Part shown: piece by piece, positions 1 to 64,000 of the stretch
How positions within the stretch are numbered: position 1 is the stretch's first letter
How the letters are laid out: each line of letters opens with the position of its first letter
Assembly: GCF_014200595.1 (NCBI RefSeq)
Contig: NZ_JACHCG010000005.1
Span: 310,001 to 374,000 of the forward strand
Length of the DNA stretch: 64,000 nucleotides
Source: Pedobacter cryoconitis
Lineage (GTDB): Bacteria > Bacteroidota > Bacteroidia > Sphingobacteriales > Sphingobacteriaceae
Direction of reading: 5' to 3'
Translations under genes and position numbers: made by a program
Notes under the pieces: model-generated
What the model saw: only the letters and a program-made list of their open reading frames with translations
What the model was told of the DNA's origin: nothing
Databases searched by the model: none

Positions 1-395
1 CAATTTACGTAGGTAATAACCAGGTGATCCGGATATTTCTCTTTAAACTTTTTAAACAAATGTGGAGGACAACTATCTGCTAATGAGCATCCTGCCTTTA
101 AGTCAGGTAATAAAACCTTTTTTTCCGGAGATAGAATTTTAGCCGTTTCTGCCATAAAATGCACTCCTGCAAAAACAATCACATCTGCCTCTGTTCTGGC
201 TGCTTCCTGAGAAAGCCCTAAACTGTCCCCAATATAGTCCGCAACATCCTGTATATCAGGTTCTTGGTAGTAGTGTGCCAGGATTATCGCATTTTTCTCT
301 TTTTTTAGTTTTTCAATTTCCGCAAAAAGATCAAGTGTTGGGTCGATACTTTCTTCTACAAATCCTCTTCTGTTCAATTCTTCTAAGGTATCCAT
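1..395 (-). CDS. nadA: Quinolinate synthase NadA (N-terminal part, cut by window edge)
   Basis: This frame reads on the minus strand from an ATG at 395-393 and stays open to the window edge, giving about 131 residues. The protein begins [15 protein letters not shown] and contains [19 protein letters not shown], followed by [15 protein letters not shown] and [15 protein letters not shown]. These are the conserved N-terminal blocks of NadA, including the first cysteine ligand of its 4Fe-4S cluster. NadA condenses iminoaspartate with dihydroxyacetone phosphate to quinolinate in de novo NAD synthesis. It is divergent from nadB, which makes its substrate, and the two share the intergenic region 396-793. 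The C-terminal two thirds lie outside the window. Confidence 0.93.
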
Positions 396-793
396 TTTCA
401 ACGTTTCAATAATTAATAATTATTTAATATAAATAGATTTCTATTGTTTATTAGTGTGTTAGTAATGTTTGTAACTCTGAGCTTTTTATTCGTTTTTATA
501 ACTTGTTCTATACTTATCAACAAATAAATCACTTTTTTTTTCAAAAAATGCGCTGATTAACAATTAGATATTTTTAAGATTAAAAACTTATCCATACTCA
601 GATGTTTATTAGTTACTTGGTAGTAAAAAGTTAATAACTCATGCAAAGTTGCTGAAAAATAACTTAAAATATTGTGTCTAATTCTCATTTTACCTTAGCT
701 TTAAACATTCTTAAATAGTTACTCTATTTATTTAGACAAGTAATCAACATATTTCTAACGTTGTTAACAACAAGGCGGATTTAGCACAATTCA
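396..793. promoter_or_regulatory. Divergent nadA/nadB intergenic region
   Basis: This very AT-rich 398-base gap holds the promoters of both nadA and nadB. I see no gene in it. A 12-bp perfect palindrome, GTTGTTAACAAC, lies at 760-771, 22 bases before the nadB start, and could be a protein binding site. No clear TAnnTTTG element was found for either gene. Confidence 0.5.
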
Positions 794-2380
794 ATGAAGA
801 ATACAGACTTTTTAGTAATAGGATCGGGGATTGCGGGCTTGAGCTTCGCTTTAAAGGCCGCTAAACATGGTAAAGTTTTAATTATTACAAAATCAAATGA
901 AGATGAATCCAATACAAAATATGCCCAGGGTGGCGTAGCTGTAGTTGTGGATAAAGATGATTCTTTTGAAAAACATATTCACGATACTTTAATTGCCGGT
1001 GATGGACTTTGCGATCCGGCAATTGTGGAAATCGTGGTGAAAGAAGGGCCTCAGCGTATCCAGGAGATCATAGATTACGGAATTAAATTTGACAAGGACC
1101 CCGCAGGTGTCTATGATCTTGCGAAGGAAGGGGGGCATTCAGAGCACCGTGTTTTACACTATAAAGACGTTACAGGGTACGAAATTGAGAGTGTTTTATT
1201 GAAGCAGATTCATGAGAATCCGAACATAGAGATATTAACACATTACTTTTGTTTGGAGTTAATTACCCAGCATCACCTCGGATTGTTTGTTGACAAGAGT
1301 ACTAAAGTTATTAACTGTTTTGGTGTATATGCCTTTAACACAGAGCTTAACGATGTGGAAAAGATACTAGCAAAGGTAACTGTGCTGGCTTCTGGAGGAG
1401 CTGGACATGTGTATTCCAGCACTACAAATCCTGTAATTGCAACAGGTGATGGAATGGCAATGGTTTACCGTGCAAAGGGAAAATTGAGGAATATGGAGTT
1501 CATTCAGTTTCATCCTACCGCATTATACAACCCCGGAGAGTATCCATCCTTCTTAATATCGGAAGCAGTGAGGGGCTTTGGAGGCGTTCTGAGGCGTAAG
1601 AATGGTGATGAATTTATGTATGAATATGACGAAAGAGGGTCATTGGCACCACGTGATATTGTAGCCAGGGCGATAGATTCTGAGATGAAAAAATCGGGTG
1701 AAGATTTCGTTTATCTGGACATCAGGCACCGCTCAAAGACTGACATTCTGACACACTTTCCAAATATTTATGCGAAGTGTTTATCTATAGGTATAGACAT
1801 GACTAAAGATTTAATTCCGGTTACTCCAGCTGCACATTATATGTGTGGTGGAATTTTAGTGGATGAATTCGGAAGATCTTCTATTCATAATTTATATGCT
1901 TGCGGAGAATGTTCTTCAACTGGATTACATGGAGCAAACCGGTTAGCTTCAAATTCTTTATTGGAAGCTCCTGTTTTTGCACACCGTATTTATCTGGATG
2001 CCATAGAAAAATTTAAAGACAGTGTTATTCCTGAAAATATTCCGGAGTGGAATGATCATGGGGTGGTTCAGTCTGATGAAGATATTCTGGTGACGCATAA
2101 TTTGCGCGAAACTCAAAAACTCATGAGTGATTATGTAGGAATCGTTCGTTCAGATTTTAGACTGGACAGAGCGATGAGACGTTTATTTTTACTGCACGAA
2201 GAAACTGAAGAATTTTACAAAGCCAATAAAGTCTCTGTGAAATTATGTGAATTGAGAAATGTTATACAAGTTGCTTTCACAGTTATAAAATCTGCGAGGG
2301 CAAGAAAAGAAAGCAGGGGATTACATTATACAACTGATTATCCCGGTCATGCTGAAGAACTAATTGATACTATTTTTTAA
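794..2380 (+). CDS. nadB: L-aspartate oxidase NadB
   Basis: The 528-residue flavoprotein oxidises L-aspartate to iminoaspartate, the substrate of NadA, in the cytoplasm. The FAD-binding GxGxxG motif is near the N terminus (VIGSGIAGLSFALKA, residues 8-22). The succinate dehydrogenase/fumarate reductase family signatures follow: NTKYAQGGVAVV near residue 40, EGGHSEHRVLHY near 113, FIQFHPTALY near 238 and GLHGANRLASNSLLE near 380. The length matches the usual 520-540 residues. The helical C-terminal domain with RDFRLDRAMRR-like sequence is present. The ATG start is preceded by the divergent nadA promoter region. The pairing with nadA supports the NAD role over a general fumarate reductase. Confidence 0.95.
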   Translation: MKNTDFLVIGSGIAGLSFALKAAKHGKVLIITKSNEDESNTKYAQGGVAVVVDKDDSFEKHIHDTLIAGDGLCDPAIVEIVVKEGPQRIQEIIDYGIKFDKDPAGVYDLAKEGGHSEHRVLHYKDVTGYEIESVLLKQIHENPNIEILTHYFCLELITQHHLGLFVDKSTKVINCFGVYAFNTELNDVEKILAKVTVLASGGAGHVYSSTTNPVIATGDGMAMVYRAKGKLRNMEFIQFHPTALYNPGEYPSFLISEAVRGFGGVLRRKNGDEFMYEYDERGSLAPRDIVARAIDSEMKKSGEDFVYLDIRHRSKTDILTHFPNIYAKCLSIGIDMTKDLIPVTPAAHYMCGGILVDEFGRSSIHNLYACGECSSTGLHGANRLASNSLLEAPVFAHRIYLDAIEKFKDSVIPENIPEWNDHGVVQSDEDILVTHNLRETQKLMSDYVGIVRSDFRLDRAMRRLFLLHEETEEFYKANKVSVKLCELRNVIQVAFTVIKSARARKESRGLHYTTDYPGHAEELIDTIF

Positions 2381-2393
2381 TATATATAGGAAT

Positions 2394-2903
2394 ATGCCCG
2401 TTATTTTACCGGTTTTAGATAAACACCCTAAATGGGGAGACAATTGTTTCATTGCGCCAAATGCAACTATAGTAGGGGATGTGACCATGGGAACTAATTG
2501 TTCCGTGTGGTTTAATGCTGTAATCAGAGGAGATGTAAACACAATTACAATCGGAAATGACAGTAATATTCAGGATGGTGCAGTGATCCATGCAACCTAT
2601 CTTAAGGCAGCCACTACCATTGGTAACAGGGTATCTGTGGGGCATAATGCAATTGTACATGGCTGTATTCTTAAAGACCATGTACTGGTTGGAATGGGTG
2701 CGATCATCATGGATAATGCAGTTGTGGAAGAATATTGTATTATAGGAGCTGGGTCAGTTGTACTGGAAAATACAATTTGTGAGACTGGTTTTCTTTATGC
2801 AGGAACACCTGCAAAAAAAATAAAGCCCATTACTGAAGAGCAACGGGCTTTATTAAATAAGTTACCAGATAACTATATTATGTATTCGGACTGGTTCAGA
2901 TAA
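2394..2903 (+). CDS. Gamma-carbonic-anhydrase-like hexapeptide-repeat protein (YrdA/PaaY type)
   Basis: The 169-residue protein is built of left-handed beta-helix hexapeptide repeats (for example IGNDSNIQDGAVIHA, IGNRVSVGHNAIVHG, VLVGMGAIIMD). It carries the histidines expected of gamma carbonic anhydrases in DGAVIH and VGHNAIVHGC. I chose the ATG at 2394 (MPVILPVLDKHPKWGDNCF), which lies after nadB and follows an AGGA at 2388, over the in-frame upstream codon at 2364 that overlaps nadB. Proteins of this group are trimers binding a metal ion. The exact reaction (carbonic anhydrase, thioesterase or neither) cannot be told from sequence. It may be cotranscribed with nadB, 13 bases upstream. Confidence 0.85.
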   Translation: MPVILPVLDKHPKWGDNCFIAPNATIVGDVTMGTNCSVWFNAVIRGDVNTITIGNDSNIQDGAVIHATYLKAATTIGNRVSVGHNAIVHGCILKDHVLVGMGAIIMDNAVVEEYCIIGAGSVVLENTICETGFLYAGTPAKKIKPITEEQRALLNKLPDNYIMYSDWFR

Positions 2904-2904
2904 A

Positions 2905-4539
2905 CTATTTTTCCTTAGGTAAGGTAATGGTCTCATTTCTATCCCAGTTAGCCCGTATAGAGAGCTCTTTAGGCTCGTTATAGATGGTTTCCGGTTGTAA
3001 GCCCAGTTTTACATTACCAGTGTCCCAGACGCCATTTTTATTCGTGTCGTAGATAATTCTGATAAAGTATTTTCCGGCTCTGTAATTTGCAAATCTTACG
3101 GTGGTATCTCTGGATACCACCAAACTATTCACTAACGCTTTGGCTTCATTGGTAATTTCCAGCAAGAACTGTTTGTTGGGTTCGGGAACAATTATTTTAA
3201 CCTGTAAAGTTCCATAATCATCTTTTTTGGCCAGCTGAAATTTCTTTAAGAACTCTTTGCTTTTAGTAGCAAACAGCCCCGTAAAAGCACCTTCACCAAA
3301 CTTGATTTCATATATATTATTGGGTTGCCAAGGATACATAATGTGGTAAGCCAGGAAGTTTGCACTATCCTTTACAACTTTGAAATTTGTCTTGACCACA
3401 GAATCTTCCATCAAGGTTATTTTTGATGGATCTACGGCTTCAACCGGCATTCCAAAAGTCAAAGTAAATGGCTTATTAGGATTGATCAGGTTGGTTTCGA
3501 TATTATCAGTTGCGACAACACTTCTTTTATAAGTATCTTTTTTTCCTCTGTTAAAAGTTACCGTTTGCAGTAATTTTCCATCATTAGTGACACTTATTTT
3601 AGTAGAATCAAAGCTTAAATCGGCTAACCAAACTTTTACAGAATCACCATTTTTATTGAATTTAACCAATTTAGTGGCATCCAGATTTTTGGGTTCCGTG
3701 ACTACAATTTCTGGTTTTTTAAGTTTCTGATTAAAGTTCATCGAAATACTTCCATCCGCATTAAGCCTTCTATCATTGATCCTGAAAAGTATCGCGTCCT
3801 CTTTAAAGACCAGCATATTTACATTTTGTGTATCTTTTTTCAGTACAAGAGGCTCTTTAATAAAACCAATTTCATCAGAACTTTGCTGGTAAATTTTATC
3901 ACTGCTTTGTTCTTTCAGTGCATACACTTTATAAGTATCTGCTCTTAAATTATTGATTTTATAATTCCCGCTGCTGTCTGTTAAGGTATAGATAGAAGCT
4001 TTCTTTTTTCCGAAGATACTGTCCCTGGATAGGGGCAGAACAAAAGCTACACCTTCGATCAGTGGTTTGCCTGTTTGAGATTCTTTGATGTTACCAGAAA
4101 TACTTAAAGAGTCCAGGGAAGCACCAGTTGAAAAAACATAAGACAGATTTTTAATTACGTTTCCTTCATTCACATCACCAATAGCTTTTCCAAAATTTAG
4201 CGTGTAAGTTGTGTTCTTTTCCAGAGAATCAGTAAAAGTAATTTCCAGTGACTTGTCTTTAATTTTTAAAGTAGGCATGACCTCGACGTCCGGAGAAATG
4301 GAGAACTGTTTATATTGATCTGTCAATTTGAAATACTCATCAAACTGGATAATGATTTTCTTAGCCTTAAAATTTCTGGTTAAATTTTTCGGCGTCATGG
4401 AAAGCACTTTTGGCGGAGTTTTATCTTTTGGGCCTCCTTGAGGGCCCGGTCCAATGCTCGCGCAACCATATATCAGGGAAATTCCTGAAAATGTATAAAA
4501 TAAACTCCTTGCAATCTTTAATAAGCTGTTTTTGGCCAT
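2905..4539 (-). CDS. Ig-like-domain lipoprotein of Bacteroidota
   Basis: The 544-residue protein begins with a lipoprotein signal peptide ending in the lipobox LIYG|C at about residue 26, so it is probably anchored in the outer membrane or periplasm. The mature part starts with a glycine/proline-rich GPGPQGGPKDKTPPKV stretch. A bacterial Ig-like domain (about residues 40-140, SMTPKNLTRNF...TYTLNFGKAIGD) follows, then a carboxypeptidase-regulatory-like beta-sandwich (near 150-240, SISGNIKESQTGKPL). Such lipoproteins are common in Sphingobacteriaceae, but their function is not known. It ends two bases from the convergent carbonic-anhydrase-like gene and lies downstream of mnmG on the same strand after a hairpin terminator, so it probably has its own promoter. 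Confidence 0.75.
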   Translation of the reverse strand: MAKNSLLKIARSLFYTFSGISLIYGCASIGPGPQGGPKDKTPPKVLSMTPKNLTRNFKAKKIIIQFDEYFKLTDQYKQFSISPDVEVMPTLKIKDKSLEITFTDSLEKNTTYTLNFGKAIGDVNEGNVIKNLSYVFSTGASLDSLSISGNIKESQTGKPLIEGVAFVLPLSRDSIFGKKKASIYTLTDSSGNYKINNLRADTYKVYALKEQSSDKIYQQSSDEIGFIKEPLVLKKDTQNVNMLVFKEDAILFRINDRRLNADGSISMNFNQKLKKPEIVVTEPKNLDATKLVKFNKNGDSVKVWLADLSFDSTKISVTNDGKLLQTVTFNRGKKDTYKRSVVATDNIETNLINPNKPFTLTFGMPVEAVDPSKITLMEDSVVKTNFKVVKDSANFLAYHIMYPWQPNNIYEIKFGEGAFTGLFATKSKEFLKKFQLAKKDDYGTLQVKIIVPEPNKQFLLEITNEAKALVNSLVVSRDTTVRFANYRAGKYFIRIIYDTNKNGVWDTGNVKLGLQPETIYNEPKELSIRANWDRNETITLPKEK

Positions 4540-4591
4540 TTATGTGCGATGTAATAGAATCTTTAACCTTTTTAATAACTATGATGTAAAA

Positions 4592-4638
4592 AGTCTGAAA
4601 GCTTCTTATATCGCTTTAAAATAAGCTGCTTTCAGACT
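4592..4638 (-). terminator. Rho-independent terminator downstream of mnmG
   Basis: An 11-bp perfect stem (AGTCTGAAAGC at 4592-4602 against GCTTTCAGACT at 4628-4638) is extended inward by CTTAT/ATAAG. On the minus strand it is followed by five T residues. It lies 46 bases after the mnmG stop. Confidence 0.75.
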
Positions 4639-4683
4639 GTATTATTTATGTTTGTAATTGATTGATTATCAATAAATTGTATT

Positions 4684-6546
4684 TTATTTGCTGATGTGTA
4701 CCATCAAAACTGAAATGTCCGAAGGAGAAACACCGGAAATTCTTGATGCCTGCCCTAAAGTACGTGGTTTTATCTTCAATAATTTCTCTCTGGCCTCTTT
4801 TGACAGCGATCCTAATGAAGAATAATCAAAATCCGGATTGATATCTTTGTCTTCCATCTTTTGCATTTTGTTAACGATCTCCTGTTCTTTCAGGAAATAG
4901 CTTTCATACTTTACTTTGATCTCAGCCTGTTCAATAGTTTCCTGATCGAAAGGAGCCAGATATTCATCCAGGCTTTTGCTCACCTTTCTGAGATCGTCAA
5001 TTCCAACCTGAGGCCTGCCCAGCACACTGACAATTTTAACATTTTGTGCTAAAGGTGTAGAACCTAAAGTTTCCAGCATATCATTAGCCTCAGTCATTTC
5101 GATTCCTTGCTTGCGCGTAAAGGCAACAATATTATCTGAGTTCGAAATTTTCTGATGAACAACCGCCAAACGTTCGTCGCTGATTAATCCTAAAGCATGG
5201 CCAATAGGGGAGAGCCTGATATCTGCATTATCCTGACGCAGTAATAATCTATGCTCAGCTCTGGAGGTAAACATACGATAAGGTTCTTCAGTTCCTTTCG
5301 TAACCAGGTCATCAATTAATACACCAATATAAGATTCTGAACGCTTCATAATTAATGGAGCTTTCTCATTTATTTTCAAGTGCGCATTAATCCCGGCAAT
5401 GAAACCCTGACTTGCGGCTTCTTCATATCCGGTAGTTCCATTAATCTGTCCGGCGAAATACAGATTCTCAATTAACTTGGTTTCTAATGTCAATGACAAT
5501 TGGGTAGGCGGGAAGTAATCGTATTCAATCGCATAACCCGGTCTGAACATTTTTGCATTTTCAAATCCTGGGATTTGAATTAAAGCTCTGTACTGAACAT
5601 CTTCAGGTAATGATGTAGAAAATCCGTTAACATAAATTTCACAGGTATTCCATCCCTCAGGTTCAACAAAAATCTGATGTCTGTCTCTTTCTGCAAACCT
5701 GTTTATTTTATCTTCAATAGATGGACAGTACCTTGGACCAAGGCCTTTGATTCTGCCTGTAAACATTGGTGATTTCTCAAAACCTTCTTTCAAAGTTTCG
5801 TGTACATTACTATTTGTATAAGTGATCCAGCAGCATCTTTTTTCTGTTGGTCTTTCTACATTCGTATAAGAGAATCTTCCTGGGTTTTCATCACCCCATT
5901 GCTCTTCCATTAATGAATAATTCAGCGATCTTCCATCCACACGTGGGGGAGTACCTGTCTTCATTCTTCCAGCTTCGAATCCAATAGAAGTTAACTGTTC
6001 TGTAATTCCTGTAGCTGCTTTTTCACCAGTACGGCCACCACCAAATTTCTTCTCACCAATATGAATTAATCCATTCAAAAAAGTACCATTAGTCAGTACT
6101 ACACTTTTAGCTTTGATCTCTACACCAATGGAAGTTTTAACTCCGGTCACTTTACTGTTTTCAATGATCAGACTGCTCACCATATCCTGCCAGAAATCTA
6201 CATTTGGAGTGCGCTCTAAAGCAAGTCTCCATTCTTCCGCAAACCGCTTTCTGTCATTCTGCGCACGTGGGCTCCACATCGCAGGGCCCTTAGATAAATT
6301 GAGCATTCTAAACTGTAGGGTAGTCTTATCGCTGATGATTCCTGAGTAACCACCCATGGCATCAATCTCCCTTACAATTTGCCCTTTTGCCACACCGCCC
6401 ATAGCAGGGTTGCAGCTCATCTGCGCAATTGTCTCCATATTCATGGTGACTAATAAAACGGAAGATCCCATGTTTGCTGCTGCTGCGGCCGCTTCACAAC
6501 CTGCGTGTCCGGCACCTACAACAATCACATCATATTCTTTAAACAT
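4684..6546 (-). CDS. mnmG: tRNA uridine 5-carboxymethylaminomethyl modification enzyme MnmG (GidA)
   Basis: The 620-residue protein has the FAD-binding motif [19 protein letters not shown] (residues 9-27) and the strongly conserved [17 protein letters not shown] block. The family signatures [40 protein letters not shown] and [12 protein letters not shown] are also present. With MnmE it modifies the wobble uridine of several tRNAs. The C-terminal helical domain ends in [20 protein letters not shown], the tRNA/MnmE-binding tail. Length is normal for the family. Two parS sites lie directly upstream, 16 and 62 bases from the start codon. Confidence 0.97.
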
Positions 6547-6561
6547 CTTATTTTATATTTA

Positions 6562-6577
6562 TGTTCCACGTGAAACA
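6562..6577 (+). promoter_or_regulatory. parS: parS site 1 (ParB/Spo0J binding site)
   Basis: The 16-mer TGTTCCACGTGAAACA is identical to the consensus ParB (Spo0J) binding site known from Bacillus and conserved across most bacterial phyla. It lies 16 bases upstream of the mnmG start codon, outside any coding region. An exact chance match in 64 kb is very unlikely. Confidence 0.93.
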
Positions 6578-6607
6578 AGCGCTGTATTTCTTGTTATGGA
6601 GTACTGG

Positions 6608-6623
6608 TGTTTCACGTGGAACG
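6608..6623 (-). promoter_or_regulatory. parS: parS site 2 (inverted relative to site 1)
   Basis: TGTTTCACGTGGAACG is the reverse complement of the parS consensus with one mismatch at the last base. It is separated from site 1 by 30 bases. The two sites face each other in the mnmG upstream region. Confidence 0.9.
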
Positions 6624-6707
6624 TTAATTTTTATGCTGGCTTAACGTTCTTGTTTAATCTTTTTAATGCCTTAGACAGCCTTATAATGACCTAAACTATT
6701 TCTTTAA

Positions 6708-8582
6708 TTAAGTCGTTTTGTTTGTCTTCTCTGACAACTCTACCCAACGTTCCATGGTCTGTTCTAAAGTAGTATTTAGCTTTTCGATAGCTTTCGTTAC
6801 TTCTTGTATTTCCATATAGTTAGCACTGTCAATGGAAAGCAGGGAATTAGTTAATTTATCAATTTCGTTTTCAGTCTCTGCAATTTTAGCTTCTGAATCA
6901 TCTAATTCTTTCTGCTCTTTATAAGTTAATTTATTGGCAGGGATAGCAGCAGTTTTCTGTTCGGTTTTATTCGGTTTTGTTTCTGCTTTTTCTTTAGGTG
7001 TATCCAGGCTAATTCTATATTCAGAATAATTACCATTGTAAATACTAACTATTCCTTCTCCTTCCATAATGAATAATTGCTCACTCATTTTGTCTAGTAG
7101 ATACCTATCATGGGAAACCAGGATCAGTACGCCGGGGAAGTTTTCCAGGAACTCTTCCAATACATTTAGAGTATCAATATCTAAATCATTGGTCGGCTCA
7201 TCCAGGATCAGGAAGTTTGGATTTTGCATTAAAACCTTCATCAGGTGTAAACGCTTTTTCTCTCCACCACTTAGTTTTTCTACCATCCCGTGTTGCTTTT
7301 TGGGAGGGAAGAGGAATAACGTTAATAACTGAGAAGCGGAGATCATTGAGCCATCAGCCATCTTGATATATTCAGCATCCGATTTAACAATATCAATTAC
7401 TCTTTCTTTTTCATTGAACGCTAAACCACCTTGTTTATAATAACCATAAACGGTAGTTTCTCCAGTGCTTACTTTACCTTTTTCAGGAATTTGAAAGCCT
7501 GTTATAATGTTCAGTAAAGTAGATTTTCCAGTTCCATTTTTTCCGGCTAAACCAATACGGTCTGCACGTTTGAATGTATAACTGAAATCATTGATTATTT
7601 TTTTCTCATCAAAAGACTGACCGATGTGATCCAGCTCCAGAATTTTATTTCCCTGGCGGGACATTTTCATGCTTAGGGTTACACTTCCTGTATCAGAACG
7701 TTGTTTAGTTTTACTTTCTAAATCATAAAAAGCATCTATTCTTGATTGAGATTTAGTAGTTCTTGCCGCAGGCATTCTGCGCATCCATTCTAATTCTTTT
7801 TTCAGGAGATTCTTATTTTTTTGGAAAGTACTCTCATCCGAAGCTTCGCGTTCTGATTTTTTTTCCAGGAAATAAGCGTAATTTCCATTGTAATTATAAA
7901 TCTTACCTCTATCCAGCTCTACAATAGTATTACATACATTATCCAGAAAATACCTGTCATGCGTTACCAGTAAGATTGTTTTATTTCCTGAAGTCAGTAA
8001 CTTTTCTAACCATTCAATAGTATCAATGTCCAGGTGATTCGTAGGCTCATCCAAGACATAAATCTCAGGATCTTCAATCAAAAGTTTAGCCAGGGCCAAA
8101 CGTTTTTTCTGACCACCAGATAAAGTTGAAATTTTTTGTTGCAGATGGTTAATCCCCATACGGCTTAAAATCGTTTTGATTTCATGCTCATATTCCCAGG
8201 CATTGTGTTCGCTTAACTCTTCGTATAAACGGTTAAGTTTTTTTTCATCAGGGTTTGGGTCTTCAATCAGTTCTTCATATTCTTTGATTAACTGTTGCTG
8301 CTTATTGTCTGTAGAAAAAATAAAATCACTAATAGAATATCCATCCGGGAAGGAGGGTTCCTGATCCAGAAAACCAATCTTAACGAATTTATTTTTTACT
8401 ATTTTCCCTTCCAGCGGCGTAAACCGCTCGGCCAGTAATTTTAATAGGGTGCTTTTACCAGCTCCGTTGATTCCAACCAGCGCTACGCGCTGACCAGTCT
8501 GGATGCCTAAGGTTAAATTTTTGAATAACCATTCATCATTGTAGGCATGGCCTAAATTTTCTGCTGCAATTAATGTGCTCAA
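6708..8582 (-). CDS. ABC-F family ATPase (Uup/EttA-like)
   Basis: The 624-residue soluble protein has two ABC domains in tandem and no membrane segment, which defines ABC-F proteins acting on the ribosome. Domain 1 has Walker A GINGAGKST, signature LSGGQKKR and Walker B YVLDEPTNHLD. Domain 2 has Walker A GKNGTGKST, signature LSGGEKKR and Walker B LILDEPTNDLD. A charged linker separates them (residues about 240-300). A C-terminal predicted coiled coil (about 545-620, LTYKEQKELDDSEAKIAETENEI) resembles that of Uup, which acts in ribosome function and DNA-structure tolerance. The exact subfamily is not certain. It starts 162 bases upstream of mnmG on the same strand. Confidence 0.92.
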   Translation of the reverse strand: MSTLIAAENLGHAYNDEWLFKNLTLGIQTGQRVALVGINGAGKSTLLKLLAERFTPLEGKIVKNKFVKIGFLDQEPSFPDGYSISDFIFSTDNKQQQLIKEYEELIEDPNPDEKKLNRLYEELSEHNAWEYEHEIKTILSRMGINHLQQKISTLSGGQKKRLALAKLLIEDPEIYVLDEPTNHLDIDTIEWLEKLLTSGNKTILLVTHDRYFLDNVCNTIVELDRGKIYNYNGNYAYFLEKKSEREASDESTFQKNKNLLKKELEWMRRMPAARTTKSQSRIDAFYDLESKTKQRSDTGSVTLSMKMSRQGNKILELDHIGQSFDEKKIINDFSYTFKRADRIGLAGKNGTGKSTLLNIITGFQIPEKGKVSTGETTVYGYYKQGGLAFNEKERVIDIVKSDAEYIKMADGSMISASQLLTLFLFPPKKQHGMVEKLSGGEKKRLHLMKVLMQNPNFLILDEPTNDLDIDTLNVLEEFLENFPGVLILVSHDRYLLDKMSEQLFIMEGEGIVSIYNGNYSEYRISLDTPKEKAETKPNKTEQKTAAIPANKLTYKEQKELDDSEAKIAETENEIDKLTNSLLSIDSANYMEIQEVTKAIEKLNTTLEQTMERWVELSEKTNKTT

Positions 8583-9086
8583 AGTATATTTTTAACGAAT
8601 TATCAGATAAGAAATTATCCGCAAAAGTAAGCAATATTTGTGGGTATAATATTCATGTGTTTAAACAACTAAATATTATATTACAATTCAGTAACCTACG
8701 GATTTATAAGTATATATAGAAAAAGTCCCGAAGCGAAGATTTGAAAAATCAGAATGATAAAATTATTGCGGAGAGGAGCTGTCGGGTAACCTGAAAAAGG
8801 AAGAATAGATTTTGTTAATCAGCACGCCCAAGCAGGTAATTATGAGGTCAAAAAGCAAAGATTTGCCAAAACAGGATAATTTAAATGACTAACGTCTTTA
8901 ATATGCTGTTTTCGGCGCTTTATAGCCGATTTAAAGAAATTATTGCTGTTTTGAACAGATAAGTCTAAGAAATTTTAAAACGGGCTTATAACGCTTAAAA
9001 TAAGGTCAGTGTTTTAGGACTCAAAATAAAAGTGTAACTTGTTGATTTACAGTATTTAGTGTTTTCGTCGTTAAGTGTAATCAGAA
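8583..9086. other. Intergenic region with no recognisable gene
   Basis: This 504-base stretch lies between the ABC-F gene start and the ybeY stop. I see only short stop-interrupted frames, for example a 16-codon frame starting MRSKSKDLPKQ near 8840. There is also a short hairpin, TCGGC/GCCGA, near 8915-8935. No tRNA fold or repeat was recognised. It presumably holds the ABC-F promoter close to 8583. Confidence 0.5.
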
Positions 9087-9539
9087 CTATACAGCTGTTT
9101 TTGCCAATGCAGCGTTGAATAAAGCCAGATATTGATCTTCTTTCTGTGTCATCAGGGTTTTGGCTGCTTTTCCTTTATCCTTGTAACCTAACAAGTGTAA
9201 AGTACCATGAATAATTACCCTGCACAATTCATGCTGTACCGTGCTCTTAAATTCTTTTGCATTTTCCTGAATACGTTCTATGCTGATAAAGATATCTCCC
9301 TGAATAATTTCAGGAGCCTCTGAGTTATCAAAAGTGATCACATCAGTATAAGTATCATGATTTAGATATTGCTGGTTTATGGCCAGCAGATATTCGTCAG
9401 AGCACAGAATAAACGTTAACTCCTCCAGTTGAAAACCTTCTGCAATGATAGTCTCATTGATCCAGTTTCTGATTACTGTTTTATTTTTAAGGGTATACTT
9501 AACGTCTTCTAAAAAAAAATGTACTGCTGGTTTGCTCAT
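9087..9539 (-). CDS. ybeY: Endoribonuclease/rRNA maturation factor YbeY
   Basis: The 150-residue protein carries the YbeY signature with DTYTDVITFDN near the middle and the metal-binding motif VIIHGTLHLLGYKDK. In many YbeY proteins the motif ends in a third histidine (GYDH). Here that position reads KDK, the form I associate with Bacteroidota YbeY. The protein acts in 16S rRNA 3' end maturation and ribosome quality control. It follows the DUF4175 gene after 10 bases on the same strand, so the two probably form an operon. Confidence 0.9.
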   Translation of the reverse strand: MSKPAVHFFLEDVKYTLKNKTVIRNWINETIIAEGFQLEELTFILCSDEYLLAINQQYLNHDTYTDVITFDNSEAPEIIQGDIFISIERIQENAKEFKSTVQHELCRVIIHGTLHLLGYKDKGKAAKTLMTQKEDQYLALFNAALAKTAV

Positions 9540-9549
9540 GACTCACGAT

Positions 9550-12500
9550 TTACGGCTGCAAATTTAGCAATTTAAAGTAGTCTGCTATTTTATTTTTGTA
9601 ATAGTAATTCAGCGAAGGCGGCAATTTCTGTAATAATTCCTGTTCAGCAGCTTGTTTCTTTTTGAACTGTTCTAACAATTTAGGATAGGATGGAGGAAAG
9701 TCTTTTCCGGCTTTGCTTTCTCTTTTCTCATCTTCACTTTGTTCCCTGCTTGCTTTCTCAGCATCCAGTAATTTAGTCAGTACACCTTGCTGACGTTTAA
9801 TCGTTGCGTCTTCCAGTCTTTTATTGATCAGGTCAGACTCTGTTGTTTTCATGTCTTTGATGACCTGGTTTAAATTCCCAAGACCACCACTTCCATCCTT
9901 ATTTTGTTCTGTATTCAGTTTCTGTAAAGCTTCGCGGATCATCTGCTGCTGCTGCGCCATTTTTGCAAAACTTTCACTCATTTCCCCTTTAGGTACACTT
10001 CCTTGTTTGCCTTCTTTTTGAAGCTTTTGCCTGGCCTGCTCCATATTCTTGTTCAATTGCTGCTGCATTTGCTGAAGCTGCTGCATGGATTGTTTCCCTT
10101 TCCCTTTTCCGCCGGATTTAGAATTGCGCTTATTTTTTTCCAATTGTTCCAGTGCTTCATTCAGCATTAAAGCCAGGTTATTAATTGAAGTCATGGTGTA
10201 CTGCTGATTTTTGACCGCTTCATAAGTTCTGCGTTCCGCCAGGTTTTCCAGACTTTTATCCAGATTGAAATTAATCTGCTGCATTTCTTCACCCACCGCA
10301 CTCTGGATCTGAGGAATTCTTTTGCTCAACGCAGACAAGCTATCTGAAATCGTTTTTAAATTATCTTTTATTCCGCGTTGTAACTGGACATTGCCAACAT
10401 AAGCAGGATCATTGAATGCCATTTTCTTTAAACTAAGCATCACTTTTTCCTGATCAAAAGAAGTTTTCAGCAAATGCTGAAGTAATAACCTTAATTCCTC
10501 TACCTGTAGATTATTTTCGGTTTCAGTGGCAGACTGCTGCTCTTCTTTAAGCTGATCAGCCATTTCCTGTAGTTGATCGCCCGCTTTTTGCTGCTGTTCT
10601 GAAGCCTTCTGCCTTTGGTTTTTCGTTAACTTTTCAAGACTTTGTTGTTGTTGTTGCTGAATTTGCTGTGCTGTTTTTTCCTGTGGTTGAAAAGGGTTAG
10701 GCCTTTCTAAAGCCTGGTTTTTAGCATCCAGTTCTTTCATCTCTTTTTTCAGGTCATTAAATTCCTGTTGTTGCTTTTCCTGTTTCTTTTGTAACTCATC
10801 CAGTGAATTCTTCTGGTCTTTAGTAGACTTGCTTAAATCCTTTTGAGCCTTGGCAAGGTCAGCTAAACGGTCGATCTTATTTTGCAGATTTTGCTCAAAT
10901 TCCAATTGCTTATACAATTCCAGGATCCGGTCAAGTTCATTCTTTAAGGATTTATTATCCATGGTCATTTTGCTCAACTCCTGCTGCGTCTGATCTTTAT
11001 TATTCTGGGTAACCAGGCTTTGCAGTTTTTCCAGCAGCTCTTTGGTTTTGGGATCAAGAACATTGTTAAACAAATCATCTATTTTTTTCTGCTTTTCTGC
11101 CAATTCTTTCTTTAAATCATCGTTCTCTGTAGAATTGAAAGTATTTTTCTGTTTAGCTTCCTGGATTTCCTTTACAACAGCCTCCAACTTTTTTTGCTTT
11201 TCCATTAACTGGCCAATATCTTTCTTATCCTCAAAAGTGAGCTCCTTTTTATCCAGTAATGTTTCTCCCAGTTTCTTGCTTTCTTTCTCGACCTGACCGG
11301 CCAGTTTAATTGCCGACTCCATTTTCTGTTTCAACTGGCTGCTTGCGGCATTTGTCTGTTTTTCCAGCTGACTGGCAGTAGGCTGCTCGTAAGTCCTGAC
11401 CATGGTGCGACTTTTTTTAGGCCCGTTCACTGCATCATTATCCGCTACTTCCAGGTAATATTCCAGTATTTGACCAGGCTTGATCTCTATATTTTTGAGA
11501 TTCCAGAAATAGAAGAAAGAATTCTCCAGTTGATTTGCTTTCACAGGAATACCAGTCTGTACTGTTTTTTTCGCGATACCATTTTCTTTAAGCGTATAAA
11601 TGAATTTTAAAGCGCTGAAACCATGATCATCATGAATATTCCCCGTAAAATATAGCGCTTTACGGCTCAGTGAATCCGCAGTTTCTTTAACTTCTATCGC
11701 AGGAGAAAGATCTGCAATGACTTCAATTTTATGGCTGATCGAGTCCTGATGTACGGAAAATTCATTTTTAGGGACAACCCGGTAGTCCTGGCTTTTTTTA
11801 AGTACAGCTTTAAACTGTGCTGAATTATTTGCCACAGGGAGCTCCTGAAGCTGGTTGCCTAATGCAAATAACAATTGTTTCGTATTTTCAGTGGAGACTA
11901 TCCAGGTGACAGCAGTACCTTCCGGTAGGGTTAAATCTCCTGCATTGGAAACCGTTTCGTTCTTTTTCTTCAAATAAGAAGGATAGCTCAAATGGGCTTC
12001 CATCGTTAATACAGCTGGTCTGGGTTTGACAGTCAGGGTATAGGGCCTGGAATCAAAACCACCTGCACTAAAGCGGATTTGCTGCGTCTTTTGCAGGTTT
12101 TTTAAAGTATACCGGAAACTACTATTTGTTTTTTTCTCCAGCTTAAATGTATTAAGGCCTTCTTTTAAATAGACTTCCTGCGGGAGCTGATCTCCGTCAA
12201 TTTTAAGACTCAACTGTAAATCATCCCCTTGTGTAACTACCAAAGCCTTATTCAGCAGTACAAAATCAAAAGGGGCCACTGGTAAAATCTCCTGATCATA
12301 CTTGACGAAGCTATTAGTTCCTTCTTTTAAAATAGCAGGAGCAACGATTCCAATAGCGATAATCAGCACCAGCGGAACTACAAAATACTTAATTAGTTTT
12401 TTATTATCCCCAAGGTTAATCGCTTTACTGAATGGAACAGGTGTTAATTCATTAATCTTCTGATCTATTCCTGCTAAAATTAATTGATTATGCTCAGGGG

Positions 12501-12864
12501 ATAAATCTGCCAGTGCTTTAAGCTGTAAAGTATTCAGCAATTTATCACGTACAGGCTCAAAATGGTTTCCTATAAGTGTGGCCGACTCCTCTAAACTAAT
12601 GGTCTTACTCAGCCTGAAATAGGCAAGAGCAGGTTTAATAATGCCAATGGTTATAGAAACCAGTAAGATCAGCAGATAAGAAAAGAAGAGGATGGTTTTA
12701 ACCAGGGGAGCAGGATGCAGATAATACACCAGTACAAACAAGAAAAGATAAAGGGCAAATAAAAGGGCAAGCGTATAAATCAGACCATGAAGCAATTTAT
12801 TGAGATAAAACTGCTGCCTGAATTCATTAATCTTTGAAATTAAAAGGCTGTAATTGCTATCCAT
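9550..12864 (-). CDS. DUF4175-family membrane protein with long glutamine-rich coiled coil
   Basis: The 1104-residue protein has two transmembrane helices near residues 22-48 and 55-78 and a third near 158-176. A beta-rich extracytoplasmic part (about 190-480) follows, and then some 550 residues of charged coiled coil rich in Gln, Lys and Glu (for example QQIQQQQQQSLEKL and MQQLQQMQQQLNKNMEQ). This arrangement fits the DUF4175 proteins of Bacteroidota, whose function is unknown. An envelope-associated structural or trafficking role is a guess only. Downstream is ybeY; upstream are a terminator and csp. Confidence 0.8.
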   Translation of the reverse strand: MDSNYSLLISKINEFRQQFYLNKLLHGLIYTLALLFALYLFLFVLVYYLHPAPLVKTILFFSYLLILLVSITIGIIKPALAYFRLSKTISLEESATLIGNHFEPVRDKLLNTLQLKALADLSPEHNQLILAGIDQKINELTPVPFSKAINLGDNKKLIKYFVVPLVLIIAIGIVAPAILKEGTNSFVKYDQEILPVAPFDFVLLNKALVVTQGDDLQLSLKIDGDQLPQEVYLKEGLNTFKLEKKTNSSFRYTLKNLQKTQQIRFSAGGFDSRPYTLTVKPRPAVLTMEAHLSYPSYLKKKNETVSNAGDLTLPEGTAVTWIVSTENTKQLLFALGNQLQELPVANNSAQFKAVLKKSQDYRVVPKNEFSVHQDSISHKIEVIADLSPAIEVKETADSLSRKALYFTGNIHDDHGFSALKFIYTLKENGIAKKTVQTGIPVKANQLENSFFYFWNLKNIEIKPGQILEYYLEVADNDAVNGPKKSRTMVRTYEQPTASQLEKQTNAASSQLKQKMESAIKLAGQVEKESKKLGETLLDKKELTFEDKKDIGQLMEKQKKLEAVVKEIQEAKQKNTFNSTENDDLKKELAEKQKKIDDLFNNVLDPKTKELLEKLQSLVTQNNKDQTQQELSKMTMDNKSLKNELDRILELYKQLEFEQNLQNKIDRLADLAKAQKDLSKSTKDQKNSLDELQKKQEKQQQEFNDLKKEMKELDAKNQALERPNPFQPQEKTAQQIQQQQQQSLEKLTKNQRQKASEQQQKAGDQLQEMADQLKEEQQSATETENNLQVEELRLLLQHLLKTSFDQEKVMLSLKKMAFNDPAYVGNVQLQRGIKDNLKTISDSLSALSKRIPQIQSAVGEEMQQINFNLDKSLENLAERRTYEAVKNQQYTMTSINNLALMLNEALEQLEKNKRNSKSGGKGKGKQSMQQLQQMQQQLNKNMEQARQKLQKEGKQGSVPKGEMSESFAKMAQQQQMIREALQKLNTEQNKDGSGGLGNLNQVIKDMKTTESDLINKRLEDATIKRQQGVLTKLLDAEKASREQSEDEKRESKAGKDFPPSYPKLLEQFKKKQAAEQELLQKLPPSLNYYYKNKIADYFKLLNLQP

Positions 12865-13007
12865 TTCTGCTGTATAAAAGCCCGTTTAAGCCGTTTCTGA
12901 ATTTAAAGATAGAAAAGCCTTGTACAGAGAACGAATGTAATTGCTGTTTTTTATGAAAAGGGGCAGGAAATGGCCTTTTTTTATTCTGGATAGATTTTAA
13001 AAGGCAT

Positions 13008-13041
13008 AAAAAAAGCTTCCCGATATCTCATCAGGAAGCTT
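13008..13041 (-). terminator. Terminator of the cold-shock gene
   Basis: An 8-bp stem AAGCTTCC/GGAAGCTT (13013-13020 and 13034-13041) is followed on the minus strand by a run of T (A run 13008-13014 on plus). It lies 24 bases after the csp stop codon. Confidence 0.85.
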
Positions 13042-13064
13042 GTACGAATTATGGTTATAATAAT

Positions 13065-13256
13065 CTAGATTACTTTAACATTGATCGCATTCAAACCTTT
13101 TTTACCGCTTTCAACATCGTATTCTACTTTGTCGTTTTCACGGATTTCATCGATAAGGCCTGTTGAATGTACAAAAATTTCGCTATCGCCATTCGCTGGT
13201 ACGATAAATCCAAAACCTTTAGTTACATTGAAAAATTTTACTGTTCCTTCTTGCAT
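13065..13256 (-). CDS. Cold-shock protein (CspA family)
   Basis: The 63-residue protein is a single cold-shock OB-fold domain. It has the RNP1-like motif KGFGFIVP (residues 13-20) and the RNP2-like motif EIFVHSTGL (26-34), which bind single-stranded RNA or DNA. The length is typical for CspA-type RNA chaperones of Bacteroidota. It is monocistronic, with its own terminator 24 bases downstream and an AT-rich leader upstream. Confidence 0.93.
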   Translation of the reverse strand: MQEGTVKFFNVTKGFGFIVPANGDSEIFVHSTGLIDEIRENDKVEYDVESGKKGLNAINVKVI

Positions 13257-13351
13257 TGTATTATGTATTAATAATTAAGTCTGCAATGTAGTAATTATTT
13301 TTTTATAATCTGCAAATGCTTCATTTTTTGATAAATATAATTTTTGACGAT

Positions 13352-14293
13352 TTATTTTGAGGGTTTTCTCCCGATCACATCTACCGTAATTTCACTCGTA
13401 TGAGGCACGCCAAGAGTGCTACCCGGTTTAATTATTAGTAAATTTTGCAGATATACGCTTATAATCCCTTCCAGAACTTTTTTTCTTGTTTCCCTGAATT
13501 CCGGAAGATTAGTGAAAAAATAACTTAATCTCATTTTTCCTTTTTCGTCTACAAGGACATTGAACTCATAAGCGAATTCTTTATAAGCATCCGGAATAAC
13601 CAGCTTATATTGCGGATAGAGGTAATCATAGGCCTCCGTTCTGCCATTCAATTTATCGACACTGCTTAAACGTTCTACGGTAATCCGGTTATCGCGCGGA
13701 CGCAAAGAGACCACTTGTCTGCCCGCAAATACACTGTCCCTCTGATCTGGATATTTGGTCGCTTTAGCCACCATTCTCTCAATAAAAAGGGTATCTGCTT
13801 TACTTGGGCGCTGTAACTTTCCGGCAGTAGTTTTTAATTTATTTTTGATATAATCATCGGCATAAAATGTCATGTTTACATCCGAACGGATATCATCTGC
13901 AATCTCTTTTTTAGTTACCTGAAGTCGTTGAAAAACAAGGCTGTCTTTGCTGATCAGCTTAAACCTGAACCATTCTTTCGCAAAATTAAAGACATCAGCA
14001 TGGTCATGGTGTAAGTGAAACGGCTGCATAATTTTCTGAGCAGGATCATAAGCCCATACGGTATCAGCAGATTTAAACTGAATAATCCAGCTTGGTTCCT
14101 GCTGAAAACCAGATGTATCGAAAGATAACCCGTTGCTGAAACGGCGTTTTACTTCCGTATAGCGGATCCCTTTGACCGGAGTCACATCCAACTTTACATG
14201 TTCTGGTAATTTTTCTTTCTTCGCTTTCGTATTGCACGCGGTCAGTAACAGGCTGAAACTTACAAAAATAGACAGGGAGGTGATTGCTCTCAT
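13352..14293 (-). CDS. Uncharacterised lipoprotein
   Basis: The 313-residue protein starts with a signal peptide ending in a lipobox (SLLLTA|C, cysteine at residue 20), so it is probably a lipoprotein of the envelope. The mature part is mixed alpha/beta with no motif I recognise; it contains FHLHHDHADVF near residue 95. It stands alone, downstream of the metalloprotease terminator and upstream of csp on the same strand. I cannot assign a function. Confidence 0.6.
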   Translation of the reverse strand: MRAITSLSIFVSFSLLLTACNTKAKKEKLPEHVKLDVTPVKGIRYTEVKRRFSNGLSFDTSGFQQEPSWIIQFKSADTVWAYDPAQKIMQPFHLHHDHADVFNFAKEWFRFKLISKDSLVFQRLQVTKKEIADDIRSDVNMTFYADDYIKNKLKTTAGKLQRPSKADTLFIERMVAKATKYPDQRDSVFAGRQVVSLRPRDNRITVERLSSVDKLNGRTEAYDYLYPQYKLVIPDAYKEFAYEFNVLVDEKGKMRLSYFFTNLPEFRETRKKVLEGIISVYLQNLLIIKPGSTLGVPHTSEITVDVIGRKPSK

Positions 14294-14367
14294 ATAATAG
14301 ACAACGCTTTTTTCCTGTAAATATATCAGGCTTTATTTGCTAATCATAACAAGGGTTGATAAAAGAA

Positions 14368-14403
14368 AAGCCCTTAAGCTATAAAAATATTGCTTAAGGG
14401 CTT
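14368..14403 (-). terminator. Terminator of the metalloprotease gene
   Basis: A 12-bp perfect stem AAGCCCTTAAGC (14368-14379) / GCTTAAGGGCTT (14392-14403) with a 12-base loop is followed on the minus strand by TTTCTTTTATC. It lies 20 bases after the stop of the metalloprotease. Confidence 0.8.
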
Positions 14404-14423
14404 AATAAAGGGAATAGACCCGA

Positions 14424-16931
14424 TTATTTTTTAGGAAAAAGAATATCATTGATCCTGATCACCAGGTCATCATAATGTGCTTTTGTCAAGCTATCACCAG
14501 CCAAAGCCCTTGCTTTAGTTAGCGTTAACAGCGATTTCAATTCAGCTCTTACCAGCGGCCTGATATCCGACAAAGAAACATTAATAGGGGTAACACCATA
14601 ATTAGCAAGGCCTTCAGCACTTGCTCCAGCCGGGGCATCCATTTCTTTAGTCATCAATTGCGTTAGCGTCTCTACATAGGAACGTTGTAAATTACGTTTA
14701 AAAGCATCCGGTCTGTTGGCAGAGAATATACTGGTTTTCAGATCCGTAAAAAGCTCAGGAAGCGTATATGCGCTTGCTGTACCATTCTTCGCCTCATTAT
14801 CCAATAAACGCGCAATACGGCCAGGGGTCAATAAAAGATTTAATGTGCTGGTTTGTACCGCCTTAATCTTATTCAGGATCTGTCCGTTATCAAATTTATT
14901 CAGCTGTTCGTTATTAATCAGCCATACCGGAGTAGTAAACAGCTGCGTATTGAAAAATGCGATTGCTTCTCTTTGTTTAGCTTTAGACAAATAAGAATAA
15001 ACAGTACCTTTCTGATCATTCGTTTTAAAATTTTCGCTCATTCCGCCAACATTGGCTCTTACATGGCCCATATATCTGCCATACTGGGTAATAACTTCAT
15101 TATAGAGCTCTTTCAAATCACTAAAATCCTGCCCTTTCTGGTAAGTCCATATTTCTATATTCGGAAGGATCCGCTTTAAATTAGCGATACCATAAGTACT
15201 GGCTTTCATTGCATTATCTCCTAAATCCTCGCTTTGTAAGCGCGGGTCAAGACTGGTGCCCTGGCGGCCATAATAATACAAAGGATTACCTGCTTTAGCG
15301 ACTGTCCATACATCCAGTTTTGCTCTTTCCTGTTTAGCAGTTAAGTTACCCGGAAACCAGGTATAGCCCCATTTAATAGACCATTTATCATATTCACCAA
15401 TTTCAGGATGTAGTTTAGTTACCCCATCACCAGGTTGTGCGATATAGTTAAAACGTGCATAATCCATAATAGATGGCGCTGTTCCGTGTGTATTGGTAAA
15501 GGTTTTCGAACGAAGGGAATCTACCGGATAGGCATAACTTGAACCAAAATTATGAGGCAGGCCAAGCGTATGCCCAATTTCATGTGAAGAAACAAAACGG
15601 ATCAGTTCACCCATTTGTTTATCATCAAATTTAGCTTTTCTGGCTGCCGGATTAACAGCCGCAGTTTGTACGAAATACCAGTTTCTAAGTAAATTCATTA
15701 CATTATGGTACCAGCCAATATGTGTTTCGAGAATTTGTCCGGTACGTGGATCGGAAACATGAGGCCCATAAGCATTGGCGATATTTGAAGCAAAATAACG
15801 CACAACAGAGTACCTGGAATCCTCTACACTGAAATCAGGATCCTGTGCAGCAGTAGGAGCTTCCTTTCCGATAATGGCATTTTTAAATCCTGCTTCCTGA
15901 AAGGCAATCTGCCAGTCATTAATCCCCTGAATTAAATAAGGAATCCATTTTTTTGGAGTGGCCGGATCAATGTAAATTACAATTGGTTTAACAGGCTCTA
16001 CCAATTCACCACGCATATAAGCCGCAGTATCCTTGGGAACCAGATTCCATCGGTGGATATAGGCCGTGCGTTCTGCTTTTTGGGCATCTGTACCGTAATC
16101 TGTTTGTGATTGGCCGAAATAACCTACCCGCGGGTCTGTTAATCTCGCTTTAACCGGTGTTTTTGGTAAAAGGAGCATCGAAGTATTGAATTCAAAAGTT
16201 ACTGCACCAATACTATTGTCAATCGGAGATTCTGCCGATTTATAGGTTTTGCTGGTCACTACTTCGATATTTATAGGGAAAGTTTTGATCGTATCTACAT
16301 AAGAACGCCCGGCATCCAGAGCGCTTGCTTTATAGGCTTTTCTTAAGGCATCAGTAGCGCCAATAGCCACGACATCACCGTTATAAAAATCGGTAACGTC
16401 AATTACTACACCTGTGGTATCTTTATTGTAAGCTTTAATCTCAAAGCTGGCAAGAATTGTAGACAGGTTCGAATTTTTAACAGATTGATACATATCTGAA
16501 GTGCTGTCGGCTCTTACAGAATAACTGGGTACACGGATAAAAACCTGCTTTCCGCGACGTTCCCATTGCCAAACCTGGTCATTTAATTCTTCTCCTCCAT
16601 ATTGCTGGTTGCCAACAGATACGCCGGATGGGACTTTATTTAAACGGGTAACGACAAGCATTTCACGGTTTAATAACGTATCAGGAATCTCGAAAAACCA
16701 TTTATCATCCACTTTATAAGTTTTGAACAATCCATTTTTCGTTCTTGCTTTTGCAGTAATCACTTCAGAAAATGGCTTCAGCCCTTCCTTTTTGGGAGCT
16801 GGAATAGTGGGAGCGGGCGCCGCAGTTGCAGCTGTCTTTTTAGATTTTTTCTGTGCAGAAGCAGTTTCGCTGCATACCGCACCTAAAAAACACATACCGG
16901 CAATGGCCAGTAATTTAGTTTTTGAATTCAT
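14424..16931 (-). CDS. Secreted zinc-dependent metalloprotease (DUF5117/DUF5118 type)
   Basis: The 835-residue protein starts with a signal peptide (LLAIAGMCFLGAVCSETASAQ), followed by a low-complexity Lys/Ala/Pro segment. The catalytic zinc site is HEIGHTLGLPHN (near residue 450), an extended HExxHxxGxxH metzincin motif. SIMDYARFNY about 35 residues later supplies the Met-turn. The N-terminal half matches the DUF5118/DUF5117 arrangement of large Bacteroidota metalloproteases. It is likely periplasmic or exported; no type IX secretion C-terminal sorting domain is evident. The substrate is unknown. It is monocistronic with its own terminator. Confidence 0.87.
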   Translation of the reverse strand: MNSKTKLLAIAGMCFLGAVCSETASAQKKSKKTAATAAPAPTIPAPKKEGLKPFSEVITAKARTKNGLFKTYKVDDKWFFEIPDTLLNREMLVVTRLNKVPSGVSVGNQQYGGEELNDQVWQWERRGKQVFIRVPSYSVRADSTSDMYQSVKNSNLSTILASFEIKAYNKDTTGVVIDVTDFYNGDVVAIGATDALRKAYKASALDAGRSYVDTIKTFPINIEVVTSKTYKSAESPIDNSIGAVTFEFNTSMLLLPKTPVKARLTDPRVGYFGQSQTDYGTDAQKAERTAYIHRWNLVPKDTAAYMRGELVEPVKPIVIYIDPATPKKWIPYLIQGINDWQIAFQEAGFKNAIIGKEAPTAAQDPDFSVEDSRYSVVRYFASNIANAYGPHVSDPRTGQILETHIGWYHNVMNLLRNWYFVQTAAVNPAARKAKFDDKQMGELIRFVSSHEIGHTLGLPHNFGSSYAYPVDSLRSKTFTNTHGTAPSIMDYARFNYIAQPGDGVTKLHPEIGEYDKWSIKWGYTWFPGNLTAKQERAKLDVWTVAKAGNPLYYYGRQGTSLDPRLQSEDLGDNAMKASTYGIANLKRILPNIEIWTYQKGQDFSDLKELYNEVITQYGRYMGHVRANVGGMSENFKTNDQKGTVYSYLSKAKQREAIAFFNTQLFTTPVWLINNEQLNKFDNGQILNKIKAVQTSTLNLLLTPGRIARLLDNEAKNGTASAYTLPELFTDLKTSIFSANRPDAFKRNLQRSYVETLTQLMTKEMDAPAGASAEGLANYGVTPINVSLSDIRPLVRAELKSLLTLTKARALAGDSLTKAHYDDLVIRINDILFPKK

Positions 16932-17088
16932 TGATAATAAAGAAATTTGGGGTTTGGGTTGAAGACGTAAAAATATCTATTGTCAGCTTAAAATAATGCA
17001 ACGTAATTGCAACGTTACAAAATAGGCCGCAGTTTAAACGGAAGGGTATCTGTATTTTCAGAAAAAGCAATATATTCGGACTATATCA

Positions 17089-18435
17089 ATGGTAAAGAGT
17101 GTAATGGAATTAAAAAAAGTGTACCGTGTTCAGTCGTTTTTCATTCCGGCATTGTTTATTTTACTGTTTCTTGAAGGCTGCTCCATGCAGCACCGGTTAG
17201 CTAAAAATGTCTCTCATTTTATAACGGATTCACCTATTCTCAATGACCATCTTGTCGGATTTGCCCTTTCTGAATCAGATCGTCAGGGGATGATTTATAC
17301 GCAAAATGCAGACAAATATTTTATTCCTGCCTCTAATACCAAGTTATATACTTTTTATGCCGGGTTAAAAATGATACCGGATTCCATTCCTTCTATACGC
17401 TATATAGAACGCGGCGATTCACTTATTTTCTGGGGTACAGGAGACCCTTCTTTTTTGAAGCGGGGAATGCGCGAGGAGAAAACCTTCAAATTTTTAAGCA
17501 GCAGTACAAAGCAGTTGTTTTTTGCACCAGGCAGATATACAGGCAATGTTTATGGGCAGGGCTGGGCATGGGACGATTACAATGATGATACCCAGGCAGA
17601 AATAACCGAGCTGCCTATGATGGATAACCTGGCCGGATTTAAAAATGAAAAGGGGCGAATCACTGTTAATCCACATCATTTTAACGATTGCCTGGTGAAA
17701 GATAGCTTAACTCATCAAAAGGAATTCGGTGTGGTGAGAATGCTGGAAAAGAACGAATTTAAATATCCTTCAGGGGTTATTCCTGCTGATTTTAAACAGT
17801 TGGTTCCTTATCAAACAAGCACTTTAACTACATTGAATCTATTAAGAGATACTTTAGGACGCGATGTACAGCTCATCCAGCTGGAGATGCCGGTTACTGC
17901 AAAGACAATTTACAACAGCAAATCTGAAGATCTTTTCCGGGAGATGCTTTTGCCAAGCGATAATTTTATTGCCGAGCAGCTTCTACTGGTTTATTCGAAT
18001 CAGTTTCAGCAGAAATTAAGCGGCACTGATGCGATCCGGTACGTTCTGGACAAATACCTGAAAGATTTGCCAGACCGTCCGCGCTGGGTAGATGGATCAG
18101 GGGTGTCGAGAATGAACCTGTTCAGCCCCAGGGATATGATTATGCTGCTGAAAATGATCGACAAAGAGGTAAACAACAGGGAAAAACTCTTCAGTATGCT
18201 TCCCGCCGGAGGTTTGCGGGGAACACTTAAAAATGCTTATCCTAAAACGTCACATCCTTTCGTATTTGCAAAAACCGGAACGTTTTCGAATAATTATAAC
18301 CAGAGTGGTTATATCGTCACCAAAAGAGGAAAAACGCTGGTCTTTTCTTTCATGAATAACAATTTTATGACCCCTGTTAAAGAGTTAAAGGCAGAAATGG
18401 CCAAACTCATGGGGTACATCCACGATCAGTATTAA
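17089..18435 (+). CDS. D-alanyl-D-alanine carboxypeptidase/endopeptidase (PBP4, peptidase S13)
   Basis: The 448-residue protein has the three penicillin-binding motifs of the S13 family: SNTK (SxxK) in FIPASNTKLYTF, SDN (SxN) in LPSDNFIAEQ, and KTG in FAKTGTFSNNYN. It trims or cleaves peptidoglycan cross-links outside the cytoplasmic membrane. The N terminus is a signal sequence with a possible lipobox (LFLEG|C), so it may be a lipoprotein. In-frame starts exist at 17089 and 17104, and the second also leaves a complete signal peptide. The protein is close to the usual S13 length of 450-480 residues. It is not in an operon with the flanking genes. Confidence 0.88.
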   Translation: MVKSVMELKKVYRVQSFFIPALFILLFLEGCSMQHRLAKNVSHFITDSPILNDHLVGFALSESDRQGMIYTQNADKYFIPASNTKLYTFYAGLKMIPDSIPSIRYIERGDSLIFWGTGDPSFLKRGMREEKTFKFLSSSTKQLFFAPGRYTGNVYGQGWAWDDYNDDTQAEITELPMMDNLAGFKNEKGRITVNPHHFNDCLVKDSLTHQKEFGVVRMLEKNEFKYPSGVIPADFKQLVPYQTSTLTTLNLLRDTLGRDVQLIQLEMPVTAKTIYNSKSEDLFREMLLPSDNFIAEQLLLVYSNQFQQKLSGTDAIRYVLDKYLKDLPDRPRWVDGSGVSRMNLFSPRDMIMLLKMIDKEVNNREKLFSMLPAGGLRGTLKNAYPKTSHPFVFAKTGTFSNNYNQSGYIVTKRGKTLVFSFMNNNFMTPVKELKAEMAKLMGYIHDQY

Positions 18436-18572
18436 CTTGATATTCTGGTTAGGGTTATGGCTGGGTACTGCAAGACAACCTTACTACAACCGCTTCAAAA
18501 CTGCTGTAAGAAACAATCCTGTACTTTACAATTTTATCACCTGAATTTAAACTGCTTCTCTAATTTTATCTC

Positions 18573-18580
18573 TATTTTTG
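18573..18580 (+). promoter_or_regulatory. Bacteroidetes -7 element of the MFS gene
   Basis: TATTTTTG matches TAnnTTTG and ends 7 bases before the ATG at 18588, implying a very short leader. No convincing TTG -33 element was found at the normal spacing. Confidence 0.45.
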
Positions 18581-18587
18581 TGCGGAT

Positions 18588-19766
18588 ATGCAAAAGTCCG
18601 ATCAATCGATTTATACCCTGCAATTTGGCCTGGTATGTTTAAGCTCTTTCCTTTTTTCTGCCAGTTTTAATATGCTGATCCCAGAATTGCCTGCATATCT
18701 CAGTGCAATGGGCGGAGCTTCTTATAAAGGATTAATCATTGCCCTTTTTACGCTCACAGCAGGGATCTCCAGACCTTTTAGCGGTAAACTGACAGATACT
18801 ATAGGCCGCGTACCTATTATGGCAGTAGGCTCCATAGTTTGTTTCGTTTGCGGATTCTTATATCCTGTACTCACCACAGTTGCCGGATTTCTTTTTCTCA
18901 GATTAATTCATGGGTTTTCTACTGGATTTAAGCCAACCGCAACCGCGGCTTATGTTGCAGATCTGGTTCCGGAGAACAGGTGGGGAGAAGCCATGGGGAT
19001 TCATGGAATTTGTTTCAGTACCGGTCTGGCCATCGGCCCTGCTATTGGAAGTACAATAACCGATCATTTCTCCATTAACGTCTTGTTTTATTGCTCTTCA
19101 ATTTTCGCTTTATCTTCCATCGTTATTCTCGGAAATATGAAGGAAACCCTAAAAGAAAAACAACCTTTCAGCTTCTCCTTATTGAAAATTAAAAGACAGG
19201 ATATTATTGAATGGAGAGTGATTCCGGCGGCTTTAATTACGTTGCTGAGTTATGTGAGTTATGGCGTAATCCTGACTGTTGTCGGAGATTGGAGCAAATA
19301 TCTTGGAACCAGTAATAAAGGCTTGTTTTTTATGGTATTTACCCTGTCTTCCTTACTGATCCGTTTTGTGGCCGGTAAAGCCTCTGACAGGCATGGAAGG
19401 GTTTTAATCCTGAAAATATCCCTTGCATTACTGGCTGTTTCGTTATTATGCATCGGCTTTGCGAATTCATCCTTTACTTTAATGGCCGCTTCAGCTTTAT
19501 ACGGTGTAGCAACAGGAATGCTTTCACCAACTGTCAATGCCTGGACCATAGATCTGAGTGATCCAAAACACCGCGGTAAGGCTATGGCAACCATGTATAT
19601 CGCTTTGGAAGCCGGAATTGGTTTGGGGGCACTGCTGGCTGGCTGGTTATTTATTGACAATATCAAAACCATACCCTATACATTTTTCATCTGTACAGGC
19701 ATTACCATTGCAGCATTAGTTTACCTGCAATTTGTCTGGAAGCCTAAGCTTGCAGCTACAGTTTAG
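18588..19766 (+). CDS. MFS transporter (drug/metabolite efflux type)
   Basis: The 392-residue protein has about 12 hydrophobic segments. The MFS loop motif GKLTDTIGRVPIM lies between helices 2 and 3 and GKASDRHGRVLIL is its repeat in the second half. Helix 5 contains GLAIGPAIG, resembling motif C of proton-driven drug exporters. A substrate cannot be assigned. Its stop codon at 19764-19766 directly abuts the stop of the convergent alanine-dehydrogenase-like gene, with no spacer and no hairpin. Confidence 0.85.
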   Translation: MQKSDQSIYTLQFGLVCLSSFLFSASFNMLIPELPAYLSAMGGASYKGLIIALFTLTAGISRPFSGKLTDTIGRVPIMAVGSIVCFVCGFLYPVLTTVAGFLFLRLIHGFSTGFKPTATAAYVADLVPENRWGEAMGIHGICFSTGLAIGPAIGSTITDHFSINVLFYCSSIFALSSIVILGNMKETLKEKQPFSFSLLKIKRQDIIEWRVIPAALITLLSYVSYGVILTVVGDWSKYLGTSNKGLFFMVFTLSSLLIRFVAGKASDRHGRVLILKISLALLAVSLLCIGFANSSFTLMAASALYGVATGMLSPTVNAWTIDLSDPKHRGKAMATMYIALEAGIGLGALLAGWLFIDNIKTIPYTFFICTGITIAALVYLQFVWKPKLAATV

Positions 19767-20993
19767 CTATTGATTTGCAGCAACTAATAATTCGATATCC
19801 TTATAAGGCAGGCTAAATCTGGCAGCCAGATCTTTACTGGTCAGGTGGCCTTTATAAATATAAAGTGCTTCTCTGATACCTGGTTTATTCCAGATCAGGC
19901 TCATCAGACCACCCATTTCGCCTATATCTACCAGGATTGGGGTAAAGATATTGGTTAAGGCATAAGAAGCTGTTCTGGGTACTCTGGATGCGATATTAGG
20001 TACGCAGTAATGGATAACATCATGTTTTCTGAAAACCGGGTCTTTGTGGTTCGTTACCTCAGAGGTTTCGAAACATCCGCCCTGATCTATACTCACGTCA
20101 ATCACTACCGAGTCTGGTTTCATTCTGCTCACTGTTTCTTCGGTTACAATACAAGGGCTTCTGCCATGTGTAGCCCGGATGGCACCAATCACCACATCAC
20201 AGGTGGTTACGGCTTTTCCCAATACGATAGGTTGCATAACAGAAGTAAATACACGGCTTCCCAGGTTATTCTGAAGACGGCGCAGGCGATAAATAGAACT
20301 GTCAAATACTTTGACCTCTGCACCCAATGAAAGTGCTGTTCTGGCTGCATATTCTCCAACCGTTCCAGCACCAAGAATCACAATTTCTGTAGGAGGGACG
20401 CCAGTAAAACCACCCAGCATTAAGCCTTTACCACCGGTTACACTGCTTAAATACTCTGCGGCAATAAAGATGGAAGTAGCACCTACGATCTCGCTCATTG
20501 CGCGTACAACCGTTAAAACATTTCCTTCATCCCTTAGATTCTCAAAGCACAAAGCATTGATTTTCTTATTCAGTAATGCTTTCAGGTAACCTTCTTTAAG
20601 TGCACCCATCTGCAAAGCAGAGATCAGTGTCTGGCCCTTATGCATCAGATTGATTTCTTCTAACGTTGGCGGGGCTATCTTTACGATAATATCAGCATCA
20701 TATACATCCTTTTTATTGAATGTAATTTGTGCACCCTGTTCGCTGTAATCATTGTCAGAGAAGTTTGCGCCTGTACCTGCACCACTTTCCAGCAATACTT
20801 TATGGCCATGATTGACCAGCAGTGCAACGGATAAAGGTGTAAGTGCAATCCGGGTTTCCTGAAAAGAGATCTCTTTAGGAATTCCAATATAAAGACTGTT
20901 GCTTTTCTGTTTGATTTCTGACAATGTCTCTTTAGGCTGTAGCAGTCCTTTTTGAGCAATAGAGGCCATTTCTTCCCGTAATCCTGTAGCCAT
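19767..20993 (-). CDS. ald: Alanine dehydrogenase-like NAD-binding protein
   Basis: The 408-residue protein aligns along its length with alanine dehydrogenase and the alpha subunit of NAD(P) transhydrogenase, with an extra N-terminal segment of about 35 residues. Visible family features are GIPKEISFQETRIALTP (substrate-binding Arg), IIVKIAPPT (Lys), a Rossmann motif VILGAGTVGEYAA, and VIDVSIDQGGC (Asp). The histidine of the canonical FTYLHLA block, which contacts pyruvate in known alanine dehydrogenases, aligns with Gln here (ISALQMG). The alanine assignment is therefore by family resemblance, not by active site. It lies downstream of tsaE and porX on the same strand, but tsaE is upstream by only 47 bases, so they may be cotranscribed. 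Confidence 0.75.
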   Translation of the reverse strand: MATGLREEMASIAQKGLLQPKETLSEIKQKSNSLYIGIPKEISFQETRIALTPLSVALLVNHGHKVLLESGAGTGANFSDNDYSEQGAQITFNKKDVYDADIIVKIAPPTLEEINLMHKGQTLISALQMGALKEGYLKALLNKKINALCFENLRDEGNVLTVVRAMSEIVGATSIFIAAEYLSSVTGGKGLMLGGFTGVPPTEIVILGAGTVGEYAARTALSLGAEVKVFDSSIYRLRRLQNNLGSRVFTSVMQPIVLGKAVTTCDVVIGAIRATHGRSPCIVTEETVSRMKPDSVVIDVSIDQGGCFETSEVTNHKDPVFRKHDVIHYCVPNIASRVPRTASYALTNIFTPILVDIGEMGGLMSLIWNKPGIREALYIYKGHLTSKDLAARFSLPYKDIELLVAANQ

Positions 20994-21040
20994 TCTGTCT
21001 ATCTGATTTTTTGATTGAAATTAAGAAAAATAAGCTGAAT

Positions 21041-21463
21041 TTAAGAAATTTTTGTGAAGGTGAAAGAACGTTTGTCTTCTGACAATGCCGTAATTCCAAC
21101 TTCGATATAATTTTCAGGCAGCAATCCGCCAATCATCTGAGGCCATTCTATCAGGCAGATATTACCCGAATAAAAATATTCTTCATAACCAATATCAAAT
21201 ACTTCCTGCAAGTTTTTAATCCTGTAGAAGTCAAAATGATAAATGGCCTGATGAGCTGGTGCTGCATATTCATTTACAATAGAAAATGTAGGACTGTTAA
21301 CTACATCTGTTACGCCTAGTTTCTGGCAGAGGACTTTAATAAAAGTTGTTTTTCCTGCTCCCATTTCGCCATCGAAGGCGAATATTTTTTCGTTTCCTGC
21401 AAAACTGAGCAGTGCTTCAGCGGCACTGCCCAGTTCGTCCAGGTGATTAATTTCAATGTTCAT
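21041..21463 (-). CDS. tsaE: tRNA threonylcarbamoyladenosine biosynthesis ATPase TsaE
   Basis: The 140-residue protein has Walker A GEMGAGKTTF (residues 35-44), the TsaE signature NSPTFSIVNEY and YHFDFYRI. These are conserved in the ATPase that works with TsaB and TsaD to form t6A37 on tRNAs reading ANN codons. The length is typical. It lies 9 bases after the porX stop on the same strand, which suggests cotranscription. Confidence 0.93.
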   Translation of the reverse strand: MNIEINHLDELGSAAEALLSFAGNEKIFAFDGEMGAGKTTFIKVLCQKLGVTDVVNSPTFSIVNEYAAPAHQAIYHFDFYRIKNLQEVFDIGYEEYFYSGNICLIEWPQMIGGLLPENYIEVGITALSEDKRSFTFTKIS

Positions 21464-21472
21464 TTCAATATG

Positions 21473-23026
21473 CTATCTTGAGCTGTAGGTCGCTACAGGA
21501 ATCATCATTTCCTCCAGAGAGATCCCACCGTGCTGGAACGTTTCATTATAATAGTTCACAAACTGGTTGTAGTTGTTCTGATAAACAAAATAACGGTCTT
21601 CTTTGGCGAAAATATAATTAGAACTGATATTTATTTTAGGTAACTGTGCCTCATGAGGATTCTTAATCAAAAATACCTCTTTTGCATTAAAATTCAGATT
21701 TCTGCCTTGTTTATAGCGCAGGTTTGTATTGGTATTTCTATCCCCGATTACTTTACTCGGATGTTTCACCCTGATGGTACCGTGATCTGTAGTAATAATT
21801 ACTTTAACCTGTTTCTGAGCAAGTTTCTTTAACAGCTCTAATAAAGGAGAGTGTTCAAACCAGGAAAGCGTGAGTGAACGGTAAGCTGCATCGTCATTAG
21901 CCAGTTCTCTGATCATGGCCATATCGGTACGGGCATGAGAAAGCATATCGACAAAGTTGTAAACGATTGCATTAAATTCATTCTGCATCAGGTTGTTCAT
22001 TTGCTCATTAAGCGCTTTTCCATCATCATAAGTCAGAATTTTATGGTAGCTGAATTTGCAGTCTTTACGAACGCTGCGTTTAATCTGATCTGCGAGAAAG
22101 GCTTCTTCATGCATGTTTTTACCACCTTCTTCGTCATCGTTTTGCCAAAGTGAAGGGAAACGTTTCTCCATTTCGAGCGGCATCAGGCCTGAAAAGATAG
22201 AGTTCCTTGCATATTGTGTCGCTGTTGGCAGGATACTCGTATAAATATCTTCCTCGTCTAACCTGAAATGCTCGGTGATTAAAGGATTGATGATTTTCCA
22301 TTGATCGTATCTCAGGTTATCAATCAGGATGAAAAATACGGGAGTAGTCGAATTGATGTGTGGGAATGCTTTCTTTTTAAGCAGTTCATTAGATAATAAA
22401 GGTGTTTTGCCTCTTTTGTTCACCCAATCAATGTAGTTGTCTTCAATGAATTTAGAGAACTGTGTATTCGCTTCAGACTTTTGCATAGTCAGAATTTCAT
22501 GCATCTGAGGATCATCCAGCTTTTCAAGTTCCAGTTCCCAGAAAATAAGTTTTTTATAAACCTCTGTCCATTCTTCGTAACTTAATTTGTCATTCAGTGT
22601 CATGCCTAAACGTCTGAAATCTTGTTGATAAGCCATCGAAGTTTTGGCACTGATCAGTCTTTTATTGTCTATAATTTTTTTGATTGTCAGCAATACTTGC
22701 TTAGGATTAACGGGCTTTATCAGATAATCGTCAATTTTTGAACCGATCGCATCCTCCATCAGGTTTTCTTCTTCACTTTTGGTAATAAGGACAACCGGAA
22801 TGTCACTTTTTATATTTTTAATGGCAGAGAGGGTTTCCAGTCCACTCATGCCGGGCATATTTTCATCAAGAAATACCAGGTCGAAATGCTCCTTGCCAAA
22901 AGCCTCCAATGCATCGTTTCCATTCGTAAATGTTGTCACGTGGTACCCTTTTTCGTTCAATAGTAATATATGCGGTTTTAATAAGTTGATCTCATCATCG
23001 GCCCATAGAATCTTGGTTTCCTGCAT
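21473..23026 (-). CDS. porX: PorX: response regulator with PglZ phosphodiesterase domain
   Basis: The 517-residue protein starts with a receiver domain: acidic pair D10/D11, phosphoacceptor D54 in LVFLDENMPG, and K104 in LIKP. It ends in a PglZ alkaline-phosphatase-fold domain with metal-binding and catalytic residues in FFILIDNLRYDQW, SILPTATQYARNSIFSG and ITTDHGTIRV. This architecture is that of PorX, which with the sensor kinase PorY controls type IX secretion in Bacteroidota and has zinc-dependent phosphodiesterase activity on oligonucleotides (established for the family). No porY is in the window. tsaE follows closely. The divergent HD gene shares the upstream region, which holds a 16-bp palindrome. 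Confidence 0.93.
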   Translation of the reverse strand: MQETKILWADDEINLLKPHILLLNEKGYHVTTFTNGNDALEAFGKEHFDLVFLDENMPGMSGLETLSAIKNIKSDIPVVLITKSEEENLMEDAIGSKIDDYLIKPVNPKQVLLTIKKIIDNKRLISAKTSMAYQQDFRRLGMTLNDKLSYEEWTEVYKKLIFWELELEKLDDPQMHEILTMQKSEANTQFSKFIEDNYIDWVNKRGKTPLLSNELLKKKAFPHINSTTPVFFILIDNLRYDQWKIINPLITEHFRLDEEDIYTSILPTATQYARNSIFSGLMPLEMEKRFPSLWQNDDEEGGKNMHEEAFLADQIKRSVRKDCKFSYHKILTYDDGKALNEQMNNLMQNEFNAIVYNFVDMLSHARTDMAMIRELANDDAAYRSLTLSWFEHSPLLELLKKLAQKQVKVIITTDHGTIRVKHPSKVIGDRNTNTNLRYKQGRNLNFNAKEVFLIKNPHEAQLPKINISSNYIFAKEDRYFVYQNNYNQFVNYYNETFQHGGISLEEMMIPVATYSSR

Positions 23027-23059
23027 TATTGTATGTATAAGGTGTAAATAAATCCTTAA

Positions 23060-23075
23060 AAAGAGATATCTCTTT
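23060..23075. promoter_or_regulatory. 16-bp palindrome between porX and the HD gene
   Basis: AAAGAGATATCTCTTT is a perfect palindrome in the short divergent region, 34 bases upstream of the porX start and about 50 bases upstream of the HD gene. It could be a dimeric regulator site; no binding protein is known. Confidence 0.4.
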
Positions 23076-23121
23076 CTTAAGTACGGATAAAAATAGCAAT
23101 TTTTGTACCGTATAATTTATT

Positions 23122-24360
23122 TTGCCAAGATTGAATAAAAAGAAAATAATAAATGACCCGGTATATGGATTTATCAATATACCCTCAGAATTGATCTTTG
23201 ATCTGATCTCACATCCCTTTTTTCAGCGTTTACGCTATATTAAGCAATTGGGGATGACACACCTGGTTTATCCTGGAGCTTTGCATACGCGTTTCCATCA
23301 CGCGCTTGGTGCAATGCACCTGATGTGCCTGGCTATTGATATCTTACGCAGTAAGGGTCATGAGATTACCAAAGATGAAGAAGAGGGGGCAACGATAGCA
23401 ATATTGCTCCATGATATCGGTCACGGGCCATTTTCTCATGCCCTGGAATATTCACTGGTCAAAGGGATTCAGCACGAAGATATTTCTATCCTGATGATGG
23501 AGCGCCTGAATATGGAGTTTGGCGGAAAACTAAATACTGCCATTGCTATATTTAAGGGAGAGTATCCAAAGAAATTCCTGCATCAGTTGATTTCAAGTCA
23601 GCTGGATCTGGACAGAATGGATTATTTAAACAGGGACAGTTTCTTTACAGGTGTAAGTGAAGGTGTAATCAGTTTTGACCGGATTATTAAGATGTTTAAC
23701 ATCGCTGATGATCAGCTGGTCATTGAAGAAAAGGGAATTTACTCTATTGAGAAGTTCCTGATTGCAAGAAGATTAATGTACTGGCAGGTTTATTTGCATA
23801 AAACAGTGATTGCGGGAGAGATGCTGCTGGTGAAAATTTTGAAACGTGCCAAAGAGCTTGCTGTAAAAGGCGGAGACTTATTTGCAACCCCGGCATTGCA
23901 GCATTTCCTGAAAAATGAAATTTCTCAAAAGGAGTTCTTTGAGACGAATGTGCATTTACTGCAATTCGCCAGACTGGATGATCAGGATATTTTTGCCTCG
24001 GTGAAAGTCTGGTGTGAGCATCAGGACAGAATCCTTTCCTCCTTATGTAATATGCTGGTTAACCGTAATCTATATAAGATTGAGATTACCAATGACGCGC
24101 CTGATCCGGGCAGAGTGGCGATGATTAGTGAAAATACGGCCTTTAGCCTTGGAATTGATCAGAATGAGGTATCTTACTTTGTTTTTACGGATGTAATCAG
24201 CAACAGAGCTTACAATACAGGGGGCGGGAACAGCACAATTAATATATTAATGAAAAATAATACAACAACAGATATTGCAAAAGCATCCGATTTATCTAAC
24301 CTGGAATCGCTCGACAGGACAGTTAGAAAGCATATACTTTGCTATCCAAGAATTATTTAG
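23122..24360 (+). CDS. HD-domain phosphohydrolase (dNTPase-like)
   Basis: The protein (up to 412 residues) has an HD domain with the metal ligands in TRFHHALGAMHL, LLHDIGHGPFSHALE and SSQLDLDRMDYLNRDS. It resembles the deoxyguanosinetriphosphate triphosphohydrolase-like HD proteins widespread in Bacteroidota; the substrate is not established. No in-frame ATG exists near the conserved start KKKIINDPVYGFI. Translation must begin at a TTG, either 23122 or 23131, the latter giving a start right at NKKKIIND. It is divergent from porX. Confidence 0.85.
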   Translation: MPRLNKKKIINDPVYGFINIPSELIFDLISHPFFQRLRYIKQLGMTHLVYPGALHTRFHHALGAMHLMCLAIDILRSKGHEITKDEEEGATIAILLHDIGHGPFSHALEYSLVKGIQHEDISILMMERLNMEFGGKLNTAIAIFKGEYPKKFLHQLISSQLDLDRMDYLNRDSFFTGVSEGVISFDRIIKMFNIADDQLVIEEKGIYSIEKFLIARRLMYWQVYLHKTVIAGEMLLVKILKRAKELAVKGGDLFATPALQHFLKNEISQKEFFETNVHLLQFARLDDQDIFASVKVWCEHQDRILSSLCNMLVNRNLYKIEITNDAPDPGRVAMISENTAFSLGIDQNEVSYFVFTDVISNRAYNTGGGNSTINILMKNNTTTDIAKASDLSNLESLDRTVRKHILCYPRII

Positions 24361-24462
24361 CATTATTTAACAAAATAATCCAATTATTATCCCGTTTTTT
24401 ATCCGATTATATAGAAGCGTTGAAATGGTCAAGTGTCTGATAAAATAGGGAGTTGGGATAAT

Positions 24463-24492
24463 TTGTTCATATCAATTTAACATTTAACTTTG
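24463..24492 (+). promoter_or_regulatory. Bacteroidetes-type promoter of lpxD
   Basis: TTG at 24463-24465, a 19-base spacer and TAACTTTG at 24485-24492 match the -33/-7 promoter pattern of this phylum. The ATG at 24497 follows 4 bases after the -7 element, so the transcript would have little or no leader. Confidence 0.7.
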
Positions 24493-24496
24493 TAGA

Positions 24497-25543
24497 ATGC
24501 AATTTACTGCCAAGCAGATAAGCGACTTTTTAAGTGGAACAGTTGAAGGCGATGAAACTATCACAGTTTCAGAGCTTTCGAAAATAGAAGAAGGGAAAAA
24601 AGGGGCCTTATGTTTTCTATCTAACCGGAAATACGAGAACTTCATCTATTCAACGAACGCATCTGTCGTTATCGTTGGGTTAGATTTTGTTCCTTCACAA
24701 CCTATCAGCTGTACGCTGGTGAAGGTGAAGGACCCATATAGTGCTTTTTCTGTTTTACTGGAAAAGTATAATGAGGTCTTGAATGAGACTGCTCAAAAAA
24801 CAGGTATTGAACAACCTTCTTTTGTTCATCCTTCAGCAAAAATTGGTAAGAATGTGTTTATAGGAGCTTTTTCTTATATCGATGCGAATGTTGAAATTGG
24901 AGACAATACAAAGATTTTACAGCAAATACATATTGGAACAGATTCAAAAATAGGCTCAGGGTGTACTTTTCATCCCGGAGTTAAAATTTATAACCGTTCT
25001 GTCATTGGAAATGGGGTCGTTATCCATTCTAATACAGTAATTGGCAGTGATGGATTTGGATTTGCCCCTCAGCCCGATGGTACCTATACTAAAATTGCAC
25101 AGATAGGGAATGTCGTGATTGAAAATGATGTTGAAATCGGTGCCAATACGGCAATTGACAGAGCAACAATGGGCTCTACTTTTATTAGAAAAGGCTCAAA
25201 ACTGGATAATCTGATTCAGATTGCACACAATGTAGAAATTGGAGAGCATACGGTTGTAGCTGCTCAGGCAGGAATTTCCGGAAGCAGTAAGGTCGGTGAA
25301 AGATCAGTTGTTGGCGGTCAGGTTGGAATTGCAGGGCATTTATCGTTAGCCAGAGGCACACAAATTGGCGCACAGGCTGGAATTAATTCCAATATTACAG
25401 AAGAGAATAAACAATGGCACGGCACGCCTGCGCAGCCGCTCAGAGACTGGATGCGTGCATCTGTGTTGTTCAAGCATTTGCCGGGAATAGAAAAACGGAT
25501 TACAAAATTAGAGGCTGAAATTACAGCAAAACTCCAGTCATAG
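24497..25543 (+). CDS. lpxD: UDP-3-O-(3-hydroxyacyl)glucosamine N-acyltransferase LpxD
   Basis: The 348-residue protein has the N-terminal uridine-binding domain (residues 1-100, [30 protein letters not shown]). A long left-handed beta-helix of hexapeptide repeats follows (100-320), and then a C-terminal helix. [15 protein letters not shown] carries the catalytic histidine seen in LpxD. It performs the third step of lipid A synthesis. It starts a cluster with lpxC-fabZ and lpxA on the same strand, 26 bases apart, in the order usual for Bacteroidota. Confidence 0.95.
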
Positions 25544-25569
25544 TATAATTAGTACCACACAAAACAATA

Positions 25570-26982
25570 ATGAACGTTAAACAAAAAACCATAAAAAGCG
25601 AAGTTTCTGTACATGGAGTAGGCTTGCATACAGGTGCCAGTGTCACTTTAACTTTTTGTCCGGCTCCGGAAAACCACGGGTTTAAATTTCAAAGGACTGA
25701 TTTACCAGGTCAACCAATCATCGATGCAGACTGTGACAATGTTACAGATACAGCAAGAGGCACAACGATTACGCAAAACGGAGCTAGTATCAGCACGGTG
25801 GAGCATGTAATGGCTTCTTTGGTTGGGATGGATCTTGATAATATATTAATGAAGCTGGATGGCCCTGAAACTCCGATTATGGACGGAAGTGCGATCCTTT
25901 TTGTAGAGGCACTGGAAAGTGTTGGCTTAGTACAGCAAAGTATTGACCGTGAGTATTTCCAGATCCCTCATAATATTACTTATACTGACGCTGAACGCAA
26001 GGTAGAGATCGTGGCAATGCCGCTTGAAGATTACAGGTTTACTTGTATGATTGATTATAACTCACCTGTTCTGGGTAGTCAGCATGCTGTAATTTCTACG
26101 ATTGCGGAATTCAAAAGTGCGATTGCATCCTGCCGTACTTTCTGTTTCCTGCATGAACTGGAATATCAATTACAGAACAACCTGATTAAAGGTGGTGATT
26201 TAAATAACGCAATTGTTATTGTTGACAAAGAGGTTACGCGTGATGAGTTAGATCACCTGGCTAAAATATTCAACAGAGAAAAGATAGAAGTAGCTCCACA
26301 GGGTATTTTGAACAATATGGAGCTGCGTTACCAGAATGAGCCTGCAAGACACAAATTATTAGATATGATTGGTGACCTTGCGCTTGTTGGAATGCACATT
26401 AAAGGGCATATCATGGCTGCAAGACCAGGACATGCGGCAAACATTGCGTTTGCGAAAAAGATTAAAGCCGCAATCAAGAAAGAAAAAAACAAGAAAGTTC
26501 AGCATGTTTATGATCCGTCTGTAAAGCCACTTTATGATGTGATGCAGATCATGGATATTTTGCCGCACAGACAGCCGTTTTTGTTCATCGATAAAATCCT
26601 TGAATTATCAAAAACACACGTTGTTGGGGTGAAAAATGTAACGATGAATGAAGAGTTTTTCAAAGGGCATTTTCCGGGTGCACCAGTTTTACCGGGTGTA
26701 ATCCAGATAGAGGCGATGGCGCAGACTGGTGGTATTTTAGTATTAAGTACTGTTCCTGATCCAAGAAACTATCTGACTTATTTCCTTAAAATTGATAAAG
26801 TGAGATTCAGGGCACAAGTGTTGCCTGGTGATACGATCGTTTTCAGATGTGATTTGATGGAGCCAATCCGCAGAGGCATTGCACAGATGAAAGGCGTGGG
26901 CATGGTAGGAGAGAAAATAGTAGTAGAGGCAGAGATGATGGCCCAGATTTCAAAAGTTAAAGATAGCGAACGCGTATCATGA
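25570..26982 (+). CDS. lpxC-fabZ: Bifunctional LpxC deacetylase / FabZ dehydratase fusion
   Basis: The 470-residue protein joins two enzymes. Residues 1-300 are LpxC, the zinc deacetylase committing UDP-acyl-GlcNAc to lipid A, with STVEHVMASLVGMDLDN, PIMDGSA, and HKLLDMIGDLALVG supplying zinc ligands and active-site residues. Residues about 320-470 are FabZ, the 3-hydroxyacyl-ACP dehydratase, with LPHRQPFLFIDKI and GHFPGAPVLPGVIQIEAMAQ. The fusion is a known trait of Bacteroidota and places lipid A and fatty acid synthesis, which compete for 3-hydroxyacyl-ACP, on one chain. Its stop overlaps the lpxA start (ATGA), indicating translational coupling. Confidence 0.96.
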   Translation: MNVKQKTIKSEVSVHGVGLHTGASVTLTFCPAPENHGFKFQRTDLPGQPIIDADCDNVTDTARGTTITQNGASISTVEHVMASLVGMDLDNILMKLDGPETPIMDGSAILFVEALESVGLVQQSIDREYFQIPHNITYTDAERKVEIVAMPLEDYRFTCMIDYNSPVLGSQHAVISTIAEFKSAIASCRTFCFLHELEYQLQNNLIKGGDLNNAIVIVDKEVTRDELDHLAKIFNREKIEVAPQGILNNMELRYQNEPARHKLLDMIGDLALVGMHIKGHIMAARPGHAANIAFAKKIKAAIKKEKNKKVQHVYDPSVKPLYDVMQIMDILPHRQPFLFIDKILELSKTHVVGVKNVTMNEEFFKGHFPGAPVLPGVIQIEAMAQTGGILVLSTVPDPRNYLTYFLKIDKVRFRAQVLPGDTIVFRCDLMEPIRRGIAQMKGVGMVGEKIVVEAEMMAQISKVKDSERVS

Positions 26983-27764
26983 TACAACCATTAGCATATA
27001 TACATCCTGATGCGATCATAGCAGACAATGTGGTCATAGAGCCTTTTTCTGTTATACATAAAGACGTTGTCATTGGGGAAGGAACATGGATTGCCTCTAA
27101 TGTGGTAATCATGGATGGCGCAAGGATAGGAAAGAATTGCAGGATTTTTCCTGGTTCTGTAATCTCCGGAGTCCCTCAGGATTTAAAGTTCGCAGGTGAA
27201 ATTACTACTGCCGAAATCGGGGATAATACCACGATCAGGGAGTGTGTAACGATTAACCGCGGAACAAAAGATAAATGGAAGACTGTAATTGGAAGCAATT
27301 GCCTGATTCAGGCTTATTCACATATTGCGCATGATTGCGAAGTGGGTAATAATTGTATTTTCTCTAACAGCACCACACTGGCAGGGCATATCACTATTGG
27401 TGATTACGTGGTTCTGGCTGGTTTAGTTGCGATACATCAGTTTGTTAATGTAGGGGCGCATGCGTTCATTACCGGTGGTTCACTGGTAAGAAAAGATGTT
27501 CCGCCTTACGTTAAGGCTGCAAGAGAGCCTTTGTCATACGCAGGGATTAATTCTGTTGGATTAAGAAGACGCGGATTTTCTTCAGAGAAAATCAATGAGA
27601 TACAGGAGATCTACAGGGTACTGTTTGTAAAGCATAACAATGTGACCAAAGCCCTTGATAAGATAGAGGCTGAATTTGCACCGACGGAAATTCGTGATGA
27701 AATCGTTGATTTTATCAGAAATTCAAACAGAGGTGTGATGAAGGGTTTTGGATCGGGTAGCTAA
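26979..27764 (+). CDS. lpxA: UDP-N-acetylglucosamine O-acyltransferase LpxA
   Basis: The 261-residue protein has a beta-helix of hexapeptide repeats and the LpxA blocks ISGVPQDLKF, TIRECVTINRGT, SHIAHDCEVGNNC (catalytic His) and GLVAIHQFVNVGAHAF. A C-terminal helical domain follows (NSVGLRRRGFSSEKI). It transfers a 3-hydroxyacyl chain to UDP-GlcNAc, the first step of lipid A synthesis. It overlaps the end of lpxC-fabZ by four bases. Confidence 0.95.
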   Translation: MIQPLAYIHPDAIIADNVVIEPFSVIHKDVVIGEGTWIASNVVIMDGARIGKNCRIFPGSVISGVPQDLKFAGEITTAEIGDNTTIRECVTINRGTKDKWKTVIGSNCLIQAYSHIAHDCEVGNNCIFSNSTTLAGHITIGDYVVLAGLVAIHQFVNVGAHAFITGGSLVRKDVPPYVKAAREPLSYAGINSVGLRRRGFSSEKINEIQEIYRVLFVKHNNVTKALDKIEAEFAPTEIRDEIVDFIRNSNRGVMKGFGSGS

Positions 27765-27772
27765 TCATTTGA

Positions 27773-28390
27773 ATGAAGATCGATTTAAAAGATGCCGGCA
27801 GAAGGTTTAACCAGGAGTGGATATTCAGAAATTTCACTTATGGGTTTGCTGCTGCCGGCAAATATGCTGTTCTGGGGCCAAATGGTTCCGGTAAGTCGAC
27901 CTTGCTAAGTGTAATTCTCGGTAGTCTGGAGCCTTCTGAAGGCACGATTACCTATGCAGATGACGCTAACGTCATTCCGGTAGAAAAAGTGTACAAGCAA
28001 GTGAGTTTTGCTGCACCTTACCTGGACCTGGTGGAGGAGTTTACTTTGCAGGAGACTATAGATTTCCATTTTAAATTCAAGAATTTTCATCCCGGTGTCA
28101 ATGCGGCACAGGTGATGGATCTTTTAGGGTTGAGGAAAGCTCAGGATAAAGCTTTAAAGTATTTTTCGTCTGGTATGAAACAGCGGACTAAGTTGGCTTT
28201 GGCCTGCTGTACAGATACACCGCTGCTGCTGTTGGATGAGCCAACTTCTAACCTTGATCAACAGGGAATTAAGTGGTATCACGAGCTGATCCGGGATTTT
28301 ACTGCTGATAAGCTCGTCGTGATCGGCTCCAATCAGGAAAACGAGTATTCTTTTTGCGATAATTTTATAAAGATAACTGACTATAAATAA
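27773..28390 (+). CDS. Orphan ABC-type ATP-binding protein
   Basis: The 205-residue protein is a single ABC ATPase domain with Walker A GPNGSGKSTLL, signature-like FSSGMKQRTKLALA and Walker B LLLLDEPTSNLD. The usual H-loop histidine after the D-loop (SHD/SHE) is replaced: the sequence reads VVIGSNQENEY. No permease gene is adjacent. It follows lpxA after 8 bases, so it is probably cotranscribed with the lipid A genes. A role in envelope lipid transport would be a guess from position only. Confidence 0.8.
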   Translation: MKIDLKDAGRRFNQEWIFRNFTYGFAAAGKYAVLGPNGSGKSTLLSVILGSLEPSEGTITYADDANVIPVEKVYKQVSFAAPYLDLVEEFTLQETIDFHFKFKNFHPGVNAAQVMDLLGLRKAQDKALKYFSSGMKQRTKLALACCTDTPLLLLDEPTSNLDQQGIKWYHELIRDFTADKLVVIGSNQENEYSFCDNFIKITDYK

Positions 28391-28470
28391 AGCGAAACGT
28401 GTTGAATTGCAAGGCCATTGTCAAGAAACGGGCTAAAAATTGGCCTTATTTATATTATTTAAAATAACTA

Positions 28471-28500
28471 TTGTAGAACCAGAAATTGTTTTTACCTTTG
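28471..28500 (+). promoter_or_regulatory. Bacteroidetes-type promoter of efp
   Basis: TTG at 28471-28473, a 19-base spacer and TACCTTTG at 28493-28500 match the phylum's promoter pattern. The start codon at 28547 follows a 46-base leader. Confidence 0.72.
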
Positions 28501-28546
28501 CGGCACGAAATAGCGCTGCTGGTAGAGCAATGAATTTCAGAAAAAA

Positions 28547-29107
28547 ATGGCAAAAGCATCAGAAGTGAAAAGCGGTAATATTCTTCGTTTCAATGGAGAA
28601 TTAATAGTAGTAGAAGAGTTTCTACACCGGACTCCTGGAAATTTAAGAGCTTTTTACCAGGCAAGAATGAGGAACATTAAAAGCGGCAAATTAGTCGAGT
28701 ATAGGTTCCGCACAGATGAAGAGGTAACGATTTGCCGGGTAGAGACAAATGATTATCAATATTTATACGAAGATGGAGAATTCCTCGTTGTAATGGATAA
28801 CAGTTCTTTTGAACAATTTAACATCCCAAAATCATTATTTGGGGATCAGATTAAATTCTTAAAAGAAGGCATGAATGTTGTAATAGCATTCGAGAGTGAA
28901 GAGCCGATTTCGGCACAAACTCCCCAGCATGTTGAGCTGGAAGTTACCTACACAGAGCCCGCTGTTAAAGGGGACACTTCAACAAGTGCATTGAAATATG
29001 CGACCGTTGGAGCAGATGTTGAAATAAAAGTGCCGATGTTTATCAATCAAGGCGATAAGGTTAAGGTTGATACACGTACAGGTGAATATATAGAAAGAGT
29101 AAAATAA
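28547..29107 (+). CDS. efp: Translation elongation factor P
   Basis: The 186-residue protein has the three beta domains of EF-P, with the N-terminal SEVKSGNILRFNGELIVVEEF and the C-terminal GDKVKVDTRTGEYIERVK signatures. EF-P helps ribosomes through polyproline stretches. At the tip of the loop where E. coli has the modified Lys34 (PGKGQAF), this protein reads PGNLRAF, so Asn32 takes the tip position and no lysine is present. It has its own promoter and a strong terminator. Confidence 0.95.
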   Translation: MAKASEVKSGNILRFNGELIVVEEFLHRTPGNLRAFYQARMRNIKSGKLVEYRFRTDEEVTICRVETNDYQYLYEDGEFLVVMDNSSFEQFNIPKSLFGDQIKFLKEGMNVVIAFESEEPISAQTPQHVELEVTYTEPAVKGDTSTSALKYATVGADVEIKVPMFINQGDKVKVDTRTGEYIERVK

Positions 29108-29144
29108 GAATTTTCATAGTTTAGTTTTAGGTTTAGGTTGATTT

Positions 29145-29179
29145 TGGCTTCGGAGTGGTTCCCGAAGCCATATTTTTTT
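29145..29179 (+). terminator. Terminator of efp
   Basis: A 9-bp stem TGGCTTCGG (29145-29153) / CCGAAGCCA (29162-29170) with an 8-base loop is followed by a run of seven T. It lies 38 bases after the efp stop. Confidence 0.88.
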
Positions 29180-29217
29180 AGAGACTTTTTTATTCAACCT
29201 GATCAGGTTCATTTCGT

Positions 29218-29225
29218 GTAAATAG
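29218..29225 (+). repeat. Target site duplication, left copy
   Basis: GTAAATAG directly abuts the left terminal inverted repeat. The same eight bases in the same orientation abut the right terminal repeat at 30054-30061. Confidence 0.85.
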
Positions 29226-29246
29226 GGATCAAGTCATAAACTTGTG
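29226..29246 (+). repeat. Left terminal inverted repeat of the 828-bp element
   Basis: 21 bases, starting GGATC and ending TTGTG, that match the right end in inverted orientation without mismatch. Identity stops just inside this block. Confidence 0.87.
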
Positions 29247-29429
29247 TAGCAAGCTCTTTTTTCAGGATAAATTTTGACACGCTAAACAGAAAGTCTTTGA
29301 TTTCACGGATGCTGTTACGCCTCTGGCAGTTGTGCTGAAAGCTTTCAATTTGCATGGGAATGACTCAGTCGAAACAAGGCCGGGCTGTTAGTAAATAAAT
29401 TCAAAATAGCTTAATAATAGATCTATATC

Positions 29430-29451
29430 GGCCGGGTACTGGTCGGGTACT
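29430..29451 (+). repeat. 11-bp tandem duplication inside the element
   Basis: GGCCGGGTACT is followed directly by GGTCGGGTACT, differing at one base. It borders the left arm of the symmetric hairpin. Confidence 0.7.
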
Positions 29452-29597
29452 GCCTGAGTAGTCGTTAGGGTAAGAGCAATGCTAAAGTAACGTGAGAGCA
29501 TGGCAAGTCCAAGTCAAAACAACTAGTTGAAATCAATTGGACTTGCCATGCTTACAGCCCGTTTACAACCTGGTGTCACCCCGACCACCACTCAGGC
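29452..29597. repeat. 146-bp near-symmetric inverted repeat (hairpin) inside the element
   Basis: Two 61-base arms (29452-29512 and 29537-29597) pair around a 24-base loop. The inner 16 bp are perfect (AGCATGGCAAGTCCAA / TTGGACTTGCCATGCT), as are the outer 8 bp (GCCTGAGT / ACTCAGGC). The 37 bases between have equal length on both sides but match at only about 16 positions, so no indels separate the arms. The loop centre carries the 10-bp palindrome CAACTAGTTG (29520-29529). This could form a cruciform in DNA or a long hairpin in RNA. Confidence 0.8.
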
Positions 29598-29659
29598 ACA
29601 ACTAAACCATAACTAGTTGAAGATTAATGAAATTATAATTTTCCCTTTGACTAACCCAT

Positions 29660-29709
29660 GGACAACTGCGGACAATTGCAGACAGCTGCGGACAATTAAG
29701 GACATTTTT
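29660..29709 (+). repeat. Five 10-bp tandem repeats inside the element
   Basis: Units read GGACAACTGC, GGACAATTGC, AGACAGCTGC, GGACAATTAA and GGACATTTTT, so the first three are close copies and the last two degenerate at their ends. The period of 10 is near one helical turn, as in iterated protein binding sites. Confidence 0.8.
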
Positions 29710-29770
29710 TACGCATCAGGATAATCTTTAACGCCAATAGCCTACATTGGTGGAAAGGCATTTATTTATT

Positions 29771-29956
29771 ATGGGAAGTTTAACGGGTAAATTTTCAAAG
29801 GGAATCCTGGGCGATTTCATTTTTAAAGCAGTAGTTTGGAGTACAAGTTGTTTCGAAAGTTTTGTAAGGGGCACAATGAAACAATCAATCGAAACCCAAA
29901 GGCATCAAAGAACTTTTGTAAAAGGAGCAAGCCTGAAAAAATCGGGAAGTAATTAG
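29771..29956 (+). CDS. Short hypothetical protein inside the element (possibly a remnant)
   Basis: The frame from the ATG at 29771 encodes 61 residues beginning MGSLTGKFSKGILGDFIFK and ending ASLKKSGSN. It has no signal peptide or membrane segment. The start with its KGILGDFIFK stretch resembles from memory the N terminus of small Bacteroidota proteins with an ILGxxVFK-type start, so it may be a truncated copy of such a gene. An in-frame TTG at 29747 also exists. Expression is uncertain, and no transposase motif is visible. Confidence 0.35.
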   Translation: MGSLTGKFSKGILGDFIFKAVVWSTSCFESFVRGTMKQSIETQRHQRTFVKGASLKKSGSN

Positions 29957-30032
29957 CTTATTAAAGAATCGTAACCATCTGCTTTGAACTAAGAAAATAT
30001 CAAAACCAAAACTTGAAATTTAATCACTAATC

Positions 30033-30053
30033 CACAAGTTTATGACTTGATCC
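30033..30053 (-). repeat. Right terminal inverted repeat of the 828-bp element
   Basis: 21 bases, starting CACAAG and ending GATCC, that are the exact reverse complement of 29226-29246. The 8-bp target duplication follows directly. Confidence 0.87.
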
Positions 30054-30061
30054 GTAAATAG
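30054..30061 (+). repeat. Target site duplication, right copy
   Basis: GTAAATAG is identical to 29218-29225 and directly abuts the right end of the element. Confidence 0.85.
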
Positions 30062-30186
30062 CAGAAAAATTTATTGGCAATGGAGTGTTTTAAATGCTTT
30101 TAGTAATTAGGAAATATGTTTACTTATATAATTAATTATATAGTTAAACGACTTATAATTAACTTTATACCTTCTGATTGTGGATA

Positions 30187-31626
30187 ATGATAAAAACGGA
30201 TCGGTATTTCATTCAACTGGTGATGATAGCTTTTATGCTATTCGCTGTAAATTCTGTATTTGCGCAAACTGATGGAAAGATTAAGGCTAATTGGCAAAAT
30301 CTGGATTTGAAAACAGACAGTGTTTTTGGGATCAGCATGGAAAAGGCTTATACACAGTTGCTAAGTGGAAAGAAAGCGACACCTGTCATTGTTGCAGTAA
30401 TTGATGGTGGGGTTGATATTAATCACGAAGACCTCAAATCTGTCATTTGGACGAATCTTAAGGAGATCCCAGGCAATGGTATAGATGATGATAAAAATGG
30501 TTTTATAGATGATATTCATGGCTGGAATTTCTATAGTGCAGCCGTAGGAGAAGATACTCAGGCTGAAATGTTATCTGTACACAACAAGATAGAAAAAACG
30601 AAAAAGGATCAGGAAATATTAAATCATATGTTGCAGAAAATGGGCAAGCCTATTCCAACTGTTGATGATTTTAAGAATTATGTACCCGGCAGCCCAGAGG
30701 AACTTAAAATGCAGACGGCAATGATTACTGGCTTGAAAATTTATCCGGATTTTGTTTCCAAAGGAAGGGTCAAACTGAAAAAAGCGGCTGATTTCTATAA
30801 GATGCAGTTGGCATATTATGAAAAAAAGGATTATGACCCAATACCGGGTGGACCTTCTAGTATACATGGTACTCATGTGGCAGGTATTATTGCTGCAGTT
30901 CGTAATAATAATGTTGGTACTAACGGAGTCGCAGATCAGGTGAAATTGATGGTTATTCGTGCAACTCCTGGTATCGACCCGTTCAAAGAGACGGCGGATT
31001 CAGCAACTATCTACGCATTAGGCGGAACTGAAGAGAATAAGAATATTAAGGCAATAGCTGACGCTATTCATTATGCAGCTGATAATGGAGCAAAGGTAAT
31101 CAATATGAGTTTTGGAATACCGTTAGCCACAAGACCTGCTACAATCTATGAAGCAATAAGATATGCCGTTAGCAAAGATATTTTGATTGTTCATGCCGCT
31201 GGTAATACCGGGGAAAATCTGGATAAGATGGATAATCTTATCCCTGATAGGAAAACTTTGGAAGGTCAGGTTATAGCTCCTTACTGGATAGAAGTTGGAG
31301 CCTCAGATTCTAAAAATGATCAAAAATTAGCTACTGAATTTTCCAATTATGGTAAAAATAGCGTAGATGTTTATGCGCCGGGGGTTGATATTACTTCTAC
31401 GGTACTTCGTTCTACCTATGATGAAAATAGTGGTACTAGTATGGCTGCTCCTGTAGTTACGGGGCTCGCTGCGGTCATCATAGAGTACTATCCGAAATTA
31501 ACAGCAGTACAAGTTAAAGAAGTTATCATGAAGTCGGTTATTCATGAAGATGTTTTGAAAGATAAGTGTGTTTCTGGTGGAGTGGTAAACGCATATAATG
31601 CGTTATCGTATATTGACAAATACTAA
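30187..31626 (+). CDS. Secreted subtilisin-like serine protease (S8 family)
   Basis: The 479-residue protein starts with a signal peptide (LVMIAFMLFAVNSVFAQ). It carries the catalytic triad of subtilases: Asp in VAVIDGGVDINHEDL, His in SIHGTHVAGIIAA and Ser in GTSMAAPVVTGLAA. The oxyanion Asn is in VHAAGNTGEN. About 140 residues separate Asp and His, far more than in classical subtilisins, and contain a Lys-rich helical insertion; related Bacteroidota S8 proteins show the same. No type IX sorting domain follows the catalytic domain. I chose the ATG at 30187 over the TTG at 30178 because it gives a normal signal peptide. The promoter region lies just outside the 828-bp element. Confidence 0.92.
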   Translation: MIKTDRYFIQLVMIAFMLFAVNSVFAQTDGKIKANWQNLDLKTDSVFGISMEKAYTQLLSGKKATPVIVAVIDGGVDINHEDLKSVIWTNLKEIPGNGIDDDKNGFIDDIHGWNFYSAAVGEDTQAEMLSVHNKIEKTKKDQEILNHMLQKMGKPIPTVDDFKNYVPGSPEELKMQTAMITGLKIYPDFVSKGRVKLKKAADFYKMQLAYYEKKDYDPIPGGPSSIHGTHVAGIIAAVRNNNVGTNGVADQVKLMVIRATPGIDPFKETADSATIYALGGTEENKNIKAIADAIHYAADNGAKVINMSFGIPLATRPATIYEAIRYAVSKDILIVHAAGNTGENLDKMDNLIPDRKTLEGQVIAPYWIEVGASDSKNDQKLATEFSNYGKNSVDVYAPGVDITSTVLRSTYDENSGTSMAAPVVTGLAAVIIEYYPKLTAVQVKEVIMKSVIHEDVLKDKCVSGGVVNAYNALSYIDKY

Positions 31627-31630
31627 TTAA

Positions 31631-31682
31631 TTAACAAGGTACATACAAGTTTAAACCTTTAAACTTGTATGTACCTTGTTAA
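31631..31682. terminator. Unusually long perfect hairpin after the subtilase gene
   Basis: Two 25-base arms (31631-31655 and 31658-31682, starting TTAACAAGGTACATACAAG) are perfect inverted repeats separated by only two bases. GTTTTGTTT follows on the plus strand. It begins 4 bases after the subtilase stop and probably serves as its terminator, although the stem is far longer than the 8-12 bp seen at the other terminators here. Confidence 0.65.
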
Positions 31683-31736
31683 GTTTTGTTTGAAATTCTT
31701 GCATGTAATTTTTGGATTCATCCTCTCCATAGTTCA

Positions 31737-31988
31737 CTAAGATTTGCCATAAACATACTTTTTAATTCCTGGATTTGAATCAGGCTGAGCTACTAACGTT
31801 ATATAAAGATTTGCAATATAATTTCTCAGGTTACTAGATAAGATAATGGGGACTGGCCCGGTGCCTGCAGCATAAATAGCACATACTCTTACTCCGTTTT
31901 TACAACTTGGTGGCAAACTTGCTATATAATAGGAAGGAGGGATTAGTGGATCGCCAACTCCGTTGTAGGCATACCATCTTCTAGCCAT
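31737..31988 (-). CDS. Small uncharacterised protein (MARRWYAYNG type)
   Basis: The 83-residue protein begins MARRWYAYNGVGDPLIPPSY and contains the cysteine pair SCKNGVRVCAIYA. It lacks a signal peptide or membrane segment. The start and the CxxGxxxCAIYA core resemble small orphan proteins I associate with Sphingobacteriaceae, but no function is known to me. It is a single gene, convergent with the subtilase gene and separated from it by the long hairpin. The ordinary start codon and protein-like composition favour a real gene. Confidence 0.55.
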   Translation of the reverse strand: MARRWYAYNGVGDPLIPPSYYIASLPPSCKNGVRVCAIYAAGTGPVPIILSSNLRNYIANLYITLVAQPDSNPGIKKYVYGKS

Positions 31989-32252
31989 AATAAATGATTC
32001 TTTTGTCTATCAAAAAGAAATCAAAAAACTTTAATTCATGCCTACTCTTTTCATGGTTTTCGGCTTCCCCCATTGATTGATTTAAATCATAGTGTTAATT
32101 TACAAAGATCTGCTCTGTTTTTTATGCCAAAAGTCCCCAAATATGACTACTTGTAGTGGTATGAATTCAGCGTAAATGAATAGAAAATTTATCAATGAGT
32201 AAGCTGGGTCCAGACAAGATTTCTAACTTGCAGAACATAGTGCTATTAAAAG

Positions 32253-32819
32253 ATGAATAAAACAGAAATCAGGAAACAGGAAGCGAAAAGAAGAAAAGAA
32301 CTTAACCCGGAGCAAGTTTATGCGCTGAGTGGAAAATTACTCGAACAATTTGCTACGCTTGACCTGAGTGCTGTAAAAACACTTCATATCTTCCTTCCAA
32401 TTGCTGAAAAGAATGAACCGGATACCTTTTTATTTATTGAATGGCTTAAAACGCATCATCCGCAGTTAAAAATAATTGTACCCCGTGCAGATTTTAAAAC
32501 TTCTTTAATGACGCATCATCATTATAAGGGAGAACAAGAGCTTTTAAAGAGTTCTTTTAATATTCTGGAGCCAGTTAACGAAGAAGAGTATCAGGGAGAA
32601 ATAGACCTTGTTATTGTGCCTTTACTGGCATTTGATGATCGGGGTTACCGGGTCGGATATGGCAAAGGATTCTATGACCGGTTTTTAGAGGGACGAAATA
32701 CCCTGAAAGTGGGTTTATCTTTTTTCAAAAGCGTGGGCATCATTGCTGATACCCACGAAAATGATATTCGCCTTAATCTTTGTATAACACCAGATCAGGT
32801 AATCTATTTTAAGGATTAA
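32253..32819 (+). CDS. 5-formyltetrahydrofolate cyclo-ligase
   Basis: The 188-residue protein starts with KTEIRKQEAKRRKELNPEQ and has the family signature PLLAFDDRGYRVGYGKGFYDRFL near residue 130. The enzyme uses ATP to convert 5-formyl-THF to 5,10-methenyl-THF in the cytoplasm. The length is typical (180-200 residues). It is monocistronic, convergent with the xth gene. Confidence 0.92.
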   Translation: MNKTEIRKQEAKRRKELNPEQVYALSGKLLEQFATLDLSAVKTLHIFLPIAEKNEPDTFLFIEWLKTHHPQLKIIVPRADFKTSLMTHHHYKGEQELLKSSFNILEPVNEEEYQGEIDLVIVPLLAFDDRGYRVGYGKGFYDRFLEGRNTLKVGLSFFKSVGIIADTHENDIRLNLCITPDQVIYFKD

Positions 32820-32853
32820 ATCCTGTTCAATAGTCTGATCCGGCAGATAATAT

Positions 32854-33624
32854 TTATGACGTAAGTTCTAATAAAATCGGACAATGGTCAGAATGTATGG
32901 CATCAGACAAAATCTTTACGTCTTTAATCCGGTCAAGCATAGGTTGCGTCGCTAAATGATAATCGATACGCCAGCCCAGGTTCTTGCCTCTTGAACCTGC
33001 TCTGTAGCTCCACCATGTGTAATGATGAGGATCTTTGTTCAAGTGTCTGAAGGTGTCAATAAAACCAGCTTCCAGGAACAAGCCCATCCACTCTCTTTCC
33101 TCAGGAAGGAAACCAGAAGAATTTGCATTGGATTTAGGGTTATGAATATCAATTGCAGTGTGACAGATATTATAATCGCCGGAAATGATCAGGTTCGGAT
33201 AAGTTTCACGGAGTTTGGTGATGTACTTCTCGAAATAAGCCATGAATTCATACTTCTTAACCTGTCTCTCGTCTCCGGATGATCCGGATGGCAAATATAC
33301 GCTCATCAAAGAGAAAGTGTCAAAATCAGCCCTTAAAATGCGTCCTTCTTTGTCTATCCATTCTTCACCACATCCGTATTCAACGTGATTAGGTTTGATT
33401 TTTGAAAATATAGCGACTCCACTGTATCCCTTTTTTTCTGCAGCAAACCAGTAATGATGATAACCCAGGTTCTCAATTAGACCAATTATCTCCGGAATTT
33501 GAGAAGGAAGGGCTTTCACTTCCTGAAGACAAATCATATCTGCATCCGTTGATTGCAGCCAGCCTACAAAGTTTTTTGTAGAGGCAGCACGGATTCCGTT
33601 CACGTTGTAAGAAAGTATTTTCAT
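32854..33624 (-). CDS. xth: Exodeoxyribonuclease III / AP endonuclease
   Basis: The 256-residue protein has the ExoIII/APE motifs: KILSYNVNGIRAA at the N terminus, MICLQEVKA (metal-binding Glu), ISGDYNICHTAIDI, WWSYRAGSRGKNLGWRIDYHLAT and SDAIHSDHCPILLEL (catalytic His). It cuts at abasic sites and degrades DNA from 3' ends in base excision repair. The start codon sits inside a 26-base sequence that recurs upstream at 33735-33760. Confidence 0.93.
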   Translation of the reverse strand: MKILSYNVNGIRAASTKNFVGWLQSTDADMICLQEVKALPSQIPEIIGLIENLGYHHYWFAAEKKGYSGVAIFSKIKPNHVEYGCGEEWIDKEGRILRADFDTFSLMSVYLPSGSSGDERQVKKYEFMAYFEKYITKLRETYPNLIISGDYNICHTAIDIHNPKSNANSSGFLPEEREWMGLFLEAGFIDTFRHLNKDPHHYTWWSYRAGSRGKNLGWRIDYHLATQPMLDRIKDVKILSDAIHSDHCPILLELTS

Positions 33625-33644
33625 CGTAGTATATATTATTTTTT
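33619..33644 (-). repeat. 26-bp direct repeat, copy at the xth start
   Basis: On the minus strand this copy runs from an A-rich stretch through TAATATATACTACG to the first two xth codons (ATGAAA). An identical copy lies at 33735-33760. Confidence 0.8.
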
Positions 33645-33734
33645 TTCGGGGTGTTTATTGTTTTTTAATTGAACTCAAGAGCACTTCGTGGTTTAATAGT
33701 GATGAAGCTTGTCAGGCTGAAGGGCCCAGACAGG

Positions 33735-33760
33735 TTTCATCGTAGTATATATTATTTTTT
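33735..33760 (-). repeat. 26-bp direct repeat, copy after the cyclophilin gene
   Basis: Identical to 33619-33644 and offset by 116 bases. It begins at the cyclophilin stop codon. Its ATGAAA opens a 15-codon frame (MKPVWALQPDKLHHY) that ends before xth. Confidence 0.8.
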
Positions 33761-34482
33761 TATTGGTTAAGCAGGAAAATGACTTCATCACCCCCTGATT
33801 TTTTCATCTCTTTTTCCAGCTTACGCGCCTTTCTTTTTTTCAAAAGTGTCACCGTCATTTTTACATCTGCTAAAGGGCGGTTATTGGAATCTGTTTTCAC
33901 TGCCGCTATCGTGTCAATCAGCGGTAACCCACTTACAACCTCACCGTATACCGTATATCGTTTATCCAAATGAGGTACGCCACCTTTAGTCTTATAAATT
34001 TCGCGTTCCCATTGTGGAATTTTAAATTTCAACCTTTTAACTTCCATACTATCCAGCTGTGTATCGGTGAATTTCTTCCCCTGTACCAGATAAAACTGGC
34101 AGCCACTGGATGCCATCAGCGGATTATCGTCTCTGGCTGCAGCCAATACGCCTTTTTTGTGAAACAAGCTATCGCGGAATTCCGCAGGCACAGTATAACC
34201 GACATCCCCATTTCCCAATTCTTTACCTGTGGGTGCATTTTTAGAATCAGGATCACCTCCCTGAATCATAAATGAATTGATTACCCGGTGAAAAAGCGTA
34301 CCATCATAAAAACCTTTTTTGACCAGTTTAACAATATTATCCCGGTGCTGCGGGGTCTTATTGTATAACATGATGATACATTCGCCCTGCGCTGTTGTTA
34401 TCTTTAGATATTGATGTTTTGGTCCGGAAGCAAAGACGGAATTCAGGCAAAGCAAGAGTAGTAGCGTAAGAAATGGCTTCAT
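33760..34482 (-). CDS. Periplasmic cyclophilin-type peptidyl-prolyl isomerase
   Basis: The 240-residue protein starts with a signal peptide (MKPFLTLLLLLCLNSVFASG), so it acts outside the cytoplasm. I chose the start at 34482 over the upstream in-frame codon at 34542 for this reason. The cyclophilin core has FYDGTLFHRVINSFMIQGGDP with the catalytic Arg, SSGCQFYLVQG, and YTVYGEVVSGLPLIDTIA. It catalyses proline isomerisation during folding of exported proteins. The C-terminal Lys-rich tail is not part of the domain. Confidence 0.9.
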   Translation of the reverse strand: MKPFLTLLLLLCLNSVFASGPKHQYLKITTAQGECIIMLYNKTPQHRDNIVKLVKKGFYDGTLFHRVINSFMIQGGDPDSKNAPTGKELGNGDVGYTVPAEFRDSLFHKKGVLAAARDDNPLMASSGCQFYLVQGKKFTDTQLDSMEVKRLKFKIPQWEREIYKTKGGVPHLDKRYTVYGEVVSGLPLIDTIAAVKTDSNNRPLADVKMTVTLLKKRKARKLEKEMKKSGGDEVIFLLNQ

Positions 34483-34601
34483 CTTATAGGTATTTTTGGC
34501 TAAGTTAAGACAGAATTCTACTTTAAAAAACTGGTATGGCATAATCTTGTAATCTTTCTGTTTCTTACCGGCCCCGTTTTTCGTTTTTAAGAATTTATCC
34601 T

Positions 34602-34609
34602 TAAGTTTG
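34602..34609 (+). promoter_or_regulatory. Bacteroidetes -7 element of the metal-handling cluster
   Basis: TAAGTTTG matches TAnnTTTG and lies 24 bases upstream of the ATG at 34634. No clear -33 TTG is present. Confidence 0.45.
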
Positions 34610-34633
34610 ATAATTGATACTATTAATTCGCAA

Positions 34634-35035
34634 ATGAAACTGAAACAAAAGATAGCTTTAGGATTATGTGCCTTTTACCTGATTAGCGTAATTGGTGTTG
34701 CCCTGAGCCTGCATTTTTGCGGGGGACAGTTATCTGGAATTCATTTGACGGAAGTTGCCCATTGTGGCGGCTGTAATGAAGCGGAAAAATCGGTTAAAAA
34801 AGAAGATTCCTGCTGTAAAAACACTAAGGTTGATGCTAAAATCAAAGACAGTCACCAGACAGGTCTGAAAATTGATGTTCCTAAAAATCATAGTCTTCCG
34901 GTATTAATCTCTTCTTATATTTCAGAACTGTTGTCTTTTGTTTTACCGCAGTTATTTAGTAAAATTAAAGAGGAAGCCCCTCCTTTATCCGCGCGGGTCG
35001 CCCTGCATGCCTACAACTGCGTTTTCAGAAATTAG
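34634..35035 (+). CDS. HYC_CC_PP family protein (putative metal-related)
   Basis: The 133-residue protein begins MKLKQKIALGLCAFYLISV and has one N-terminal membrane or signal segment. It shows the three marks that name this Bacteroidota family: an HFC (H-Y/F-C) just after the hydrophobic segment, a CC pair in DSCCKN, and PP in EEAPPLSARVALH. An extra HCGGC adds two cysteines. The histidine and cysteine content suggests metal binding, supported by the neighbouring HMA-domain and DUF3347 genes. The upstream in-frame TTG at 34607 overlaps the -7 element and is unlikely to be used. Confidence 0.82.
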   Translation: MKLKQKIALGLCAFYLISVIGVALSLHFCGGQLSGIHLTEVAHCGGCNEAEKSVKKEDSCCKNTKVDAKIKDSHQTGLKIDVPKNHSLPVLISSYISELLSFVLPQLFSKIKEEAPPLSARVALHAYNCVFRN

Positions 35036-35156
35036 ATCAGGAATAAATTAAGTGTAATTGCGGATACTCATTCGCTATTGCCCCTTTGTATTAATTTATT
35101 TCAAATCATTGGCCCCTGTTTTTAATATTCAAACAGCCGCTTACAACAATTTCATT

Positions 35157-35693
35157 ATGAAAACGATCAAATATTTCATTATCTTATTCTGCTTATTTAT
35201 CGGCGGAAATACCTTCGCACAACAAATTTCTAAAGCTGAATTACAAGTTAACGGTCTAACCTGCTCTATGTGTTCAAGAGCTACTGAAACCTCTTTAAAA
35301 AGCCTTGGCTTTATTGAAACTGTCTCTCCCGACCTGAATAGAAACGTTTTTGTCCTTACTTTTAAAGCAGACAAAAAAGTAGATCTGGACGAAATCAGGG
35401 ACAAAGTTCAGGACGCAGGCTTTTCTATAGGGGACCTTTCCGCCACCATTAACTTTAAAAATACACAAGTTGATGCTGCCGGACTTGCTGAACTTGATGG
35501 TGCTGTTTTTCAGTTCATCAATGCGAAAAGCAAAACATTGGACGGCCCGGTTATCGCCCGTATCATGGATAAGGATTTTATCACTTCGTCAGCTTTTAAG
35601 AAACAAGCTGCGGAACTAAAATCTGAAACCTATCTTAAAGGAAAAGGTATTGTTCAGGGTAAAGAAACACGTATTTTTCACTTAAGCATTTAA
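35157..35693 (+). CDS. Exported heavy-metal-associated (HMA) domain protein
   Basis: The 178-residue protein starts with a signal peptide (IKYFIILFCLFIGGNTFAQ) and carries an HMA fold with the copper-binding motif GLTCSMCSRATETSL (CxxC). A C-terminal domain of about 90 residues is of unknown type (SATINFKNTQVDA...). The usual start is at 35157; the longer frame from 35058 lacks a signal peptide. HMA proteins of this kind bind Cu(I) or similar ions. It is the second gene of a probable operon running to 37025. Confidence 0.85.
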   Translation: MKTIKYFIILFCLFIGGNTFAQQISKAELQVNGLTCSMCSRATETSLKSLGFIETVSPDLNRNVFVLTFKADKKVDLDEIRDKVQDAGFSIGDLSATINFKNTQVDAAGLAELDGAVFQFINAKSKTLDGPVIARIMDKDFITSSAFKKQAAELKSETYLKGKGIVQGKETRIFHLSI

Positions 35694-35701
35694 GCACAAG
35701 A

Positions 35702-36511
35702 ATGAAGTTTATTCAATTAGCAGCAGTAGTTTTTCTGCTGGGCGGGAGCTTGCGTGCGGGTGCACAGGAATTATATGTCTTTACAGAACCGGCAAGTAAT
35801 ATGGCGGCCAAATCTATCGGAGTCAGAATTACCAATGAAGGGATCTTTAACGGTGGTGGAAACAGGACCATGCCAGAAGTGATGTTTAGCTTTAATAAAA
35901 ACCTGATGACACATTTTCAGGGGTTTTTCTCTGATATGGATGGCAAATACAGACTGGAAGGGGGAAGCGTTTATGCAAAATACCGTTTCCTTTCTATCGA
36001 TGATACGCAGCGGCATTTACGCGCGGCGGTATTCGGCAGGGTAAGTACCAGTAAAAGGCCAACTTATACAGAAGATATTAATCTGGAAGGTGATAATAGT
36101 GGAGTTCAGGGTGGGATAGTGGTGACTCAGCTACTTCATAAACTGGCTTTATCGGGTACGGTAAGCTATAGCAAAGCTTTTGATGTGGAAAGTCAGCGCG
36201 TAACAGGAACCCTACAGCCAGATCAGATGATCGGGTATAGTTTATCTTCTGGATACCTCGTGCTTCCATTCGTTTATAAAAACTACAATCAGCCAAATTT
36301 CAACGTTTACTTTGAAATGCTGGGTAAAACAAATCCGGCAAACGGAAAGTCTTACCTCGATCTTGCGCCCGCTTTACAGGTCATTCTGAATAGCAGAACG
36401 CGTATTGATCTGGGATACAGGTTCCAGGTAGCCGGAGATATGGCTGGCAGATATAATAAAAACATGTACCTGGTACGTGCAGAGTTTAATTTCTTTAACG
36501 TTTTAAAATAA
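35702..36511 (+). CDS. Putative outer-membrane beta-barrel protein
   Basis: The 269-residue protein has a signal peptide (IQLAAVVFLLGGSLRAGAQ). The mature part consists of alternating hydrophobic/polar stretches ending in aromatic residues, for example VRAEFNFFNVLK at the C terminus, as in small outer-membrane barrels. No channel family is recognised. It starts 8 bases after the HMA gene and 4 bases before the DUF3347 gene, so it is very likely part of the same operon. Confidence 0.7.
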   Translation: MKFIQLAAVVFLLGGSLRAGAQELYVFTEPASNMAAKSIGVRITNEGIFNGGGNRTMPEVMFSFNKNLMTHFQGFFSDMDGKYRLEGGSVYAKYRFLSIDDTQRHLRAAVFGRVSTSKRPTYTEDINLEGDNSGVQGGIVVTQLLHKLALSGTVSYSKAFDVESQRVTGTLQPDQMIGYSLSSGYLVLPFVYKNYNQPNFNVYFEMLGKTNPANGKSYLDLAPALQVILNSRTRIDLGYRFQVAGDMAGRYNKNMYLVRAEFNFFNVLK

Positions 36512-36515
36512 TATT

Positions 36516-37025
36516 ATGAAAACAGTAATTTTAGGTTTAGCCCTTTTTTTAGGGGCATTTGTACAACCTGCCCTTGCGCAGAAAGCTGACGTATCTGGTA
36601 AATTTAACCAGAGTTTAAAAAGCTATTATGCTTTAAAAAATGCATTGGCAACGGATAAACCGGAGGAAGCTCCAAAATTAGCACTAGCCTTACAAAGCGC
36701 GGTTAAAGAAGTTCCGCACAAAGGATTTAAAGATACCAGACAACACCTGTTATGGATGTCTGAGTCGGCTGTAATTCAGCAGAAAGCAGTGGAACTAAGC
36801 AAAAGTAATGACTTAAAAAGTCAGCGTAAAAGTTTTGAAGGAATCAGCACTGCATTTATCAAATTAGCAAAAGAGCTGAAGCTGAATACGCAGGAAGCTT
36901 TTGTTCAATACTGTCCAATGGGTAAATTCAGCTGGTTGAATGAAGTGAAAGAAATACAGAACCCTTATTATGGGAGCCAAATGTACGACTGTGGTACTGT
37001 GAAAGATACGCTTGAAAAGAACTAA
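36516..37025 (+). CDS. DUF3347 periplasmic protein
   Basis: The 169-residue protein has a signal peptide (VILGLALFLGAFVQPALAQ) and the DUF3347 signature AFVQYCPMGKFSWLNEVKEIQNPYYG... followed by MYDCGTVKDTL. DUF3347 domains often accompany copper efflux genes of Bacteroidota and hold conserved Cys/Met residues that could bind Cu(I). Direct activity is unproven. It is the last gene of the cluster that begins at 34634. Confidence 0.85.
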   Translation: MKTVILGLALFLGAFVQPALAQKADVSGKFNQSLKSYYALKNALATDKPEEAPKLALALQSAVKEVPHKGFKDTRQHLLWMSESAVIQQKAVELSKSNDLKSQRKSFEGISTAFIKLAKELKLNTQEAFVQYCPMGKFSWLNEVKEIQNPYYGSQMYDCGTVKDTLEKN

Positions 37026-37068
37026 ACATTTCTTATCATACATCAAGGGTTTTTGCCATAATTCCCTA

Positions 37069-37076
37069 TACGTTTG
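37069..37076 (+). promoter_or_regulatory. Bacteroidetes -7 element of yceI
   Basis: TACGTTTG matches TAnnTTTG and lies 25 bases before the ATG at 37102. No -33 TTG is seen at the normal distance. Confidence 0.45.
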
Positions 37077-37101
37077 TATTGTTATTTAAAACATACAATT
37101 T

Positions 37102-37674
37102 ATGAAAAAGATATTTTTATTTCTGCTTGTTGCTTCCATCAGCACGGCATCATTTGCACAAACAAAGTGGTCTGTTGACCCTATGCATACCTTCATTAAT
37201 TTTGAAGTTAAACATTTGGGGATCTCCTTTGTAAATGGGTCATTCAAGAAATTTGAAGGCACAATTGATGCAGCTAAACCAGATTTAACAGATGCTAAAA
37301 TCAACTTTACTGTAGATGTAAACAGCGTTACTACTGGTGTTGAGATGAGAGACAATCATTTGAAAACAGACGATTTCTTCAATGCAGAGAAATATCCAAC
37401 CATGACTTTTGTGGGTTCGTCTTTCAGGAAATTGAAAGATAATAATTATGAACTTGCTGGTAAACTGACTATCCGTGATGTAACGAAAGACGTAAAATTC
37501 AACGTTGTTTATGGCGGAATAGCTAAAGATCAGCAGGCAAATACAAGAGCGGGCTTTCACGCTACTACCACGGTTAACCGTTTAGATTATAACATTAAAT
37601 ATGATCCAAGTGGAATGGCAGTAGCTAAAGACATCAAAATTGAATTAAACCTGGAATTTGTTCAGGCTAAATAA
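37102..37674 (+). CDS. YceI family periplasmic lipocalin-like protein
   Basis: The 190-residue protein has a signal peptide (IFLFLLVASISTASFAQ) and the YceI features KWSVDPMHTFINFEVKHLGIS, a TTGVEMRDNHLKTDDFFNAEKYPTM block and KDIKIELNLEFV at the end. YceI proteins form a lipocalin-like barrel that binds an isoprenoid-type lipid; the role is unknown. It has its own promoter element and terminator, separate from the metal cluster. Confidence 0.93.
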   Translation: MKKIFLFLLVASISTASFAQTKWSVDPMHTFINFEVKHLGISFVNGSFKKFEGTIDAAKPDLTDAKINFTVDVNSVTTGVEMRDNHLKTDDFFNAEKYPTMTFVGSSFRKLKDNNYELAGKLTIRDVTKDVKFNVVYGGIAKDQQANTRAGFHATTTVNRLDYNIKYDPSGMAVAKDIKIELNLEFVQAK

Positions 37675-37694
37675 TATTCTTGTTTAAACTGAAG

Positions 37695-37738
37695 AGGGGT
37701 TGTTTAAGCAGGTGAATGCTTAAGCAACCCCTTTTTTT
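37695..37738 (+). terminator. Terminator of yceI
   Basis: A 16-bp stem (37695-37710 with 37717-37732, one G-T wobble) with a 6-base loop is followed by a T run. The stem begins AGGGGTTG. It ends 13 bases before ygiD. Confidence 0.88.
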
Positions 37739-37750
37739 AGCTAAAAAATT

Positions 37751-38578
37751 ATGGCAAACTTATCAGAGCTTAAAAATTTAACGGGTAATCTTCCTGTTCA
37801 GGATGAATTGATGCCTGTTTTGTTTATTGGTCATGGTTCTCCAATGAATGGGATCGAAGACAATGAATTTAGTCAAAAATGGGCTGACATGGGCCGTACA
37901 ATGTCTGTTCCCAAAGCTGTTATTGTTGTTTCTGCACACTGGTTTACCAGGGGGACAGCAGTAACTGCAATGAATTTTCCGAAAACGATCCATGACTTTG
38001 GCGGATTTCCGCAGGCCTTATTTGATGTAGAATATCCTGCACCGGGCAGTCCTTTGCTGGCCGCAGAGACCGCAAAGTTAATTACCAGTACAGACGTTGT
38101 TTTAGATCATGACTGGGGACTGGATCATGGTGCATGGACAGTATTAGAGCATATGTTTCCAAAGGCTGATATCCCTGTGCTGCAATTGAGCATCGATTAT
38201 ACGAAAGATCCAAGGGCACATTATGAACTCGCTGCTGAGCTTTATCAGCTCCGCAGAAAGGGAGTATTGATTATGGGCAGTGGTAATATGGTTCATAATT
38301 TAAGAATGATGAACTGGGAAATGATAAACGGTGGGGGATATGACTGGGCACTGGAAATTAACGATCAGTTCAAGTCATTGATTATGAACAAAGAACATCA
38401 GCCACTGATGGCTTATCACAACCTGGGCAAAGCCGCTATGCTGGCTATTCCAACACCAGAACATTATTTGCCATTGTTATATACATTGGGCTTGCAAAAT
38501 GAAAAGGAAGAAGTTGTACTTTTCAATGATAAGGCTGTTGGTGGTTCTTTAACGATGACCTCTGTCCGGATCAGCTAG
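37751..38578 (+). CDS. ygiD: 4,5-DOPA dioxygenase extradiol-like protein YgiD
   Basis: The 275-residue protein matches the class III extradiol dioxygenase family: PVLFIGHGSPMNGIEDNEF near residue 23, VVSAHWFTRGTAVTA and LDHDWGLDHGAWTVLEHMFP carry the metal-binding histidines, and MGSGNMVHNLR completes the site. E. coli YgiD opens DOPA extradiolically; the physiological substrate is unknown. Length is close to that of E. coli YgiD. It stands alone between yceI and the S9 peptidase. Confidence 0.88.
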   Translation: MANLSELKNLTGNLPVQDELMPVLFIGHGSPMNGIEDNEFSQKWADMGRTMSVPKAVIVVSAHWFTRGTAVTAMNFPKTIHDFGGFPQALFDVEYPAPGSPLLAAETAKLITSTDVVLDHDWGLDHGAWTVLEHMFPKADIPVLQLSIDYTKDPRAHYELAAELYQLRRKGVLIMGSGNMVHNLRMMNWEMINGGGYDWALEINDQFKSLIMNKEHQPLMAYHNLGKAAMLAIPTPEHYLPLLYTLGLQNEKEEVVLFNDKAVGGSLTMTSVRIS

Positions 38579-38682
38579 ATCCCACTCAATCAAAACAAGA
38601 TCCTGTAACATTTGTAAAACCTTCTTTTCTGGCAGAGGACGAGGCTTAATTTTTTCATAAATTGCGGTCTAAGTTTAAATTA

Positions 38683-41031
38683 ATGAAGAAATTCTGCCTC
38701 TTATTTTTATTGGGTTCCAGCATCGCACAGGCTCAGGAAAAACCTGTATTAACTGTAGAAAGTATAATGCGTGACCAGAAATGGCTGGGTGTTTCCCCAT
38801 CTGATTACCATTGGTCTGGTGATAGTAAAACAATTTATTTCAAATGGAACCCAGAAAGTAAGGACAATAATGAGTCTTATAAAGTGGACATTTCTGCTGG
38901 AAAACCTGTAAAGACTACAGAAAAGCTGGCGGATCAGGAGAGTATAGGTGATTATACTTATAACAAAGACCATAGTTTAGGGCTTATTGAAAAGTCTGGT
39001 GATTTATTCTTGTACGCTTTCAAAACAAAGCAGCAGCGCAGACTGACAAATACTATAGAAGCGGAACGTAACGCTGTTTTTTTAAACGACGGGACGATTG
39101 CCTTTCAAAAGGGAAATAATTTATATGCACTCAATCTGAATACTTCGGAGCTGAAACAGCTTACCAATTTTGTTTCCGGGAAAAAGGCTCCTGTGGTTAA
39201 AAATACGCAGGACAATTGGTTAAAAACCGAACAGGACGGGCTCTTTGAAGTGATTAAAAGTAAGAAAAAGCAGGAAGCTTTCAGGCTGGCTAAAAAGAAA
39301 AGCCTGAGCGGAGAGGATAAACCTTTAAGGGCAATTGAGCTTGGGAACCAGCAGCTCAGTAATTTAGTGATCAGTCCGGATGGACGTTATATCAATTACA
39401 GGCTGAAGCTTCAGGCCGGGGAAGGCAGAGAAACGATTGTACCGAATTTTGTAACGGCATCGGGCTATACTGAAGATATTCCGGGCAGAACTAAAGTAGG
39501 AGAGCCTTTACCTGTTTATGAGAATTTTATCTATGATCAGCAACGGGATACTGTTTATAAGATTCAGCTCACAAATATTCCCGGTATTAAAGATTTGCCG
39601 GACTATCTGAAAGACTATCCAAAGGAACAGGAAGCGGCGGTTAAGAAAAATGAAGACAGAAAAGTCAATTTATCTGCACCCATATGGAATACTGCGGGTA
39701 CAATGGCGGTTTTAACGGCGGAATCGCAGGATAATAAAGATCGCTGGATCTTAAAGTTAGATGCGGCTACAGGCGGTTTAACACTTTTAGACAGACAACG
39801 CGATGAAGCCTGGATTGGTGGCCCTGGTATCAATTCAGATAACCTGGGATGGACAGATAATCAGCATATATATTTTCAGAGTGAAGCGAGCGGATACGCG
39901 CATGTTTACGTTGCTGATGTTTCTACAGGGGTTAAGCGCCAGCTGACCAGCGGAAAATGGGAAGTGAAAAATCTTTCTTTATCCAAAGACAAACAAACCT
40001 TTTATTTCACTGGAAATATAGAACATCCGGGCATTACGCATTTTTATAAAGTGAGTGTGAATGGTGGAACGCCAGTCAAAATTACCAGTATGAAAGGGGG
40101 TAATGAAGTTACTTTATCCCCTGATGAAAAGTGGCTGGCTATCAATTATTCTTATATGAACAAGCCTTGGGAGCTTTATATTCAGGCGAATAAGCCGGGT
40201 GCTAAAGCAATTAGAGTAACGGAATCATCTTCTGCGGCGTTTAAGGCTTATCCATGGAGAGAACCAGATCTGGTTTCTTTTAAAAACAGGTATGGTGATG
40301 ACGTATATGCGCGGGTTTATCCGGCATCAAAGCCTGCTGCAAACCATCCCGCGGTTGTATTTGTGCATGGTGCAGGTTATTTGCAGAATGTACATTACTG
40401 GTGGAGCCAGTATTCCAGAGAATATATGTTCCATAACCTGCTTGCAGATAATGGGTATACAGTAATTGATATCGATTATACAGCGAGTTCCGGATATGGC
40501 AGAAACCATCGCACAGGAATTTACCGTCATATGGGTGGAAAGGATTTAACCGATCAGGTGGACGGCATAAAAATGCTGGTAGAAAAGTACCAGGTGAACC
40601 CGCAGCATGTAGGTATTTATGGCGGTTCTTATGGTGGGTTCATTACTTTAATGGCGCTGTTTAATGAACCTGGTGTTTTCGCTTCTGGTGCGGCACTGCG
40701 TTCGGTAACAGACTGGGCACATTACAACCATGGTTATACTTCTAATATCCTGAACGAACCAGCTAATGATTCACTGGCTTACAGGCGCAGTTCTCCAATC
40801 TATTTTGCTGAAGGTCTGAAAGGGGATTTATTGATGTGCCATGGGATGGTGGATGAGAATGTGCAGTTTCAGGATATAGTCCGTTTGAGTCAGCGCCTGA
40901 TTGAATTGGGCAAAAACCACTGGGATCTGGCTGTTTATCCTGTTGAAGACCATGGATTTGTGCAGCCCTCGAGCTGGACGGATGAATATAAAAGGATCTT
41001 TAAGCTGTTTGAAAGGACGTTAAAGAATTAA
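38683..41031 (+). CDS. Prolyl oligopeptidase family S9 (dipeptidyl-peptidase IV-like)
   Basis: The 782-residue protein starts with a signal peptide (KFCLLFLLGSSIAQAQ). A beta-propeller N-terminal half (about residues 30-500) precedes an alpha/beta-hydrolase domain with GIYGGSYGGFITLMAL (Ser), HGMVDENVQFQD (Asp) and VEDHGFVQPSSW (His). This is the DPP-IV/S9B arrangement; it likely removes N-terminal dipeptides from imported peptides in the periplasm. The start at 38683 is chosen because the upstream TTG at 38662 would lengthen the signal peptide with charged residues. Confidence 0.9.
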   Translation: MKKFCLLFLLGSSIAQAQEKPVLTVESIMRDQKWLGVSPSDYHWSGDSKTIYFKWNPESKDNNESYKVDISAGKPVKTTEKLADQESIGDYTYNKDHSLGLIEKSGDLFLYAFKTKQQRRLTNTIEAERNAVFLNDGTIAFQKGNNLYALNLNTSELKQLTNFVSGKKAPVVKNTQDNWLKTEQDGLFEVIKSKKKQEAFRLAKKKSLSGEDKPLRAIELGNQQLSNLVISPDGRYINYRLKLQAGEGRETIVPNFVTASGYTEDIPGRTKVGEPLPVYENFIYDQQRDTVYKIQLTNIPGIKDLPDYLKDYPKEQEAAVKKNEDRKVNLSAPIWNTAGTMAVLTAESQDNKDRWILKLDAATGGLTLLDRQRDEAWIGGPGINSDNLGWTDNQHIYFQSEASGYAHVYVADVSTGVKRQLTSGKWEVKNLSLSKDKQTFYFTGNIEHPGITHFYKVSVNGGTPVKITSMKGGNEVTLSPDEKWLAINYSYMNKPWELYIQANKPGAKAIRVTESSSAAFKAYPWREPDLVSFKNRYGDDVYARVYPASKPAANHPAVVFVHGAGYLQNVHYWWSQYSREYMFHNLLADNGYTVIDIDYTASSGYGRNHRTGIYRHMGGKDLTDQVDGIKMLVEKYQVNPQHVGIYGGSYGGFITLMALFNEPGVFASGAALRSVTDWAHYNHGYTSNILNEPANDSLAYRRSSPIYFAEGLKGDLLMCHGMVDENVQFQDIVRLSQRLIELGKNHWDLAVYPVEDHGFVQPSSWTDEYKRIFKLFERTLKN

Positions 41032-41120
41032 AATAGAGTGTGACTGATTCTTCGGTTTGTGTGTATAGGTTTTGTCTATGGGGTCATCAATATTAAGTAT
41101 CTGTTATCTTTTCAATAGGG

Positions 41121-41151
41121 TTGATAAAGAGGCAATATTGATGTATTTTTG
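41121..41151 (+). promoter_or_regulatory. Bacteroidetes-type promoter of ahpC
   Basis: TTG at 41121-41123, a 20-base spacer and TATTTTTG at 41144-41151 match the promoter pattern. The ATG at 41173 follows after a 21-base leader, which also rules out the longer frame that starts at 41149 within the -7 element. Confidence 0.7.
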
Positions 41152-41172
41152 CACAACGAAAAAAAGAACATT

Positions 41173-41718
41173 ATGATTAATATAGGTGAACAATTTCCAG
41201 CTTATTCAAAACCAGCTGTAGTTAGTATAGAAAAAGGAAAAGAGTTTGAAACATTAACTTCTGAAACTTTAGTAAATGAGAACAACCAATGGACTTGTAT
41301 GTTCTGGTGGCCAAAAGATTTTACTTTTGTTTGTCCAACTGAAATCGCTGAATTCAATGCTAATTTCGGTGAATTCCGTGACCGTGACACTACTTTAATC
41401 GGTGCCTCTACAGATTCAGAAAATGTGCATTTAGCATGGAGACACAACCATGATGATTTACGTGGTTTAAAATTCCCAATGCTTGCTGATACTTCTAAAT
41501 CATTAGCTGAAGCGCTTGATATCTTAGAGCCAACAGAAAAAATCGCTTACCGTGCAACTTTCATCATTGACCCACAAGGAATTATCCGTTGGGCTAGTGC
41601 AAATGACTTAAGTGTTGGACGTAACGTAAAAGAAGTATTAAGAGTACTTGATGCTTTACAAACTGACGAACTTTGTCCTTGTAACTGGGAAAAAGGTGAA
41701 GCAACTTTAACAGTTTAA
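41173..41718 (+). CDS. ahpC: Peroxiredoxin AhpC (mycobacterial-type, CxC C terminus)
   Basis: The 181-residue protein is a typical 2-Cys peroxiredoxin with peroxidatic Cys54 in DFTFVCPTEI. Its C terminus has two cysteines, C168 and C170, in DELCPCNWEKG. The three-cysteine pattern with 114-residue spacing and CPC end is close to that of AhpC of Mycobacterium tuberculosis (C61, C174, C176) and differs from the E. coli form, which is paired with AhpF. It reduces hydrogen and organic peroxides. The ahpD gene follows 131 bases downstream, after a hairpin that could lower but not abolish read-through. Confidence 0.92.
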   Translation: MINIGEQFPAYSKPAVVSIEKGKEFETLTSETLVNENNQWTCMFWWPKDFTFVCPTEIAEFNANFGEFRDRDTTLIGASTDSENVHLAWRHNHDDLRGLKFPMLADTSKSLAEALDILEPTEKIAYRATFIIDPQGIIRWASANDLSVGRNVKEVLRVLDALQTDELCPCNWEKGEATLTV

Positions 41719-41761
41719 ATCTTGAATTCCTGTTTATTTTAAACAGGGTTTAATTCATAAA

Positions 41762-41794
41762 AACCCCTGTAAATGCATTTTGCAGGGGTTTTTT
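41762..41794 (+). terminator. Terminator between ahpC and ahpD
   Basis: An 8-bp stem AACCCCTG (41762-41769) / CAGGGGTT (41783-41790) is followed by TTTT. It follows the ahpC stop by 43 bases. Confidence 0.8.
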
Positions 41795-41849
41795 ATATCC
41801 ACAGAATCTGTTTTTTATAAATAAGGCAGCTTCATAAAATCATAAAAAC

Positions 41850-42434
41850 ATGAGTGAAAGTACTGAAACCATAGAAGAATTATTAGCCATTGTAGGTTTG
41901 AACGAAGGCTATAGAAACGAAAGTATCCATTTACTTGAAAAAGGTAATTCGAGATATGTACGTGACTTAAAATTAAATTTCAGCAGTACCCTGACTTCAG
42001 CACATATTACTGAAAAGGAATGTGCTTTACTTGGCTTAAGTATTGCAATCAATAACAACAACAAAGTATTAACTGATTTCTTCGAGAAATATGCGCAGCA
42101 AAAAGAAGCTACAGCAGAAGAAATTGCTGAAGCAACTGGTTGTGCTTCTTTACTGGCTTTAAACAATGTACTTTATCGTTTCCGTCACTTTACGGCAAAA
42201 GAGAAGTATACCCGCATGCCTGCACGCGTAAGAATGCAATTAATGGGCAATCCGGTAACTGGTAAAGAATTTTTTGAATTAATGAGTTTAGCTGTTTCAG
42301 CTGTGAATGGTTGCGAAATGTGTGTAAATGCACATGAAGAATCTATTCTGGCTTTAGGAGCTACTGAAGAACGCGTATTTGATGCGATCCGTATTGCTTC
42401 AATCGTTACTTCTGCTGGTAAGATCCTTTACTAG
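41850..42434 (+). CDS. ahpD: AhpD-like alkylhydroperoxidase (carboxymuconolactone decarboxylase family)
   Basis: The 194-residue protein has the AhpD active-site pattern E-x(11)-C-x2-C-x3-H in ELMSLAVSAVNGC...CVNAH (motif CEMCVNAHE). The spacing matches that known for M. tuberculosis AhpD (E118, C130, C133, H137). The all-helical fold and length fit. In mycobacteria AhpD passes electrons from a lipoylated dihydrolipoamide acyltransferase to AhpC. The position directly after a matching AhpC makes the same partnership likely here. Confidence 0.88.
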   Translation: MSESTETIEELLAIVGLNEGYRNESIHLLEKGNSRYVRDLKLNFSSTLTSAHITEKECALLGLSIAINNNNKVLTDFFEKYAQQKEATAEEIAEATGCASLLALNNVLYRFRHFTAKEKYTRMPARVRMQLMGNPVTGKEFFELMSLAVSAVNGCEMCVNAHEESILALGATEERVFDAIRIASIVTSAGKILY

Positions 42435-42453
42435 ATTTAACTGATTTATTGAA

Positions 42454-42485
42454 AAAGGAGGTTTCTGGAAAGAGCCTCCTTTTGT
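42454..42485 (+). terminator. Terminator of ahpD
   Basis: An 8-bp stem AAAGGAGG (42454-42461) / CCTCCTTT (42475-42482) is followed by TTGTTG. It follows the ahpD stop by 19 bases. Confidence 0.7.
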
Positions 42486-42522
42486 TGTATAAGGATGTTT
42501 TTGAAAATATTTAAGTATTTAT

Positions 42523-42554
42523 TTGGATTTACTGAACAGTGTTCAGTACATTTG
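42523..42554 (+). promoter_or_regulatory. Promoter of the RND-operon tetR gene
   Basis: TTG at 42523-42525, a 21-base spacer and TACATTTG at 42547-42554 match the Bacteroidetes promoter pattern. The spacer is filled by the operator palindrome 42531-42547. Confidence 0.6.
42531..42547. promoter_or_regulatory. Candidate TetR operator 1
   Basis: ACTGAACAGTGTTCAGT is a perfect odd palindrome with 8-base arms. It covers the promoter spacer of the tetR gene starting at 42574, where a bound dimer would block transcription. A related palindrome precedes the next gene at 43205-43221. Confidence 0.75.
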
Positions 42555-42573
42555 TACAGTATAATTTAAGGAT

Positions 42574-43185
42574 ATGGGTATATCAGAAAGAAAAGAGCGG
42601 GAAAGGGAAGAGATGAAAACGATGATCACTACTGCGGCCATGAAAATGTTCCTGGAAGATGGTTATGCGAAAACTTCTATCCGTAATATCGCCGACGCTA
42701 TTGAATACAGCCCCGGCACTATTTACTTATATTATAAAGATAAAGATGAGTTACTTTTTGAGGTTCAGGCACAAGCTTATCTGAAGTTATTAGAGGCATT
42801 CAAACAAAACATAACTAGTACAGATCTGCTGGAAAGACTGGAGCAGTTGGGTAAAACTTACGTTTCTTTCGGTTTGGCCAACCCTGAATTATATGACCTG
42901 ATGTTTATTATCAGGGCACCGACAAACGTGGATGAAACAGTTCATGGACATAACGGCCATGCTACATTAACTTACACAATCAGTTTGATTGAGGAATGTA
43001 TTCAGGCAGACCTGTTAATTTTTAAGGATGCTAACCAGGCGGCATTGCAAATCTGGTCTATGGCGCATGGCCTGGTTTCTTTAAATCTCCGTTGTCGTTT
43101 AAAAATAATGATTCCTGAAGAAGCATCCATTCCTGAAATTTTGAATAAAGCGATAGAAGATTATTTATTTTCCATAAGGGCTTAG
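42574..43185 (+). CDS. TetR/AcrR regulator of the RND efflux operon
   Basis: The 203-residue protein has an N-terminal helix-turn-helix (residues about 12-60: AAMKMFLEDGYAKTSIRNI, followed by SPGTIYLYYKDKDELLFE), typical of TetR repressors. A divergent helical ligand-binding domain follows. It is followed after 36 bases by TolC, adaptor and RND genes on the same strand. The matching palindromes before tetR and before tolC suggest autorepression and repression of the efflux genes. Confidence 0.9.
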   Translation: MGISERKEREREEMKTMITTAAMKMFLEDGYAKTSIRNIADAIEYSPGTIYLYYKDKDELLFEVQAQAYLKLLEAFKQNITSTDLLERLEQLGKTYVSFGLANPELYDLMFIIRAPTNVDETVHGHNGHATLTYTISLIEECIQADLLIFKDANQAALQIWSMAHGLVSLNLRCRLKIMIPEEASIPEILNKAIEDYLFSIRA

Positions 43186-43204
43186 GCCTTTTTTTTGACC
43201 CATT

Positions 43205-43221
43205 ACTAAACACTGTTTATT
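43205..43221. promoter_or_regulatory. Candidate TetR operator 2, before the tolC gene
   Basis: ACTAAACACTGTTTATT contains the odd palindrome TAAACA-C-TGTTTA and matches operator 1 at 13 of 17 positions. It abuts the ATG at 43222. Confidence 0.6.
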
Positions 43222-44595
43222 ATGTATACATCATTTATTAAAGCATCTGTTCTACTCACCGGATGGCTGCTTATTTTAGGGAAACCAGCCATGGCGCAAC
43301 AGCAGAGCAGGCAGCTGGATGACTATATTTCATTGGCTTTTGAACAGAACCAGGGGCTGAAGCAACAAAACTTCGACCTGGAAAAATCATTATTTGCCCT
43401 GAATGAGGCCAAAGCTATGTATTTGCCTACAGTGAGTATGCTGGGCAGTTACACGAAGTCTGCGGGAGGCAGGACGATAGATATACCGGTTGGTGACCTG
43501 GTTAATCCTATTTACAGTGCGCTTAATCAATTGACCTCTTCTTCTAAGTATCCGCAGTTACCGAATCAATCATTCTTATTGAACCCGGATAATTTTTATG
43601 ATGTTAAACTCAGGACATCACTTCCGCTGATCAATGCAGAGATCCGTTATAATAAACTAATTAAACAAAAATTGATCAGCAGTCAGCAGGCCGCGGTGAA
43701 TGTTTATAAAAGAGCACTGGTCAAAGACATTAAAACTGCTTATTACCACTACTTTCAAGCCTTACAGGGTGTGGAAACATACCGCAGCGCCTTATTACTC
43801 ATTGATGAAAATATCCGCGTGAATACGAGTTTATTAAAGAATGGGGTTAGAAATGGAACTGCTTTATTACGTGCACAGACGGAGCAGGAAAAAACAAATG
43901 CTGCCCTTATTAATGCGCAACGTAATGTAGACAATGCCAGTGCCTATTTTAATTTTTTATTAAACCGGCCTTTAAAGGAGAAAATTCTGATAGACAGTGT
44001 TGCCATTGCCAATGTATTAGTTATACCGGATACCACAACTGGTATTAGCGGACGGGAAGAATTAAAACAATTAAACAGCTTGAAAGAAGCTAATAACCTG
44101 GATTATAAATTACAAAGGTCTAATCTGATCCCTAAGTTGAGCACCTATATTGATCTGGGATCCCAGGGAATGGATTTTAAAGTAAATGATAAAACTAGAT
44201 ACTATATGTGGGGTGTCAATCTGCAATGGGACATCTTTACAGGAGGTAAAAATAAGTTCCGTGCAGCACAGGCCCAGTCAAGCATCAAAGCGAATACAGC
44301 CAAAATTGATGAAACAGAACAGTCATTTAAATTGCAGTTGGCCCAATCTTATAACAATTACCGGGCTGCTAAAGCTGCTTGTACGAGTGCAATATCGGGA
44401 TTATCCTTTGCGGGTAAATATTACAGAGATCAGCTCAAAGCATACCGCGCTGGACAGTTATTATATCTTGAACTGATTGACGCACAGGATCAGTTAACCA
44501 ATGCAAAACTCAGAATGGCCGATACACAGGCCGACTTACAAATCACAATGGCCGAACTGGAACGTGATCAGGCTACTTATCCATTAAATAATTAA
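43222..44595 (+). CDS. TolC-family outer membrane efflux protein (RND operon)
   Basis: The 457-residue protein has a signal peptide (LLTGWLLILGKPAMAQ) and two outer-membrane-factor repeats rich in long alpha-helices (for example NEAKAMYLPTVSMLGSY and AKLRMADTQADLQITMAEL). It would form the outer-membrane channel for the adaptor and pump encoded next. The internal FxGGKNKFRAAQ block is a family marker. Confidence 0.9.
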   Translation: MYTSFIKASVLLTGWLLILGKPAMAQQQSRQLDDYISLAFEQNQGLKQQNFDLEKSLFALNEAKAMYLPTVSMLGSYTKSAGGRTIDIPVGDLVNPIYSALNQLTSSSKYPQLPNQSFLLNPDNFYDVKLRTSLPLINAEIRYNKLIKQKLISSQQAAVNVYKRALVKDIKTAYYHYFQALQGVETYRSALLLIDENIRVNTSLLKNGVRNGTALLRAQTEQEKTNAALINAQRNVDNASAYFNFLLNRPLKEKILIDSVAIANVLVIPDTTTGISGREELKQLNSLKEANNLDYKLQRSNLIPKLSTYIDLGSQGMDFKVNDKTRYYMWGVNLQWDIFTGGKNKFRAAQAQSSIKANTAKIDETEQSFKLQLAQSYNNYRAAKAACTSAISGLSFAGKYYRDQLKAYRAGQLLYLELIDAQDQLTNAKLRMADTQADLQITMAELERDQATYPLNN

Positions 44596-44613
44596 TATTA
44601 AAATATAAACGAA

Positions 44614-45690
44614 ATGAAAGCTATTCATTATGCTGCGCTATTGCTGGGAGTACCGTTATTTTACGCTTGCAATACCTCAACGCCAGTTGCCAGCACGGCA
44701 ATGGGAAACGATACGATTCCGGTTCAGGTTATGAAACTTAACCTGGAAAGCAGTAATGCCGCGATCCCGGTATCCGGACAATTTACAACGAACGATGAAG
44801 TGATGCTCTCTTTTAAAACCGGAGGGATTATAAACAGTCTGCTGGTTAAAGAGGGTGATGCAGTTAAAAAAGGGCAGTTGCTTGCAACTTTGAACCTGAC
44901 GGAGATTAATGCGCAAGTGCAGCAGGCTCAACTAGGTTATGAAAAGGCAAAGCGTGATTACCAGCGGACAAAAAACCTGTATAGTGATAGTGTCGCTACT
45001 TTAGAGCAGTTGCAAAATAGCAAAACTGCGCTTCAGATTTCTCAGCAGCAGCTTAATCAGGTTGATTTTAACAGGAAGTATTCGGAGATACATGCCCCTG
45101 AAAATGGGTTTATTCTTAAAAAGCTGGCAGATGTAGGTCAGCAGATTTCTTCTGGCACTGCTGTGTTACAAACTAATGGGGCACAATCCGGGAAATGGGA
45201 GTTAAAAGTTGGGATCAGCGATAGGGAATGGGCAATTTTGAAATTAAATGATCCGGCAAAGATAGAAACCACTGCTATGCCGGGACAGGTTTTAGATGGG
45301 GTGGTGAGCCGTAAGTCTGAAGGCGTTGATGCGGCTACTGGAACATTTACAGCTTATATCAGGTTAACCGGACAGACCCCAAAAGCTATTGCTGCGGGCA
45401 TGTTTGGAAGGGCAACGTTGAGCCCTTCAAAGCAGGTAGCGCATAAAGGAAACTGGCAAATACCATACGAAGCTTTGTTAGACGGAGACGGAAGCAGCGG
45501 TTATGTCTTTATTACCAATGACAACAAAACTGCGCATAGGGTAAAAGTGACAGTTGCAGGAATTGAGAAAAACACGGTAACCATCAGTGGGGGACTGGAA
45601 AATGCGGCGGCATTGATTATTTCGGGATCAGCCTATCTGACAGATAACAGCAAGATCAGTATTCATTCACCATTAAAAGCAGCGAAATGA
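44614..45690 (+). CDS. RND efflux periplasmic adaptor (membrane fusion protein)
   Basis: The 358-residue protein is a lipoprotein (lipobox LFYA|C near residue 19). It has a biotinyl/lipoyl-like hairpin domain (SFKTGGIINSLLVKEGDAVKKGQLLATL), an alpha hairpin (residues about 100-150, VQQAQLGYEKAKRDYQRTK) and a beta-barrel region. It links the inner-membrane pump to TolC. Its stop overlaps the start of the RND gene by four bases. Confidence 0.92.
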   Translation: MKAIHYAALLLGVPLFYACNTSTPVASTAMGNDTIPVQVMKLNLESSNAAIPVSGQFTTNDEVMLSFKTGGIINSLLVKEGDAVKKGQLLATLNLTEINAQVQQAQLGYEKAKRDYQRTKNLYSDSVATLEQLQNSKTALQISQQQLNQVDFNRKYSEIHAPENGFILKKLADVGQQISSGTAVLQTNGAQSGKWELKVGISDREWAILKLNDPAKIETTAMPGQVLDGVVSRKSEGVDAATGTFTAYIRLTGQTPKAIAAGMFGRATLSPSKQVAHKGNWQIPYEALLDGDGSSGYVFITNDNKTAHRVKVTVAGIEKNTVTISGGLENAAALIISGSAYLTDNSKISIHSPLKAAK

Positions 45691-48600
45691 AAATATCAGA
45701 TTACGCTGTAAAAAACAGCCAGTTTACGCTGGTGATTTTCCTGATGATCATCGTATTGGGGATTACCACCATGTTCAGTATGCCCAGATCGGAAGATCCG
45801 GAGATGCATGCACCAGCTTTTTCCGTGATTATTGTTTATCCGGGAACCAGTCCGAGGGATATCGAAGACCGGGTGGTTACCCCTCTGGAAAAAACGATTT
45901 CAGGGTTGGATGATATTAAAAGAATCCGGACAAGTATCTCTAATGGAGTCGCTGTTTTACGGGTAGAATATAAGTACAGCAGCAGTGTTGAAGGAAAATA
46001 TCAGGAAATTGTAAGAGAGGTTAACAGTAAAAGAAGTGAATTACCGGCTGATATTTACAGTATAGAGGTTCAGAAACAACAACCTTCTGATGTGAATGTA
46101 TTGCAGGTCGCACTGGTTTCAGAGAATGCACCGCGCAGCAAGATGCAATATTATGCGGAAAAGCTTCAGGATGAACTGGAAAAGGTAGCTGCATTGAAGA
46201 AAGTATCCATTTTTGGTTTGCCTAGACAGCAGGTTCGTATAGAACTCGATCTGGAAAAAATGGCGCAGATGAATCTTCCGGTTAGCGCTGTAAAAAATAG
46301 TCTTCAGAGCGAAATGGCGAGTATACCGGGCGGAAGTATTGATGCGGCTCACCAGACATTTAACATTGTAACCAACGAATACAGAACCCTAGACGCAGTT
46401 CAAAATACGATTGTTTATGCAGCAGGAGGGAAAAATATAGTCTTAAAGAACATTGCCCGGGTTTATTACGGGTATGAAGAAGATAAGCACATTACACGCT
46501 TAAACGGGCACCGTAGTTTATTCATCACTGCGGCTCAGAAAGAGGGGGAGAATATTAGTAAAACGCAAAAGACCTATCAGCCGGTGCTGGCAAATTTTAA
46601 AAAGACATTGCCCGCTAATATTGATCTGGTACAGAATTTTGACCAGGCAGATAATGTAAATAGAAGGCTGACTGGTTTGGGACATGATTTTATAATTGCC
46701 ATTTTACTGGTTGCGGTAACTTTATTGCCACTAGGGATGCGTCCGGCAATCATTGTGATGATTTCAATACCACTTTCACTGGCTATCGGGATTGTTTTAC
46801 TACAGTTGTTTGGTTTCAACCTCAATCAGCTGAGTATTGTCGGACTAGTGGTTGCGCTAGGATTGCTCGTGGATGATAGTATTGTCGTCGTGGAAAATAT
46901 TGAAAGGTGGATGCTGGAAGGGCACAGTCGTTTGGATGCTACTTTGAAAGCAACTAAGCAGATTGGAATGGCTGTAGTGGGTTGTACGATTACTTTGATT
47001 ATTGCTTTTATGCCACTGGTATTTTTACCGGAAGGTTCGGGTGATTTTATCAGGTCATTACCACTGGCAGTTATTTTTTCGGTACTGGCATCAATGTTGG
47101 TTTCTTTAACGATTATCCCTTTCTTATCCAGCAGGTTATTAAAAACTCACGTTGGAAATCCAGAAGGCAATATGTTGATGCGTGGGCTGAAAAGGTTGAT
47201 TCATGGCAGTTATGCGCGTTTGTTGGATAAAGCTTTGCGAAGACCACTGTTAACTATTTCGATCGCGGTTGTACTTTTCGCAACTTCTGTATTTCTTTTC
47301 AAAGTGATTGGGTTTAGTTTGTTTCCTGCGTCAGAAAAACCGCAATTCCTGGTGAATATCACTACGCCAAATCAATCTAATCTGTCTTATACCGATGGGG
47401 TAGCCAAGGCTATTGAAAAGGAATTGAAGCAAGAGTCTGAAGTAAAATATTACTCTTCTAATATAGGAAAGGGTAATCCAAGGATCTATTATAATATTAT
47501 ACCGGAGAACGACCGCAGCGATTTTGCACAGCTATTTGTGCAACTCGGTGAAGATACTTCTCCTGATGCCAAATTAAAGCTGATTCAGAAGCTACAGAAG
47601 CGTTGGGCACATTATCCGGGTGCAAAGGTCGAAGTGAAGAATTTTGAGCAGGGGCCGCCTGTAATTGCGCCGGTAGAGGTTCGTTTATTCGGAGATAACC
47701 TGGATACGCTGCGCTTGCTTTCTATCAGGGTAGAAAAGCTATTGAACGAATCGCCGGGCACGATGTATGTCAGGAACCCTGTGAGCTTACTTAAAAGTGA
47801 TATCCGTGTAGTCGTGAATAAGGAAAAAGCACAATTATTAGGGGTTTCTACTATAAATATTGATCAGACGGCAAGATTGGCAGTCACCGGGTTAAATATG
47901 GGAACCTTTTATAACAATGATAACAAAAACGGTTATGGCGTACTCCTGACGCGTACTAAAGAGGGCAGACCTGGAATGGATGCTTTCCGGAACTTGTATG
48001 TTGACAATGCAAAAGGAAATGCTTTGCCAATGAACCAGGTGGCTGATTTGAAACTGGAAGCTTCGCAGGCAGTAATTAATCACCAGGAAAAGAAACGTGT
48101 AGTCTCTGTACAAGCCAATGTCCGCGATGGGTTTTTAGTGAACAGGGTGATTGATGATGTGATTTTTAAAATGGACAAGGTTCATTTGCCAGCTGGTTAT
48201 AGTTATGAAATGGGAGGTGAAGTAGAATCCAGGAATAACTCTTTTGGTGGATTTCTGAACATCATCCTGGTTACTGTATTCTTATTTATCGCAGTGCTGA
48301 TCCTGTTATTCAAAACTTTTAAAAGTACACTGATTGTGTTATCTGTTATTCCTTTAGGAGTGGTAGGGGCTGCGGTGGCCTTATGGATAACGGGGAATTC
48401 ACTTTCTTTCGTTGCCATTATCGGGTTAATTGCACTGGCAGGGATAGAGGTGAAGAACACTATTCTGCTGGTAGATTTCACTAATCAGCTCAGGAAACAA
48501 GGTAAAGGTTTACAAGAGGCGATCCGGGAAGCTGGTGAAGTCAGATTTTTACCTATTGTATTAACTTCGCTGACCGCAATTGGTGGTTTGATACCGATCG

Positions 48601-48749
48601 CAATTTCTACTAATCCATTGATTGCACCTTTAGCGATTGTATTGATAGGCGGATTGATCAGTTCGACTTTATTGTCGAGGATTGTTACGCCGATTATTTA
48701 CGAGCTGATTCCCCCGGTAATTGAGGTGGAAGAGCAAAAACCAGTGTAA
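45687..48749 (+). CDS. RND efflux transporter permease (AcrB-like)
   Basis: The 1020-residue protein has the RND layout of 12 transmembrane helices with two large periplasmic loops. Conserved parts are the N-terminal NSQFTLVIFLMIIVLGITTMF, GLVVALGLLVDDSIVVVENIERWM (TM4 with the proton-relay Asp pair DD) and GLIALAGIEVKNTILLVDF in the second half. A hydrophobic exporter of drugs or metabolites is expected, not a metal pump, but the substrate is not defined. The start ATGA overlap couples it to the adaptor. Confidence 0.94.
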   Translation: MKISDYAVKNSQFTLVIFLMIIVLGITTMFSMPRSEDPEMHAPAFSVIIVYPGTSPRDIEDRVVTPLEKTISGLDDIKRIRTSISNGVAVLRVEYKYSSSVEGKYQEIVREVNSKRSELPADIYSIEVQKQQPSDVNVLQVALVSENAPRSKMQYYAEKLQDELEKVAALKKVSIFGLPRQQVRIELDLEKMAQMNLPVSAVKNSLQSEMASIPGGSIDAAHQTFNIVTNEYRTLDAVQNTIVYAAGGKNIVLKNIARVYYGYEEDKHITRLNGHRSLFITAAQKEGENISKTQKTYQPVLANFKKTLPANIDLVQNFDQADNVNRRLTGLGHDFIIAILLVAVTLLPLGMRPAIIVMISIPLSLAIGIVLLQLFGFNLNQLSIVGLVVALGLLVDDSIVVVENIERWMLEGHSRLDATLKATKQIGMAVVGCTITLIIAFMPLVFLPEGSGDFIRSLPLAVIFSVLASMLVSLTIIPFLSSRLLKTHVGNPEGNMLMRGLKRLIHGSYARLLDKALRRPLLTISIAVVLFATSVFLFKVIGFSLFPASEKPQFLVNITTPNQSNLSYTDGVAKAIEKELKQESEVKYYSSNIGKGNPRIYYNIIPENDRSDFAQLFVQLGEDTSPDAKLKLIQKLQKRWAHYPGAKVEVKNFEQGPPVIAPVEVRLFGDNLDTLRLLSIRVEKLLNESPGTMYVRNPVSLLKSDIRVVVNKEKAQLLGVSTINIDQTARLAVTGLNMGTFYNNDNKNGYGVLLTRTKEGRPGMDAFRNLYVDNAKGNALPMNQVADLKLEASQAVINHQEKKRVVSVQANVRDGFLVNRVIDDVIFKMDKVHLPAGYSYEMGGEVESRNNSFGGFLNIILVTVFLFIAVLILLFKTFKSTLIVLSVIPLGVVGAAVALWITGNSLSFVAIIGLIALAGIEVKNTILLVDFTNQLRKQGKGLQEAIREAGEVRFLPIVLTSLTAIGGLIPIAISTNPLIAPLAIVLIGGLISSTLLSRIVTPIIYELIPPVIEVEEQKPV

Positions 48750-48771
48750 GAATAAGATTAATAAACGTAAA

Positions 48772-48804
48772 AAAGGAGGCGTTCCCGTATAGGTCGCCTC
48801 CTTT
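48772..48804 (-). terminator. Terminator between RND gene and ppc
   Basis: A 10-bp stem AAAGGAGGCG (48772-48781) / CGCCTCCTTT (48795-48804) is flanked on the minus strand by a T run, so it ends ppc transcripts. It may also stop the plus-strand RND operon. Confidence 0.82.
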
Positions 48805-48821
48805 GAATTATAAAGAAATAG

Positions 48822-51410
48822 CTATGCAGAGTTTCTGCCTGCATTTACGATCCCGTAAACGGTTCTGATCGCCAGTTTTTCATAAGATTGATGCTGTTCA
48901 TCCTCCAGTTCATGCTGTAAGTTCTCTAAAGCAAAGTGCTGGATCAATACCAAAGGAAGTACAATCTTCTCTCTGACTGCAATAGATCTTTTCTCTACCG
49001 GATAGTTTTCCATCAGGGTAGTATGTCCTGCTAATTTTAAAAGCATTTCTTTCGAACGTTCATATTCATCACGGAGCATTTTCCAGAAATCGCCGAATTC
49101 AGGATCTTTGGCAAAATGTGCAGTGATAGAGAAGTCTGTTTTACTCATAGACATCATTCCGTTGTCTATGATCGTTTTAAAATAACCAGATTCCTGGTAG
49201 GTTTTACAGATTTTATCCCAGTTTCCTGAGGCTTCCTGATTTTTTAAAGCAGTACCTATACCATAAAAACCTGGAATATTCTGTTTCAGCTGCCCCCAGG
49301 CAGTTACAAAACTAATTGCTCTGAGATCTTCTAAACGTAGTTTTTCACCAGAACTTCTTTTGACCGGCCTGCTGCTGATTGTGATTTTAGACAATAAGCT
49401 GAGCGGGGAGAAGCGTTCCAGATAATTTAAAAACAAAGGGTGTTTACGTAAAGCGACAAAAGCATCAAAACTATCTTTTGCCATCACGTTTAAAATGTCT
49501 TTATGTGGCGAATCCAGTAAAATATTGTGTTTTTCTTTCAATCCGGACGAGATACCAGCATTAATTAATTGCTCCATATTAAACTCCGCACTATCAATAG
49601 AGCCATATTGTGAACTGATCGTCTGTCCCTGGATAGTCAGTTGTATATTTTTATTGGCAATCTCTTTTCCCATAGAAGCGTAAAAACGGTGAGTTTTACC
49701 GCCGCCTCTTGATGGAGGGCCTCCACGGCCGTCAAAAAATGCCAATTGTATATTATGGGCTACCGAAGTTGTAGTTAAGGCCACCTTGGCGTTAAAAATA
49801 GACCAGTTGGCCATCAGGTAACCACCATCTTTGGTACTGTCCGAGAAACCAAGCATAATGTCTTGCTTATTTCCCCTGCTTTCCAGATGTTTTCTGTAAA
49901 ATGGATGCGTATACAGGCGTTCCATGATTTCTGAAGCACCTTCCAGATCACTTACTGTTTCAAACAACGGTACAAAATCTATGGTCAGTTCTTTTTCATC
50001 CCAGCCATTCCATAAAAACAATTCCATTAGCTGAAGGATATCGCTCGCCTGCTGACAATTGCTGATAATATAGCGGTGACAGGCCAATTCTCCATTTTGC
50101 TGCTGGATCTGTCTGATTTCCGCAATGGTTTGCAGGGTATCAGTAGTCAGTGGATCTGCATCGCCCGAATAATTTACTTTTGCGGTTTTAAAAGAAAGCA
50201 ATTGTATTTTTTCTTCTTCTGGTAATTCATCAAAGTTTTCCGGGAAAAGGGAAATAATAGGCTTGAATTGTCTGCAATAAGCATGAACGCTACGCAGTAC
50301 TCTGCTATCCTGTCTGATATCCAGAGAGGCAAAGTGACTGCCGAAAAGTTCAACTTTACGCAGCAGGTCGTCTACCAGGTCTGCAAACAGACCATCGTGG
50401 AATTCGATCAGGGTATCTTTAATCTGGTTCAGGTTCTCTATCAGGAAGTCTGAAATGTTGGCCGGTTCAATATTAGTGTCAAAGGCATTTTTATAGAGTA
50501 CATCCTGTACTTTATAAACTGTTTCTTCTACTCCTCTGAAAGTGATCCTTCGTTTCAATTTCCTGAAATCTCTGTAATAACAGCGGAAAAGGATCTGACG
50601 AAGCATTTTTGAAACCTGTATAGTATCCTGTGCATGCACATTCGGATTACCATCACGGTCTCCGCCCGGCCAGAAACCAAGTTCTATCACTTTTTTTGAA
50701 GGGATATTAAATTCTTCAAGGCTGCTGTCTATTTCTGACTGTATATTGGCTGCGGCGAAGTAAAAAACATTCTCCAGATACCAGGTTAAGCTTAAAGCTT
50801 CATCAACCGGTGTTGGAGATTTCTTGTTGAAAAACGGAGTTTTACCTAATTGCTGTAAAAGCTGGTTAATGGTTACAATATCATTGATTTTAATTGCCGT
50901 AGTCAGGTCGTTAATGATAGAGAGTACACTACCCGGATAAAACTGCGTTGGATGTGCAGTAAGTACCAGGCGGAGCGAGAAATCTTCGATCAGTTTGGCT
51001 ATCTTGTCATGGAGCTCTGCATTAAATTCACTTTTTTTCAACATAGACCGCAGGGAACTATGGTCTTCTGTTGTGTTTAATTTTGTAAAGGATGCATCCT
51101 CAACAGCGTCAAATAATACAACCTGACGCTCAATATATTGAATAAAACGGAACAGTAAATCTATAATATCCTTAGCATCTGTGGTTTGGGTATACCGCTC
51201 AAAAAAGCTCTTAATAATTTCAGCAGGAGTCTTGAGATTCTTGACACCATCTTCACAGTGTTTAATAAAAAGGGGCAGCAATGTGCCAGTATCCTTGATT
51301 TTATAAAAGGGGAGGGTTAGAAACAGGCTGTTGTAAAGTTCGAATCTGGAGACAACTTCGTTGTTAAAAATGGATTCTCTTGGCCCTGTAACTCTTAGTT
51401 TCTGCGTCAT
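48822..51410 (-). CDS. ppc: Phosphoenolpyruvate carboxylase
   Basis: The 862-residue protein has the PEPC signatures LRLVLTAHPTQFYPGSVL (catalytic His), GFWPGGDRDGNPNVHAQDT, LGFSDSTKDGGYLMANW and AFFDGRGGPPSRGGGKTH. It forms oxaloacetate from PEP and bicarbonate, replenishing the citric acid cycle. The C-terminal QHFALENLQHELEDE region is present. It is monocistronic and lies between two efflux operons. Confidence 0.94.
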   Translation of the reverse strand: MTQKLRVTGPRESIFNNEVVSRFELYNSLFLTLPFYKIKDTGTLLPLFIKHCEDGVKNLKTPAEIIKSFFERYTQTTDAKDIIDLLFRFIQYIERQVVLFDAVEDASFTKLNTTEDHSSLRSMLKKSEFNAELHDKIAKLIEDFSLRLVLTAHPTQFYPGSVLSIINDLTTAIKINDIVTINQLLQQLGKTPFFNKKSPTPVDEALSLTWYLENVFYFAAANIQSEIDSSLEEFNIPSKKVIELGFWPGGDRDGNPNVHAQDTIQVSKMLRQILFRCYYRDFRKLKRRITFRGVEETVYKVQDVLYKNAFDTNIEPANISDFLIENLNQIKDTLIEFHDGLFADLVDDLLRKVELFGSHFASLDIRQDSRVLRSVHAYCRQFKPIISLFPENFDELPEEEKIQLLSFKTAKVNYSGDADPLTTDTLQTIAEIRQIQQQNGELACHRYIISNCQQASDILQLMELFLWNGWDEKELTIDFVPLFETVSDLEGASEIMERLYTHPFYRKHLESRGNKQDIMLGFSDSTKDGGYLMANWSIFNAKVALTTTSVAHNIQLAFFDGRGGPPSRGGGKTHRFYASMGKEIANKNIQLTIQGQTISSQYGSIDSAEFNMEQLINAGISSGLKEKHNILLDSPHKDILNVMAKDSFDAFVALRKHPLFLNYLERFSPLSLLSKITISSRPVKRSSGEKLRLEDLRAISFVTAWGQLKQNIPGFYGIGTALKNQEASGNWDKICKTYQESGYFKTIIDNGMMSMSKTDFSITAHFAKDPEFGDFWKMLRDEYERSKEMLLKLAGHTTLMENYPVEKRSIAVREKIVLPLVLIQHFALENLQHELEDEQHQSYEKLAIRTVYGIVNAGRNSA

Positions 51411-51599
51411 AACAAAAGGGTTCTTTTTGGGAGCTTAAGCTACAAAATAATGACGGGAAGATCTATAGAATAATGTTAATAAATTTTGTTTGCTTTTTAA
51501 TTACAAATACTATAAATTGCTTTCATTAAGGTTTTTTAACTCTTTTAAAAGTATAAGCATTCGTTGTGTGTAGCGACATTGTATTTTTTTGTAAAATGA

Positions 51600-51628
51600 A
51601 ACAGGCTGCCCCGAAAGGACAGCCTGTT
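51600..51628 (-). terminator. Terminator of the EmrAB-TolC type operon
   Basis: A 9-bp stem AACAGGCTG (51600-51608) / CAGCCTGTT (51620-51628) lies just after the stop of the DHA2 exporter gene on the minus strand. The T-rich tract is stronger on the plus side (TTTTTATTTTAG), so it can act in both directions. Confidence 0.75.
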
Positions 51629-51634
51629 TTTATT

Positions 51635-53182
51635 TTAGTGAACATCAACAGGGATGTTGACATTTTTCTTGAATTTCTGCAAGTAAAGAAGTGGTATAGA
51701 GCATAAAAGGACTAGTCCTACTAACCAGTAGGCATCGCTGTAAGTCAATAATAATGCTTGTTTGGTTACCGTACCATCAATCGCTTTGATCGCCATTACC
51801 TTCGCATCAAACATACTATAACCTTTAGACATGAAATTATGAATGAAAGCATTCATTCTGTCTGTAAATGCAGGATTATATTCGTTTACATTGGCAAGCA
51901 ATGAACTTCTGTGGAATCCCTGACGGGTATGAATCAAAGTTGTTAAAGCTGCGATACCAAATGATCCGCCTAATTGTCTCATCATATTGTTCAATCCCGA
52001 ACCCTGACCAATTTCTGCACCTTTAAGGTCCTGAATAGCCAGTGTAGTTAACGGAACAAACAATAAGGCCATTCCAATACCTCTGATTACCAGCGGCAGG
52101 AAGAAATCACTTGTTCCCGAAGAAAGCGTTGATTTACTCAGCATATTACAGAAAACGAAGAACAAGAACATCCCGATTGTAGCCATAAATTGTGCAGGGA
52201 TTCCTTTTTTAAGGAATATACCAATAAACGGCATCATCATAATGGTACAAATCCCACCTGGAAATAACAATTCACCGGTTTGCAATGGAGAGAAACCTAA
52301 TAGATTCTGACAGAAAACCGGGAACACGAATACAGATCCATATAACCCGAAACCCAGAATAAATGAGGTCACCATACCAATAGAGAAACTTCTGTGACGC
52401 ATGATCTTGAAGTTTACAATAGGGTGATCTGTAGACATCTCGCGCCAGATAAACAGCAGTAAACCAATTACTGAGGCTACTGATAGCGCAATAATGTAAG
52501 GTGTTGCGAACCAATCTTCACTTTCTCCTTTTTCCAGTACAGTCTGTAAACTACCAACTGCAATTGCCAGTAATGCGATACCCCACCAGTCGACAGGTAG
52601 CCCCTGCCCATCCTTCGGAGTGGCCCTTATATAGGTTATCGTACAGTACGCGGCGAGAATCCCGACGGGAATATTCACGTAAAAGATCCATGGCCATGAA
52701 CTGATGTCCAGAATATAACCCCCGATAGTCGGGCCCACAGTTGGACCTACTACGGCCCCCAATCCAAAGAGTGCGGTGGCTATACCTATATCTTCACGCG
52801 GCCAGGTTTCAATCAGAATAGACTGCGCAGTGGAGATCAATCCCCCTCCGGCAAGCCCCTGAAGGATACGGAATAAAATAAGTTCTTCCAGTGAAGTTGC
52901 GTTACCGCATAAAAATGACGCTATCGTAAAGACAATGATGGAAGTTAGAAAATAATTTTTACGCCCGAAACGACTGCCCAGCCAGCCCGACATGGGCAGG
53001 ACAATTACATTCGCAACGGCATATCCGGTTGATAACCAGGCGACATCCTCGAGAGTAGCGCCCAGGTTACCCTGAATTTGTGGTAAAGCCACGTTTACAA
53101 TAGTGGTATCAATCAGCTCCAGTAGCGAAGCTGTGATCACTGTAAACGTGATTATCCATTTTTTAAAACCATACTCGGCCAT
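51635..53182 (-). CDS. DHA2-type MFS multidrug exporter (EmrB/QacA family)
   Basis: The 515-residue protein has about 14 hydrophobic segments. It carries the motifs LIDTTIVNVALPQIQGNLG (helix 1), GWLGSRFGRKNYF (loop 2-3) and GLGAVVGPTVGPTIGGYI (motif C). It exports drugs in exchange for protons together with a HlyD-type adaptor and TolC, both encoded upstream. The gap to the adaptor gene is four bases. Confidence 0.93.
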   Translation of the reverse strand: MAEYGFKKWIITFTVITASLLELIDTTIVNVALPQIQGNLGATLEDVAWLSTGYAVANVIVLPMSGWLGSRFGRKNYFLTSIIVFTIASFLCGNATSLEELILFRILQGLAGGGLISTAQSILIETWPREDIGIATALFGLGAVVGPTVGPTIGGYILDISSWPWIFYVNIPVGILAAYCTITYIRATPKDGQGLPVDWWGIALLAIAVGSLQTVLEKGESEDWFATPYIIALSVASVIGLLLFIWREMSTDHPIVNFKIMRHRSFSIGMVTSFILGFGLYGSVFVFPVFCQNLLGFSPLQTGELLFPGGICTIMMMPFIGIFLKKGIPAQFMATIGMFLFFVFCNMLSKSTLSSGTSDFFLPLVIRGIGMALLFVPLTTLAIQDLKGAEIGQGSGLNNMMRQLGGSFGIAALTTLIHTRQGFHRSSLLANVNEYNPAFTDRMNAFIHNFMSKGYSMFDAKVMAIKAIDGTVTKQALLLTYSDAYWLVGLVLLCSIPLLYLQKFKKNVNIPVDVH

Positions 53183-53186
53183 TTTT

Positions 53187-54251
53187 TTAGTCTTTTGTAG
53201 TTACAGAAACTTTAACACTCATACCTGGACGTAATTTTTCCAGCATTTCTTTTGAGGCTTTAAGTTTAATTTTAACAGGTACACGTTGTACAACTTTCAC
53301 GAAGTTACCTGTTGCGTTATCTGGAGGAAGCAAAGAACCTTTTGCTCCTGTAACAGGAGAAAAGTTATAGACTTCACCTTGAATCTTCTGATCAGGGAAA
53401 GCATCAACTTCAACTTCCACTTTCAAACCAGCACGGATTTCTTCCAATTGTGTTTCTTTAAAGTTGGCAGTTACATACAGGCTGTTTTCATTCACAATAG
53501 AGAATAAAGACTGTCCTGCCTGAATTAACTGACCTTTTTGAATACTTTTCTTAGAAACAATCCCTGTTGCAGGTGCTTTGATCTCTGTATAAGACAACTG
53601 CAATTTAGCAAAATCAACATCCGACTGACGTTGAGATACTCCATTACTGCTTACTGCAAGCTGAGATTTTGTAGTACCGATTTGTTTAAGGGCAACCGTA
53701 TATTGATCTTTTGCAGCATTATAAGTAGCCTGTGCAACGTCTCTTGTTGCTTTAGCCTGGTCAAATTGCTGTTGAGTGATCGATCCGTCTTTAATCAGGT
53801 TTGCATAACGGTCAAAATCTTTTTGTGCCTGCCATAATTTTACTTTAGCAGATTCGATATTGGCTTTAGCTGTTCCTGTATTTGCTGAAGTAGCAATAAT
53901 CTCAGATTGTGAAACACCAACGCCAGCATCAGCACCTTTCTGACCTGCCATGGCTTGTTCCAATTTTACTTTATAGTCTCTGTCGTCCAGGGATACCAAT
54001 ACCTGTCCTTCGGTAACTTTAGTGTTTTCTTCAAATTTGATCTCGTTTACATACCCGCCAACACGTGCAACTACCGGGCTGATATCGCCATCAATCTGCG
54101 CATCATCGGTATCTACGTGTTTGCTGTAGTACATATATTCTTTCACGCCAAATATGGCGCCTATAACGATTAGCACAGCTAATATTATAGGGACAACTTT
54201 ACTTTTCTTTTTAGGTTCAATTGTCGCTTCTGTTGTTGATTCTGTAGTCAT
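53187..54251 (-). CDS. HlyD/EmrA-type membrane fusion protein
   Basis: The 354-residue protein has one N-terminal transmembrane anchor (VVPIILAVLIVIGAIFGVKEY). A lipoyl-like domain (VVARVGGYVNEIKFEENTKV) and long hairpin helices (residues about 95-190) follow. It would bridge the DHA2 pump and TolC. It lies between the tolC and emrB genes in the operon tetR-tolC-emrA-emrB. Confidence 0.92.
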   Translation of the reverse strand: MTTESTTEATIEPKKKSKVVPIILAVLIVIGAIFGVKEYMYYSKHVDTDDAQIDGDISPVVARVGGYVNEIKFEENTKVTEGQVLVSLDDRDYKVKLEQAMAGQKGADAGVGVSQSEIIATSANTGTAKANIESAKVKLWQAQKDFDRYANLIKDGSITQQQFDQAKATRDVAQATYNAAKDQYTVALKQIGTTKSQLAVSSNGVSQRQSDVDFAKLQLSYTEIKAPATGIVSKKSIQKGQLIQAGQSLFSIVNENSLYVTANFKETQLEEIRAGLKVEVEVDAFPDQKIQGEVYNFSPVTGAKGSLLPPDNATGNFVKVVQRVPVKIKLKASKEMLEKLRPGMSVKVSVTTKD

Positions 54252-54270
54252 TACTAGATGGATTATAATA

Positions 54271-55587
54271 TTATTGAGAAATTTTTCCTGTTGATTTTAA
54301 TAAAGTATAGTAGGCAAGGCCTGCATCAGCTTTGGCAAGCTCTAAATTGATCTTCGCCTGGTATAAAAGGGTTTCGGCATCAATTCTGTCTATGGCAGAG
54401 GCTACGTTGTTTTTGTATTTGGATTCCAGTAACCTGTCATTTTCAGTTGCCTGATCAATTGAAGTTTCCAGTACTTTGATCTTGTCTTTAGCAACCTGAT
54501 AAGTCTGGTAGTTTCTGTTGATCTCAGTTCTTACGTTATCAGATTGAATATCTTTCTGGATAACGATGCTTTTCTGCTGAACCCTTGCCTCTGTTACCTT
54601 ATGTTTATTAGTCCACAGGGTACCAATGTTCCATGAAAGTGTAGCACTGGCGGTCATCGGCATGATATAATCATGTGATTTTGGTAAAAGACTTCCGTTA
54701 GGACTAATGTAATAAACGTCCGCACCGATACCAAAAGTTGGTGTCGCATTTGCTTTAACTGATTTGATATCAATCTCAGCAACTTTATTTTGTAAGTCCA
54801 GTGCTCTTAATTCCTGACGGTAAGCTAGTGCCTGATCAATGTAAGCATTCAATGGAGCAGCATCTTTCTGACCTGTTGAAGGATCTGTAATATCAATCTG
54901 GGTATCTTCTGGTAAGCCTAAAAGGATGTCCAGATTGTAATTGATGATTTTACGGTTGCTTTCAATGTCCAGATCGGTCAGGGTAATATTTGCCTGTTGC
55001 AGCTGGAATCTCAGTACATCATTTTTAGTCACGATACCTTGCTCAAAAAAGCGTTGTGATTGTTTCAGCTGGCTTGCAATAGAGGCTAAGTTTTGTGCGA
55101 CAACCTTTTTACTTTGTGCTACTTTATATAAGGAGTAGTAAGTATCGATCACTGCATAAGTTACTTCTTCCTGGTTTTTATCTGCATCCAGGCGGGCAAC
55201 ATCAGCAAGTAATTTAGTACTCTCTCTCGCATATCTCATCTTGCCACCGCCATAAACCAGTTGTTGTACTGAGGCTGTACCTACAAAGGCATCAGCGCGT
55301 TTAGGAAGGAATATCGGGCTGCCGCCGTCTAAAACCAATTGATTGGCAGGGATTTCTGCGTGATTGTACAGTACACTTGCTTTGGCTGTAGGAAGAGCGT
55401 TGTCTTTAGTGACTTCCAGTTTTGCCATTGCTTCTTCAATTTTATTCTGAGAAAGCTTCAGGTTCTTGCTGTTTTCTATCCCTAACTGAATCGCCTCCTG
55501 TAGCGTCAGTTTTTTCACGTTCTGTGCATAGAGCATGCCTGGCAGCAGGAGAGCGAAGCAACTCATTTTAATTGTTTGGTGTATCAT
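54271..55587 (-). CDS. TolC-family outer membrane protein (EmrAB-type operon)
   Basis: The 438-residue protein has a signal peptide (KMSCFALLLPGMLYAQ) and two outer-membrane-factor repeats (for example KLTLQEAIQLGIENSKNL and RIDAETLLYQAKINLELAKAD). It would serve as the outer-membrane channel. Its start overlaps the tetR stop by four bases, which indicates translational coupling. Confidence 0.9.
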   Translation of the reverse strand: MIHQTIKMSCFALLLPGMLYAQNVKKLTLQEAIQLGIENSKNLKLSQNKIEEAMAKLEVTKDNALPTAKASVLYNHAEIPANQLVLDGGSPIFLPKRADAFVGTASVQQLVYGGGKMRYARESTKLLADVARLDADKNQEEVTYAVIDTYYSLYKVAQSKKVVAQNLASIASQLKQSQRFFEQGIVTKNDVLRFQLQQANITLTDLDIESNRKIINYNLDILLGLPEDTQIDITDPSTGQKDAAPLNAYIDQALAYRQELRALDLQNKVAEIDIKSVKANATPTFGIGADVYYISPNGSLLPKSHDYIMPMTASATLSWNIGTLWTNKHKVTEARVQQKSIVIQKDIQSDNVRTEINRNYQTYQVAKDKIKVLETSIDQATENDRLLESKYKNNVASAIDRIDAETLLYQAKINLELAKADAGLAYYTLLKSTGKISQ

Positions 55588-56204
55588 TTCTGGGGTGTTA
55601 AATAGGTGGTGACCAAATCTTGCAGATGTGCGATTAAGCGGTCGGTTAAAATTTCTTTGTCTTTTGGGATGGTAATGTCCAGGGTGGAGCCATGTGTAAT
55701 TTTACTCGGCATGGTGGCTACACTGGTGATGGTACCCATAATTGAGGCCATGAGCATCCGGGTATCTACTTGTTTGAATGATCCGTCAGCTACTCCATTG
55801 TTAATAATGTTTTCAATGACCTGCATATTTCCTGACATTGCGTCTCTTAATTTAAGACACATTTCGGGACGTTGGGCTAAGGAGATCTCTCTATACATCA
55901 TTTTGTGAAAGGGGATATCTGAAAGGATCCTATGGGCATATCCTTCAATTACTCTCATTAATTTTTCCAGCGGGATGATGCTGTCTTCATCGATACTTAC
56001 TAACTGGGCTTTGAACCCTTTAATTCTGTCATTAATTACTTCGAGAAAGACGCCTTCTTTCGACCCGAAGTAGTAATTGATCATGGACATATTTGCCCCT
56101 GATTCTTTTGCAATCTGGCGGGTTGAAGTCCCTTCATACCCCAACTCAGAAAACAATTTTTGAGCAGCTATTAATATGCTCGTTCTTTTGTCTGGCTTTT
56201 CCAT
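55584..56204 (-). CDS. TetR/AcrR regulator of the EmrAB-TolC type operon
   Basis: The 206-residue protein has a TetR helix-turn-helix (residues about 10-55: AAQKLFSELGYEGTSTRQIAKE, then MINYYFGSKEGVFLEV) and a helical ligand-binding domain. It is the first gene of a minus-strand operon with tolC, emrA and emrB. A 16-bp perfect palindrome sits 24 bases upstream of its start. Confidence 0.92.
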   Translation of the reverse strand: MEKPDKRTSILIAAQKLFSELGYEGTSTRQIAKESGANMSMINYYFGSKEGVFLEVINDRIKGFKAQLVSIDEDSIIPLEKLMRVIEGYAHRILSDIPFHKMMYREISLAQRPEMCLKLRDAMSGNMQVIENIINNGVADGSFKQVDTRMLMASIMGTITSVATMPSKITHGSTLDITIPKDKEILTDRLIAHLQDLVTTYLTPQK

Positions 56205-56227
56205 TTCTGATTTGATGGAACAAAATT

Positions 56228-56243
56228 AATCAATCGATTGATT
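56228..56243. promoter_or_regulatory. Candidate TetR operator of the EmrAB-TolC type operon
   Basis: AATCAATCGATTGATT is a perfect 16-bp palindrome located 23 bases upstream of the tetR start. It would let the repressor control its own operon. Confidence 0.75.
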
Positions 56244-56354
56244 GAATTGATATAAGAATAGTGATTCTAATCACAATTTACATATTTCTGACAATATAGC
56301 CCATGCTTCTTTTTGGATAAAGCGCTGAATTCTTTCTTATTTGAAATAAATCAA

Positions 56355-56362
56355 TACCTTTG
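56355..56362 (+). promoter_or_regulatory. Bacteroidetes -7 element of the small membrane protein gene
   Basis: TACCTTTG matches TAnnTTTG and ends 16 bases before the ATG at 56379. It lies inside the longer frame beginning at 56313, which argues against that start. Confidence 0.5.
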
Positions 56363-56378
56363 GATCATCAATATTTTA

Positions 56379-56564
56379 ATGATGATTAAAGAAGAAAATA
56401 ACAAAAGTTTTGATTGGGTTTATTCAGTTTTAGGCCTGGTATGTGGTATTGCTACCGCAGCAGTAATTTCAGGTAGTTTCCTTTGGTCACTATTTGGTGG
56501 CGTATTAGGATTGATTATGGGAGCAGTTTTCCTTGGATCAGTTGTAAAAGGACGTAAATACTAG
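56379..56564 (+). CDS. Small membrane protein
   Basis: The 61-residue protein begins MMIKEENNKSFDWVYSVLG and has one or two hydrophobic segments (VLGLVCGIATAAVISGSFLWSL... and GGVLGLIMGAVFLGSVV). No family is recognised. The longer frame starts at a TTG (56313) upstream of the -7 element, so I take the ATG at 56379 (or 56382). It may be cotranscribed with the DUF2911 gene 44 bases downstream. Confidence 0.55.
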   Translation: MMIKEENNKSFDWVYSVLGLVCGIATAAVISGSFLWSLFGGVLGLIMGAVFLGSVVKGRKY

Positions 56565-56608
56565 TTCACACAAGTCTCTCAGACCAGTTTATAAACTAAA
56601 TTTACAAA

Positions 56609-57169
56609 ATGAAGAAGTTCAATCTGTTAATTGTAATGGCATTATTTGCTTTTACAGTAAATGCGCAAGAAGTTAAGTTCCCGGGGCTGGATACCAGCCC
56701 GGCAGATATTGCTTACTTCCCTTTAAATACGACTAAGGTTAAAAAAGGAGAAGATGCTGCACCGTTGATCAAAGTAATTTATTCAAGACCTTCTGTGAAG
56801 GGCCGCGAAATCTTTGGTAAACAGGAAGCTTTTGGAAAAGTATGGAGATTAGGTGCTAACGAAAGTACTGAAATCAGATTTTTCAAACCAGTAGTTATTG
56901 GCGGAAAAGAAATTCCTGCCGGTGCTTATAGCTTGTTTGCTATTCCTGAACAAGATAAATGGGTAGTGATTGTCAATAAACAAACTGACCGCTGGGGAGC
57001 ATATACTTATGATGAAACCAAAGATGTAGTCAGAGTAACAGTTCCAGTTAAGCCTTTAACCACTGTTGTGGAAGCTTTAGCGATTACTTTTACACCAAGT
57101 GCATCAGGAGCAAACTTGATTATCGGATGGGACAAGACTTCGGTTGAAGTACCAGTAACGATTAAATAA
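56609..57169 (+). CDS. DUF2911 domain exported protein
   Basis: The 186-residue protein has a signal peptide (FNLLIVMALFAFTVNAQ) and the DUF2911 core: IKVIYSRPSVKGREIFG, WRLGANESTEIRFFKP and IPAGAYSLFAIP. DUF2911 proteins are common in Bacteroidota; the function is unknown. It ends at a strong terminator shared with the convergent SMR gene. Confidence 0.88.
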   Translation: MKKFNLLIVMALFAFTVNAQEVKFPGLDTSPADIAYFPLNTTKVKKGEDAAPLIKVIYSRPSVKGREIFGKQEAFGKVWRLGANESTEIRFFKPVVIGGKEIPAGAYSLFAIPEQDKWVVIVNKQTDRWGAYTYDETKDVVRVTVPVKPLTTVVEALAITFTPSASGANLIIGWDKTSVEVPVTIK

Positions 57170-57183
57170 ATATATTATTCCAT

Positions 57184-57227
57184 AAAAAAGAGGGAAGTCT
57201 TATAGCTATAGGACTTCCCTCTTTTTT
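57184..57227. terminator. Bidirectional terminator between the DUF2911 and SMR genes
   Basis: A 16-bp stem (57184-57199 with 57212-57227), starting AAAAAAGAGGGAAGTC, has T runs on both strands. It serves both convergent genes. Confidence 0.9.
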
Positions 57228-57235
57228 GTCTTTAT

Positions 57236-57562
57236 TTAGTGTGCGCTGCCTGCAAAGAATTTTAAGCCCAGAATAGAGCCAATCAGCGTTGCAATAAAAA
57301 ATATCCTCCAGAAGTTTGCGGGTTCGTCAAAGTATAAAATACCCACGATAACGGTTCCAACAGCACCTATGCCGGTCCATACAGCATAAGCAGTACCCAT
57401 TGGCAAAGTTTGAGTTGCTTTATTTAAAAAGAAAAAACTTAAAGTAATACAAGCAAAGAACGCTATACTCCATTTAAGGTTAGAAAAGTTATTGGAAAGC
57501 TTAAGACTGGTCGTAAATCCAACCTCAAATAAACCTGCAATAATCAAAATAATCCAGTTCAT
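57236..57562 (-). CDS. SMR family exporter (SugE/Gdx-like)
   Basis: The 108-residue protein has four transmembrane helices and the SMR glutamate E13 in IIAGLFEVGFTTSLK. The block LPMGTAYAVWTGIGAVGTVIVG matches SugE/Gdx more than EmrE, and Gdx proteins export guanidinium. No guanidine riboswitch is evident upstream, so the substrate is not settled. A -7-like element, TACTTTTG, lies upstream on the minus strand (57581-57588). The Crp-like gene starts 69 bases upstream. Confidence 0.88.
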   Translation of the reverse strand: MNWIILIIAGLFEVGFTTSLKLSNNFSNLKWSIAFFACITLSFFFLNKATQTLPMGTAYAVWTGIGAVGTVIVGILYFDEPANFWRIFFIATLIGSILGLKFFAGSAH

Positions 57563-57630
57563 AATTTAATAATTTGATACAAAAGTACGGCCTGTGGCTG
57601 ACGTGGCTTTTTACAAATGTTAAAAAATGA

Positions 57631-58197
57631 TTATTTGATCTCTGCCCTGATTCTGCTCAAAGTAACCTGTGTAACTCCAAGATAAGAGGCAATATGACCT
57701 AAAGGAATCCGCTGAATCAATAGCGGGTCTGTTTGCAGCAGATCAATATACCGTTCTTTAGCAGGCTTAAACAGACGGCCAATATAAGATTCTTCAGTTT
57801 TAATCAAGATAAGTTCTGCCAGCTTTCTGCCCCAGTTGGCCAGTTCTGTATGCGAATTATATAAAGCTTCCAGTGCCTCAGTTTTCAATTCATAGAGCGT
57901 ACAGTTTTCCAGCAGCTCTATACTTTCATAACCAGGTGTATTGTTAATATAGCTATGATAGGAAAGAATAATATCCCCTTCCATGCCGAACCAGAAAGTA
58001 ATCCGGTTCTCTTTGCCATCCACATAAGCACGTGCAACTCCATTCTCTATAAAATATAAAGAGCGTTCTATCTTTCCGGCACTAATAATCTGGTGACCTT
58101 TAGGAAATTCTGCTTCTTTTAGTTCTTTCAGCAGCAGATTCAAATGCACTTCCTTTAATGGATAAATGCTTTTTATAGTGGTCAGTGTATTTTGCAA
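57631..58197 (-). CDS. Crp/Fnr family regulator
   Basis: The 188-residue protein has an N-terminal cyclic-nucleotide-binding-like domain (GHQIISAGKIERSLYFIENGVARAY, ITFWFGMEGDIILSY) and a short C-terminal helix-turn-helix (PLGHIASYLGVTQVTLSRIRAEI). The ligand is unknown; the full cAMP-binding RTA motif is not evident. It sits between MenI and SMR genes on the same strand and may control the SMR exporter. Confidence 0.88.
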   Translation of the reverse strand: MQNTLTTIKSIYPLKEVHLNLLLKELKEAEFPKGHQIISAGKIERSLYFIENGVARAYVDGKENRITFWFGMEGDIILSYHSYINNTPGYESIELLENCTLYELKTEALEALYNSHTELANWGRKLAELILIKTEESYIGRLFKPAKERYIDLLQTDPLLIQRIPLGHIASYLGVTQVTLSRIRAEIK

Positions 58198-58206
58198 AGC
58201 GGTTAA

Positions 58207-58632
58207 TTATCTTGTTTTAGGAATAATAGCAACTGTTAAACGGCTGATACAATTCATTTTCCCCCTGTCATCATAGATTTTGATGTCCCAGATATGTGTT
58301 TTTGCACCTTTATGGATAACAGTGCAAATTCCGGTAACTTTTCCGCTTTTAACAGGACGTAAGTGATTTGCGTTGATTTCAAGGCCTACAGCCTGGTATA
58401 ATTCAGGGTCTATACACATGAAAGATGCAATACTGCCCAGCGTTTCTGCGAGTACGACAGAGGCTCCTCCATGTAATATTCCGGCAGGCTGATGGGTACG
58501 TTCATCTACAGGCATGGTCGCAGTTACCGAATTCTCACCAATCGCTGTAAATTGAATATCTAAAAGCCCGCCCAAATGGTTTTTGGGCCTGTTATTTAGC
58601 TGTTCAGGAGTAAATTCAGTAAACCAGATCAT
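58207..58632 (-). CDS. menI: Hotdog-fold thioesterase, MenI/YdiI-like
   Basis: The 141-residue protein resembles E. coli YdiI closely: MPVDERTHQPAGILHGGASVV, AETLGSIASFMC and VGLEINANHLRPVKSGKV. YdiI/MenI hydrolyses 1,4-dihydroxy-2-naphthoyl-CoA in menaquinone synthesis, a step Bacteroidota need because they use menaquinone. Its start overlaps the DinB stop (ATGA), so the two are cotranscribed. Confidence 0.83.
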   Translation of the reverse strand: MIWFTEFTPEQLNNRPKNHLGGLLDIQFTAIGENSVTATMPVDERTHQPAGILHGGASVVLAETLGSIASFMCIDPELYQAVGLEINANHLRPVKSGKVTGICTVIHKGAKTHIWDIKIYDDRGKMNCISRLTVAIIPKTR

Positions 58633-59132
58633 AAATATCTTTCGTTAATAATTTGTGTATGGTGCATTAAATGTCCGGCAATCACATAAAGTAAAGCACG
58701 AACAGAGATTTGTCTTTCAGAAGCCGTTCCGCTACGCTTCAGATCATGATCATTCAAAGATTTGAACAAGTACAGGTTCGCTTTTCTCAGCAACCTGAAT
58801 TCTTCTGCAAAGCTGCTTAGCTCGCGGTCTGAGAAATGTGCATTCGCTACATAATCATCTTCCTCGAAACCCGGTAAAGCAGTTTGCTCCAGACGGGCAA
58901 AACAGGTTAAGCGGTAAACTAAAATTCTTTCTGTATCAATAATATGCCCTGCCATCTCTTTGAGCGTCCATTTACCTGGTGCGTAAGCATAATCTGCCTT
59001 TGCAGTCAATGTGCTTAAGAAATCAGGAAACTCATCAGCCTGACGTTCTAAGAGTTCAATAATATCACTATTAACTTTTTCAATGTAAGTCAATGCCCAT
59101 GCCGGATATTCGTTTGGTTGAGGTCGGTTCAT
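58629..59132 (-). CDS. DinB family protein
   Basis: The 167-residue protein is a four-helix bundle of the DinB/YfiT type with possible metal-binding histidines in EMAGHIIDTERI and IAGHLMHHTQIINERYL. DinB-like proteins include thiol-dependent enzymes such as bacillithiol transferases, but the role here is unknown. Its start lies 53 bases inside the end of the sensor kinase gene. Confidence 0.83.
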   Translation of the reverse strand: MNRPQPNEYPAWALTYIEKVNSDIIELLERQADEFPDFLSTLTAKADYAYAPGKWTLKEMAGHIIDTERILVYRLTCFARLEQTALPGFEEDDYVANAHFSDRELSSFAEEFRLLRKANLYLFKSLNDHDLKRSGTASERQISVRALLYVIAGHLMHHTQIINERYL

Positions 59133-60327
59133 ATTTAATACTGCTTTTTAGGATGATACGAAATGTGGTTCCCTTGCCTAATTCAGAGTCTTTGACGAAG
59201 ATCTGACCACTATGATAGTTTTCTACAATTCTTTTGGTTAACGATAATCCGAGTCCCCAGCCTCTTTTCCTTGTGGTATAACCAGGTTGAAAAACGGCAT
59301 CAAACTTAGACCTCGGAATACCTTTTCCTGTATCTGTAATGTCTATGAACACTTCTTCTTTTGCCAGATGTTCAATAATGTTGACAGTAATATGCCCTTC
59401 ATTTTCAATGGCATTGGCTGCATTTTTTAGCAGGTTTTCCGTCACCCAGTCAAATAAAGGAATATTAAGCATGGCGCGTACCTGGTCATCGCCGGTAATG
59501 GTAAAAATCACCTTATCAGAAGTCCTTAACTGGAAATATTGAATGAAGTTACTAATGACAGAATAAACAACATGATCTTCCAGTACAGGTTTTGATCCGA
59601 TTTTAGAAAACCGGTCTGTAATCACTTCCAGTCTTTTGAGGTCATTCTCCATTTCGGCAATTAAGGGGTCATCCTCAGCATTAAAACGGGATTTCATAAG
59701 CTCTATCCAGGCCATGAGTGAAGAAATAGGGGTTCCCAGCTGATGTGCTGTTTCCTTCGCCATCCCAACCCATACCTGGTCCTGCTCAGAACGTCTTGCG
59801 GAGCTGAAAGCTACATAAGCTGTTAGTAAGAACAGGCCGATTACCCCCAGCTGAATAAATGGGAAATAACGCAGCTGTGTTAAAATAAAGGAGTCTTTAT
59901 GGTAGATATGCCATATTTTGCCATCCAGACCAATAATTGGGGTACCCGGATGCTGCAATTTCATTTGTCTCAGCTCTCTTTCAAAATAGGCAGGATCGTA
60001 CGTTTTCTTGTATTGCTTTTCTACACCATAGTTTGTTTTTGCAGAGTCAAGTCCCTGGTAGGAATTGATCAGTCCATCTCCATCGGTCATAATTACCGGG
60101 AGTTTGGTGTTTTTGGTAATTGTTTCAATCAGATCGGTAAAGCGGTCATCATCATACATGACTAAAGACTGCTCCGTTACTTTGACATAGAGCTGAAACT
60201 GAACTTGTTCTTCGCGCTCCATCTTTTTAACGAAAAAGTCACTGTAGAACACCGATGCGGTTCCGATTACAATCGCAAAAATAAGGAGGAAGAACTTCCA
60301 GCGGCGTTTTTTTTCGTAAGGATTCAT
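59080..60327 (-). CDS. Membrane sensor histidine kinase
   Basis: The 415-residue protein has two transmembrane helices (residues about 10-28, WKFFLLIFAIVIGTASVFY, and about 175-193) around a periplasmic sensor domain. A HisKA segment with the phosphoacceptor in MAKETAHQLGTPISSLMAWIE and a HATPase domain (NLLKNAANAIE, DITDTGKGIP, GWGLGLSLTKRIV) follow. I chose the ATG at 60327 over 60357, which would add an uncharged stretch before the lysine-rich MNPYEKKRRWKFF. No response regulator is adjacent. It overlaps the DinB gene by 53 bases. Confidence 0.92.
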   Translation of the reverse strand: MNPYEKKRRWKFFLLIFAIVIGTASVFYSDFFVKKMEREEQVQFQLYVKVTEQSLVMYDDDRFTDLIETITKNTKLPVIMTDGDGLINSYQGLDSAKTNYGVEKQYKKTYDPAYFERELRQMKLQHPGTPIIGLDGKIWHIYHKDSFILTQLRYFPFIQLGVIGLFLLTAYVAFSSARRSEQDQVWVGMAKETAHQLGTPISSLMAWIELMKSRFNAEDDPLIAEMENDLKRLEVITDRFSKIGSKPVLEDHVVYSVISNFIQYFQLRTSDKVIFTITGDDQVRAMLNIPLFDWVTENLLKNAANAIENEGHITVNIIEHLAKEEVFIDITDTGKGIPRSKFDAVFQPGYTTRKRGWGLGLSLTKRIVENYHSGQIFVKDSELGKGTTFRIILKSSIKYEPTSTKRISGMGIDLH

Positions 60328-60397
60328 AGAATATTCAGGCAAATTACAAAATAGCATTCAAAAAGACATCAATAGAACGGTAAGCGCTTAAAAAATA

Positions 60398-60405
60398 TAT
60401 CTTTG
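60398..60405 (+). promoter_or_regulatory. Bacteroidetes -7 element of gltX
   Basis: TATCTTTG matches TAnnTTTG and lies 11 bases before the ATG at 60417. A GTG frame start at 60405 overlaps it and is unlikely. Confidence 0.5.
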
Positions 60406-60416
60406 TGATTCATAAT

Positions 60417-61925
60417 ATGGAAAAGAAAGTTAGAGTAAGATTTGCGCCCAGTCCGACAGGGGGCCTTCATTTAGGCGGTGTACGCACGGCTTTATTTAAT
60501 TATTTATTCGCCAAAAAACACAAGGGTACATTTGTATTACGTGTGGAGGATACGGATCAGACCCGTTTTGTAGCTGGAGCAGAGGAATATATTGCTTCAT
60601 GCCTGGCGTGGTGTGGCATTCATCCTGATGAAAGTCCGCAGGTTGGTGGTGAATTTGCACCTTACCGTCAGAGTGAGCGTAAACCAACCTACAAGCAGTA
60701 TGCTGATCAGTTGATTGCTGATGGTTTTGCTTATTATGCTTTTGATACTCCTGAAGAGTTAGATGCCAAACGTAAAGAGATTCCTAATTTCTTATACGGG
60801 CTGTCTTCCAGAATGAGTATGAGAAATTCGTTAACCCTTTCTGAAGAGGAGGTTGATATTCTTTTGAAAAATAATACACCACATGTTGTCCGCATCAAAA
60901 TGCCGGCAGATGAGCAGGTGTCTTTTATAGATATGATTCGTGGACTGGTTACTTTTGAAACCAATCTTGTTGACGATAAAGTGCTTTTAAAAGCAGATGG
61001 AATGCCTACTTATCATCTGGCGGTTGTAGCTGATGATAAAGCGATGGAAATAAGCCATATTTTTAGAGGGGAAGAATGGTTGCCTTCAGCGCCAGTTCAT
61101 ATTTTATTATGGAAATATCTGGGCTGGGAAGATGAAATGCCAAACTGGGCACATTTACCACTGATCTTAAAACCAGATGGAAACGGTAAGTTAAGTAAAC
61201 GTGATGGTGACCGTTTAGGTTTCCCTGTTTATGCACAGAACTGGACAGATCCTAAAACCGGAGATGTGACCAAAGGTTTCAAAGAACTTGGTTTTATGCC
61301 TGAAGCTTTTGTAAACTTACTGGCGATGCTGGGCTGGAATGATGGAACTGACCAGGAGCTTTTCACTATGGCTGAGCTGATTGAGAAGTTTTCTGTAGAA
61401 AGAATCAGTAAGGCAGGAGCTAAATTTGACTTTGAAAAGGCTAAATGGTATAACCACGAATGGATTAAACAGACGGATGCTGCCGATTTGCTGGATATCG
61501 TTAAAGAGGAGTTTGCTGCTAAAGAAATCACATTATCGGATGATAATTTTGCTCTGAAGGTGATTGGACTGATCAAAGACAGGTGTAATTTGTTAACTGA
61601 TTTTGTTGCACAAAGTGAATATTTCTTTAATGCACCTGCTTCGTATGATCTGCCTGCTGTAAAAAGTAAATGGTCAGCTGAAAAAGCGGCTTTCTTTACG
61701 GCGTATATTCCTATGCTTGAAGATGGCTTAACTGCTTTAGCGCTGGAAGACAAGTTCAAAGCCTTAGCTGTAGAACATAATCTTAAACCAGGAGAATTAA
61801 TGCTGCCATTCCGGATTATGCTGGTAGGCGGAAAATTTGGCCCTGGTGTTTTTGATATTGCAGTAACTTTAGGTGCTGAAAGTACTGAGAGCCGGATTTT
61901 AGCGGCACTAGCAGCTTTTGCATAA
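60417..61925 (+). CDS. gltX: Glutamyl-tRNA synthetase
   Basis: The 502-residue class I synthetase has the HIGH-type motif in APSPTGGLHLGGVRTALFN (residues about 11-29) and the KMSKS-type motif GNGKLSKRDGDR near residue 260. It charges tRNA-Glu. The ATG at 60417 starts MEKKVRVRFAPSP. Length is normal. It is divergent from the sensor kinase gene. Confidence 0.96.
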   Translation: MEKKVRVRFAPSPTGGLHLGGVRTALFNYLFAKKHKGTFVLRVEDTDQTRFVAGAEEYIASCLAWCGIHPDESPQVGGEFAPYRQSERKPTYKQYADQLIADGFAYYAFDTPEELDAKRKEIPNFLYGLSSRMSMRNSLTLSEEEVDILLKNNTPHVVRIKMPADEQVSFIDMIRGLVTFETNLVDDKVLLKADGMPTYHLAVVADDKAMEISHIFRGEEWLPSAPVHILLWKYLGWEDEMPNWAHLPLILKPDGNGKLSKRDGDRLGFPVYAQNWTDPKTGDVTKGFKELGFMPEAFVNLLAMLGWNDGTDQELFTMAELIEKFSVERISKAGAKFDFEKAKWYNHEWIKQTDAADLLDIVKEEFAAKEITLSDDNFALKVIGLIKDRCNLLTDFVAQSEYFFNAPASYDLPAVKSKWSAEKAAFFTAYIPMLEDGLTALALEDKFKALAVEHNLKPGELMLPFRIMLVGGKFGPGVFDIAVTLGAESTESRILAALAAFA

Positions 61926-61997
61926 GCTAAGGATTTATTAAAATTCAGGACAACAATTGACCTTAATATTTGTTATAACTGATTAACGCAAAAATAT

Positions 61998-62840
61998 ATG
62001 AAATGGTTCGGTAAGGGTAGTGATAATATAGAAGACGCAAGAGGCTCCTCTGGAGGAAAAACGTTGTTAGGTGGTGGTATTGGCCTGATTGTCGTGCTTG
62101 TCGGAATGTTTTTTGGTACTGACCTTACCGGCCTTGTTTCCCAACTACCTTTAGGTGAAACTCAGCAGGTTGAAGTTAAAAAAGGATTAAATACTGATCC
62201 TGAACTGAAATTTGTAAGTGGTGTACTGGAATCTACAGAACAGGTCTGGGATGAAGAGTTTAGTAAAATGGGCAAAACTTATGAGCATCCTAAACTCCAG
62301 GTATTTACAGGCAGTGTAGAGTCTGCCTGTGGTCGCGCAGACGCTGCGGTAGGCCCCTTTTATTGCCCCGGCGATCATAAAGTATACATTGACCTTAGTT
62401 TTTATACGGAATTAAAGGATCGCTTTGGTGCAGCAGGAGATTTCGCACAGGCTTACGTGGTCGCACATGAAGTAGGCCATCACGTACAAAACTTATTAGG
62501 CATATCGGAGAAATTGGAACGCGCACGTGGTTCCTTATCCAAAACAGAATACAATAAACTTTCTGTCAAGTTGGAATTACAGGCCGACTTTTTTGCTGGT
62601 TTGTGGGCCAATCATGCACAAAATCTTAAGGATTTTGAATTAGATCCCGGAGATCTGGAGGAGGCACTTACTGCTGCAAATGCAATTGGTGATGATAAAC
62701 TACAACGACAATCCAGCGGACAGGTTGTTCCTGATGCTTTTACGCACGGAACTTCAGCACAAAGAATGTACTGGTTCAAAAAAGGATTTGATACCGGAGA
62801 TATAAACCAGGGAGATACCTTTACTAGTAATCAGCTTTAA
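61998..62840 (+). CDS. ypfJ: YpfJ/KPN_02809-type neutral zinc metallopeptidase
   Basis: The 280-residue protein has an N-terminal cytoplasmic tail, one transmembrane helix (residues about 25-45, GGGIGLIVVLVGMFFGTDL) and the zinc site VVAHEVGHHVQNLLG (HExxH) near residue 155. FTGSVESACGRADAAVGPFYCPGDHKVYIDLSFY and ELQADFFAGLWANH are family markers. The substrate is unknown. It ends 21 bases before the receiver-kinase gene on the same strand. Confidence 0.92.
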   Translation: MKWFGKGSDNIEDARGSSGGKTLLGGGIGLIVVLVGMFFGTDLTGLVSQLPLGETQQVEVKKGLNTDPELKFVSGVLESTEQVWDEEFSKMGKTYEHPKLQVFTGSVESACGRADAAVGPFYCPGDHKVYIDLSFYTELKDRFGAAGDFAQAYVVAHEVGHHVQNLLGISEKLERARGSLSKTEYNKLSVKLELQADFFAGLWANHAQNLKDFELDPGDLEEALTAANAIGDDKLQRQSSGQVVPDAFTHGTSAQRMYWFKKGFDTGDINQGDTFTSNQL

Positions 62841-62861
62841 AATTATTATTTATTCATCATA

Positions 62862-63986
62862 ATGATCCTAATTGTAGACGATACACCAGAGAATCTGATC
62901 TCGCTAAAAAAAGTTCTCGAAAGACACAATTTTGAAGTCGATACAGCTTCTTCCGGAGAAGAAGCTTTGAAAAAAGTGCTTAAAACGGCTTACGTATTAA
63001 TCATATTAGATGTTCAGATGCCCGGGATGGATGGTTTTGAAGTTGCAGAAGCCATTGCAGGATACAGTAAGGCCAAAGAAACAGCAATCATCTTTTTATC
63101 TGCCGCAAATACTGAACTCAGCTTTATCACTAAAGGCTATTCTTCAGGAGGGTTGGATTATATTACTAAACCTGTAGATATCAATATCCTGCTTTTAAAA
63201 GTAAAAACATTTTACAGGATCTATGAACAAAGCAGGAAACTCATAGAAATTCAGAAAACGCTGCTCGAAGAAATAGAATTCAGAAAAAGAGCAGAAAGAA
63301 AAAAAGATGAATTTATCAGTATTGCCAGCCATGAGTTAAAAACGCCTTTGACCAGTGTGAAGGGATATGTCCAGTTATTGGAAAGAAGTGTCGATAAAGG
63401 GGATATTCCAACGGTAAAAAAGCATTTAAAGAAAGCGCAGTTGCAACTGGATAAGCTGAGCGATCTGATTGCTGATTTACTTGATATTTCTAAAATTGAA
63501 AGTGGGAAACTGAAGTTTAATAAACAATACTTCAATCTGAATACTCTTTTAGATAACATTCTGGAAGTGATCCACCAGTCTAATCCTGAATTTACCATTA
63601 TAAAAAATGGACACGTTCCTACTGAAATCTTTGCAGATGAAATGCGGATTGAACAGGTGGTGGTAAACTTTCTAACGAATGCCATCAAATATGCTCCCGG
63701 AACAACCGAAGTTCATATAAACGTGGCAGTAGAAGATGACCGGGTAACGGTAGCGGTGAGGGATTTTGGAATAGGGATTGAGCCGGAGCAGCAAAAGAAT
63801 GTCTTTGATAAATTTTATCGGGTAGAGGAAACATCTATCCATTTCCAGGGTTTAGGAATTGGTTTATATATTTCTGCCGAAATTATAGGAAGACACGGTG
63901 GCACAGTAGGTGTAAATAGTATTTTAGGAGAGGGATCTGAATTTTACTTCAATATCCCTTTAATTTCAACAACAGAGACAGCTTAA
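62862..63986 (+). CDS. Hybrid response-regulator histidine kinase (REC-HisKA-HATPase)
   Basis: The 374-residue protein starts with a receiver domain (phosphoacceptor Asp in LIILDVQMPGMDGFEVAEA) and continues into a HisKA helix (FISIASHELKTPLTSVKGYVQ, with the phosphoacceptor His) and HATPase (VVNFLTNAIKYAPG, VRDFGIGIEPEQQ, GLGIGLYISAEIIGRHGG). It has no transmembrane segment, so the signal comes through the receiver or from a partner kinase. This order, REC before kinase, fits a phosphorelay output-to-kinase arrangement. Confidence 0.92.
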   Translation: MILIVDDTPENLISLKKVLERHNFEVDTASSGEEALKKVLKTAYVLIILDVQMPGMDGFEVAEAIAGYSKAKETAIIFLSAANTELSFITKGYSSGGLDYITKPVDINILLLKVKTFYRIYEQSRKLIEIQKTLLEEIEFRKRAERKKDEFISIASHELKTPLTSVKGYVQLLERSVDKGDIPTVKKHLKKAQLQLDKLSDLIADLLDISKIESGKLKFNKQYFNLNTLLDNILEVIHQSNPEFTIIKNGHVPTEIFADEMRIEQVVVNFLTNAIKYAPGTTEVHINVAVEDDRVTVAVRDFGIGIEPEQQKNVFDKFYRVEETSIHFQGLGIGLYISAEIIGRHGGTVGVNSILGEGSEFYFNIPLISTTETA

Positions 63987-64000
63987 AAATATTTCTTTTT

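Follow-up and report, generated by a model that had tools for sequence, protein, structure and literature searches.

What is the 828-bp stretch that separates efp from a subtilase gene in Pedobacter cryoconitis, and how did it come to lie there? An earlier note on the window (the whole 64,000-nucleotide stretch of DNA analysed) had described a transposon-like, MITE-like element without a transposase, mobilised in trans and recently inserted. Judging from comparisons of its sequence, we are highly confident that it is a non-autonomous, internally deleted, chimeric derivative of insertion sequences (IS) of the ISAon1 group, in the ISL3 family.

The element and its place behind efp

The outline of the element is confirmed by sequence comparison. 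It occupies 29226-30053, 828 bp as the earlier note had it, and 29226-29246 agrees with the reverse complement of 30033-30053 at 21/21 bp, the match ending at once inward. The 8-bp GTAAATAG abuts both ends exactly, at 29218-29225 and 30054-30061, and the duplication match goes no further. A simple estimate gives ~3e-5 for perfect 21-bp inverted pairs no more than 1 kb apart anywhere in 64 kb, with the target site duplication (TSD) not yet counted, so that the terminal inverted repeats (TIRs) are far beyond chance. The features, with the basis of each in brackets, are as follows.

29218-29225, no strand: left copy of the TSD, GTAAATAG (sequence)
29226-30053, plus strand: non-autonomous element in full, of the short, 828-bp sub-type (sequence, comparison of copies)
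29226-29246, plus strand: left TIR, GGATCAAGTCATAAACTTGTG (identical to inverted 30033-30053)
29226-29261, minus strand: end of an ‘A-type’ ISAon1-group IS, as in genome G106, inner limit approximate (77.6% to IS_G106, first 49 bp)
29260-29418, minus strand: 3'-terminal remnant of a ‘B-type’ ISAon1-group transposase gene, spread over frames (71.6% to L072; tblastn with the L071 transposase)
29430-29451, plus strand: two 11-bp repeats of GGCCGGGTACT type (copy number differs between family members)
29497-29552, plus strand: long imperfect palindrome, or hairpin (retained in most copies)
29661-29700, plus strand: GACAACTGCG-type repeats at 10-bp spacing (sequence)
29771-29956, plus strand: short frame from ATG, judged non-coding (neutral substitutions; very variable frame length across copies)
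29938-29947, no strand: scar of a ~98-bp deletion between 10-bp AAAATCAGGA-type repeats, the mark of the short sub-type (comparison of copies)
29939-30053, minus strand: beginning of the first transposase frame, from the ISAon1 N-terminal region and with one internal stop, together with the A-type right end (76.9% to IS_G106)
30033-30053, minus strand: right TIR (identical to the left TIR inverted)
30054-30061, no strand: right copy of the TSD, GTAAATAG (sequence)

Possible starts of the subtilase gene, a TTG at 30178 and an ATG at 30187, lie ~125-134 bp beyond the element. The insertion is shared by genome G068, down to the GTAAATAG duplication; the element there is 97.2% identical, and the compared flanks are 96.3% (1117 bp) and 98.7% (557 bp) identical to those in the window. 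The insertion thus predates the split of these two strains, and the recent date proposed for it is not supported. The counterpart that the earlier note proposed to look for, an empty site with one GTAAATAG, was not found at this locus with efp sought in 11 genomes and read in 6. In G154, G023 and G085, the gene for 5-formyltetrahydrofolate cyclo-ligase comes next after efp; there is no element within 1.5 kb, no subtilase in the locus and no GTAAATAG in the 260 bases that follow efp. Near efp in G018 and G022 there are other copies with other flanks, the G022 copy with TSD TTTTTGAC and the G018 copy without a matching duplication at its edges. The interval from efp to the cyclo-ligase gene covers 28547-32819 in the window, and its element and subtilase gene are also present in G068. 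An Rfam DUF805b RNA motif (32039-32073, minus strand, 37.6 bits, gathering 35.6) lies between the subtilase region and the cyclo-ligase gene.

A multicopy family and its traces of transposition

Further copies with the same ends, which the earlier note suggested looking for, turned up in quantity. Whole or partial copies lie in at least 22 places of the 6.35-Mb genome that holds the window, from 37 match rows among the best 40 of 50 candidates; some places are split over two rows, some rows come from the internal palindrome, and one extra 33-base match is left out of the count. The same genome has 27 matches to the TIR at three mismatches or fewer, and 0 to a reversed control pattern. Among 145 genomes of the genus, the TIR is present at two mismatches or fewer in 16, some DNA match to a 926-bp copy in 20, and the element itself (at least 89% identity over 800 bp) in 5, all of the Pedobacter cryoconitis group; the two DNA-match counts come from the best three candidates per genome. 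The TIR counts agree with five hosts, at 20 to 31 ends each versus 1 to 6 in the other eleven genomes. The five hosts, we infer, are the window's own genome, G068 (P. cryoconitis DSM 14825), G022 (S3M1), G018 (another P. cryoconitis) and G154 (Pedobacter sp. WC2423). A first survey had matched 7 of 59 genomes, and 0 of the 23 outside Pedobacter. Searches of plasmid and phage collections with the 926-bp copy gave no match.

The loci read in the five host genomes include 37 complete copies, 752-961 bp in span, at 33 sites, with only part of the copies fetched from G018, G022, G068 and G154. The sites are set apart by an 80% flank-similarity rule, and since L012 and L045 look like one region by eye, the count may be one too high. 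The 8-bp TSD is exact at 12/33 sites and has at most one mismatch at 16/33. At the other 17/33 there are two or more mismatches, from which we conclude that many copies are old or rearranged. An exact TSD is also present at two shorter copies outside this count, L004 and, at efp in G022, one of 419 bp.

The empty-site test that found no counterpart behind efp succeeded at another copy. In G022, the L048 element lies between two TTGGTTGT; a single TTGGTTGT stands where the same flanks are joined in G154 (L245) and in the window's own genome (L247). We regard L048 against L245 and L247 as the decisive occupied and empty pair. The same site is without the element in G018, G068 and G023 (L246, L248, L249), with letters changed or gaps. 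Three other sites tried for an empty counterpart gave none that is clean: at L003 the flank is itself repeated, at L005 the other side differs, and L180 is empty but eroded in the window's own genome, G018 and G154. Together, the family's duplications and this one pair support the origin by transposition that had been read from the single copy.

A different account makes homologous recombination or duplication of the surrounding DNA the main route by which the copies multiplied. The 17/33 complete sites without a clean TSD and the repeated flank of L003 are what such an account would draw on, but exact 8-bp TSDs of different sequence at 12/33 sites and the clean occupied and empty pair argue against it; at sites with duplications it is, on the sequences compared, refuted, and for the family as a whole we give it almost no credence.

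Two regions deserve a separate description. L180 (G068:C16:36863-37423 and 37527) is a copy with an exact TSD, CAATTTAA; G068 has a second efp-like gene, and the copy lies ~100 bp downstream from it. Near one conserved intergenic stretch lie L005 (G000:C4), the partial copy L238 (G018) and L202 (G154), whose TSDs and flanks on the other side differ; there is no copy in that region in G068 or G023. This suggests that the intergenic region is a variable hot spot.

A probable chimeric build from related insertion sequences

A longer relative that encodes a transposase and has nearly the same ends, another of the checks proposed earlier, was found in G106, a related Pedobacter. It is a 1432-bp IS (L053) with the TSD GGGATTTG on both sides, and its TIRs differ from the window TIR by two mismatches on the left (19/21) and one on the right (20/21). 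Its first frame matches NF049916, the ISAon1 family transposase N-terminal region (148.7 bits, cut-off 55), and its second matches NF049917, the ISAon1 family transposase (450.2 bits, cut-off 250), and Pfam DDE_Tnp_ISL3. G062 has a 1442-bp relative (L056) with TSD CCAATTCT and a damaged transposase in two overlapping pieces; the right TIR has 20/21 letters of the window TIR in this element as in that of G106. In G085, the 3' end of a transposase adjoins a TIR with 0 mismatches to that of the window (L060).

The element retains pieces of both transposase frames of this group. The right 115 bp (29939-30053) align with IS_G106 at 76.9% identity (117 positions, E 5.6e-16), and their translation, FKADGYDSLIS*LLPDF, has 12/17 residues identical to FMQDGYHTLISLLLPDF by tblastn with the first frame of L053. 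Element positions 34-193 in the window copy correspond to a B-type transposase 3' end, with 70-72% identity to L072, L073 and L075, and 76% to L071 over positions 87-193; the family consensus reaches 74-75% to all four in this region. A tblastn search with the L071 transposase gives a best E of 8.5e-6 for the window copy and 1.4e-7 for the consensus, the match being split over frames. Long copies have, at consensus 726-749, a stretch like the B-type end with 22/24 letters shared with L072 and L073 (E 5.6e-4, a short match), followed at consensus ~738-800 by A-type transposase codons. The window copy has lost this B-type end stretch, so the case for nesting draws mainly on the other copies and on L222. 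At this last locus, in G068, ~110 bp separate a B-type transposase end and its terminal sequence from an A-type TIR with one mismatch, and TATGCTTAAAA stands at both sides. The 828-bp form is without ~98 bp between two AAAATCAGGA-type repeats, and it recurs in several copies. For the middle stretch (consensus ~220-726), one 40-base match was found outside the five hosts in 145 genus genomes, among the best three candidates per genome.

We propose that an A-type derivative was invaded by a second ISAon1 element, of B-type, and afterwards lost the DNA between two TATGCTTAAAA repeats, which would have left the chimeric left end. A form of ~926 bp would have given rise to the 828-bp form by a further deletion between the 10-bp repeats. 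A present or past ISAon1-group copy elsewhere would supply the DDE transposase, which would act on the 21-bp ends and insert the element at cuts staggered by 8 bp.

Which enzyme could have done so? The window's own genome has one ISAon1-group transposase, with ends that match those of the element at 15/21, and all its TIR matches within two mismatches are copies of the family. G018 and G154 hold open ISAon1-group copies, of which the kind with GGATCAATACC ends matches the element at 17/21 (16 at one G154 end). The copy-rich G022 has no NF049917 match, in an assembly where several contig ends fall in copies and repeats may be missing. In G154, a 962-bp unit (L064) has one end of the element type, an outer right end of the GGATCAATACC type and the exact TSD GTGCAAGG on both sides; both kinds of end have therefore probably worked together once. 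The earlier note was probably right in supposing mobilisation in trans. The element has lost its own transposase, and most likely that of a related IS mobilised it.

Other records of such ends are listed here for completeness. L219 (G018:C1:4410084-4411059) is an ISAon1-group IS whose TSD, CAAGTCAT, exactly matches a portion of the TIR of the family, and it may thus have landed in a family TIR. By reading, no transposase was found among frames of at least 80 aa at the lone TIRs L035 (G023) and L039 (G017) or at the partial match L034 (G017), and these three loci were set aside. Short contigs with a single TIR, among them G147, were read in part. Exact 21-letter ends, with A or T at one position, occur in records of Flavobacterium, Gillisia, Gelidibacter, Dyadobacter, Arcticibacter and Arenibacter (50 stretches, L095-L144, consensus comparison at the DNA level), which suggests a wide distribution across Bacteroidota of ISAon1-group elements with ends of this kind.

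Might the interior be the reason why the element is kept? Frames of at least 40 aa in the element are all short: 29747-29956 (plus strand), 29728-29874 (minus strand) and 29209-29355 (minus strand, ending outside the element). The first and last of these have no match in Pfam and NCBIfam at E up to 1. In a mobile insertion cassette, the frame starting MGSLTGKFSKGILG would be a working passenger gene for whose sake the element is kept. The start of this frame is recognisable in 24/24 aligned copies, some copies have a 77-aa frame, and a protein search with it returns at least 40 proteins. Yet its substitutions are near neutral: over the first 102 bases of 65 copies, 55/78 distinct changes are non-synonymous, 0.705 versus 0.745 expected, and substituted cells number 69, 105 and 62 by codon position. 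Its length varies from 6 to 86 aa, and the longer variants end in transposase DNA read backwards. The names given to these proteins are ‘hypothetical protein’ and ‘uncharacterized protein’; any organism shown is Pedobacter, and the hits may be other copies of the element. We consider a passenger gene highly improbable. A first impression that the frame begins like a DUF6266-type protein was also rejected, with no Pfam or NCBIfam match and a substitution test that speaks against coding.

Alternatively, the family could have begun by transposition but be retained as a structured RNA or regulatory repeat that serves the host. The palindrome (29497-29552) keeps its fold somewhat better than expected under random change (mean -19.1 versus -15.4 for random changes of the consensus, sd 5.1, 65 copies), and many copies lie near terminator-like hairpins. 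Against this, 1128/1323 paired cells are still paired (15% lost) with most changes in the 3' arm, a consensus fold of the wider region is weak, Rfam has no match in the element, and only 2/33 sites, under the 80% flank-similarity grouping, unite copies from more than one genome. A host function of this kind seems highly improbable.

Placement near terminators and comparison with known elements

Complete copies lie mostly between genes, 29/33 sites being outside frames of at least 90 aa, and often a short way downstream of a terminator-like hairpin. With thresholds chosen by us and one 64-kb window as the directional control, a terminator-like hairpin 15-80 bp away points at the element at 14/33 complete sites versus 8.3% of 5344 intergenic positions of the window, and points away from it at 7/33 versus 13.3% of the same positions. 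Over distinct ends, partial copies included, a hairpin within 80 bp points at the element at 31/106 and away at 12/106. Our first predictor overlooked hairpins separated by a few bases from the following T-run, and its excess was weaker, 16/32 sites (one of the 33 dropped for a short flank) versus 97/300 intergenic positions of the window (p 0.037) and 103/360 flank positions (p 0.012). The corrected predictor places a terminator within 80 bp at 15/33 sites versus 23.2% in the window (p 0.004) and 10.8% of flank intergenic positions (p 5e-7). An inverted repeat has the empty site of the L048 insertion as its loop, and in several strains copies with differing flanks occupy two particular intergenic regions. 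A preference of the mobilising ISAon1-group transposase for hairpin-forming DNA, above all for the ends of transcription terminators, would amount to a built-in choice of a ‘safe harbour’; we hold such a preference to be unlikely. Insertions that harm genes are lost, which could by itself yield a terminator-side bias, and it is simpler to read the pattern as selection against harmful insertions. Placement chosen by the enzyme would make this a useful system of target choice, whereas placement that reflects survival would be nothing unusual.

These copies make up a non-autonomous family that is abundant in the Pedobacter cryoconitis group and tied to a named transposase group. Some of the ‘hypothetical proteins’ of Pedobacter are probably pieces of a non-coding transposon. 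The nested arrangement in a relative indicates how a MITE-like element longer than usual could arise from two related IS. As far as our searches go, the family is new within the open literature searched, where ISAon1 is not named and with ISfinder outside the comparison; its kind is already known. The comparison to MITEs made by the earlier note holds in part: the family has many copies, TIRs matching those of an IS and no coding capacity, but 828 bp, or 752 to 961 bp over complete copies, exceeds the strict size of ~30-300 bp given in PMC4133298. MITEAba12, as presented in PMC6382973, is likewise multicopy and non-coding with terminal repeats common with an IS family, and 40% of its copies have TSDs, compared with exact ones at 12/33 sites here. 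It differs in size, 111-114 bp versus 752-961 bp, and in having a named co-resident helper, whereas no close helper was found in the window's own genome.

The element also shares features with two other kinds of non-autonomous element. Mobile insertion cassettes have IS ends around a core without a transposase. Our element is like them in both respects and unlike them in its interior, where near-neutral substitutions and variable frames leave no passenger gene under selection. Such cassettes are named in PMC4133298 and PMC3913671. The Tn3-derived TIMEs described in PMC4133298 are similarly mosaic non-autonomous elements moved in trans, and differ in their transposase family and in a duplication of 5-6 bp versus 8 bp here. 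A table in PMC4133298 also lists ISPpu12a, of the ISL3 family, with an 8-bp duplication. Close to the element as well are the insertion sequences of the ISAon1 group of the ISL3 family (NF049916/NF049917; PF01610). Unlike them, the element has no transposase, a ~500-bp interior without known relatives and a chimeric left end; it is like them in its terminal inverted repeats, in its 8-bp duplications and in the remnants of both transposase frames that it carries.
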